Part shown: positions 1 through 31,943 of the stretch, one piece after another
Layout: the number at the start of each line of letters is the position of its first letter
Numbering within the stretch: position 1 is the stretch's first letter
Origin: a virus
Reading direction: 5' to 3' (one strand)
Virus record (IMG/VR): IMGVR_UViG_3300042521_001656
Span: 1-31,943 of that record
DNA: 31,943 nt
Notes under the pieces: model-generated
The model's input: only the letters and a program-made list of their open reading frames with translations
Databases searched by the model: none
Told to the model about the DNA's origin: nothing
Program-made: the position numbers and the translations under genes

Positions 1-468
1 GCTCATGCCGCCGCCGTTGGCAGCGTTGGTGATCAGCTGCGACGAACCCGAGGGGATGCGGGCCTGCAGACCGTCAAACTCGTTGACGTTGCTGGTGGAA
101 TCGCCTTTGATCAGGGTCTTCTCCAGCTTGAGGCGGGCAGCCTTGACCTTCATCGCCACCTGGGCGGTGCGGATCTCTTGGCCTTGCATGGCCTCCAGAG
201 CCAGGTCAATGTCAACGTCACCACCGAAGATTTTGAGCGCTTCGGATTGGGGGTTGATGATGCCGGTGCTCTCGCTGTAGGCCTCGTTCACACCACGAAA
301 GCCGATCCCAGGGAGGGTCTGCTCTTGGTTGTAGTGGATGCCGGTGCCGGTGACGGACAGCTGGGGCATAGCTGCATAGAGCTTGCCTTCGCGGAAGATT
401 TCAACGATGCCCTCTTTGAGGGTGTTTTGCCGGCCGAGTTTGCCGGACTCAAGGGTAGTGAGTGCCAC
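1..468 (-). CDS. Major capsid protein, N-terminal part (runs off window)
   Basis: The minus-strand frame opens with GTG at 468; a TGA codon lies two codons upstream in frame, so no earlier start is possible. It stays open for 156 codons to the window edge. The N-terminus reads ALTTLESGKLGRQ. Further on come QEIRTAQVAMKVKAARL, TLIKGDSTSN and EFDGLQARIPSGSSQLI. The FKGD/EFDGLQ.R pattern with a following gap and NGGG is what I know from a family of siphovirus major capsid proteins; this is recognition by eye. It would form the capsid shell. Its position is odd: it follows the fibre cluster instead of sitting next to the scaffold-like gene. The remainder and the stop codon lie outside the window. 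Confidence 0.7.
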   Translation of the reverse strand, partial: MALTTLESGKLGRQNTLKEGIVEIFREGKLYAAMPQLSVTGTGIHYNQEQTLPGIGFRGVNEAYSESTGIINPQSEALKIFGGDVDIDLALEAMQGQEIRTAQVAMKVKAARLKLEKTLIKGDSTSNVNEFDGLQARIPSGSSQLITNAANGGGMS

Positions 469-500
469 GGGTCAAAAGGGTTGAGGTGGTTGATGTCCTT

Positions 501-558
501 GGCATCGCACCATCAGACATGAATGGGCTGGGCGTCATCGGCATCGCGCCATCTGACA
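501..558. repeat. Direct repeat pair in the capsid gene leader
   Basis: The 168-bp gap 469-636 separates the 126-residue protein gene from the capsid gene. It contains two 19-bp direct copies, ggcatcgcaccatcagaca at 501-519 and ggcatcgcgccatctgaca at 540-558, with 17 of 19 positions identical and starts 39 bp apart. A near copy of the recurrent junction motif lies at 584-597. I see no clear promoter or terminator. The capsid gene is normally the most expressed structural gene, so a dedicated leader is plausible; that is inference. Confidence 0.55.
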
Positions 559-636
559 GGGCCCCACGTCGCGTGTGAGCCGTGCTTTCAGTTGCCGTGG
601 CCTTGAATAATGTGTATGGCGTCGCTCAAAACAGAG

Positions 637-1017
637 TTAGACGGCCTGCTCTTGATTGTTTAAAGTCCAGGCCTGGGCCGCTTCATCCCAGTCATAGAGC
701 TGCCCATCATCGGGGCAAGGGATAGGTGGCTGCCAGTTGCAAGTGGCAGTGTCCAACGTCCAACTCGGGAAAGGCTGCGGTGGGATGAAGGCGTCTAAGG
801 TTGGATCGTAGGTGTAGCCGATGCCGGCGTAGCGCTTGCGAATGTTGCCGTTGTAGCTGGTCTGCAGCCAGCGAGTGTCAGCACCAAACAGTTGCTGACA
901 GAACGCAATGCCGACTGCTTCAGACTCGTTGCCGGCGTCATCCAGGCAATCGGGGTTGCCAACAACAATCACGCGGATGACGTTGTTGCTTGAGTCGAGT
1001 TCTGCAAAATGTGCCAT
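637..1017 (-). CDS. Conserved phage protein of unknown function (MAHFAELD family)
   Basis: A 126-residue protein begins MAHFAELDSSNNVIRVIVVG and ends in a Trp-rich section (FPSWTLD, CNWQPP, YDWDEAAQAWTLN). The core RWLQTSYNGNIRKRYAGIGY is typical of a small protein family often seen near tail fibres in marine and freshwater phages, including cyanophages. No function is established to my knowledge. It is the last gene of the fibre cluster, 5 nt after the glycine-rich adhesin, so it probably contributes to fibre assembly or the virion. The ATG start is unambiguous, directly in front of the conserved MAHF. Confidence 0.75.
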   Translation of the reverse strand: MAHFAELDSSNNVIRVIVVGNPDCLDDAGNESEAVGIAFCQQLFGADTRWLQTSYNGNIRKRYAGIGYTYDPTLDAFIPPQPFPSWTLDTATCNWQPPIPCPDDGQLYDWDEAAQAWTLNNQEQAV

Positions 1018-1022
1018 TGGTT

Positions 1023-1829
1023 TTAGAAAGTGATACTGCCGGAGCCCGTGAAATAGTAGACGCGATAGCCGCTGCGAGACGGTTCTGAATAGGTCCCGGT
1101 GATTGATGCCGGAGCTGCAAATGTATCGGGGTAGGCAATCACAACAATGCCTGACCCCCCGGAGCCACCTGGACCTCCACTGACAGACCCACCACCTCCG
1201 CCCCCTGTTTGAGGGGAGCCACTCTGCGCATTGCCTCCTGTCCCGCCATCGCCACCGCCGCCACTTCCGCCAGATCCTCCAACGCCGCCGAAGGCCGCGA
1301 AGCCCATGCCCCCGCCGCCGCCGGCGAAAGTATTGGAACTTCCTGTAATTGAAGACGAAGCCCCAGATCCACCGTTGCCGCCATTGTTGCCGTTATTGCT
1401 CGACCCACCACTTCCAGCGCCGCCTCCGCCGCCCGCTGCAATTCCGTTGCCAGATCCTCCGTTGTTACCTTCTCCGGCAGTGCCACTGCCGCCACCGCCA
1501 CTTGCAGCGCCACCGCCTGATCCGCCACTGCCACCGTTGCCATTACCGCCACCAGTTGATGTGACTGAAGAAAAAACAGAACTGTTTCCTTGAGTACCGC
1601 TGCCTCCACCGCCGCCAATAGTAATTGTGTACGAGGTCCCGGCTGTGACAGAAAAAGATGACGAGGTTCGCATCCCACCAGCACCACCTCCTCCTCCTCC
1701 TCTGGTTGCAATAGCACCTTGATTGGCACCACCGCCGCCGCCAGCGAGAACCAAATACTCAACACTTGTTGGCGGGCTCGGCGCTGCTGCGCCATAGCTC
1801 AACAGCAAGGCTTGCGAACAAATAGACAT
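1023..1829 (-). CDS. Glycine-rich tail fibre tip/adhesin
   Basis: The protein has 268 residues when started at the ATG overlapping the upstream stop (TGATG at 1827-1831); an open frame extends 16 codons further upstream but sits inside the preceding fibre gene. Layout: a short hydrophobic N-terminus, VEYLVLAGGGGG, about 170 residues dominated by Gly, Ser, Asn and Ala in GGGG/GSGG blocks, then GSGIVVIAYPD and a C-terminal YRVYYFTGSGSITF. This VEYLVVAGGGGG...GSGIVIIRYPD...TGSGSITF frame is known from phage fibre tips; Gly-rich phage adhesins can fold as polyglycine helix bundles that bind the host. The receptor is unknown. The gly block makes the opposite strand look proline-rich, which is an artefact. 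Confidence 0.75.
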   Translation of the reverse strand: MSICSQALLLSYGAAAPSPPTSVEYLVLAGGGGGANQGAIATRGGGGGGAGGMRTSSSFSVTAGTSYTITIGGGGGSGTQGNSSVFSSVTSTGGGNGNGGSGGSGGGAASGGGGSGTAGEGNNGGSGNGIAAGGGGGAGSGGSSNNGNNGGNGGSGASSSITGSSNTFAGGGGGMGFAAFGGVGGSGGSGGGGDGGTGGNAQSGSPQTGGGGGGSVSGGPGGSGGSGIVVIAYPDTFAAPASITGTYSEPSRSGYRVYYFTGSGSITF

Positions 1830-3022
1830 CAGCTTAACCCCGAACCTGAGATCACAAACGTATTTGATGCAACGCACAGTACTGTCGCCAGTCCGTATTG
1901 CGCCAGTGTGCGGTTGCCTGTATTGGCAGTACCAGCCTGCCTGACAGTTGTTGATGATCCCTGTGTGATCGTTTGGCTGCTGCCGCTGTTGTTAAAAATT
2001 GAAACCACGTCACCAGTGCTAAATACGCCTGACGGAATGGTCACGCCGCCTGTTGTAATGCTGATGTGTTTGCCCGTGTCGGTTGCGATTAGTGTATAAC
2101 CTGATGTCTTGCTGTTTTGCGGCAAAGTGCGCAAGCTGCCTGCGGAGTCGCTGATCACGCCAGCTGAAAAATTGCCTGATGCGTCTCTGGCGACAATGGC
2201 GTTTGCCGTGTTGCTACTGGTTGCTGTCGTGGCACTGTTGCTGACTTTGCCAGCCGTGCTGATCGTGTCCAGTTTGGTGTCGGCAATCAAGCCCGCCAGC
2301 ATCGTGTTGGTGACAGATCCGGTGTCGCCGGTCGTGACCACCGAGCCGGTCACAGCCGGGAACGTAAGCGTGTTGGTGCCGGCCACCGCTGCCGGCTGAA
2401 TCGTGATGGTGCCGCTGGTTGAACCTGGAAGCGCCACGCTGCTGATGCCCGTCAACGCTTGAGTGTCTGAACTGCGGTTCAGCGCGATCAACGTTGTGCC
2501 TAAGAAGAGGCTACTATTGCCCAACACGCCGCCCGGAATGGTGCCGCTCAAATTGCCAGCGGTGAGCGATGTCAGCGATGCGCCTGAGCCGCTGAAACCT
2601 GTCGCCGTGATGATGCCAGCGGTGAAATTGCCCAAAGCGTCGCGGGCGACGATTGCGTTGGCGGTGTTGGCGTCAGTTGCTGTCGTTGCCGAGTTGGCCA
2701 CCTTGCCTGCGGTGCTGATCGTGGCGAGTTTGGTGTCAACGATTGCCGCAGCAGCGCCAATGTCTGCGTTGACGATGGATCCCGTCAGGCTGAGCTTGCT
2801 GTAAGCAATGGCGGCTGATGCATTGACATCCGCGTTGACGATAGTGCCATCAACAATTGCGGCGGCAGGCGCATACTCCAAGCTATTCCAAGCACTGCTA
2901 CCATCCCCATATTTAACCTTTCTTGTGTCTGTTTCGTAGCCAGGCTCGCCCTGCGTCAGCACAGGATTAACTGATGCCCAGTTGGCAGCAGTGTCGCGAC
3001 GAAGCTGAATCCGAACAGACAT
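1829..3022 (-). CDS. Tail fibre protein with duplicated central repeat
   Basis: A 397-residue protein begins MSVRIQLRRDTAANWASVNP and continues with LTQGEPGYETDTRKVKYGDG, the N-terminal module shared by many phage fibres (major-tropism-determinant-like, attaches the fibre to the tail). Two internal repeats at about residues 94-138 and 246-290 share KLxTISTAGKV, NSATTAT and NTANAIVARDAxGNFxAG. The C-terminal part (TDTGKHISITTGGVTIPSG, QYGLATVLCVASNTF) resembles fibre ends that replace chaperone or receptor modules. Start ATG overlaps the preceding stop (TAATG) and its own stop overlaps the next start (TGATG), so translation of the fibre genes is probably coupled. Confidence 0.8.
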   Translation of the reverse strand: MSVRIQLRRDTAANWASVNPVLTQGEPGYETDTRKVKYGDGSSAWNSLEYAPAAAIVDGTIVNADVNASAAIAYSKLSLTGSIVNADIGAAAAIVDTKLATISTAGKVANSATTATDANTANAIVARDALGNFTAGIITATGFSGSGASLTSLTAGNLSGTIPGGVLGNSSLFLGTTLIALNRSSDTQALTGISSVALPGSTSGTITIQPAAVAGTNTLTFPAVTGSVVTTGDTGSVTNTMLAGLIADTKLDTISTAGKVSNSATTATSSNTANAIVARDASGNFSAGVISDSAGSLRTLPQNSKTSGYTLIATDTGKHISITTGGVTIPSGVFSTGDVVSIFNNSGSSQTITQGSSTTVRQAGTANTGNRTLAQYGLATVLCVASNTFVISGSGLS

Positions 3023-3267
3023 TAGGCTGCGCCTCCATCAAGCAAAGTCAATGCGTTTGTTGTGAACACGCTTGCAGCGCTGCCACCATCAAGTTCGTTG
3101 AGACTTCCACCACCACCACCTGTGCCAATCTCCACCATGGAGCCGGCAGCGTTCTTGATGTACAGCTTGCCGGCGCTCTTGTCCCAGGCCGGTTCGGCCA
3201 CATCGAAGTCACCTGCCGCTGGGGTGGTGGTGCCTTGGCGAATCAGGATTTTGGCTAGACGCGGCAC
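3022..3267 (-). CDS. Small fibre-associated protein
   Basis: An 81-residue protein starts with GTG in a TAGTG overlap with the upstream stop and ends in a TAATG overlap with the next fibre. The N-terminus, PRLAKILIRQGTTTPAAGDF, then VAEPAWDKSAGKLYIKNAAG, is the same kind of attachment module found at the start of cyanophage-type fibres. It is followed by a short Gly stretch and a tail ending TLLDGGAA. It looks like a fibre N-terminal module with almost nothing behind it. It may be an adaptor between the neighbouring fibre proteins, or the remnant of a longer fibre. Confidence 0.7.
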   Translation of the reverse strand: MPRLAKILIRQGTTTPAAGDFDVAEPAWDKSAGKLYIKNAAGSMVEIGTGGGGGSLNELDGGSAASVFTTNALTLLDGGAA

Positions 3268-4094
3268 TAGAAATCACCCCCGTCGATTGTTGAGCTGGGG
3301 CTCAGGTAATCGGTGCCGGCCACCGCTGCGGTGAACGCGCTGGTGCCGTTGCCCTTGACCAGCCCGGTCAACGTGGTCGCGCCAGTGCCGCCGTAGGCCA
3401 CCGCGACCGTGGTGCCCTGCCAAGTGCCAGTGCCGATGGTGCCAACGCTGGTCAGGCTGCTGCTGGTAACGCCCGAGCCCAGGGCGCTGCCGCTGAGCAC
3501 CTGCGTGCCGTTGACATAGAACGCCTTCCCGCTGGCCAGGTTGACGTGTTCAGAGCTGGTCCAAGCATCGGTGGCATCCACCCACAGCCAGGTCTTATCC
3601 GTCGCTCCCTTGAGCACCAGGCCGCCGCCATCGGCGGTGGAATCGTCCGGGCTGGCCACGCTGCCCAGCTCGAACGTCTTGTCATCCACCGACACCGTGG
3701 TGGAGTTGATGGTTGTGGTGGTGCCGTTGACCGTCAGGTTGCCGCTAACCGTCAGGTTCCCGCCGACCGTGCCACCTGCCAGGGCCAGATACACACTGCT
3801 CAGATCCGGCAGGTCATTGGCCACCAAACTGCGGAAGCTCGGCGCGGCTGCAGAGCCACTGGCTGGGCCCGCAAACACCAGATTCGCGTTGCGGGTGGTG
3901 GCACTGGAGATGAACGCCCCAGGACCGCCAATCGGCAGTGCGCTGGTGGCTGTCCCGCCCGCGCCACCAGTGCCCAGTCCGTAATACAGAACCTGGCTGT
4001 CTTCGTTGAAGGCCAGCTCAGCATTGGCCAAGCTGCTGGGGGCGCCGCTGCCGCTGCCTATGGCGCGGCGTTTGATTCGAATCGTGTTAGCCAC
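3267..4094 (-). CDS. Tail fibre/structural protein, cyanophage type
   Basis: A 275-residue protein starts with GTG. The N-terminus, ANTIRIKRRAIGSGSGAPSS and LANAELAFNEDSQVLYYGLG, is a common fibre opening. The middle, NLTVNGTTTTINSTTVSVDD, KTFELGSVASPDDSTADGGG, LVLKGATDKTWLWVDATDAW, is characteristic of fibre-like structural proteins in cyanophages. The C-terminal part (TWQGTTVAVAYGGTGATT, DYLSPSSTIDGGDF) is a fibre repeat end. It lies 32 nt after the terminator-like/fibre hybrid gene and a junction motif sits in that gap. The role is host contact or fibre assembly; the exact place in the tail is not visible. Confidence 0.8.
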   Translation of the reverse strand: MANTIRIKRRAIGSGSGAPSSLANAELAFNEDSQVLYYGLGTGGAGGTATSALPIGGPGAFISSATTRNANLVFAGPASGSAAAPSFRSLVANDLPDLSSVYLALAGGTVGGNLTVSGNLTVNGTTTTINSTTVSVDDKTFELGSVASPDDSTADGGGLVLKGATDKTWLWVDATDAWTSSEHVNLASGKAFYVNGTQVLSGSALGSGVTSSSLTSVGTIGTGTWQGTTVAVAYGGTGATTLTGLVKGNGTSAFTAAVAGTDYLSPSSTIDGGDF

Positions 4095-4117
4095 AGACGC
4101 TTACAGGCTGTGTCCCA

Positions 4118-4126
4118 AAGTTGCCC
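4118..4126 (-). repeat. Junction motif copy (GGGCAACTT)
   Basis: Directly after the TGA of the 4127-4720 gene the coding strand reads GGGCAACTTTGGGACAC. The next start (GTG 4094) is 24 nt downstream. It is one of the family of junction motifs described under 24357-24369. Confidence 0.55.
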
Positions 4127-4720
4127 TCACCAATGCCCGCCATCAGTGATGGTGAGCGTGGTGTGCTGATTCACCTTCCAGCGGCTGGTGGCCGCATCCC
4201 ACACCAGCAGCGCCTTGTCCGTCAGCCCGGTGCTGTTCACATCGTCCAGGTCGCTCAGGCCCAACGACACATGGCCCACCTGCCCGTTGACGCTTTGCAC
4301 CTGCAGGCTGGGCGGGATTTGAAACGCCGGTGATCCGCCCTCACGCTGCAGCGGAATGCGCAGCTCGCTTTGGCGCTTGGGGCCGATGTCTTCGGTGACG
4401 GCCAGAATCGTTGCCGTCGTGCCTGCAAATGCCGACTGCACCAGCGCCGTGGCGCCCTCTAAATCACCGCCGCCCCAGTCCAACAGCACCACAATCCAGG
4501 TCTGGACAAAAGGGCTGTTCTTGTACTGCTGCCGCTGCTCCAGCTCCGGCACGCTGTTGATCACCACCTCTAGGCCGCTGACCGTGGTGCCGGCCTGCAA
4601 GCCAGCGCCAGGGTCCCGCACCACCAGCGCCGGCGTGGTGCTGCCGTTGCCCAGGGTGTAGGTGCCGAGGTAGGAGGTGAGCGCCGAGGCCAGGGCGCCC
4701 CGCAGAGCCAGGATGTCCAC
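4127..4720 (-). CDS. Tail terminator-like protein with fibre-type C-terminus
   Basis: I start it at GTG 4720 (MDILALRGALASALTSYLG), 16 nt after the upstream stop, giving 197 residues; the open frame runs further upstream but only inside the preceding gene. Residues about 1-125 (SGLEVVINSVPELEQRQQ, FVQTWIVVLLDWGGGDLEGA, PKRQSELRIPLQ) resemble small tail-terminator/tail-completion proteins. The last 50 residues (SVNGQVGHVSLGLSDLDDVN, KALLVWDAATSRWKVN) are a motif usual in cyanophage fibre proteins. No other tail terminator is visible here. The two-part reading is inference; alternatively it is a fibre-base protein. Confidence 0.6.
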   Translation of the reverse strand: MDILALRGALASALTSYLGTYTLGNGSTTPALVVRDPGAGLQAGTTVSGLEVVINSVPELEQRQQYKNSPFVQTWIVVLLDWGGGDLEGATALVQSAFAGTTATILAVTEDIGPKRQSELRIPLQREGGSPAFQIPPSLQVQSVNGQVGHVSLGLSDLDDVNSTGLTDKALLVWDAATSRWKVNQHTTLTITDGGHW

Positions 4721-4736
4721 GCCGAGGCCTTTTCGT

Positions 4737-5417
4737 TCAAGTTGCCCCCAGCAACCGCTGGCTGCTGGCCTCTTGGTTGAGCAGCAGCACACCGGCCTCA
4801 AAATGCACCGGCATGATCCGCTCGGGCAGTTTGATGCGGTAGCGCAGCAGCGGCCGGTCCAGGTCCTGCAGCTCGATCACCTCGCCGCCGCTGTGCCCCT
4901 TGGCGGCCAGAAAGCTGCGCAGGTGCTGCCCTTCCCACACCGGTGCCACCAGCACCACCGAGCGATCTTCGCTCGCTAGCGCCCGCACCTCGGGCATGTC
5001 CGCGCTGCCCTTGGCCTGCTTCACCACCTCGCGCCAGATCGCCACCAGCAGCGGCGGCAGCTTGCCCTCATGCCGTAAGGCCAGGCACACGTGCGCTACC
5101 ACCGCCGGCAGCGCGTCGCTGTCATTGACCTGCTCAGTTGCAGCAAAGAAGCACCAGTCGCGGTAGCTGGTGGCCTTGGCTTTTTTCTGATCGCGGTTGA
5201 TGTTGAACAGCAGGCTGCTGATCTGCGCCCCCTGCAACTCGTTCAGCTGCAGCTCAGCCCGTTGCAGCTCGTGCAACTGCCGGTAGGCCGACAGCACCAC
5301 GGTGGCCTTTTCACGCCCGAAGCTGCGCCGATCGAACTGGCCGGGGAAGGCACGGCACAAGGTCCAAAACACCTCGCCCCAGTTCAGGCGGTTGGATTGC
5401 CATCCACCGGCAGCGGC
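4737..5417 (-). CDS. Frameshift extension of tail-chaperone-like protein (T part)
   Basis: This frame is entered by -1 slippage at 5417-5423 and reads 226 codons to TGA at 4737. It has no ATG near its beginning; only an internal GTG at 5372 could start a 211-residue protein. An in-frame TGA at 5427-5429 closes it just upstream of the slip site, so the open region begins exactly where frameshifting would deliver ribosomes. The fused product is about 404 residues. The content is helical and charged (GREKATVVLSAYRQLHELQR, QKKAKATSYRDWCFFAATEQ). In tailed phages such G/GT pairs are tail assembly chaperones that coat the tape measure before tail tube polymerisation. By sequence alone I do not recognise a family. 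Confidence 0.65.
   Translation of the reverse strand, partial: AAAGGWQSNRLNWGEVFWTLCRAFPGQFDRRSFGREKATVVLSAYRQLHELQRAELQLNELQGAQISSLLFNINRDQKKAKATSYRDWCFFAATEQVNDSDALPAVVAHVCLALRHEGKLPPLLVAIWREVVKQAKGSADMPEVRALASEDRSVVLVAPVWEGQHLRSFLAAKGHSGGEVIELQDLDRPLLRYRIKLPERIMPVHFEAGVLLLNQEASSQRLLGAT
4738..4748 (-). repeat. Junction motif copy (GGGGCAACTTG)
   Basis: The coding strand reads GGGGCAACTTGAACG. Here the motif overlaps the last codons and the stop of the upstream gene (GGG GCA ACT TGA). The next start (GTG 4720) is 17 nt downstream. Confidence 0.55.
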
Positions 5418-5950
5418 TTTTTTATCTCATCCTCTGATGGCGGTGCCGCGCTGTCAGGTTCGGCAGCGGTGCGCTCGGCTTCAAAGAAGGCAAAGAGCGC
5501 TTCCATCAACGGCTGCGGCAGCTTGACCGTTTCGGCCATGGTCCACTCGGGCCGCTCCAGCCGGTGCTGAATCAAGGCCGTCACGCTGGCCAGCATGCGC
5601 CGGCGCCCGCGCTCCACCCAGCTTTTGGTCAGTGCTGCCACCTCCGGCAGATATTGCAGCCGGATTGCGTCCTGCTCTGCGACCATCTCTTTGCCCAAGG
5701 CAGCGGCCTCCACCAGGGCAAAGGCTTCGGAAACGCTGATCTGCTGCTCTGCGCTGATGCGCTGCGCCAGCTTGGCCGCCAGCACCACCGACGATTCCTC
5801 TTCATCGGTGAGATCACTGACGGTGATCACCTCGCCCACCTGCAGCGAACCCAGTACCGGCAGTTCAAGGACGCCGGTGGCTTTGGTGCCGATCCGTTGC
5901 CGCTTGACCTTCTGCGGGGCTACGACAAAGGGCAGATCCAGCGTGCTCAT
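5384..5950 (-). CDS. Tail-chaperone-like protein (G part), frameshift donor
   Basis: A 188-residue protein whose ATG overlaps the stop of the scaffold-like gene (ATGA). The N-terminus (LDLPFVVAPQKVKRQRIGTK, LPVLGSLQVGEVITVSDLTD) resembles the start of phage tail assembly chaperones. The rest is helical (LAAKLAQRISAEQQISVSEA, WVERGRRRMLASVTALIQHR). The C-terminus is Pro/Asp/Glu-rich and contains EIKKPLP, where ATA AAA AAG supplies the slippery site. Ribosomes that do not slip stop at 5384. In siphoviruses this pair usually sits just before the tape measure; here the tape measure lies about 6.5 kb upstream in transcription order. Chaperone identity is inferred from the frameshift architecture. 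Confidence 0.65.
   Translation of the reverse strand: MSTLDLPFVVAPQKVKRQRIGTKATGVLELPVLGSLQVGEVITVSDLTDEEESSVVLAAKLAQRISAEQQISVSEAFALVEAAALGKEMVAEQDAIRLQYLPEVAALTKSWVERGRRRMLASVTALIQHRLERPEWTMAETVKLPQPLMEALFAFFEAERTAAEPDSAAPPSEDEIKKPLPVDGNPTA
5389..5423 (-). promoter_or_regulatory. Programmed -1 ribosomal frameshift signal
   Basis: Read on the minus strand: slippery heptamer A AAA AAG (5423-5417) in the correct phase (ATA AAA AAG), then a 7-nt spacer CCGCTGC (5416-5410), then a hairpin with 5' arm CGGTGGAT (5409-5402), loop GGCA and 3' arm ATCCAACCG (5397-5389), eight pairs with one bulged A. The heptamer is the one used by E. coli dnaX, and the spacer length is in the usual 5-9 nt range. 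The -1 frame is open for 226 codons from this point. Confidence 0.8.
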
Positions 5951-6654
5951 GAGCCCAGCCCGAAGCTGATCTTGTCGAGGGCGCTCATGCCCTGCAGGCT
6001 GCCGGCAATGGGGTTGCCGCTGCCGCGCATGCCACCGCCGTGGCCATTGCTGGTGGGGGCAAAGAAATGGCCGTAGACCGGGTGGGCTTTGAGCTGCTCC
6101 AGGTAGGCCACCGGGGCCATGGGGTCGCCGTTGTCGGTGAGCATGGCGTCGCCGTTGGCATTGGTGACCACCACCTCACCAGCGTCGGTGACCTTGAAGC
6201 GGCTACCAACCGCGCCCATCAGCGCATCGAAATAGGTGGTGCCATCGTCGGCGCCGCCGCTGCGGCCACCGGCCACCTGAAAAGCATTGGCCAGGGCTTG
6301 GCGGCGATACAGCTCCGACTTTTCGGCCAGCGCTTCGGCCAGCTTCTGGTCTTTGACCTTGACCTGCTGCAGGGCTTCGGCCTTGGCAGCCTCGGCCGCT
6401 TCTTTGATGCGCTGATCCATCTCAGTCCTCAGGCGCTCTTCACGCTCTTGGGCTTCTTTGATGTTGCGCAGTTGGTCGGGGTCAAGGCCTTGCAGCTGCT
6501 GCTCAATGGCCTGCAGGCGCCGCTCTGCGGCCTTGCGTGCTTCGCGCTCCTTGGCCAGGGCCTCCAGGCCCGGCTGGTTCAAGGGCTCAATTGAGGCTTC
6601 ATTAGCGCTAGCCGTTGGTTCGGGCGCTTGCGGTTCGGCGTTAAGTTCAGCCAT
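5947..6654 (-). CDS. Scaffold-like coiled-coil protein
   Basis: I use ATG 6654 (MAELNAEPQAPEP); in-frame TTG codons just upstream are less likely. The 235-residue product has a disordered, Glu/Pro/Ala-rich N-terminus. A long charged coiled coil follows at roughly residues 30-125 (EALAKEREARKAAERRLQAI, LRTEMDQRIKEAAEAAKAEA). The globular C-terminal part (RFKVTDAGEVVVTNANGDAM, PVAYLEQLKAHPVYGHFFAP) is followed by a Gly-rich end. This layout is typical of phage capsid scaffolding proteins, which guide capsid assembly and then leave. A scaffold usually lies directly before the capsid gene; here the chaperone pair and fibre cluster intervene. Its stop overlaps the next ATG by 4 nt. Confidence 0.6.
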   Translation of the reverse strand: MAELNAEPQAPEPTASANEASIEPLNQPGLEALAKEREARKAAERRLQAIEQQLQGLDPDQLRNIKEAQEREERLRTEMDQRIKEAAEAAKAEALQQVKVKDQKLAEALAEKSELYRRQALANAFQVAGGRSGGADDGTTYFDALMGAVGSRFKVTDAGEVVVTNANGDAMLTDNGDPMAPVAYLEQLKAHPVYGHFFAPTSNGHGGGMRGSGNPIAGSLQGMSALDKISFGLGS

Positions 6655-6688
6655 ACAGGCCAACAACTACAAGCAACGCTAACGACGT

Positions 6689-7930
6689 TCAATTAACGAT
6701 CCAATAAAGCCGGTTCAAATAGCGCGTCACGTCGCTGTAAGCAAAGGACGGGCGATTGGGTGATTCGCGGAAATAGACAGGGCCGCTGGTGGTGTATTGC
6801 GTCGAGCCCAGCGATGGAATGGATGCCAGCGGCGGGCTGATGGGGTCGGCCTCCATGGCCAGCTGATCAGGCTCAGGCAACCCTGAAAGGTCCAGCAGTT
6901 CAGCACGATCGGTCAGGTTGCTGGCGCTGTATTCACTCCAGGTTGAAGCAACCTGCGTGCCAAGCAACCCGTACCCCGCGCAGCTGGTCCATTCAGCGCC
7001 CAGATCGCTCAACTCGTAGTAGCTCGATCCATAAACACGCTTGTCTGCATCGCGGCTGTAGCCTTTGAAAAAAGTGGCAGCGACGCGGGCATCAGCATTT
7101 TGGTTGCCGATGCTGAACAATGAAGGATGGGCAATGCGAAATGGCTCAAAGCTGCCCGTTAATGGATTGGACAACAACGGCAACCCTGAGTTGCTTTGTG
7201 AATAATCCCCAGCTGCCGCGCCATAGTTATCAAACAAGGCCCAAGCTGCAAGACCGCAGCTTTTAAACGGATGAGCAGCTGGCAAACTGGCCACCACGGC
7301 CTCTTTGTATCCAGCGTAAATCGCGTTGTATTGGGCGACATAGCTAGTTGAGGTGGCCCCAGTCACGCTCAAACTGTGGGAGTAAAGCGGTGCCCTGCCC
7401 TGCGTGATGTCACCGGTGGCCAGATCAATGCCAACCGTCAGCACGTCATAGACGCTGGCAGAGATCACACTGGCTTCGCTGAGTGTTGCGGTGGTGTCAG
7501 GCAGTGGCGTGCCAGGGAAGCTGGTGCGGTAGCTGACGCTGGCATTCCCGATCACCAGCGAAGTGCGCACCATCGTGCAATACAGCACCCCGTCTATCAG
7601 CTGCTCAAAACCTTGGGCAGCGCTGTTGTAGCGCGTGGCATTCCAGCTGCTGGCTGTGATCGTTCGATTTGCCACCAACAGCACCCGCTGAATCATTGCC
7701 GCGACAATTCCAGGGTCAGCCTCGCTGGCTTCTGGCGCAGGGCCTATCTCCCATGGCTTGTAGCTGGCCACCTGGCCATCGCTGCCGGTGTGAACGGTGA
7801 CCGTGCGCAAGGTTTTGATGTTGGTGCTGGCGGCGTAGCTGTCAAACACCTCGGTCACCATGTAGACGGGCACGAGCTTGGCCCCGCGCCGTCGTGCCCC
7901 GTAGCGGTACCGCTCCCTAGGCCTGACCAC
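6689..7930 (-). CDS. Phage structural protein of unknown function
   Basis: A 413-residue protein that I do not recognise. The GTG start at 7930 overlaps the small gene before it by 14 nt; an internal ATG at codon 24 (MVTEVFDSYAAS) is an alternative. The first residues are strongly basic and Tyr-rich (VRPRERYRYGARRRGAKLVP). The rest is Ser/Thr/Ala-rich with many aromatic residues, and has beta-type stretches (VLYCTMVRTSLVIGNASVSY, YDVLTVGIDLATGD). The C-terminus ends TRYLNRLYWIVN. No signal peptide or membrane segment is evident. It lies between tail genes and the scaffold-like gene, so a tail or baseplate-associated role is likely. Confidence 0.65.
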   Translation of the reverse strand: MVRPRERYRYGARRRGAKLVPVYMVTEVFDSYAASTNIKTLRTVTVHTGSDGQVASYKPWEIGPAPEASEADPGIVAAMIQRVLLVANRTITASSWNATRYNSAAQGFEQLIDGVLYCTMVRTSLVIGNASVSYRTSFPGTPLPDTTATLSEASVISASVYDVLTVGIDLATGDITQGRAPLYSHSLSVTGATSTSYVAQYNAIYAGYKEAVVASLPAAHPFKSCGLAAWALFDNYGAAAGDYSQSNSGLPLLSNPLTGSFEPFRIAHPSLFSIGNQNADARVAATFFKGYSRDADKRVYGSSYYELSDLGAEWTSCAGYGLLGTQVASTWSEYSASNLTDRAELLDLSGLPEPDQLAMEADPISPPLASIPSLGSTQYTTSGPVYFRESPNRPSFAYSDVTRYLNRLYWIVN

Positions 7931-8075
7931 GGCTCACCTTGATTTCGAGGTTGCGCTGTTGCTGCCGCAGATTCAACGCAATCCGGTTCGCTTCCACCAC
8001 CTCCTGCAACCGTTGCCGCAATGCTGCGGTGCCGTTGCTCCCGTTCACCTGGACCTGAACCTGGGCGTCAGCCAT
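7917..8075 (-). CDS. Small helical protein, unknown
   Basis: A 52-residue frame starts at the ATG of a TGATG overlap with the previous stop and reads MADAQVQVQVNGSNGTAALR, then QRLQEVVEANRIALNLRQQQ and a basic end. The second half looks like one amphipathic helix. It is flanked by structural genes with tight overlaps on both sides, which supports it being real. Function unknown; a small tail or assembly factor is possible. Confidence 0.6.
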   Translation of the reverse strand: MADAQVQVQVNGSNGTAALRQRLQEVVEANRIALNLRQQQRNLEIKVSRGQA

Positions 8076-8770
8076 CAGTCGTTCACGGCCAGCTTGACGC
8101 TGTAGCCAATGGTCTGGCCGTCGCTGATCGTCACCGCGCTGGTTTCGGTGAGGATGCCGTAAACGCTGCCGGCGCACTTGCGCACCCGCAATGTACCGCT
8201 GCCCGTGCTGGTGATGTTGACCTTGTTGCCACTGGCCACCGGTGTGGCGGTGTGCAGCGTGATGGTGGAGCTGGTCACGCTGTCGGCGTAATACAGGGTG
8301 CCGGCCGTAAGGCCGCCGGGCATGGTGCCGCCGCTGTCCACCGTGACGGTGACGGCATCGCCATCGCTGAGGCCATGGCTGGCCACGGTGATCACATCAG
8401 TGGCCGGATCTACCGCGCTGCTGGCCGTCAAGGCTGCCCCGGCTTGGCCATCGGCAGCGGCATCGAGCAACAGCACCACGTGGCTGTAGACCAAGCTGCC
8501 GCCACTGGCTGCAAACTGCACGCTCACCGCTTGCTGCTCATAGCGCCCAGCGCTGCTGCTGTAGCTGCCACCGGTCAGGGCGCTGGATTGAAACCGGGCA
8601 TAGCTGTTGGTGCCTTCGGCCAGTTCGTACTGCAGCCAGCTAGCGACACCTGCATCGGTGGCCGGCGCGGTGGCGGCATTGACCAAAGCAGCGGTGAGCA
8701 CTTTGCCGCTGTAGGCCTCGGACATCACCCGTGCCAGCTCAGCTTGGGTTAAGGCAGCAGTGACAGCCAT
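8075..8770 (-). CDS. Tail-associated structural protein
   Basis: A 231-residue protein starts MAVTAALTQAELARVMSEAY. The C-terminal half contains an inserted beta module (DVITVASHGLSDGDAVTVTV, GTMPGGLTAGTLYYADSVTS, STITLHTA) of the HGLSDGD...GTLYY type that recurs as a decoration in phage tail and fibre proteins. The protein ends TISDGQTIGYSVKLAVND. The module suggests a virion surface protein; its precise place is unknown. A junction motif lies between this gene and the previous one. Confidence 0.65.
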   Translation of the reverse strand: MAVTAALTQAELARVMSEAYSGKVLTAALVNAATAPATDAGVASWLQYELAEGTNSYARFQSSALTGGSYSSSAGRYEQQAVSVQFAASGGSLVYSHVVLLLDAAADGQAGAALTASSAVDPATDVITVASHGLSDGDAVTVTVDSGGTMPGGLTAGTLYYADSVTSSTITLHTATPVASGNKVNITSTGSGTLRVRKCAGSVYGILTETSAVTISDGQTIGYSVKLAVND

Positions 8771-8784
8771 TGGATCAACGCTCT

Positions 8785-8798
8785 GGCTTCAAGTTGCC
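8785..8798 (-). repeat. Junction motif copy (GGCAACTTGAAGCC)
   Basis: The coding strand reads TAG GGCAACTTGAAGCC, that is directly after the upstream stop. The next start (ATG 8770) is 15 nt downstream. No Shine-Dalgarno sequence is visible between motif and start. Confidence 0.6.
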
Positions 8799-9236
8799 CT
8801 AGAACCATTCGGAATAAAGATCGAGCTTGTAGGTTTTGGTTTGTGCCGCCGTCAGCGTGACTGCTGTCGGTTCATGGATGATGCCCACAAATGGGAACGC
8901 ATAACTAGGCGCCGAACCGCCTGGATCGATGACTGGAAGCACCAGCACTATCACATCGGTGTAGGTGACAGCCGCGTCATAATCCAACACGATGTCTAGC
9001 TGCGGCAACATAGCTCGCTTCGCAATTGTTGCGTCATAGCTCACCGCGTCAGCTGTGAACATTAAATCAAAGTCATTGCTAATGATATAGGGGCTCCAGC
9101 TTTCGTAGCTTGCGTCTAGCGCTGGCGGCGATGCTGCGCCAGTAGTGTTTGCCAAAGAGATGTAAAACAAGGCCTCAGAAAAAAGCCACCACATTGCCCC
9201 TAACACCGCTTCGCGATTAGGTGTCAGGCTGGCCAT
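8799..9236 (-). CDS. Conserved phage protein, unknown
   Basis: A 145-residue protein starting at ATG 9236 (MASLTPNREAVLGAMWWLFS). The frame is open for 77 more codons upstream, but these lie inside the tail hub gene. It is beta-rich and aromatic (YESWSPYIISNDFDLMFTAD, TDVIVLVLPVIDPGG, TKTYKLDLYSEWF). No motif is recognised. A GAAGGGA ribosome binding site lies close to the start. It follows the hub gene, so a tail-tip accessory role is a guess from position only. Confidence 0.65.
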   Translation of the reverse strand: MASLTPNREAVLGAMWWLFSEALFYISLANTTGAASPPALDASYESWSPYIISNDFDLMFTADAVSYDATIAKRAMLPQLDIVLDYDAAVTYTDVIVLVLPVIDPGGSAPSYAFPFVGIIHEPTAVTLTAAQTKTYKLDLYSEWF

Positions 9237-9249
9237 ACGAAGTCCCTTC

Positions 9250-11718
9250 TTAGCTGAGGTTGCCGCCCAAGCCCAGGCCTGCGCTGAACGTCTCCACCAA
9301 CAGCCAGCGCTCGGTGGTTTCAACCAAGCTGCGCACCTGCGGGCTGATCTCTTGCACCGCTTCCAGCTGCGTGCGCAATTGCAGCTCAGCGGCGCCCATG
9401 TTGCGGGTGATGCCCAAGGGCACCAGCTTGGACTCCAGCTCCAGCCGCACCTGCAAGGTGGTCTCACGGATCAGCTTGTAGGCCGTGGCCAATGACACCG
9501 GCGTCTGCTGCACAGGGAACACCTCGGCCCCGTTGGTCGGCAAGCTGTCGATCAGCGTGGCAATCGCGCCGCTGTCGCTTTCGTCCACCGGATCGTTGAG
9601 CACCGCGCTGTTGAGCGGCGGCTGGCTGCCGTTGTTGACCACTGCCGGTGCCACCGGCAGCGCCGTGGTGCCAGGGGCAACCGGGGTCCAGCGCGGCCCG
9701 TTAATGTCCCCACCGGCCAGGCCCCAGTAGAGGGCATCAGTCGAGACAATGCAGCTGTTGGCATCAAAGGCCCAGCTGGTGCCATTGCTGCGGTAAGTGG
9801 CCGTCAGGCCGTTATTGCTCAGGTGAAATGCTGCGAGCGGCGGGGTGGGAAGCTGGCCCAGGGCAGTGGTGACCTGCAGCCCAAGGCGGTGGCCCAGCAG
9901 CAGCAGGTTCTGCTCTTCGGCATAGCGGGCAGCAGCTGTTTCGGCATTGCCCTTGCTGATGCTGCCGTCATCGTTGACCACATCGTCTGGCAGGAACGGC
10001 ACACCAAAGCTGTTGGCCTTGTTGGAGCGCTGGGCATTGTTGTTGCCCACCTGGATGCGGCTACCGCCCTGAATGACCACATCGGAGGCCTGCACCGGTG
10101 CCAGATAGTCGGGCACGGGCTTGGGGTCGTTGTCGTCAAACTCATCACGAGTGGTGATCAGATGGTCTTCAAGGACAAGGGTGAAAAACTGCTGCAGCAG
10201 CAGGTTGTAGTTGAAGCTCGCGTCTTGCTTGATTTTTGTCGCTGCTGCGGCCAAGGCCTGCTGGCCCATTTGCGTCAACCCGTAAGCCACAAAGACCCGC
10301 TTAAATTCTTTGACCGCCGTGCCGCTGTAGGCGTAGTCGATCTGGGTTAGCTCTTTGAGCCCTTTGCCGCTGGGGATGCCACCGAGTTTGGAGTAATCCG
10401 GCACGCCAATCCGGCCCAGCGCTTCTTCAAAGGACATTTGTTCGCGGCTCTCCTCTCGCGTCTTGCGGTAGGTGGGCAGCTTGGGCAGCAGCGTGATCCG
10501 CATGGTGTCGCCACCACTGGGGTTGCTATACAGCGGGCCGCTTTCCAGGCTTTGAATGGCAGAGTCAATCTCCTGGTCAATCTGCTGCTGCTCTTCGTCG
10601 CTGAGCGGCGGCGGTGGAATTTCTTGAAACTCGTAAATTTCAGTTTTGCCGCAGGTGATTCTGACGTTGGCCAGTTGCATGGCCGTTTGCCGTAAGGCTT
10701 CTGCTGCGCCATCTTGACCGGCCAGATCTTTCTTTTTGGCCGCGTTGATGTAGTCCTGGACAATTTGGCTGTTGATCTTGACCAGCTGCTCAGTCTTGTC
10801 GGTGCGTCGCTCAATGACGCGGTTATCCGGTTCAGCAGTTAGCTCAGCCGTGGCAACGGTTTCGGTGACGGCAAAGGTGTCGCTGGTTTGGTCGTAGTAA
10901 GAGACCTTGATGGTGGTCGTGGTTGACAAGCTGGAGGCATCCCAGCTGGCACCAAACTGGCCATAGGTGCCGTTCTCCACCATGAACCCATCGGTGTAGA
11001 CCGTGTTCAGCGGCTTGGGCTTGTCCCCTTCAATCTGTTGCGCCTCGCCACTGCCCACCGGCGCTTCGGTGAAGTCCAGACCCCCTGCGTTGGGGTTGAG
11101 GTCCAGCACCTTGTCAAAGGTCACCACCGGCCCGCCCAGGCTCAGCTCCCCGTAGCTCTGCACCTGCAGCACGTTGTCGGCGTCCAGGTAGCCGTAGCGC
11201 CCGACGCTGGCCAGGATGTCGCTGATCGTCTCGATGTAATCCGGGCTCTCCAGTGCCGGGATCTGCTTCGGCAAAGACCAGCTGCCCAGATTGCCCAGGG
11301 TGATGCCGCAGCGGGAAGCCAGCAGCACCAATGCCTCACGCAGGTCTAGCGCTGAGGCCAGCTTGGGCAGTCGGCCATTGAGCGCATCCACCAGGGCGCT
11401 ATTGACCGTGCCGCCGCCTTTGCCCTTCTGAAACGCCAGCTCATTGGCAATCTGCAGCTCGGTCTGATTGCTGAGCGGGTTGGCAAACGCCTGGGTCACC
11501 TTGAACAGGCCACGCGGGAAGCGGGCCACACGATCACCATCGGGGGTGACGTAGGCCAGCTTCACTTCGGTGCCATGGGCCGGGGTGATCAGCCCAGCAA
11601 TCACCAGATCGCCGGTGGTGTAGATCAACCCCTGGCCTTGGATGTGATCATCGCGGATTGAGCCGGAGATCACCGGGCCCAGGTTGCAGAGGATCTGGGC
11701 GCGAAGGTCGAGCACCAT
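9250..11718 (-). CDS. Tail hub/tip protein (Tal-like)
   Basis: An 822-residue protein starts at the ATG in the TGATG overlap with the distal tail gene. The N-terminal 330 residues (LVIAGLITPAHGTEVKLAYV, RFPRGLFKVTQA, LLASRCGITLGNLGSWSLPK, SPDYIETISDILASVGRYGY) look like the tail-hub fold that caps the tube and carries fibres or a cell-wall-acting module. The middle has a helical segment and a QQQID repeat. The C-terminal part (LLLGHRLGLQVTTALGQLPT, AYKLIRETTLQVRLELESKL) is specific to this phage. Position right after tape measure and distal tail protein supports the hub role. I see no peptidase motif. Confidence 0.7.
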   Translation of the reverse strand: MVLDLRAQILCNLGPVISGSIRDDHIQGQGLIYTTGDLVIAGLITPAHGTEVKLAYVTPDGDRVARFPRGLFKVTQAFANPLSNQTELQIANELAFQKGKGGGTVNSALVDALNGRLPKLASALDLREALVLLASRCGITLGNLGSWSLPKQIPALESPDYIETISDILASVGRYGYLDADNVLQVQSYGELSLGGPVVTFDKVLDLNPNAGGLDFTEAPVGSGEAQQIEGDKPKPLNTVYTDGFMVENGTYGQFGASWDASSLSTTTTIKVSYYDQTSDTFAVTETVATAELTAEPDNRVIERRTDKTEQLVKINSQIVQDYINAAKKKDLAGQDGAAEALRQTAMQLANVRITCGKTEIYEFQEIPPPPLSDEEQQQIDQEIDSAIQSLESGPLYSNPSGGDTMRITLLPKLPTYRKTREESREQMSFEEALGRIGVPDYSKLGGIPSGKGLKELTQIDYAYSGTAVKEFKRVFVAYGLTQMGQQALAAAATKIKQDASFNYNLLLQQFFTLVLEDHLITTRDEFDDNDPKPVPDYLAPVQASDVVIQGGSRIQVGNNNAQRSNKANSFGVPFLPDDVVNDDGSISKGNAETAAARYAEEQNLLLLGHRLGLQVTTALGQLPTPPLAAFHLSNNGLTATYRSNGTSWAFDANSCIVSTDALYWGLAGGDINGPRWTPVAPGTTALPVAPAVVNNGSQPPLNSAVLNDPVDESDSGAIATLIDSLPTNGAEVFPVQQTPVSLATAYKLIRETTLQVRLELESKLVPLGITRNMGAAELQLRTQLEAVQEISPQVRSLVETTERWLLVETFSAGLGLGGNLS
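9256..9268 (-). repeat. Junction motif copy (GGGCGGCAACCTC)
   Basis: The last codons of the hub gene (GGC GGC AAC CTC AGC TAA) carry a C-for-T variant of the junction motif. The next start (ATG 9236) is 19 nt downstream. Because it is inside coding sequence, chance or codon constraint cannot be excluded. Confidence 0.4.
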
Positions 11719-12467
11719 CAGACCTGCTCCACGCTGATGCTGACGGTCCAGATCGTGGTCTTGAGGCCGCTGACGATGCGCGTTTCAGCGTTGGCCGTAG
11801 GAGCGCTGATCGGCCACCAGTCGCCCGTTGCGGGGGTGCTCTGCACAGTGGTGGCCACCCAGTTGCGCAAGGTGGTAAAGGCGGCCTCGTTGGCCACGGT
11901 GCCGGTGATGGTGCGCACGCGGGAGCTGCGCAGTGGCCCTTGGATGTAAGGGAACCCCCCAGCGGTGCGCTCCAAGGTCGGCAAATCGTCGAGCGTTTCC
12001 ATGGGCTCGGTCAGGGTGATCACCACCCCGCCGAGGGTGACGGTGCCCAGGTCTGGCGCCAGCCCCAGATCAGCAGCAGCGCTTTTCTCCAGCGCCTTTT
12101 TCGCTGCCGTGAGCGCTTGGTTGGCATCGACCAAAGTGGCCGACACCTGCACGTAGGCGCCGAGCTGCTCAAAACTGGGGGCCTCGGTAAACCAGCAGGC
12201 CACACCGCTGGCGCTTAAGCCATTGGCACTGGCTGACAGGGAGACGGTGCTGCCGACGCTGTTGGTGGCGATGCTGTCGCCATCGCCTTGGCGGGCAGCC
12301 CACCAGTTGTCAAAGATGCTCTTGAACTGCCCCAGCTGGGTGGCATCCAGCAGGCCACTGACGGTCCAGTTGCGGGCCACCAGGCCCAGCCGCACGTCGT
12401 CGGCTTCATAGCCAAACGGTTGGGCGGTGAGATTTTTGATCTGGAGGCCGTTGATGGTGACGCTCAT
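11718..12467 (-). CDS. Distal tail protein-like
   Basis: A 249-residue protein follows the tape measure with a 1-nt gap and precedes the hub with a 1-nt overlap, the classical place of the distal tail (Dit) protein that links tube and hub. It starts MSVTINGLQIKNLTAQPFGY. Two beta-type halves (RLGLVARNWTVSGLLDATQL and SSRVRTITGTVANEAAFTTL) each have a Trp-rich turn (NWWAARQGDGD, TGDWWPISAP). This hints at an internal duplication, although identity is too low to be sure. No catalytic motif. The call rests mostly on synteny. Confidence 0.6.
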   Translation of the reverse strand: MSVTINGLQIKNLTAQPFGYEADDVRLGLVARNWTVSGLLDATQLGQFKSIFDNWWAARQGDGDSIATNSVGSTVSLSASANGLSASGVACWFTEAPSFEQLGAYVQVSATLVDANQALTAAKKALEKSAAADLGLAPDLGTVTLGGVVITLTEPMETLDDLPTLERTAGGFPYIQGPLRSSRVRTITGTVANEAAFTTLRNWVATTVQSTPATGDWWPISAPTANAETRIVSGLKTTIWTVSISVEQV

Positions 12468-12468
12468 G

Positions 12469-14775
12469 TCAACGCGAGGTCCCGTTCACCACTGCCCGAC
12501 CTGAGTTGCCGTTGCCGGTGCCTGAGTTGTTGACGGTGACGTTGACCACTGGCGGCTTGCTGGTGTTGGTGACGATCTGGGAGAGGAAGGTGTTCATCTG
12601 GGAGAACTGCTGACTGCCGTCGATCACGGTGTTCACCTGGGCCTGAAAGGCGGTGGAGAGGTCGCCCCGCGCTTGGGCAGCGCCATTGAGTTGGTCCTTG
12701 AAGTTCTGGGCGGACACGGCAGCCGCGCTGGCATAGCCAGCTTGTTGGCGCAGCTGTTCGTTGACATCGGCCTGCAGCTGAGTCTGCTGTTCTGTGCTGC
12801 CGTACTGGGCCTGGCCGTTGAGGGCAATCAGGCGCTCTTGCGCGAGGCGCTCACGGGCAGCGGCCTGCTGCTCTTGAAGCAAGCTGCTGCGCAACCCACC
12901 CAGGCGCTGCTCTTCGCTGTTGGTCTGGCGTATCAGGTCCAGGTTCTGCTGGGCCAGTTGCACCTGCCGCTGGCTTTCCGGTGTGCCCTTGTCGGCGTTA
13001 GCGGCCTGGGCCTGCAGCAGGGCGATCTGGGCTTCAATGTCAGCCCGCTTGCCAGCAGCAGCTGCCTTCTGCTGCTCAAACGCCAAGCTGGCCTGCTGGG
13101 CCTGCTGCTCAGTGACCAGGGCGCGGGCCTTGAGGTCAAACTCGGCCACGGTTTGGTTGAACTTGGCCTGGCCGTACTGCAGCTCCAGCTGGCGGCGCTG
13201 GGCGTCGTTGGCGGCCAGGGCCTGGCCCTGCTGCAGCTCCTGATCCAGCAGGCTCTTAATGGTGTTGGAGCGATCAACGGCGGCCTGGCTGCGGGCGGCA
13301 TTGATCTGACCCACCAGCTGGGTCTCTTGGGCATAGAGGCCCAGGCGGGCCTCTTGCGTCTGAAGACCTTGTTTGTCAATGCCCAGGCTGGTGAGCTGTT
13401 CATTGCGCAGCCTTGCCTGAGCCTGCTTTTGCTGCATTTGGCCTTGCAGCGCAGCGCTATTGGCCGCCAGCAGTTCGCCGGTACCGTCCTTGTATTTCTT
13501 GCGAAACTCATCGGCCAGGCCAGGCAGCCGCGCTAGCACCCGCTCAAAGTCCTTCGGCATTGCAAAGGCGATGTTGTTGATGCCTTCGAGCTTCACCGCA
13601 TCGGTGAACAGGGCCCGCGCTTGCTTGCCGGTGAGCTTGTATTGATCCTGCAGCTGCCGCAGCGCCACCACCGCTTGGGTCCCCTGCTCGGGAATGATCC
13701 CCAGGGCATTGCCCAGCAGGCCGCCGCCCAGGCCCAGCTTGTTGGCTTCAAAAACGATGCCAACGCCTTTGAGCACATTGGTCAGCGTTTTGATTTGCTC
13801 AATGATGGTGGGTAGCAGGCTTTCACCAAACGCAATCTGCAGCTCTTCCCAAGCGTTGCCGAGCTTGGCAAACTGCTGCGCGCTGGTCTCCACGCCACCA
13901 GCACCAGCGGTCAGCTGGTTAAGGCCATTGGCCAGTGCCGGGAAAAATTGCTGAGCGGTCAGCTGCCCCGATTCGACCAGCTTGTTGAGTTGTTGCTGGG
14001 TGATGCCCAGGCCCTTGGCAGCGGCCGCAAATGCAATCGGCAGCCGCTCACCCAACTGCCCCCGCAGTTCTTCCATCTGCACGGTGCCTTTGGACGCCAC
14101 CTGCTGAATGGCCAGCAGGCTGCCGCTGACCGCATCGCTGCTGAGGCCCAGGGCCTGACCGGCCTTGGCCACCGCTTGGAACACTGCCCGCTGTTGCTGT
14201 AGCGGGATGCCTGCGGCGGTGGATGCGGCCGTAAAGCTGCCGAAGTCGTTGGCCAGTTGCTTGTAGGAGAGGCCCAGCTGATCGGCCAGCCCTTTGGTGA
14301 ACTGCAGCGCCCCAGCGGCGCCTTGAGGGCCCAGGGTGTTCTGCAGCTTGCGGGTGATCGACTCAAACTCAACCGCTGCCTGCACGGCATCCTTAATGCC
14401 CACGGCCACACCGGCAAAGCTCAGGCCGATGCCTGCTGCGCCGGCCAAGTTGCCCAGGCCACCAGCGATGGACGGGCCCAGGCGATTGCTGCCACCTGCC
14501 TCAGCTTTTTGACGCTCCTGCGTCGCCTTGCGGATTTCCTTCTGCAGCTCCCGGTATTTGCTGGAGCCGATCTCAACCAGCCGGATTTCTTCCTTCAGGC
14601 TGGTGATGCGCGTGTCCAGCGCCACCAGGCTGCCCTTGCTGGCCTTGGTCCCCAGCGCATCCTCAATGGCCGAGCCTGCGCGGGTGGCCAGGTTGCGCAC
14701 CTGTTCAATGCCGGCCCGAAACGCGGTCGTGTCCAGCAGGACATCAAACGTTGCCCGCCCCAGCGATTCCGCCAC
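12469..14775 (-). CDS. Tape measure protein
   Basis: A 768-residue protein starts with GTG 14775 (MAESLGRATFDVLLDTTAFR). Residues about 150-300 hold the conserved tape-measure N-terminal domain (DQLGLSYKQLANDFGSFTAA, AVSGSLLAIQQVASKGTVQM, EELRGQLGERLPIAFAAAAK). A hydrophobic segment lies near 105-127 (LAGAAGIGLSFAGVAVGI). The remainder is long Gln/Ala-rich coiled coil (QAQARLRNEQLTSLGIDKQG, QELQQGQALAANDAQRRQLE). It sets tail length and is ejected with the genome. At about 0.15 nm per residue the tail would be near 115 nm, a siphovirus value; this is an estimate. The chaperone-like pair expected just upstream is absent here. Confidence 0.9.
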   Translation of the reverse strand: MAESLGRATFDVLLDTTAFRAGIEQVRNLATRAGSAIEDALGTKASKGSLVALDTRITSLKEEIRLVEIGSSKYRELQKEIRKATQERQKAEAGGSNRLGPSIAGGLGNLAGAAGIGLSFAGVAVGIKDAVQAAVEFESITRKLQNTLGPQGAAGALQFTKGLADQLGLSYKQLANDFGSFTAASTAAGIPLQQQRAVFQAVAKAGQALGLSSDAVSGSLLAIQQVASKGTVQMEELRGQLGERLPIAFAAAAKGLGITQQQLNKLVESGQLTAQQFFPALANGLNQLTAGAGGVETSAQQFAKLGNAWEELQIAFGESLLPTIIEQIKTLTNVLKGVGIVFEANKLGLGGGLLGNALGIIPEQGTQAVVALRQLQDQYKLTGKQARALFTDAVKLEGINNIAFAMPKDFERVLARLPGLADEFRKKYKDGTGELLAANSAALQGQMQQKQAQARLRNEQLTSLGIDKQGLQTQEARLGLYAQETQLVGQINAARSQAAVDRSNTIKSLLDQELQQGQALAANDAQRRQLELQYGQAKFNQTVAEFDLKARALVTEQQAQQASLAFEQQKAAAAGKRADIEAQIALLQAQAANADKGTPESQRQVQLAQQNLDLIRQTNSEEQRLGGLRSSLLQEQQAAARERLAQERLIALNGQAQYGSTEQQTQLQADVNEQLRQQAGYASAAAVSAQNFKDQLNGAAQARGDLSTAFQAQVNTVIDGSQQFSQMNTFLSQIVTNTSKPPVVNVTVNNSGTGNGNSGRAVVNGTSR

Positions 14776-14795
14776 GCCCTTTAACCCTGTCCCGT

Positions 14796-14806
14796 GAAGT
14801 TGCCCC
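14796..14806 (-). repeat. Junction motif copy (GGGGCAACTTC)
   Basis: The coding strand reads TGA GGGGCAACTTCACGG, directly after the stop of the neck gene. The tape measure start (GTG 14775) is 20 nt downstream. Confidence 0.6.
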
Positions 14807-15214
14807 TCAGCGCAGCAGCTTTTGCAGCGTTGTTAGCGGCGGCAGCTTGGCTAGCGCTGGGCTGATCCAATCCCGTGCCGGCATCTGCCGTCCTGTGCTG
14901 GTCCGGTACCCCTTAAGGATGTACAGGGAATACTCCACGTTCCAGCTGAACCGGTAGGCAAAACGCCCGGTCTGGCTGCGCTGAATGCTCTGGCGGAACG
15001 CACCGCTGTCGATGATGTCGCGGGGGCTGCCAACGCTCTCGCGGCCTTTGCCCTTGCGGTTGTAGCTGCCCCGTGTCGTCGTGTATTGCGTCGGCCAGGT
15101 GAACTGCTTGGCAGTGATCTCTTTGGTGAACTGAGCCTCTAGGCGCTGCACGTAGCGCTCAAAGGCTCGCTCTAGGCGATCTTCAATCAGGGTGCCGTCG
15201 ATCTCAATGCGCAC
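14807..15214 (-). CDS. Neck/tail completion protein (HK97 gp10-like)
   Basis: A 135-residue protein starts with GTG 15214, 3 nt after the upstream stop. It is basic and helical at the start (IEDRLERAFERYVQRLEAQF). The middle section (GAFRQSIQRSQTGRFAYRFS, YSLYILKGYRTSTGRQMPAR, DWISPAL) follows the G.L..S.....Y....G.......R.W pattern of HK97 gp10-type minor tail or head-tail joining proteins. Position just before the tape measure fits. The family call is by pattern only. Confidence 0.6.
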   Translation of the reverse strand: MRIEIDGTLIEDRLERAFERYVQRLEAQFTKEITAKQFTWPTQYTTTRGSYNRKGKGRESVGSPRDIIDSGAFRQSIQRSQTGRFAYRFSWNVEYSLYILKGYRTSTGRQMPARDWISPALAKLPPLTTLQKLLR

Positions 15215-15217
15215 GGC

Positions 15218-15613
15218 TCACTCCTGCCGCACCGCATCCAGCACGACCACATGGCCCAGGGCCGTCTCCAGGATGCTGCCGATGCCGCCACGGCCATAGG
15301 CGCTGCGGGCGGCCATCAGCGTCACGTTGTAGGTGCTGCCGCTGTCAATCTCCAGCGTGCCGGTCATCCCCTCCAGCACCGCATCATCAAGGGTCTGGGG
15401 GTCGGTGACGTAGCCCTCAAAGCGTGAGGTGCGCACATCCACGCCTGCAAAGTTCTGGCCGATCGTGGCGCCGATCTCTTTGACAAACACGCGGTAGCTG
15501 TCGGCCGTGGTGTTGGCCAGGACGTTGCCGGTGTCGGGGTCGGTGGTGGTGCCAGCGGCAGGGAGCTGAAAGGTCAACTCCCCATTGCTGTAGGCGTCCA
15601 GTGCGCTGGCCAT
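15218..15613 (-). CDS. Probable head closure or tail completion protein
   Basis: A 131-residue protein lies between tail tube and gp10-like gene. It starts MASALDAYSNGELTFQLPAA. Predicted content is beta (DSYRVFVKEIGATIGQNFAG, VDVRTSRFEGYVTDP, GTLEIDSGSTYNVTLMAARS), like small head-closure proteins that bind under the connector. Sequence recognition is weak and the call is mostly by position and size. Its start lies 8 nt after the tail tube stop. Confidence 0.5.
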   Translation of the reverse strand: MASALDAYSNGELTFQLPAAGTTTDPDTGNVLANTTADSYRVFVKEIGATIGQNFAGVDVRTSRFEGYVTDPQTLDDAVLEGMTGTLEIDSGSTYNVTLMAARSAYGRGGIGSILETALGHVVVLDAVRQE

Positions 15614-15621
15614 CAGTTAGC

Positions 15622-16116
15622 TCAGGGGCTGGGGCTAGGGGTCGGTGCGGTGGCTTCGGTGTAGGTGTAGCTGCCGTAACCCTGCAGGGTGAACGACACG
15701 GTGGCGATGCCGCCGGCTTCGATCGACTCAGAAAAGTCGGTGATGATGCCGATGCCGCTGTGCTTCTCCACGGTCGCCACCGAAGCGCCGGGGTCTGGCG
15801 ATTCGCGGTACCACTTGACGTATTGCCCGGTGGGAGCGTCCAGGGCGGCGTCCTTGAGCAGCTTGTAGCCCGCGTCCACGGTGTCCAGGTTCATGGACAT
15901 CGGGATGCTGTAGCTCTGGCTAGTGGCCACAGCTTTTTGGAAACCACCGGTGGTGCCGTAATCGGTCACCGTCTGGGTTTCGGTGGTGCCCTCAATGCCT
16001 GCGTTGGTCAGGTTGAGGATTTCGGTCAGGCCGGTGCTGCTGCTGGGGTGGGTGTCACTGGCAGAGGTGGCGTCGGCCATCCACAAGCGGTAGCCGATCG
16101 CGGACATAAACGCCAT
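15622..16116 (-). CDS. Major tail tube protein
   Basis: A 164-residue protein starts MAFMSAIGYRLWMADATSAS. It is Ser/Thr-rich and beta-rich (GIEGTTETQTVTDYGTTGGF, SQSYSIPMSMNLDTVDAGYK, SGIGIITDFSESIEAGGIAT, VSFTLQGYGSYTY), the usual signature of TP901-1/HK97-type tail tube proteins, including the closing VSFTLQG strand. It ends in a TPSPSP tail. A strong terminator sits just upstream at 16168-16198 and a junction motif lies between terminator and start. The gene therefore either has its own promoter there or depends on read-through. It precedes the neck genes, which is not the common order. Confidence 0.75.
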   Translation of the reverse strand: MAFMSAIGYRLWMADATSASDTHPSSSTGLTEILNLTNAGIEGTTETQTVTDYGTTGGFQKAVATSQSYSIPMSMNLDTVDAGYKLLKDAALDAPTGQYVKWYRESPDPGASVATVEKHSGIGIITDFSESIEAGGIATVSFTLQGYGSYTYTEATAPTPSPSP

Positions 16117-16137
16117 GGGGCAAGTCCTGTGAGGTCT

Positions 16138-16153
16138 GGCTCAAGTTGCCGCC
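16138..16153 (-). repeat. Junction motif copy (GGCGGCAACTTGAGCC)
   Basis: This is a full copy, GGCGGCAACTTGAGCC on the coding strand, followed by AGAC. It lies 21 nt upstream of the tail tube ATG and just after the terminator at 16168-16198. Because the terminator separates it from the upstream gene, it is the copy most suggestive of a transcription or translation signal for the following gene. Confidence 0.65.
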
Positions 16154-16167
16154 TGCGCTTGAGCAGC

Positions 16168-16198
16168 AAAAAAGCCCCAGGAGCATGCCCCCTGGGGC
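16168..16198 (-). terminator. Rho-independent terminator
   Basis: On the minus strand the arms GCCCCAGG and CCTGGGGC (8 bp perfect, 9-nt loop) are followed by six T. It lies between the basic protein gene and the tail tube gene, so it should cap packaging/head transcription and boost independent tail expression. Confidence 0.85.
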
Positions 16199-16217
16199 CT
16201 TTGTGCCGTGTTTGGGC

Positions 16218-16733
16218 TCACTTGCGCTTGCGGCCATTGCTTGCTTTGGCTTTAGCTTGGCGGGCTGCCGCTTGTTTTGGCTTAAGGCTGTTTTTGAAGG
16301 TTGATGTCTCTACAAAACTTCCGCCTTTGCGAGCCAAGGCTGATTTTCGCTTGCTTGCGGATTTGGATTTGTAGGCAGCTTTGGCAGCGCGACCGGCCGC
16401 GACTTGACTTGCCGCAGGCTTGGCGGCTGAGCGCTTAGCAGTTGGTTTTGCTGCAGGTTTAGCGGCAGCAGGAGTGCTGGCACCTTTGCCTTTTTTGCCG
16501 GTCAGATTGTTGGCAACACGGGTTAGGCCTGACTTGGCACCCGCGATAGCCTTTTTGCCAAAGGCTGTGCCAGCCGCAGGGCTTCCAGGGCCAAAGTCTT
16601 TTTGAACCGAGCGAAGTTTGCTAGCAGCTTCTTTATACTTAGCGCGAGCTTTGTCGTTTTTGGCGCTTTTGCCAATCTTTCCGCCCCCGCCGCTGCCAGC
16701 AAACCGACCACGGGCATCGCGCCGTTGAGCCAT
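16218..16733 (-). CDS. Highly basic Lys/Ala-rich protein, histone H1-like
   Basis: A 171-residue protein starts MAQRRDARGRFAGSGGGGKI. Residues about 20-170 are almost entirely Lys, Arg, Ala, Ser, Gly and Pro with AAKPAAKPTAKRSAAKP-type repeats, ending ASNGRKRK. Such composition is known from histone H1-like and other DNA-condensing proteins, so DNA binding in the cell or in the capsid is plausible. The N-terminal RDARGRF motif reappears in the basic protein at 23376-24341. The gene is bounded downstream by a strong terminator and upstream by a junction motif. Function is not established. Confidence 0.7.
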   Translation of the reverse strand: MAQRRDARGRFAGSGGGGKIGKSAKNDKARAKYKEAASKLRSVQKDFGPGSPAAGTAFGKKAIAGAKSGLTRVANNLTGKKGKGASTPAAAKPAAKPTAKRSAAKPAASQVAAGRAAKAAYKSKSASKRKSALARKGGSFVETSTFKNSLKPKQAAARQAKAKASNGRKRK

Positions 16734-16749
16734 GGAACCAAGGATGTCT

Positions 16750-16764
16750 GGCTCAAGTTGCCGC
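16750..16764 (-). repeat. Junction motif copy (GCGGCAACTTGAGCC)
   Basis: The coding strand reads TGA GCGGCAACTTGAGCCAGAC after the connector stop, nearly identical to the copy at 16138-16153 (both continue AGAC). The next start (ATG 16733) is 16 nt downstream, with no Shine-Dalgarno sequence visible. Confidence 0.65.
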
Positions 16765-17136
16765 TCAGGAGCGGAGCAGCTCCGCCTGCCCGCCTTGCTT
16801 GCTGTAGAGGCTGCTGAAGCGCCCGTCGTAGCCGATCGCCAGCGATAGTTGCTCGCGCCAATAGCCCTGCTGGGCGCGGATGCCGCTGAGCTTGGCCTCA
16901 GGGCTGCCGGGCTGCCACTCCAGCACGTCAGCGCGGATCAGGCCCAGGTCTTCTGACGCCTTGCTCTCGAAGGTGGTTTCAAGGGTGTTGAGCTTGCCGA
17001 TCGCGGTCTGGCTGGTGGTGATCGAGGCGGCTGAGGCCTCGTTCATGAGCACGTCGAGATGATCCAGGGGGATAGTGGACGCGGGGATGGCGAGGTGACG
17101 GCGGATGGCCTCGCGGTCGGTGGCAAGCCAGGGCAT
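16765..17136 (-). CDS. Probable head-tail connector protein
   Basis: A 123-residue protein with a good AAGGA ribosome binding site before ATG 17136. It starts MPWLATDREAIRRHLAIPAS, then LDHLDVLMNEASAASITTSQ. A helical section and a C-terminus GYWREQLSLAIGYDGRFSSL follow. The all-helical beginning with a REAIRRHL helix and the place just after portal/MuF genes suit an adaptor under the portal. The call is from position and size; I do not recognise the family firmly. Confidence 0.55.
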   Translation of the reverse strand: MPWLATDREAIRRHLAIPASTIPLDHLDVLMNEASAASITTSQTAIGKLNTLETTFESKASEDLGLIRADVLEWQPGSPEAKLSGIRAQQGYWREQLSLAIGYDGRFSSLYSKQGGQAELLRS

Positions 17137-17152
17137 GGCGGGTCCTTTTGCT

Positions 17153-17163
17153 TAGGTTGCCCC
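17153..17163 (-). repeat. Junction motif copy (GGGGCAACCTA)
   Basis: The coding strand reads GTCAGGGGCAACCTAAGC, 4 nt after the stop of the small acidic gene. The next start (ATG 17136) is 16 nt downstream. It differs from the consensus at CCTA instead of CTTG. Confidence 0.5.
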
Positions 17164-17167
17164 TGAC

Positions 17168-17371
17168 TCAAGCCCAGATTTGGTCAACAGCTTCCCTGTC
17201 TTGCTCTGACTGGGCCAAAACCAGAAAAACCTCTGACAGCTCCCCGATTTTTTCCTTGTCACTGCCTTGAGCCTTGTCATAGAGAGCTTTTAGCTGTCGC
17301 AAGCGATCAGCCGAAAACTCGTCGGTGGTCGCCACCCGCAATGCTTCCTCCAGGAGTGAGCTGAGCATCAT
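17168..17371 (-). CDS. Small acidic protein; candidate immunity protein
   Basis: A 67-residue protein starts MMLSSLLEEALRVATTDEFS and overlaps the end of the MuF-peptidase gene by 4 nt (ATGATG over the TGA). It is acidic (about 14 Asp/Glu against 8 Lys/Arg) and predicted all-helical. Its base composition is nearer to the AT-rich toxin-like half of the preceding gene than to the GC-rich structural genes. In polymorphic toxin loci the immunity gene directly follows the toxin and is often small and acidic; this one fits by place and charge only. A minor head protein is the alternative. Confidence 0.6.
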   Translation of the reverse strand: MMLSSLLEEALRVATTDEFSADRLRQLKALYDKAQGSDKEKIGELSEVFLVLAQSEQDREAVDQIWA

Positions 17372-19278
17372 GAGGCCATGTACTCATACAGGCTACGCCT
17401 GATTCGGTCATAGAGCTTGGGCCGCATCTGCTTGAGCCTTTCAGGCTGTGTCACAAAAGCAACAAAGCCCTCTGCAAAAGCCTCTCTGTCATTGGTGCCG
17501 CTATAGCGCGTCAGTTTTTTGTCAGCCCATAAGCGGATTCCAAGCTTGTCGTCTTTGGTTTCATCCATAAATTGAACGACATGGCCAATCTCGTGAATCG
17601 CAGTTGACATCACAGACCTTGCATCTTTTTCTGCGCCACCAGGCATGGCGCTAAAAGACCAAACGTCTTCTCCGTTTTCAAGTCGATTCAAGACAGCTGA
17701 TGTGTGCGCTGCTAACTTATCAACCTTAAATGCCCTATCTTTTAGTAGCTCGCCTTTTTTAACTGCAACAAAGTTGTAATTTTTGTAGGCGTGGCCATTG
17801 GCATCGGCAGACGGCAGGATAAATCTTTTCAGGTACTGATCAATTCTGCTTTCGTATAGCTCATCAATTGACTCGCCGGCCATTTTTTTCCTGATTCCGC
17901 GCCCAACAAGATCAAGGCCTTCACCAGTGCGCTGACGAAGCACCTCCTCTTGAAAAGTTTTGTTTTGCATAAACATATTCCAGCGCTCGGCTGGTGTGGT
18001 CTTGCCTGTAAAAACAAAAGTAGTTCCGCTTTTTTTTATAAACTCAACCATGGTTTTTGCGTTTTCGCCCGCTTCTCCTGGCTGCCCCATAAGTTGTTGC
18101 AACGCGTCTGCAATGTCCGAACTTGTAAGCCCAGCTGATTCGGTTGATTGAGCAATGGAAAAATTGCTGGCAACAATCTTTTTAAGATTTTCGGCTGCCA
18201 ATGCTTCAAAGCTTGTTGGCTCTTGTTTTTTTCTTTGTGTGGCTGCTGATGATTTGGTTGCCACCCGTGGCGGGCTCCACAACGCTTCCGGTGCCCGCTC
18301 CATCCCCAGCGACTTCTCAAACGGGCTAGGCCCGCTGATCGGCTCCTTGCCTGCTGCTTCCAGATCGGCCAGCACCGCCGCTCGGCCTTTGGCCTCCTCT
18401 TGCGGATCCACCAGGCCCAGCTCCTCCCATTCGGGGTCCCACGGCGTCACCGTGCAGCGGCAATTGGGGTGCGCTGGGCAAACCACCTCACCCAAGCGGT
18501 AGACCTTGCCATGGCGTGGGGCGCAATAGCCGCAGGTGCGGCTGCTGCCTACCGCCTGCCACTGCACCTGCTGAATGCCTTCGGCTTCGTAGCGGAGCTT
18601 TGTGCCCTCCACCATTGCGGCAGCCATCTCGGTGCGGGCGACCATCTGCGCCCGGCTTTTGGTTAGCTCCAGGTTGTTCTGCAGGGTGCTGCGCAGCTGC
18701 CGCCAGCTGTCGCCGCTGGCCAAGTGAAACTCCACCGAGCCAATGATCCGTCCGCGCAAATCCACCTCCACCAGCCGATTGAGCAGGGCAAAGGCCTGGG
18801 TGCCGCGACCACCGGCGGCATAGTTCGCCAGCGCCGCTTCCCGCTGGGCAGCTGCCACCAAGGCGCTGGGGTTTTGCTGCGCCATGCCGGGCGACAGGAT
18901 TGCCTCGGCATTGCTGGCCGCTTGGCTCAGCTGCCCGAGCGCTTCCTCGGCATTGGCCGGGGCGTTCTGCGCCACCCGCCGCAGTTCCGCCAGGGCCCAG
19001 TAATCCCCTGCCTGCTGCCCGGCCCGCAACGCCTTGCTCACCACCGGTTGCAGATCCGGGGGCAGCTTGAGGGCGCCCAACTCCTGGCCCAGCTGTTCGC
19101 GCAGGATCAGCAGCCGTTGCAGCGGCATCGTGCTGGCTCCATCGGCCGCACGCTTGTAGGCCGTTTCAATCCGCCCCTCTAGCGCCCGGTAGGCGCCGGT
19201 CAGGCCGTCAAGGATGTCACGTTCATAGGGGCCCAGCAGGGCATTGCCGAGCCGCTCCCAGCTGTCGGCCGGATCCAT
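17368..19278 (-). CDS. MuF minor head protein fused to HExxH metallopeptidase (MuF-type toxin candidate)
   Basis: A 636-residue protein. Residues about 1-290 form the MuF/SPP1 gp7-like minor head domain: helical N-terminus, ARTEMAAAMVEGTKLRYEAE, then a zinc-type cluster with C249, C252, C267, C273 and C275 (TCGYCAPRHG, PAHPNCRCTVTPWDPEWEEL). A linker of about 290-360 follows. The C-terminal part, about 360-636, has lower GC and Lys-rich codon use, and carries HEIGH at 562-566 followed by EAFAEGF at 599-605. This is the ligand pattern of gluzincin or lethal-factor-like zinc peptidases. MuF proteins with C-terminal toxin domains are a known class in temperate phages. The peptidase target is unknown. 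The ATG overlaps the portal stop by 1 nt. Confidence 0.85.
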   Translation of the reverse strand: MDPADSWERLGNALLGPYERDILDGLTGAYRALEGRIETAYKRAADGASTMPLQRLLILREQLGQELGALKLPPDLQPVVSKALRAGQQAGDYWALAELRRVAQNAPANAEEALGQLSQAASNAEAILSPGMAQQNPSALVAAAQREAALANYAAGGRGTQAFALLNRLVEVDLRGRIIGSVEFHLASGDSWRQLRSTLQNNLELTKSRAQMVARTEMAAAMVEGTKLRYEAEGIQQVQWQAVGSSRTCGYCAPRHGKVYRLGEVVCPAHPNCRCTVTPWDPEWEELGLVDPQEEAKGRAAVLADLEAAGKEPISGPSPFEKSLGMERAPEALWSPPRVATKSSAATQRKKQEPTSFEALAAENLKKIVASNFSIAQSTESAGLTSSDIADALQQLMGQPGEAGENAKTMVEFIKKSGTTFVFTGKTTPAERWNMFMQNKTFQEEVLRQRTGEGLDLVGRGIRKKMAGESIDELYESRIDQYLKRFILPSADANGHAYKNYNFVAVKKGELLKDRAFKVDKLAAHTSAVLNRLENGEDVWSFSAMPGGAEKDARSVMSTAIHEIGHVVQFMDETKDDKLGIRLWADKKLTRYSGTNDREAFAEGFVAFVTQPERLKQMRPKLYDRIRRSLYEYMAS

Positions 19279-20747
19279 CAGCTACCCAAACCAGTGGGCG
19301 GCATCAGCAGGTTGCCCTCCAGCAGCTGCCGGTCGCGCTCCAGCTGTTGATCCAGTTCCTGCTGCTGGCGGCCGTCCATTTCGGCCACTTCGGCAATGAC
19401 ATCAAAATCAGCCGGCAGGATGCCGCCGCGCTGCAGCAGCTCCAGGGTGGTTTCCTTGCTCAGGTAGCCACCATCAGCCAGGGCCTGCAGCTGGGCCACC
19501 TGCTGCGGTTCGAGCTTGGCTTCCAGCGCCTGGGCGTTGATGCTCAAGCTGCCGGTGGGATCCTCTTCGGTGTAGGCGCACCAAAGGAACTGGATCTGCT
19601 CAAACAGGCTCGCCTTTTGCAGCCCCGCAAGCATCAGCCCGCTCTGCACTTGCCCGGCCTGCAGCCTGGCCTGGGTCGCGGTAACGGCCTCTTTGCCGCT
19701 CATGAATGCCAACGTCTCAGCGTTGATCAGCTCTTCGATGTGCCGCAGGTGCTCCTGCTGCTGGGCGAGGCTGCTGCCAGAGGGCTCGGCAAACCGAAAG
19801 TCACCATCAACGGGCACATCGACAACGCTGTTGGGGCCGATCACCAGCGGTGGCGGCGTCTGGCCGTCCAGCAGCAGGGCGCCACGGCGCACGGGCACCG
19901 GCAACGCGCAGCGGTGCAGCAGTTCGTTGAGGTCCGAGCGGCTGCGGTAGTGCTGCAGGGTGAGCAGGGCCAGCTCGCGGAACGGCGGCAGCCCATGGCC
20001 CCAACGCTGCGGCTGCGGTGAGTACCAAATCAGCGGCACCTCCTGCAGGCTGGTAAATCCTTCTTCCACCAGTTGCAGCTTGGTGGTGGCGCCTAGCTGT
20101 TTGTTGAGCTTGTAGACCTGAAACGCGCCGGGTGTCAGCACCCGAAAAAACGGCTCCAAGGTGAACCCGAAATCACCGGATTCCACCTCGCGCCATTCCA
20201 TCACGGTGGCCTGGGTGAGCACCTCTTGGCCGGCGATGTATTCAGTCTTCCAGTTGAGGATATGGCGCCGCTCCAGGAGCACCAAATAGGGCTGACGGCC
20301 GAGGGCCAAGCGATCGGCCTCCGATGACACCGCTGCCTGCTGCGGCATCTCCACCATCACGGCGCAGCCGCCATCGCGCATGGCCAGCGCATCGGCCATG
20401 GCCATGAAGGCCGTGAGGTTGTTGCCCAGCTGGTCCACATCATCCAGCTGCTGCTCCAGCGACAGCGGCAGATCCGTCAAGCTGTACTGCGCCAGGATGC
20501 CGCTCATGGCCTCTACGGCCTTGCGAAAGCTGGGCACATAGGTGGCCCGTGCCAGACGGGCCTGGTAGGCGCGGTCTGGCTCTTTGACTTCCTGTGGCAA
20601 ATAGGTGGCGGTACTGCCGCGCAGGCCGTGCCAGCAATCGTTCAGCAGCTTGAGATCGGGTTCGATGTCCCGCAGGACTGGATGTTTCCAGGTCGGCAGG
20701 TTCGGCGCATCGAAGAGATCGCCGTCAATGGCAGGCCTGCCGTCCAT
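19278..20747 (-). CDS. Portal protein (DUF4055-like)
   Basis: A 489-residue protein. The N-terminus (DIEPDLKLLNDCWHGLRGST, YLPQEVKEPDRAYQARLARA, VPSFRKAVEAMSGIL) matches the start of DUF4055-type portal proteins. The region ALAMRDGGCAVMVEMPQ, YLVLLERRHILNWKTEYI and the following wing and clip fit too. The C-terminal half (LNELLHRCALPVPVRRGALL, SGSSLAQQQEHLRHIEELIN) includes the long helix over the DNA channel. It forms the dodecameric DNA gate. A near copy of the junction motif is embedded in its last codons (19308-19319). Its stop overlaps the MuF ATG. Confidence 0.85.
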   Translation of the reverse strand: MDGRPAIDGDLFDAPNLPTWKHPVLRDIEPDLKLLNDCWHGLRGSTATYLPQEVKEPDRAYQARLARATYVPSFRKAVEAMSGILAQYSLTDLPLSLEQQLDDVDQLGNNLTAFMAMADALAMRDGGCAVMVEMPQQAAVSSEADRLALGRQPYLVLLERRHILNWKTEYIAGQEVLTQATVMEWREVESGDFGFTLEPFFRVLTPGAFQVYKLNKQLGATTKLQLVEEGFTSLQEVPLIWYSPQPQRWGHGLPPFRELALLTLQHYRSRSDLNELLHRCALPVPVRRGALLLDGQTPPPLVIGPNSVVDVPVDGDFRFAEPSGSSLAQQQEHLRHIEELINAETLAFMSGKEAVTATQARLQAGQVQSGLMLAGLQKASLFEQIQFLWCAYTEEDPTGSLSINAQALEAKLEPQQVAQLQALADGGYLSKETTLELLQRGGILPADFDVIAEVAEMDGRQQQELDQQLERDRQLLEGNLLMPPTGLGS

Positions 20748-20768
20748 TCATGGGTAACCCTTCCGTGC

Positions 20769-20782
20769 CTTGAAATTGCCGC
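20769..20782 (-). repeat. Junction motif copy (GCGGCAATTTCAAG)
   Basis: The coding strand reads TAA CCCTCAGCGGCAATTTCAAG. It starts 6 nt after the stop of the HTH gene and ends 21 nt before the portal ATG. It is a diverged copy (ATTTC for ACTTG). Confidence 0.5.
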
Positions 20783-20788
20783 TGAGGG

Positions 20789-20974
20789 TTAAGCCAAGGC
20801 GCGGCGCACGTGGTACCGGGTGGTGTTGAGGTGGGTGGCGATGCGTTGCTGACTCCAGCCTTTGGCGCGGAGACGGCGGATGCGTTGCTGGCGGCTCTCG
20901 CTGAGCCAGAGGATCACACCGATCACAGCGATCAGCGGAACCAGCAGCACCCACAGGAGGGTGGTGACGGTCAT
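20789..20974 (-). CDS. Membrane-anchored helix-turn-helix protein
   Basis: A 61-residue protein. Residues about 4-24 (TTLLWVLLVPLIAVIGVILW) form one transmembrane helix. A basic linker SRQQRIRRLRAKG and a helix-turn-helix WSQQRIATHLNTTRYHVRRA follow, of the kind found in resolvase tails and sigma region 4. The product would bind DNA at the membrane. It sits between a sigma-like factor and the portal, separated from the former by an 86-nt gap with a perfect palindrome. A regulator of late transcription or tethering of phage DNA are both possible; neither is shown. Confidence 0.7.
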   Translation of the reverse strand: MTVTTLLWVLLVPLIAVIGVILWLSESRQQRIRRLRAKGWSQQRIATHLNTTRYHVRRALA

Positions 20975-21024
20975 GGGTGGGAATGCTTGGGGATGCGTCG
21001 GTGGCGGGCCGTGCCCTGCGCTTC

Positions 21025-21044
21025 CGACTAGCAGATCCTAGTCG
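21025..21044. promoter_or_regulatory. Perfect 7-bp palindrome between sigma-like and HTH genes
   Basis: The sequence cgactag-cagatc-ctagtcg has 7-bp perfect arms and a 6-nt centre. It lies in the 86-nt gap 20975-21060 after the sigma-like gene. No T-run follows on either strand, so a terminator is unlikely; an operator is the simpler reading. The CTAG core recalls the operators at 26747-26763 and 29765-29781. Confidence 0.5.
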
Positions 21045-21060
21045 ATGCTGCTGCGGTTGT

Positions 21061-21687
21061 CTACAGCCAGCCGGCATCCATGGCCTGATCGCTGTTGTGC
21101 AGCTCGAAATGGCCCAGTTCATGGCCCATGCCGGTGGTGGCACGCAGGTCGAGCTTGAGGGTGCCCAGGTCAATGCCGAGCATGGTGCAGACCTGCTGCG
21201 GCGTTTCGCCACGGTCCAGCAGGCGCCGGGCCTGCATGCCCCGCTGGCGCACGCTGCCGGGGGCCTTGAGCCAGAAGTTGTGGTCGCGGATGTAGTGGCG
21301 CCACTCGCCCAGGATGAAGGGCAGGGCAATGGAGGAGAACTTGAAGCCGCGCTCTGGGTCAAAACGGCGCACGGCTTTGAGCAGCCCGATCAGGCCCAGG
21401 CTGTAGAGGTCGTCAAGTTCAAGGCAGTGGTATTTGTGCCGCTGCTGTTTGATGATCAGCTTGAGCAGGGGCACGTGTTCGGCAACCATGCGCTCCTCGG
21501 CGCGGCGTTTGCGCGGGCAGGTTTCGTGATACAGCAGGCCGGTGGTGCGGCGCTGGGGTTTGGCCGCTGTGACCGCAACCGGGAATGGCGCGGGCATAGG
21601 CCTGGGCCATGGTGCGCTGGCCACCACAGGCGCATCCCAGAGGCTGAGCTGCCCTGGATCTGACTTGCGCTGGCGAGCCCTAGCCAT
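21061..21687 (-). CDS. Sigma-70 family RNA polymerase sigma-like factor
   Basis: About 208 residues from ATG 21687 (MARARQRKSDPGQ); a GTG at 21696 is an alternative. After a Pro-rich N-terminus, the section from about residue 70 to 150 is sigma region 2 (LLKLIIKQQRHKYHCLELDD, LYSLGLIGLLKAVRRFDPER, GFKFSSIALPFILGEWRHYI), the part that binds core polymerase and the -10 element. A region-3-like segment follows (SVRQRGMQARRLLDRGETPQ, QVCTMLGID). A recognisable region 4 is missing before the C-terminus. It lies between TerL and portal and could redirect host polymerase to structural genes. Its promoter preference cannot be read from the sequence. Confidence 0.8.
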   Translation of the reverse strand: MARARQRKSDPGQLSLWDAPVVASAPWPRPMPAPFPVAVTAAKPQRRTTGLLYHETCPRKRRAEERMVAEHVPLLKLIIKQQRHKYHCLELDDLYSLGLIGLLKAVRRFDPERGFKFSSIALPFILGEWRHYIRDHNFWLKAPGSVRQRGMQARRLLDRGETPQQVCTMLGIDLGTLKLDLRATTGMGHELGHFELHNSDQAMDAGWL

Positions 21688-21692
21688 GGTGG

Positions 21693-23090
21693 TCACCAGA
21701 TTGCCCCCTGGCCGTAGGAGACAGCTGCACTGGTGGCGATGGTGGGGCGTGAACGCAGCCAGGCCAGGCCTTGGCTTAGGGCATCTACTTGGTCGTCGTG
21801 GGCAGCGTTGGGAAAGGCGGCGGCCTCTTCGATGAGGGCTGAGGCCCAGCTGCTGCGCTCCGGCAGATAGACGTTGCCGGCTTCGATCAGCGGGGAGATG
21901 GCGGCAGCGCGGGAGAACTTGCCCCCCTGCGGGTTGACGGCGATCAGGCCGGGGATCTTGGATTTGAGCAGGGAGATCACCGCCGGGCCGTTGGCCTTGT
22001 CTTCCACCACGGTGGCAACGGGTTTGTAGCGGTTGAAGGTGTTGACGATCGCGGGGATGGTTTCGGTGATGTCGAGCCGATCGCGGATGCAGTCCAGCAG
22101 GTAGAAACGGCTGCCGAGCTGCCCGATCACTAGGCCGACCACGTAGTCGGTGTTGGGTCCGTCTTTAAACGTGAGGTCCCAGGAGGTGATGACGCGCTCT
22201 AGCTGCGGCAGCTCGCGGTAGGTCTGCCACCAGGAGCGCTTGAACAGCCCACCGGCTGGCGGTGCGGGGCGCTGCTGAAAGAGGGCATTGAAGCCGTATT
22301 CACCCAGTACGCGGCGGCGATCCTGCAGCGCGTCGAGGTCGTAGCGCTCCGGGCACAGGGCCTCGCCGGGGGCACGGCCAAGCGGGTCGTTCTCTTCTGC
22401 GATGGCCGGCAGATTGATGACGGTCCAGTTGGGCGCGTCGTCGGAGCTGAGGATGCGGCCGGCGAGGTCGTCTTCGTGCCAGCGGGTCATCGTGAGCACG
22501 ACGGCGGCGCCAGGTTCGAGGCGGGTGTAGAGGTCGTCGCGGTACCAGTTCCAGACGCGTTCGCGGTAGGCCTCGGATTCGGCCTCTTCGCGGGACTTCA
22601 CCGGGTCATCAATGCAGACCAGCGTGGCGCCGAGGCCGGTGATACCAGCGCCGACGCCAACAGCACGGAAACCACCACCGGCGGGGGTTTCCCATTGCTC
22701 CACGGCTTTGCGGTCGGAGCTGATCTCCATGCGCTGGGCGGCGATGCGGCGTGCCTGGCGGGAGAAGGTGTTGGCGAGGGTTTGGGAATAGGCGGCGATC
22801 ACCACGCGCTGCGTGGGGTCTTGTTCCAGGCGATAGACGGGGTAGCGGATCGTGCCTTGGTGCGATTTGCCGTGGCGCGGTGGCACGGTGACGATCAGGC
22901 GCTTGAGGGTGCCAGCGGTGATGGCGTCGAGGTAGGAGCGGATATGGGCGAGGTGGGGCCAGTCCCAGTTGTCATCGGGTGAGACTTCGCGCAGCCAGGT
23001 GTGAAAGGACTGAGGCGTGCGCGGCTGCGTTGCGGTATCCAGAAAAGCCGTGATGGGCTCGGGCTTGCAGAGACCGGCTAGCAGGCTCAT
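21693..23090 (-). CDS. terL: Terminase large subunit
   Basis: A 465-residue protein. Walker A VPPRHGKS at 69-76, Walker B TLVCIDDP near 156-163, a coupling-type segment LTMTRWHEDDLAGR at about 199-212, and RNase H-type nuclease residues starting with SWDLTF (D305) and ending with AHDDQVDALSQGLAWL near 435-450. It drives ATP-dependent DNA packaging at the portal and cuts the concatemer. Start ATG overlaps the 42-residue gene by 4 nt. The stop lies inside the region that begins the sigma-like gene. Confidence 0.95.
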   Translation of the reverse strand: MSLLAGLCKPEPITAFLDTATQPRTPQSFHTWLREVSPDDNWDWPHLAHIRSYLDAITAGTLKRLIVTVPPRHGKSHQGTIRYPVYRLEQDPTQRVVIAAYSQTLANTFSRQARRIAAQRMEISSDRKAVEQWETPAGGGFRAVGVGAGITGLGATLVCIDDPVKSREEAESEAYRERVWNWYRDDLYTRLEPGAAVVLTMTRWHEDDLAGRILSSDDAPNWTVINLPAIAEENDPLGRAPGEALCPERYDLDALQDRRRVLGEYGFNALFQQRPAPPAGGLFKRSWWQTYRELPQLERVITSWDLTFKDGPNTDYVVGLVIGQLGSRFYLLDCIRDRLDITETIPAIVNTFNRYKPVATVVEDKANGPAVISLLKSKIPGLIAVNPQGGKFSRAAAISPLIEAGNVYLPERSSWASALIEEAAAFPNAAHDDQVDALSQGLAWLRSRPTIATSAAVSYGQGAIW

Positions 23091-23215
23091 GCCGGTCGTC
23101 TGATCAGGGTGCGCACAGTGCCGTCAGGCTTGACCGCGATCACGTGATGGATGCGCGGTTCGGTGCCCTTGGGCTTGAGCAGCCGGCCCACAGCGGTGAC
23201 TTCAGGCTTCGACAT
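23087..23215 (-). CDS. Small basic protein, unknown (42 residues)
   Basis: ATG 23215 reads MSKPEVTAVGRLLKPKGTEP and ends VKPDGTVRTLIRRPA at a TGA that overlaps the TerL ATG by 4 nt. The overlap at both ends (14 nt with the acidic gene upstream) and full coding use of the gap support it. The sequence reads like a small beta protein (HHVIAVKPDGTVRTLI). I do not recognise it. Confidence 0.6.
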   Translation of the reverse strand: MSKPEVTAVGRLLKPKGTEPRIHHVIAVKPDGTVRTLIRRPA

Positions 23216-23351
23216 CGTCATCCTCATCGCCAGTCAGGCAGGCCAGGACTAGGGACTGCTTGGTGATTTCAAGAGCAGCGATCAGCTCAGCGGTGCTGAC
23301 CTCTTCTGAGGCCTCAATCAGTTCTTCCAGCTGGGCGATGAAGGCTTCCAT
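23202..23351 (-). CDS. Small acidic protein, unknown (49 residues)
   Basis: ATG 23351 reads MEAFIAQLEELIEASEEVST, then a second helix AELIAALEITKQSLVLACLT and an acidic end GDEDDDVEA. It is strongly acidic and helical, and lies directly after the very basic protein gene. A charge-complementary partner of that protein or a TerS/TerL accessory factor can be imagined, but nothing proves it. Confidence 0.6.
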   Translation of the reverse strand: MEAFIAQLEELIEASEEVSTAELIAALEITKQSLVLACLTGDEDDDVEA

Positions 23352-23375
23352 GGACTAGGGCTAGGCAATGCAAGT

Positions 23376-24341
23376 TTAACGGCGTTTGAAGCGCACCAAG
23401 GCCTTGGGTTTGCCGATCAGGCTGAGCTGACTCATGCCGGTTTGCTGGCGCTGGATGCGGGGATTTTTACGCGTGCCAAATTGACGGGTACGTTCAAGTA
23501 TTGATTCGCGTCTGAACTTTTGAACGGCTCTAGATTCGCGCTTTGTTCTTCCAACAACAGGCAGTCCCTTGAATCCTTTGGGATTTCGAGCAAATGCAGC
23601 GCCACCGCGCAATGGCTGCCTGCGGCCGGAAGTAGAAGCAATAGGCTTAGGTGCGGGCTTGCGCATTGTCGATGCGACACGGCGAGCCTTGGCGCTTGTA
23701 GGAGCTTTGCCAGTAGCAGTATTGCGACCAATCAACTCACGCCTACCAATCATTCTGCTTGCAGGCTTAGAGGCTGCAGGTTTAGAAGCTGCCGGCGGCT
23801 GATTTGCCCTTTGAGTAGCAGCGCGGGCCTTGTCCTGGCCCAGGGCGTTGTAGCGGAGCGGCTTGTTCCGGTTGGGCTTCTGCGTGCTGTAGCGCGGGCG
23901 GTTGGTCAATCCGCTGCGGACCACGGCCTGCTGTTCGGCAAAGTTTTTGCCGACCATGCCGCTCATGCCGCCAGCCTTGCGGGTGAGAAAGGATTTGGCC
24001 CTCACGCCAACCTCAGTGGCGTTCATGCGCTTGACGCCTGATTTAGCTGCCGCGCCGGCGGTGACAGCGTTCACGCGACCAGAAATTCTTGCAACCTTGT
24101 CAGGGCCGATCCCTTTGCGGCGGCCTTTTGCTGGTGGCTTACTGGCAGGCTTGGCCTTGATTGCTCCAGGCTTCAATCCTTTGGGTTTGCCAATGGTGCC
24201 CTTGGGCCCACCAGCAGCTTTCATGGTCTGTGTCGCACGCTTGTTGCCGCTGGCAGTCTTGAGCCGGCCACCACGGGCTGTAGCGCCAGAGCCTGACGAC
24301 GCAAAGCGCCCACGGTTGTCCCTTGCGTACCGGCGAGCCAT
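23376..24341 (-). CDS. Very basic protein between TerS and TerL
   Basis: A 321-residue protein starts MARRYARDNRGRFASSGSGA and is Lys/Arg/Ala/Gly/Pro-rich throughout (GPKGTIGKPKGLKPGAIKAK, PASKPPAKGRRKGIGPDKVA). It has some more structured stretches (ARISGRVNAVTAGAAAKSGV, EVGVRAKSFLTRKAGGMSGM) and a basic end PKALVRFKRR. The RDNRGRF start matches RDARGRF in the basic protein at 16218-16733. It may bind DNA during packaging or be an internal virion protein; a basic gene inside the terminase pair is unusual. No catalytic motif seen. Confidence 0.7.
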   Translation of the reverse strand: MARRYARDNRGRFASSGSGATARGGRLKTASGNKRATQTMKAAGGPKGTIGKPKGLKPGAIKAKPASKPPAKGRRKGIGPDKVARISGRVNAVTAGAAAKSGVKRMNATEVGVRAKSFLTRKAGGMSGMVGKNFAEQQAVVRSGLTNRPRYSTQKPNRNKPLRYNALGQDKARAATQRANQPPAASKPAASKPASRMIGRRELIGRNTATGKAPTSAKARRVASTMRKPAPKPIASTSGRRQPLRGGAAFARNPKGFKGLPVVGRTKRESRAVQKFRRESILERTRQFGTRKNPRIQRQQTGMSQLSLIGKPKALVRFKRR

Positions 24342-24356
24342 GGGCTGAAGCGTTTA

Positions 24357-24369
24357 GGGCAAGTTGCCC
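24357..24369 (-). repeat. Junction motif, perfect palindromic copy (GGGCAACTTGCCC)
   Basis: This copy, GGGCAA-C-TTGCCC, is a perfect 6-bp inverted repeat around one base. It starts 1 nt after the TerS stop and ends 15 nt before the next ATG (24341). Other copies keep GGCAACTTG and vary on the right side. The family includes 584-597, 4118-4126, 4738-4748, 8785-8798, 9256-9268, 14796-14806, 16138-16153, 16750-16764, 17153-17163, 19308-19319 and 20769-20782. No known element is recognised. Confidence 0.65.
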
Positions 24370-24370
24370 G

Positions 24371-24694
24371 TCAGCTCATTTCAAAGCGCAGCAGCTTGGC
24401 CTGATCTTCCAGGGCCTTGAGGGCAACGCTGAGTTGGTTGGAGTCAGAGGCGCGGCGTTCGTAGTCCTGCAGGCGAGCAATGGCAGCGGCGAGCCATTGG
24501 GGGCGCTCCAGCTCGGCGTCAAGCTGCATGAGCTGACGAGCACGTGCGATGTAGTTTTCTGCTTGACGTTCACCAACGTTCCAGGATTCCGAACAGTGTC
24601 GAACGATTTGATTTCTGCTGTAGGCCCTAAGTAACAGGTCGTAGACCTGATTTACGCGGTCGTCTATTTCTACGTTGGTTGACTTCTTTGCCAT
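24371..24694 (-). CDS. terS: Terminase small subunit-like protein
   Basis: A 107-residue protein starts MAKKSTNVEIDDRVNQVYDL. The section YSRNQIVRHCSESWNVGERQ, AENYIARARQLM is a helix-turn-helix typical of TerS DNA recognition. The C-terminal half is helical (AAAIARLQDYERRASDSNQL, SVALKALEDQAKLLRFEMS), as in oligomerising TerS proteins. It would recognise the packaging site and recruit TerL, which lies 1.3 kb further along. Its start codon is inside a hairpin (24692-24714), which suggests coupling to translation of the preceding gene. Confidence 0.75.
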   Translation of the reverse strand: MAKKSTNVEIDDRVNQVYDLLLRAYSRNQIVRHCSESWNVGERQAENYIARARQLMQLDAELERPQWLAAAIARLQDYERRASDSNQLSVALKALEDQAKLLRFEMS

Positions 24695-24714
24695 CTGCCT
24701 AGTTTAGCCAGATG
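24692..24714 (-). promoter_or_regulatory. Hairpin covering the TerS start codon
   Basis: The arms catctg-c-cta and tag-c-cagatg pair around gtt with a single C-C mismatch. On the minus strand the TerS ATG forms the 3' end of the stem and the TAA of the preceding gene lies in it. A ribosome ending the preceding gene would open the stem, a usual way to couple translation. Confidence 0.5.
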
Positions 24715-25018
24715 CGGGCATAAAGAGGATGCCTTCGGCCGCGAGGATATTGAGGCGCAGTTCAGCGTCTTGGAAGGAGGATGCCCAGATGGTGGCGAGG
24801 CGTGAGCGGTTGGATTTGGCGTTGACGGTGTAGGTGAAAAGGTAATGGCCGTGAGTGGAGCGGCGGCGGGTTGGGAGGAAGGCGCCAAGGAGGCGGAAGG
24901 ATGCCAGGAGCTGACGGGCGATGTCTTCGGCTTCGGCAAAAGTGTGTTTGGCGTCAATGATGAGGCCAAACGGTTCACCGTTATCGGGGTGATCAGCAAC
25001 GATTGACCAGGGTTCCAT
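24704..25018 (-). CDS. Early phage protein, unknown (104 residues)
   Basis: I start it at ATG 25018 (MEPWSIVADHPDNGEPFGLI), overlapping RusA by 26 nt; the same frame is open much further upstream but there it only shadows rusA. Content: DAKHTFAEAEDIARQLLASF, GHYLFTYTVNAKSNRSRLAT, then AELRLNILAAEGILFMPASG. It looks like a compact alpha/beta protein. No family recognised. Its stop sits in the hairpin over the TerS start. Confidence 0.6.
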   Translation of the reverse strand: MEPWSIVADHPDNGEPFGLIIDAKHTFAEAEDIARQLLASFRLLGAFLPTRRRSTHGHYLFTYTVNAKSNRSRLATIWASSFQDAELRLNILAAEGILFMPASG

Positions 25019-25463
25019 GGGAAGGCTGGTGCTTGGGATAGGTTGCCGCGAGGGGAGTGATGGTGATGATGGCGCCGGGGTGTTCTTTGGGGCAGCAGTA
25101 ACGCTTGGAGATGGATGCCAGAGCCACGAGCGCATCATCTTGAAGCAGGCCTGCATCCACGAGAGCGTCTTCAGTGCTGCGCAGGCATTTGGAAGCATCG
25201 GGGCGGGTGCTGTGGTGCGTGGGTGCAGAGGGTTTGAGGGTTCCTTTGGTGGTGTAGTGGGATTTGGGGCGTGGGAACAGAAAGGTGATGGTGAGGGAGA
25301 CGGGGGAGGTGATGGTGGGTTGGTTGGTGGCGACGGCGGCCTGGGAGACGAGGTAACGCCAGGGTTTGACGTGTTTGGAGGATTCAATGAGGCGACCGTT
25401 GCCGACATGGCGCTTCGAGCCCTGCGGAGCAGGGGGCATGCCGGCGACGGTGAAGGTGATCAC
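24993..25463 (-). CDS. rusA: RusA-type Holliday junction resolvase
   Basis: A 156-residue protein starts with GTG 25463 in an overlap with the preceding stop. It has MITFTVAGMPPAPQGSKRHV, SKHVKPWRYLVSQAA, FLFPRPKSHY, then the catalytic block RPDASKCLRSTEDALVDAGL, LQDDALVALASISKRY. The acidic residues D89, D99 and D109/D110 plus K120 are placed as in RusA. It cuts four-way junctions during phage recombination and replication and can resolve branches before packaging. Length is usual for the family. Confidence 0.85.
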   Translation of the reverse strand: MITFTVAGMPPAPQGSKRHVGNGRLIESSKHVKPWRYLVSQAAVATNQPTITSPVSLTITFLFPRPKSHYTTKGTLKPSAPTHHSTRPDASKCLRSTEDALVDAGLLQDDALVALASISKRYCCPKEHPGAIITITPLAATYPKHQPSHGTLVNRC

Positions 25464-25660
25464 TTGGCTCTGATGATCACGGTGGGGATTTTGTGGCTCA
25501 TGGCTTGTTTTTCCATGAACCAGCGCTCAGAGATGTGGGCTTGGGCTGGGTCAGGGGACCAAGTGTTGTTGATGGTGAGGTAGTTGCCGGTGGTGGTGAC
25601 GACGCAACAGGGCTGGTGGTCGTAGGGCGGCAAGGGTTCCTTCATGGCAACAGCGGTCAT
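25460..25660 (-). CDS. Small early protein, unknown (66 residues)
   Basis: ATG 25660 overlaps the previous stop by 4 nt, and its own stop overlaps the rusA start. It reads MTAVAMKEPLPPYDHQPCCV, TTTGNYLTINNTWSPDPAQA, HISERWFMEKQA, ending IPTVIIRAK. A second ATG at codon 6 is possible. No motif is recognised. The overlaps on both sides support it as a real member of the early operon. Confidence 0.6.
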   Translation of the reverse strand: MTAVAMKEPLPPYDHQPCCVVTTTGNYLTINNTWSPDPAQAHISERWFMEKQAMSHKIPTVIIRAK

Positions 25661-25971
25661 GCTTTGGGTTGCCGTATCTCAAAGAAACTGGTGACCACCA
25701 CTTCGGCTTCGCCTAAGGCGATGGTGAGTTTTTCGGCAGCCTTGAGGGCTTCGCGCTGTTCGCTGATGTGATCGGGGTAGCGGTAGGTCTTGCGGGAGCG
25801 CTGGGAAATGGTCCAGTCGTTCCAGCTGAGCGGTTCCTTGAGATCCAGCTGACCCGCCTCCACCAGCGCAGCCAATTCGTCAAGGCAGCGCTCCTCGCGG
25901 TCTTGAGCGGCAATCTTGCATGCCCGTGCTTCCGTGAGGTCATCAAGGATGACCTCAAGAGAACGCGGCAA
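25657..25971 (-). CDS. Early phage protein with coiled-coil part, unknown
   Basis: I propose TTG 25971 (MPRSLEVILDDLTEARACKI, 104 residues); an upstream TTG at 26025 would overlap the membrane protein gene by 71 nt. Helical N-terminus, then QLDLKEPLSWNDWTISQRSR, KTYRYPDHISEQREALKAAE and VVVTSFFEIRQPKA. The SW..W.I..RSRKTY.YP pattern with a following helix is known to me from unnamed phage and bacterial proteins near recombination genes, possibly Gp157-like; not certain. Confidence 0.55.
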   Translation of the reverse strand: MPRSLEVILDDLTEARACKIAAQDREERCLDELAALVEAGQLDLKEPLSWNDWTISQRSRKTYRYPDHISEQREALKAAEKLTIALGEAEVVVTSFFEIRQPKA

Positions 25972-26134
25972 CGGTGATGATGGCAAAGAACAGGGTGAAG
26001 AAGGCAAAGAGGATGAGGTTTTCAAGGAGTTGCGTGCGGCGAAGTGAAAGGGTGCGGCGGCGCTTTTGACGGCGGTTGAGGCGTTGCTGCTGCGCTGCAG
26101 TGGGGATGCAGGCAGGAAGGGCGGGTGATGTCAC
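25955..26134 (-). CDS. Small single-pass membrane protein
   Basis: GTG 26134 overlaps the previous stop (GTGA) and gives 59 residues. The N-terminus has a very basic section (LNRRQKRRRTLSLRRTQLLE) followed by one membrane helix LILFAFFTLFFAIITVAAFS at the C-terminus. Basic side in, helix in the membrane fits a tail-anchored small protein. It could be a superinfection or membrane-acting early protein; not shown. Confidence 0.5.
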   Translation of the reverse strand: MTSPALPACIPTAAQQQRLNRRQKRRRTLSLRRTQLLENLILFAFFTLFFAIITVAAFS

Positions 26135-26328
26135 GCGGCGAGGGGATGGGTTGGGGTGCAGGCGAGAACGGTTTGACCGGGGTGGTGTTGCAGGTAGGCG
26201 TTGATCACCTGCTGGGTGGTCCAGGCGGAGGGTGCGCATAGGAGGGTTTCTTGGTTGGCGGTGGCGGGGTTGGTGTTGAGGCGTTGGTTGTCGTAGGCGG
26301 AGCGGTAGGTGATGGCGTAGAGGCTCAA
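26131..26328 (-). CDS. Small early protein, unknown (65 residues)
   Basis: Starts with TTG 26328 in an overlap with the previous stop (TTGA) and reads MSLYAITYRSAYDNQRLNTN, PATANQETLLCAPSAWTTQQ, VINAYLQHHPGQTVLACTPT. No family is recognised. Its stop overlaps the GTG of the membrane protein. A TTG start is rare, but the overlap pattern on both sides is consistent. Confidence 0.55.
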   Translation of the reverse strand: MSLYAITYRSAYDNQRLNTNPATANQETLLCAPSAWTTQQVINAYLQHHPGQTVLACTPTHPLAA

Positions 26329-26504
26329 AGCTTGGGTCTCCAGCCGTTCTGGTAGGCGAGGGCGATCAGGAAGCTGCGGTTGTGGGAGGCGTAGGGGATG
26401 CGGTGGTCATCGAGGAAGTCGATGGCGTCTTCCTCGTGGGTGTCATCGGTGATGGCCAGGTGCAGGAGCCAAGCTGGGGGTTGAGGCTTGTTAGTGCTAG
26501 TCAT
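26325..26504 (-). CDS. Small early protein, unknown (59 residues)
   Basis: ATG 26504 lies in a TGATG overlap with the previous stop; it reads MTSTNKPQPPAWLLHLAITD, DTHEEDAIDFLDDHRIPYAS, HNRSFLIALAYQNGWRPKL. The acidic middle with a C-terminal helix is well defined, but I do not recognise it. It is the second gene of the operon that starts at the promoter 26741-26769. Confidence 0.6.
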   Translation of the reverse strand: MTSTNKPQPPAWLLHLAITDDTHEEDAIDFLDDHRIPYASHNRSFLIALAYQNGWRPKL

Positions 26505-26704
26505 CAACGGCAGAGCGAAGGGTTGCGCTCGGCAGCGGTGAGGCACTCGATGCCATCGGCAGGCGCTTCGGGCTCGTGGTGCTGTTGCGGCAGGGCGGTG
26601 ATGGTGAAGGGCAGGCCAGCAGCGATCAGGTCGCGGAGGGTGCCTGGCAGCTCTTCGGTGGTGCAGTAGTCATCCCAGATGGGATTGACGAACGCGAAGG
26701 TCAT
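26504..26704 (-). CDS. First gene of early operon, unknown (66 residues)
   Basis: ATG 26704 lies about 30 nt after the expected transcription start of the promoter at 26741-26769. It reads MTFAFVNPIWDDYCTTEELP, GTLRDLIAAGLPFTITALPQ, then an acidic, flexible end. It may adopt a small alpha/beta fold. No family recognised. As first gene under an operator-controlled promoter it would be made early after derepression. Confidence 0.6.
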   Translation of the reverse strand: MTFAFVNPIWDDYCTTEELPGTLRDLIAAGLPFTITALPQQHHEPEAPADGIECLTAAERNPSLCR

Positions 26705-26740
26705 GGGTTGCTGTGCGGTGGGGTCGCCCCCGTACTTTGA

Positions 26741-26769
26741 ACAATAGGCTAGCCAACGCTAGCGGTCAA
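26741..26769 (-). promoter_or_regulatory. Sigma70-type promoter with operator in the spacer
   Basis: On the minus strand: -35 TTGACC (26769-26764), 17-nt spacer GCTAGCGTTGGCTAGCC, -10 TATTGT (26746-26741). The spacer carries two GCTAGC half-sites with starts 10 bp apart. It drives the early operon from 26704 leftwards. Binding of a regulator to the spacer would block polymerase. The promoter fit is close to consensus; the regulator is not identified. Confidence 0.75.
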
Positions 26770-26790
26770 GGGGTGTTGCGGATTGTTAGG

Positions 26791-26863
26791 TGCCGGGACT
26801 CCGATGGTCCGCACGACCCGCCGTTATTCCCCGTGAGGGTGTTGTATTCAGGCCGTCCCGGCA
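26791..26863. other. Long inverted repeat, possible structured RNA or operator region
   Basis: The gap 26705-26918 (214 bp) holds the promoter above and, upstream of it, tgccgggac (26791-26799) and gtcccggca (26855-26863), a perfect 9-bp inverted repeat enclosing 55 nt. Inside are smaller hairpins, e.g. GGAC/GTCC around 7 nt and CCC/GGG around 5 nt on the minus strand. The length, 73 nt, is tRNA-like, but no T-loop or anticodon arm fits. No coding frame is convincing here. Confidence 0.4.
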
Positions 26864-26918
26864 GGGCAATGGTGCCACGGTGGCTAGCGGGGGCGGACTA
26901 GGTGCGGCTAATCAGCGG

Positions 26919-27479
26919 CTACCAAGGCCTGAAGCGCAGCTTGTACTGCTCCACCACATCCAGCCACGCATCGAGGCACTCCTGCGCATCGTGCGTCTGA
27001 ATCTCGAAGCTGCCAGGGCGTGACCAGAGCGTCAGACACCGGCTAAAGACCAACCGATAGTGCTGCCCGATCATGTCCACGCCCGCGCCCAGCTGCGGCT
27101 TGGTGTCGTAGGGCTTGGCGGACTTGCTGCCCTGGGTTTTGAGATCCGCGATGCCGTGCGTACCGTCTGCAAACTGCAGCACCAGATCGACGGTGCCAGC
27201 AACGTTGTAGGCCATGGAATAGGCCATCACTTCAGAGCCGATCACCGTGATGCGCTCCCAGAGGGGTGAGTTGAGCATCGGCTCAATCCAGTCGCTGTAG
27301 TCACCAGCCGAGCAGGCTGTGGCTGACGGTGGGGACGGGTTCCAGCGATTGTTCACCATCGCTTCGAGGGCTTGATGGCAGGTGTTCCCGCGTGGCTCCC
27401 AGCTGTCCTTGGTTGCCATGATCTGAGCCATCTGCTCCGGGGTCTTGGTGACCGCACTGATCAGGCTGGTGACTGACAC
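26919..27479 (-). CDS. PD-(D/E)XK nuclease-like protein (start uncertain, frame broken)
   Basis: From the GTG at 27479 (MSVTSLISAVTKTPEQMAQI) the frame gives 186 residues. It has the phage exonuclease/RecB-Cas4-type core GTVDLVLQFADGTHGIADLK with D and D..K at the expected spacing, preceded by RGNTCHQALEAMV. The C-terminus reads DMIGQHYRLVFSRCLTLWSR. Clear coding signal (TWTYSLSNGHQFPV) continues upstream of the GTG to about 27515 in the same frame without a good start. A well-placed ATG at 27516 with GAGGAA before it is one base out of frame. Role: DNA end processing or recombination with RusA. Confidence 0.6.
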   Translation of the reverse strand: MSVTSLISAVTKTPEQMAQIMATKDSWEPRGNTCHQALEAMVNNRWNPSPPSATACSAGDYSDWIEPMLNSPLWERITVIGSEVMAYSMAYNVAGTVDLVLQFADGTHGIADLKTQGSKSAKPYDTKPQLGAGVDMIGQHYRLVFSRCLTLWSRPGSFEIQTHDAQECLDAWLDVVEQYKLRFRPW

Positions 27480-27792
27480 GGGGAACTGGTGGCCATTGCT
27501 GAGGGAGTAGGTCCATGTTTGGCTGTTCCTCGTTAGCCCTAGTGGCTGCAGCCACGTCGAAGTCTCTGGGGCTGATGGGCTGGACGGCTTCAGGGGCGTC
27601 ATGGGAGCGCAGGAGGTTGCGGTAGGGGGTTGGTGTGAAATCAGGGCCGAAGTGTTCGGACTTGCGGGCGGCGGTGATTTCGCGGGTGTAGGCGGCTGGT
27701 GGTGTGTCGAGGGTTTCGAGGGTCCAGTAGCCGGCATTGTTGCCGCGCTGCAGGATGGCCTTGACCGAATGAGCGTCAGAAAGGGGCTGCAT
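27301..27792 (-). CDS. Unknown phage protein; only first ~92 codons look genuine
   Basis: ATG 27792 has a good AAGGAG site 7 nt upstream and overlaps the previous gene by 17 nt. Residues 1-92 look genuine (GYWTLETLDTPPAAYTREIT, FTPTPYRNLLRSHDAPEAVQ); the WTLE.LD.P and YRNLLR phrases recur in cyanobacterial and phage proteins of unknown function, as I recall. Beyond codon 92 the frame stays open to 27301, but the product there is only an out-of-frame reading of the nuclease gene. A single base change near 27511-27524 would fuse the two into one protein of about 290 residues. Confidence 0.5.
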   Translation of the reverse strand: MQPLSDAHSVKAILQRGNNAGYWTLETLDTPPAAYTREITAARKSEHFGPDFTPTPYRNLLRSHDAPEAVQPISPRDFDVAAATRANEEQPNMDLLPQQWPPVPRVSHQPDQCGHQDPGADGSDHGNQGQLGATREHLPSSPRSDGEQSLEPVPTVSHSLLGW

Positions 27793-28129
27793 GTGTGCTC
27801 CTTAGCGCTAGTGATTGCCACACGGCCACGGGCCGGCGGTTGGCTGATGGACGCAGAGTTGGTTGCACGCGGTCGGTTTTGACCACCCAGTTCTGCTGCG
27901 CGGCTTGACGCATCACGGCCCCCATGGCGCGGTGTTCATGGGTTGCAAAGCCCAGGGCGTCCAGTTCTTCCCAGACGGCATCGGTGGTGAAGCTGGTGTG
28001 GGTGCTGGCGAGGTGCTGCACGACGGCCAGGGCAGCAGCTTTCCAGTTGGTGTTGGCATGGTCCCAGGCGCGGGTCATGCCGTCGTCTTTGCGGGCCTCG
28101 CCTTCAAGGGCAAAAAATAGCTGTGCCAT
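27776..28129 (-). CDS. Winged-helix-like phage protein
   Basis: A 117-residue protein starts MAQLFFALEGEARKDDGMTR. The part AAALAVVQHLASTHTSFTTD, AVWEELDALGFATHEHRAMG, AVMRQAAQQNWVVKTDRVQP resembles small winged-helix proteins common in phage replication regions, ending with a PSANRRPVAVWQS motif. It probably binds DNA. Its first ten residues are nearly the same as those of the HNH protein upstream (MSQLFFPFDG), a curious match. Confidence 0.65.
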   Translation of the reverse strand: MAQLFFALEGEARKDDGMTRAWDHANTNWKAAALAVVQHLASTHTSFTTDAVWEELDALGFATHEHRAMGAVMRQAAQQNWVVKTDRVQPTLRPSANRRPVAVWQSLALRSTHAAPF

Positions 28130-28133
28130 GTCA

Positions 28134-28706
28134 TCAATTAGTTAAATTGGATTCGCAAACGGTTGCAATTGCTGCTGGAAAATCAACACGCAACCATACG
28201 TAAAACTCATCAGCAGTCATGTCTCCCTTGAGTCTATTTATTCTCTTGTCTACCCATGCTAGGTTGTCGGGATGATAAACTTTTGCTGGACCAAAAGCGG
28301 CAGCCCTTGAAACAGGCAGCATGTGATCAAGTCCAGCAGTAGAACCTATTTCAATCGGCAGCCCAGAGTAGTAGCAATAACCAGTCCATTTGTTTTTTAT
28401 TTGATTTACCCATTCTCTCCTGACAGCCGGCCTAAATTGATCCACGTAACAAGTGCCCCTAAGTTGCGTAATGTTTTCAAGTTTGCGGGCTCTGTCAAAC
28501 TTAAACGCCTCGTGTATATTTCTTTTGATTAAACAATCACGGCAGGTTTTTCTCTGAATAACAGCAGGGCGCTTAAGACAGCTTTGGCATACGCCAAGCT
28601 TGCGGGCGCGAGCTCTCTGTGTTTGTCGATCTAATTTCGCTTTAAGATACCAGCTTGGTTGGTTTGTAACATCGGCTCCATCAAAAGGAAAAAACAACTG
28701 ACTCAC
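28134..28706 (-). CDS. HNH endonuclease
   Basis: A 190-residue protein starts with GTG 28706, overlapping the previous TGA. Zinc-type pairs C40-C43 and C55-C58 (GVCQSCLKRP, KTCRDCLIKR) come first. The HNH part follows: TGYCYYSGLPIEIGSTAGLD, DHMLPVSRAAAFG, YHPDNLAWVDKRINRLKGDM, with D127, H128, N148 and N157 as likely site residues. GC content is clearly below that of the neighbours, a sign of recent transfer; free-standing homing endonucleases often sit between phage genes. It cuts DNA; whether it serves homing or packaging is open, but distance from terL speaks for homing. Confidence 0.8.
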   Translation of the reverse strand: MSQLFFPFDGADVTNQPSWYLKAKLDRQTQRARARKLGVCQSCLKRPAVIQRKTCRDCLIKRNIHEAFKFDRARKLENITQLRGTCYVDQFRPAVRREWVNQIKNKWTGYCYYSGLPIEIGSTAGLDHMLPVSRAAAFGPAKVYHPDNLAWVDKRINRLKGDMTADEFYVWLRVDFPAAIATVCESNLTN

Positions 28707-29101
28707 CAGCGCACCTCCTGCAGCAGCGGGTTGGTCACCGGTGGCTCTGGCGCTGCCGGCAGCTGACCGGGCACGGGTTGCACGTGGAACAGATCAGGCC
28801 GCGCCATGCGCTCGCTCAGATCGGCCTTGAGGCCCCACGCCATGTTGGGCCGGCCGTTCTCCAGGCGGAACACGTACTGCAGCAGCTGCTGCGGCAACGG
28901 CAGCTCATCCATCGGATCAGGGTCCAGCAGGCGCTGGGCGGCGGCATAAAGCCAGATCTCAGGGGTGAGCAGCTCCTTGGCCCGTGCCGGGAAGGTAGTC
29001 CACAGCAGGCCATAGGCCGCCTCGTTCATGCGCTTGCCACGGGGCAACGCATCGGAAAGACCCACCAGGGTGGTGATGAAGGCGTCAGAAGAGAGGGGCA
29101 C
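28703..29101 (-). CDS. Replication-region protein, unknown
   Basis: A 132-residue protein overlaps the preceding gene by 17 nt. It starts MPLSSDAFITTLVGLSDALP and continues MNEAAYGLLWTTFPARAKEL, TPEIWLYAAAQRLLDPDPMD, QQLLQYVFRLENGRPNMAWG. It is helical with a Pro-rich C-terminus. The pairing with an upstream replication-like protein suggests a helicase loader or accessory factor, but I recognise no ATP-binding or other motif. Confidence 0.55.
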   Translation of the reverse strand: MPLSSDAFITTLVGLSDALPRGKRMNEAAYGLLWTTFPARAKELLTPEIWLYAAAQRLLDPDPMDELPLPQQLLQYVFRLENGRPNMAWGLKADLSERMARPDLFHVQPVPGQLPAAPEPPVTNPLLQEVRW

Positions 29102-29678
29102 TGGCCGCCTCCATGGCTTTGATTTTGCGCAGGGCTGAGGCGGCGATCTGATCGCTCAGGGTCATGGGCGTTCCGCTAGCGGTCAAGGGCTGCGAATTAG
29201 CCCTAATGGCAGGGGGCTCAAAAACATCGCCCCAGCCGCTCGCTATGGCCCGCTCCAGGGCCTCCCGGCGCTGGTCTGGGGTCCACCCACGCAGCTTGCC
29301 GCAGACGCGCCTCCAGACGCCTTCTGAGCGCACCCCTTTTTTGACGGCCCACCATTCGGGCAACAGCTGCTGGCAATCGAGCAGGTCAGAAGGCACCAGA
29401 TCGACGCTGATCGCCTTGGCTTTGTAGGGGTCCGCTCCGCGCGCGCACGCACGCGTATTGGTTTTAGGTTTTATAGGTTTTAATTCTTCTTCTATAGGTT
29501 TCTCTATAGAAGAAGAAGAGGGAGTCCCGGCTGCGCTCGGTACTCCCAGGGTAAGGGGCGTGTCAAGCTGTTGAGCCAGCAAAAGGCAGATAAAGCCCTT
29601 CCTGTCTAGGAAGTCGGGCTTGGCGGCATCAATTCTGTCGAGCAGATCGGCCGGAATCATGAAATTCAGCTGTGGCAC
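29085..29678 (-). CDS. RHH-domain protein with replication-initiator-like C-terminus
   Basis: A 197-residue protein starts with GTG 29678 (MPQLNFMIPADLLDRIDAAK). Residues 1-38 resemble a ribbon-helix-helix DNA-binding domain (LNFMIPADLLDRIDAAKPDF, LDRKGFICLLLAQQL). A Lys/Pro/Glu-rich linker follows. Residues about 105-155 (LLPEWWAVKKGVRSEGVWRR, VCGKLRGWTPDQRREALERA, ASGWGDVF) resemble the C-terminal part of phage and plasmid replication proteins. It is the first gene behind the operator-promoter at 29759-29787 and its leader holds three 22-bp-spaced repeats. Possible replication initiator; the call is tentative. Confidence 0.6.
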   Translation of the reverse strand: MPQLNFMIPADLLDRIDAAKPDFLDRKGFICLLLAQQLDTPLTLGVPSAAGTPSSSSIEKPIEEELKPIKPKTNTRACARGADPYKAKAISVDLVPSDLLDCQQLLPEWWAVKKGVRSEGVWRRVCGKLRGWTPDQRREALERAIASGWGDVFEPPAIRANSQPLTASGTPMTLSDQIAASALRKIKAMEAASAPLF

Positions 29679-29694
29679 GGCATGTAGTTGTGAG

Positions 29695-29754
29695 GTAGCG
29701 CTGAGCTGGCGATGCAGTAGCGCTGCAGTGGTGCAGCGGTAGCGCTCAGCTACC
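29695..29754 (-). repeat. Three 22-bp-period repeats and hairpins in leader
   Basis: The octamer gtagcgct occurs at 29695-29702, 29717-29724 and 29739-29746, spaced exactly 22 bp. Each continues with a related half (gagct, gcagt, cagct). The last one forms GGTAGC-5 nt-GCTACC (29738-29754). Between them GCTGCA and TGCAGC also pair. The block covers the expected transcription start and leader of the 29678 gene. Iterons of a replication origin or an operator array are the main readings. Confidence 0.65.
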
Positions 29755-29758
29755 GGAG

Positions 29759-29787
29759 AGACTAGCCAGCGCTAGCCGTAGGGTCAA
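29759..29787 (-). promoter_or_regulatory. Sigma70-type promoter with operator in the spacer
   Basis: On the minus strand: -35 TTGACC (29787-29782), 17-nt spacer CTACGGCTAGCGCTGGC, -10 TAGTCT (29764-29759). The spacer holds GGCTAGCGCTGGCTAG, the same paired half-sites with 10-bp spacing as in the promoter at 26741-26769, so one regulator probably controls both operons. It drives the replication-region genes. Confidence 0.7.
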
Positions 29788-29849
29788 CACTTCGGCCCCT
29801 AGTCGCATGGGTCCCATGGGTCGCAGGACGCTGCCGGTGGTGTGGGCAC

Positions 29850-29873
29850 AAAAAAGCCCCGGTCGTCCGGGGC
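29850..29873 (-). terminator. Rho-independent terminator
   Basis: On the minus strand GCCCCGG-ACGA-CCGGGGC (7 bp perfect, 4-nt loop) is followed by six T. It closes the RHH regulator gene 6 nt after its stop, insulating it from the replication operon. Confidence 0.9.
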
Positions 29874-29879
29874 GGTGGT

Positions 29880-30077
29880 TCAGCTGTTGGGCCAGCGTTT
29901 GGTGATTGGGTTGGGCTTGGGATCCAGGGCGTCCAGGGCCACCTCCAGCAGGTAGGCGGCCAGGTTGCTGGTGCTACGGCCCTCTTCCCCGGAGCGGCGC
30001 TCCAGACGTTGGGCAACGGCATAGCTGACGGTGATGCAGACGCGCTTGGGTGCGCGGAAAGCAGTTGCGGTGGGCAT
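29880..30077 (-). CDS. Ribbon-helix-helix (CopG-like) regulator
   Basis: A 65-residue protein with an AGGAGG site 7 nt before ATG 30077. A basic N-terminal arm and RVCITVSYAVAQRLERRSGE, EGRSTSNLAAYLLEVALDAL give the beta strand plus two helices of a CopG/Arc-type dimer. Such proteins bind tandem short sites. It is monocistronic, with a terminator behind it. Its upstream region holds GGCTAGCCAGTAG and an ACCGGAGAG element that both also occur at the promoter 29759-29787, so self-regulation and control of the neighbouring operon are plausible. It is the only recognisable small repressor in the window. Confidence 0.8.
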   Translation of the reverse strand: MPTATAFRAPKRVCITVSYAVAQRLERRSGEEGRSTSNLAAYLLEVALDALDPKPNPITKRWPNS

Positions 30078-30091
30078 CGGGACCTCCTAGG

Positions 30092-30115
30092 GCTAACCGG
30101 AGAGTTTGGCTAGCC
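30092..30115 (-). promoter_or_regulatory. Operator-like element upstream of the RHH gene
   Basis: The plus strand reads gctaaccggagag, then tttggctagcc. The same two blocks in the same order, gctaccggagag then actagcc, occur at 29749-29767. A -10/-35 pair for the RHH gene is not clear. The shared blocks suggest one protein binds both places. Confidence 0.5.
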
Positions 30116-30163
30116 AGTAGAGGAACCATAGAGCTGATTAGCGCTGGCTGCCGCAGTAGCGCG

Positions 30164-30178
30164 GATCTGATGCAGATC
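30164..30178. promoter_or_regulatory. Short perfect palindrome
   Basis: gatctg-atg-cagatc, 6-bp arms, lies over the stop of the 94-residue gene and upstream of the RHH gene. There is no T-run, so terminator function is doubtful; an operator is possible. Confidence 0.35.
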
Positions 30179-30461
30179 AGGCGCAGCGGGTCGCCGCCAT
30201 CCGCACGTGGGCCTCGGCAGCAGCCACGTGGGCCAGGGCCGCCTCAAACTCCAATGCAACTGCTTCGGGCAGCTCGTGATGGTCCAACAAAAAGGCAATT
30301 AGTTCAGTTATTGATTCACGGGCCCCGGCCAGGCAGTCGAGCGGGTTGTCCCCGCTGCCCTGCAGGTTGTCACGGATGACGCGAGCCAGAGGGCGGCGCT
30401 CAAATGCGTCAGTTGTGCCGCTTGACGCAGCGGCGGCTTTGGCTGAAACGGTAGTGTCCAT
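30177..30461 (-). CDS. Small acidic protein divergent from integrase, unknown
   Basis: A 94-residue protein starts MDTTVSAKAAAASSGTTDAF, then ERRPLARVIRDNLQGSGDNP, ESITELIAFLLDHHELPEAV and an Ala-rich helical end ALAHVAAAEAHVRMAATRCA. It appears alpha-helical and acidic. The position directly divergent from the integrase would suit an excision or lysogeny factor, but I see no DNA-binding motif. There is no clear ribosome binding site. Confidence 0.55.
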   Translation of the reverse strand: MDTTVSAKAAAASSGTTDAFERRPLARVIRDNLQGSGDNPLDCLAGARESITELIAFLLDHHELPEAVALEFEAALAHVAAAEAHVRMAATRCA

Positions 30462-30470
30462 GCGGGTTTT

Positions 30471-30502
30471 CGGGATGTTGGTGGGACGCCAACCCCATCC
30501 CG
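30471..30502. promoter_or_regulatory. Nested inverted repeat in the integrase divergent region
   Basis: cgggatg (30471-30477) and catcccg (30496-30502) enclose ttgg (30478-30481) and ccaa (30489-30492), so a stem with an inner and an outer part and a 3-nt bulge can form. It lies in the 84-bp gap between the two divergent genes. Control site or recombination-directionality site are possible readings. Confidence 0.45.
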
Positions 30503-30508
30503 ATGAGA

Positions 30509-30536
30509 TTGGCTAGTTGCTAGCGTAGCCTAAAGC
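30509..30536 (+). promoter_or_regulatory. Weak promoter/operator candidate for integrase
   Basis: ttggct (30509-30514), a 16-nt spacer and taaagc (30531-30536) give a poor promoter fit only 9 nt before the ATG, which would mean a very short leader. The spacer contains gctagttgctagc, related to the GCTAGC operators but with starts 7 bp apart instead of 10. Confidence 0.35.
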
Positions 30537-30545
30537 CTGCAATTT

Positions 30546-31943
30546 ATGAGGGTTGGGCTGTACGCCAGGGTCTCCAGTGAGAGCGATGAGCAAGAAAATG
30601 CCCTGACCCAGCAGTTAGATCGACTGCGTGCAGCTGCCGTTGGCCACGAGGCCATCGAGTTTGTCGAGGTGATGTCGGGGACACGGGATGACCGGCCCCA
30701 GCTGGCGCGTCTGATGGCCGCTTGCCAGCGCGGGGAGCTGGATCGGGTCATCTGCACCCGCCTGGACCGGCTCAGCCGCTCAATGGCCAATGGCGCAGAA
30801 CTGCTGACCTACTTCAGCGCACCTGACACGCCCAGCCTGCTGGCCTTGGACGACTCGCTGGACCTGGCCACGCCGAGCGGGCGGCTGATGGCCAACATCC
30901 TGATCAGCTTTGCGGTGGCTGAGAGCGACCGGCTGAGCGAGCGGGTGCGCCATGGCAAAACCTTTCACCGCAAAAAATTGGTGCCGTTGGGGCCGTATGC
31001 CCCGTTTGGCTATCGCTACAACGATCAACGCGACAACTATGAATTGAATCCAGAGACAGCGCCGCAAGCCAGAGCCTTGGTTGATCGTTTTTTAAAAGAA
31101 CAAACGATCAGGCCGCTGTTGCGGGATGCCGTCAAGATACCGGGCTGCAGTTTGCACAATCCCTGCAGTTTTCGTCGGTGGATTGGCAACCCAACGCTGG
31201 CTGGTTATCGCGTGTATGGCAGAACCTATGCCGTGCGAGATAGCAAGGGAAAATTGACCAAGCGGATGCGGCAACCTTGGGACTGGGCAGAAATCTATCC
31301 TGACTGTCATCCGCCATTGATTAGCAAAGCGCAGCATCAGCAGATCGTTAAGATCTTGTCTAATCATCGCAACCGAACGCGCAGCGCTTTAAGTCCAAAG
31401 TATGTGGGCAAGTTGACCGGGCTGGTGTCTTGCGGAAATTGCGGCAAGACCTTGTATTACCAGCACGTTGAAGACAAGACTTACAGGTATTTGTTTTGCC
31501 ATGGCAACGATTGCGTTGGCGCCAAAAAAACTAGAATCCGTGCCGACGTGGTGGAAGCCGCGATCTGGCGCGAGCTGCGGCAGTACAAAGAACAATTGCT
31601 GGCCCTTGCGCTGTGCAATCACCCCGACGCTCACGGCGATTGCAGCAGTGAACAAGCGCTGACGCAGCAGATCAAAGAGCTGGAGGCACAAGGCGACCCG
31701 GATTTTGCTGAGGCGATTGCCAAGAAAAAGGCCCGGCTGGCCAAGTTGATTGAAAAGCGGATTACCAGCAAGGTGACAGCGCAGGAGCGCAATGCCATGG
31801 AGCAGGCTTTGGCCGGCGATCACTTCTGGGAGATGGCGCAAGAGGATGCCAGCCGCTGCCGGGCGTTTTTCTCTGAGCTAGTGGAGCGGGTGGTAGTGCG
31901 CGGCCATGAAGTGGAGTCGATCAACCTGAGGCTGCCCAGCGGG
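30546..31943 (+). CDS. Large serine recombinase (phage integrase), 3' end outside window
   Basis: ATG 30546 starts MRVGLYARVSSESDEQENAL. The frame is open for 466 codons to the window edge. The N-terminal resolvase domain has nucleophile S10 in YARVSSE and the conserved stretches VICTRLDRLSRSMANGAELL, TPSGRLMANILISFAVAESD, RLSERVRHGK. The recombinase domain follows (PFGYRYNDQ, RWIGNPTLAGYRVYGRTYA). Then come a zinc ribbon from about residue 297 (SCGNCGKTLYYQHV, FCHGNDC) and a helical coiled-coil region (DFAEAIAKKKARLAKLIEKR). It inserts and excises the phage genome at short att sites. It resembles XisF-type cyanobacterial recombinases. No att core is recognised. Confidence 0.93.
   Translation, partial: MRVGLYARVSSESDEQENALTQQLDRLRAAAVGHEAIEFVEVMSGTRDDRPQLARLMAACQRGELDRVICTRLDRLSRSMANGAELLTYFSAPDTPSLLALDDSLDLATPSGRLMANILISFAVAESDRLSERVRHGKTFHRKKLVPLGPYAPFGYRYNDQRDNYELNPETAPQARALVDRFLKEQTIRPLLRDAVKIPGCSLHNPCSFRRWIGNPTLAGYRVYGRTYAVRDSKGKLTKRMRQPWDWAEIYPDCHPPLISKAQHQQIVKILSNHRNRTRSALSPKYVGKLTGLVSCGNCGKTLYYQHVEDKTYRYLFCHGNDCVGAKKTRIRADVVEAAIWRELRQYKEQLLALALCNHPDAHGDCSSEQALTQQIKELEAQGDPDFAEAIAKKKARLAKLIEKRITSKVTAQERNAMEQALAGDHFWEMAQEDASRCRAFFSELVERVVVRGHEVESINLRLPSG

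Follow-up and report, generated by a model that had tools for sequence, protein, structure and literature searches.

The overlapping gene pair on the minus strand of IMG/VR virus record IMGVR_UViG_3300042521_001656 is very probably a siphovirus G/GT tail assembly chaperone pair expressed by programmed -1 ribosomal frameshifting. The window, i.e. the whole stretch of DNA analysed here, comprises 31,943 nt. The frameshift itself is ordinary and well supported; the tail assembly chaperones that carry it form a new branch, and the gene order is unusual. The elements that define the pair are as follows.

5384-5950, minus strand: G-like open reading frame with a zero-frame product of 188 aa; an open frame with homologues in 80 loci
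5417-5423, minus strand: slip heptamer A_AAA_AAG, in phase with G, assigned from sequence and conservation
5427-5429, minus strand: TGA that closes the -1 frame directly upstream of the slip site, read from the sequence
4737-5426, minus strand: T-like -1 frame of 226 post-slip codons, predicted to be entered by frameshifting to give GT; an open frame matching phrog_34388, with relatives that match PF06223 and phrog_337

At the slip site the G frame reads ATA AAA AAG, with the G stop ten codons later, and the -1 frame is open from 5426 to 4740. The predicted GT fusion consists of 178 + 226 = 404 aa, next to 188 aa for G alone, in agreement with the 188 and about 404 residues given in an earlier note on this DNA. 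That note had also described the in-phase A AAA AAG, which was recovered at 5423-5417 of the minus strand (the strand was absent from the note), and a -1 frame bounded by TGA 5429-5427 and running 226 codons, which was reproduced from the sequence. Its statement that the downstream frame lacks an ATG start holds as well, with no ATG near the start of the -1 frame; the first possible T starts in the window are GTG 5372 and TTG 5360, codons 17 and 21 counted from the slip. Among the 32 minus-strand open reading frames checked, this is the only site with A_AAA_AAG or G_GGA_AAG in phase. No other in-phase X_XXY_YYZ in them has both a -1 stop at most two codons before it and a -1 frame that extends far past the end of the gene. 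The heptamers at 21927 and 27785 are also accompanied by long -1 frames, but their upstream stops are distant.

According to the proposed mechanism, most ribosomes would make the G protein, and a minority would slip back one base at A_AAA_AAG, such that two lysine tRNAs re-pair with AAA AAA and translation yields GT. Both A_AAA_AAG and G_GGA_AAG are highly shift-prone in E. coli (PMC5009743); that slippage takes place in the window's own host, and how efficient it would be there, we infer.

Relatives were gathered by profile search with the T alignment, with one scanning motif, [AF]N[IL]NRDx[KAT]K, located about 70 codons past the slip. This search yielded 80 loci; once S-CBS2, PSS2 and the window are added, the loci with both open reading frames number 80. 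T lies in the -1 frame in all 80, and each overlap carries an in-phase AAAAAAG or GGGAAAG, so that the conservation of the heptamer in relatives, proposed earlier as a check, was found throughout. Many of these loci are near copies, which reduce to 40 clusters at 90% T identity and still to 10 at 50%; the two heptamer types divide the 40 clusters into 21 and 19, with about half of the family using GGGAAAG. An in-phase slip copy is present in the overlap of every one of the 40 clusters, compared to 2.5 expected from a synonymous-codon shuffle of each G gene and 0.2 expected when all G codons are shuffled. The G homologues in the 80 loci are about 25-69% identical in alignments. The in-phase slip heptamer is shared by the isolates S-CBS2, S-CRES1 and PSS2; in S-CRES1 A_AAA_AAG is followed by TAA, and a G stop directly after the heptamer occurs in S-CBS2 and four contigs (L095, L096, L097 and L099) as well. 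The genome contigs searched for relatives gave none, and PSS2 T as query retrieved no viral contig.

A second sample was anchored on the tape measure gene and shares some contigs with the first. All 21 pairs in it have T in the -1 frame; 18 carry the same heptamers, one has G_GGA_AAA (L179), and two (L140 and L145) were read as G_GGG_GAG. In the latter two (L140:6372-6720 and L145:6890-7133) there is no X_XXY_YYZ, and TTG GGG GAG (GGGGGAG) stands at the corresponding place. A similar motif, GGGGGAA, has been reported for actinophages (PMC10885494).

Two other routes to a T product have to be weighed against ribosomal frameshifting. T might be translated independently from GTG 5372 or TTG 5360, the heptamer being incidental; both codons are indeed found near the beginning of the -1 frame, G-rich bases precede GTG 5372, and the earlier note had named initiation at this very codon, should it account for all product, as one finding that could overturn the frameshift. 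However, neither start is conserved across the 40 clusters, GTG 5372 not being shared by relatives, and the first possible T starts are scattered from codon 17 to codon 107 after the slip, often inside the conserved domain. Past the G stop and ahead of the first possible T start, the pN/pS ratio is 0.44 (15 close pairs pooled, 193 codon comparisons), and 0.27 in the later part of T; because of the former value, the stretch before the first T starts behaves as translated. With purifying selection on this stretch and a heptamer class that is invariant in relatives, independent initiation is highly improbable.

The six consecutive A at the window site could also invite slippage of RNA polymerase on the A run instead of the ribosome. 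Against this speaks the half of the family that uses GGGAAAG, which is without a long homopolymer, as do the repeated interchange of the two types and the X_XXY_YYZ phasing of every site in the main samples. When heptamer type was mapped on the T tree, with slip-derived residues removed, it changed nine times, a count that is not exact since some branches are long, and at least five of these changes are forced by well-supported branches; no non-slippery state was seen among the 40 clusters on the tree. Tandem slipping of two tRNAs explains both heptamers, whereas a polymerase slipping on an A run leaves GGGAAAG unaccounted for; there is thus very little to recommend transcriptional slippage as the source of GT. 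The programmed -1 frameshift, as the earlier note had read it, is supported by its conservation in relatives. A_AAA_AAG and G_GGA_AAG (L024-L102) are separated by three base changes, yet interchange at least five times, and this repeated exchange provides a natural series for slip-site evolution.

Two elements flanking the heptamer were considered as candidate stimulators.

5389-5409, minus strand: possible downstream hairpin with a putative role; present (z -1.06), not conserved
5427-5436, minus strand: GAGGATGA, purine-rich, a putative internal Shine-Dalgarno stimulator by virtue of its anti-Shine-Dalgarno pairing

The hairpin had been described as part of the signal, and its 7-nt spacer CCGCTGC and 8-bp stem with a bulged A (5409-5389) do exist, but they are neither conserved nor better than chance. 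The stem register first noted has a stability of -9.6 kcal/mol, and the most stable one, GGTGG.TGG/CCA.CCGCC, reaches -11.0 kcal/mol, a gap of 1.4 kcal/mol; 34 of 200 shuffles fold equally well. In near-identical contigs (e.g. L002, L004) one base of the noted stem is altered to give an A.C mismatch, and the alternative register survives. Across the 40 clusters the mean z of the downstream stem is -0.39, and the stems differ in sequence and place, none being shared; other parts of the gene reach a local stability as high as the peak at +2 to +6 after the slip. The hairpin was therefore rejected as a conserved stimulator on these three grounds. Joint conservation of slip site and hairpin, put forward earlier, thus stands for the slip site (40 of 40 clusters) and falls for the hairpin, with no shared stem. 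With regard to the Shine-Dalgarno candidate, anti-Shine-Dalgarno pairing is strongest immediately 5' of the heptamer throughout the family, but no stronger there than in synonymous shuffles. Most relatives have the purine stretch, but it codes for an acidic motif that is itself conserved, and the two roles cannot be told apart from these data.

The identity of the two proteins was approached through family and fold searches. The only PHROG or Pfam match for either protein of the window is that of T to phrog_34388 (function unknown); G belongs to no named family in PHROG or Pfam, and T has no Pfam match above threshold. The link of the window T runs via its relatives. With an E limit of 0.1, 36 of 38 of these match PF06223 (Phage_tail_T), which represents minor tail protein T in Pfam; the best E is 5e-6, and most of the matches are weak and under the curated cut-off. 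Furthermore, 9 of the 38 match phrog_337 'tail protein'. A bridge is provided by the canonical chaperone pair of contig L171 (phrog_344 + phrog_337), whose T matches the T family of the window (1e-10), phrog_337 (4e-12) and phrog_39 'tail assembly protein', and whose G matches phrog_344 'tail assembly chaperone'. Like the window pair, it has T in the -1 frame; the overlap of the L171 pair reads CTG GGA AAA. Its end coincides with the beginning of the tape measure open reading frame, a relative of the window's tape measure gene following directly. Unlike the window pair, it has a G that falls in a named family, phrog_344, that the window G does not match.

The AlphaFold model of the window G (pLDDT 89) consists of a beta-hairpin followed by helices. 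Fold searches of the PDB with G and T gave no match, and the viral fold library returned for G one unnamed 181-residue protein at 2.5e-11, which has the length of S-CBS2 G and may be that protein; named chaperones appear in this list only without significance. G therefore has no significant match to a known chaperone family by sequence or fold, and PADLOC reported nothing. T accordingly belongs to the family on sequence grounds, whereas G is placed there only by its position, the frameshift and its partnership with T. The PF06223 matches of the T relatives, together with the L171 bridge, therefore point to a G/GT tail assembly chaperone pair, the identity which the earlier note had proposed and which conservation and T-family homology support. 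The chaperone role of the pair is a presumed one: by analogy with lambda, G would coat the tape measure protein, while the T portion of GT would recruit the major tail protein.

The special feature of the system is its position in the genome, for which three further genes are relevant.

4127-4801, minus strand: next gene of the cassette; its relatives lie downstream of T in both gene orders
12469-14775, minus strand: tape measure protein gene, upstream of the pair (Pfam TMP_3, 6e-29; PHROG tape measure families)
15622-16116, minus strand: major tail protein gene (PHROG major tail protein families; Pfam Phage_tail_2, 9e-5)

As in lambda gpG/gpGT, the open reading frames overlap, the second lies in the -1 frame and an X_XXY_YYZ occurs near the end of G; lambda's own slip type, G_GGA_AAG, is the one used by about half of the window's family (PMC5009743). 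In contrast to lambda, where the order is V-G-T-H and G/T stands directly before the tape measure gene, 6.5 kb separate the tape measure gene of the window from the downstream G; moreover, the window G has no detectable similarity to lambda G, and the T profile gives no direct match to lambda T. The customary, although not defining, slot between the major tail protein and tape measure genes is not occupied by the pair. The usual siphovirus placement does not apply here: the tape measure gene lies upstream of the pair, which has a scaffold-like gene as its neighbour.

This arrangement is shared by many relatives: in 25 of 39 relative clusters G likewise comes after the tape measure gene or the two genes next to follow it, and among 20 pairs of the tape-measure-anchored sample 16 come after the tape measure gene and 4 before. 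On the other hand, the pair precedes the major tail protein gene in S-CBS2, S-CRES1, L095-L097, L099, L101, L115 and L141, the tape measure gene being further on where seen. A G/T cassette upstream of the tape measure gene in S-CBS2, S-CRES1, PSS2, L115, L140, L141 and L145 amounts to a rearrangement among related phages. Relatives of the gene at 4127-4801 follow T in both orders, so the whole cassette may have been relocated in one piece, or it may have stayed in place during an exchange of the tail block. With the cassette displaced, it may be asked if G/GT needs a place next to the tape measure gene.

Directly before G, and far from the head genes, lies the scaffold-like open reading frame (5947-6666, minus strand; phrog_206, head scaffold). 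Its counterparts include L030:6776-7477 and L022:33375-34139, and the relative in PSS2 is annotated as host specificity protein J. The large open reading frames past the tape measure gene, 6689-7930, 9250-11718 and 11718-12467 (all minus strand), have no PHROG match, and the order of the latter two is kept in most relatives.

It may be argued that the frameshift is real and that the relocated pair serves another assembly step, at the head scaffold or the distal tail, rather than the control of tail-tube length. The adjacent match to head scaffold phrog_206 would fit, as would the position after the tape measure gene in the window and in those 16 loci, and after the tail block in the 25 clusters. 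In the window, however, the interval from the major tail protein gene to the tape measure gene, with its two small open reading frames, showed no other recognisable chaperone, T still belongs to the tail T family, and position need not limit a diffusible protein; such a change of function is consequently improbable. A broader proposal is that of a large lineage of uncultured phages, probably cyanobacterial ones, in which the cassette was relocated past the tape measure gene and further tail genes, with the order of chaperone and ruler reversed or a new assembly step acquired, and the slip strictly kept, toggling among a few shift-prone sequences. We consider this speculative and rather unlikely, and retain the G/GT tail assembly chaperone pair as the preferred reading.

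Among the closest known systems are those of the cyanosiphoviruses S-CBS2, S-CRES1 and PSS2, with homologous G and T that, in S-CBS2 and PSS2, are 26-29% identical to those of the window. The slip site is in phase in each isolate, as A_AAA_AAG in S-CBS2 and S-CRES1 and as G_GGA_AAG in PSS2, and in all three, unlike in the window, the pair comes before the major tail and tape measure genes. T is annotated in them as a separate, shorter open reading frame, with no recorded frameshift. A deeply conserved, unannotated frameshift is hereby added to the cyanosiphoviruses, these isolates included; a literature search found no papers joining cyanophage, programmed frameshift and tail assembly chaperone.

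Synechococcus and Prochlorococcus are the hosts of the nearest named phages, and the virus is probably a phage of cyanobacteria. On the opposite strand, a large integrase gene (30546-31943, plus strand) matches phrog_95, with a DNA-invertase-like match at the N-terminus; its product is probably a serine recombinase, and its presence suggests a temperate phage.
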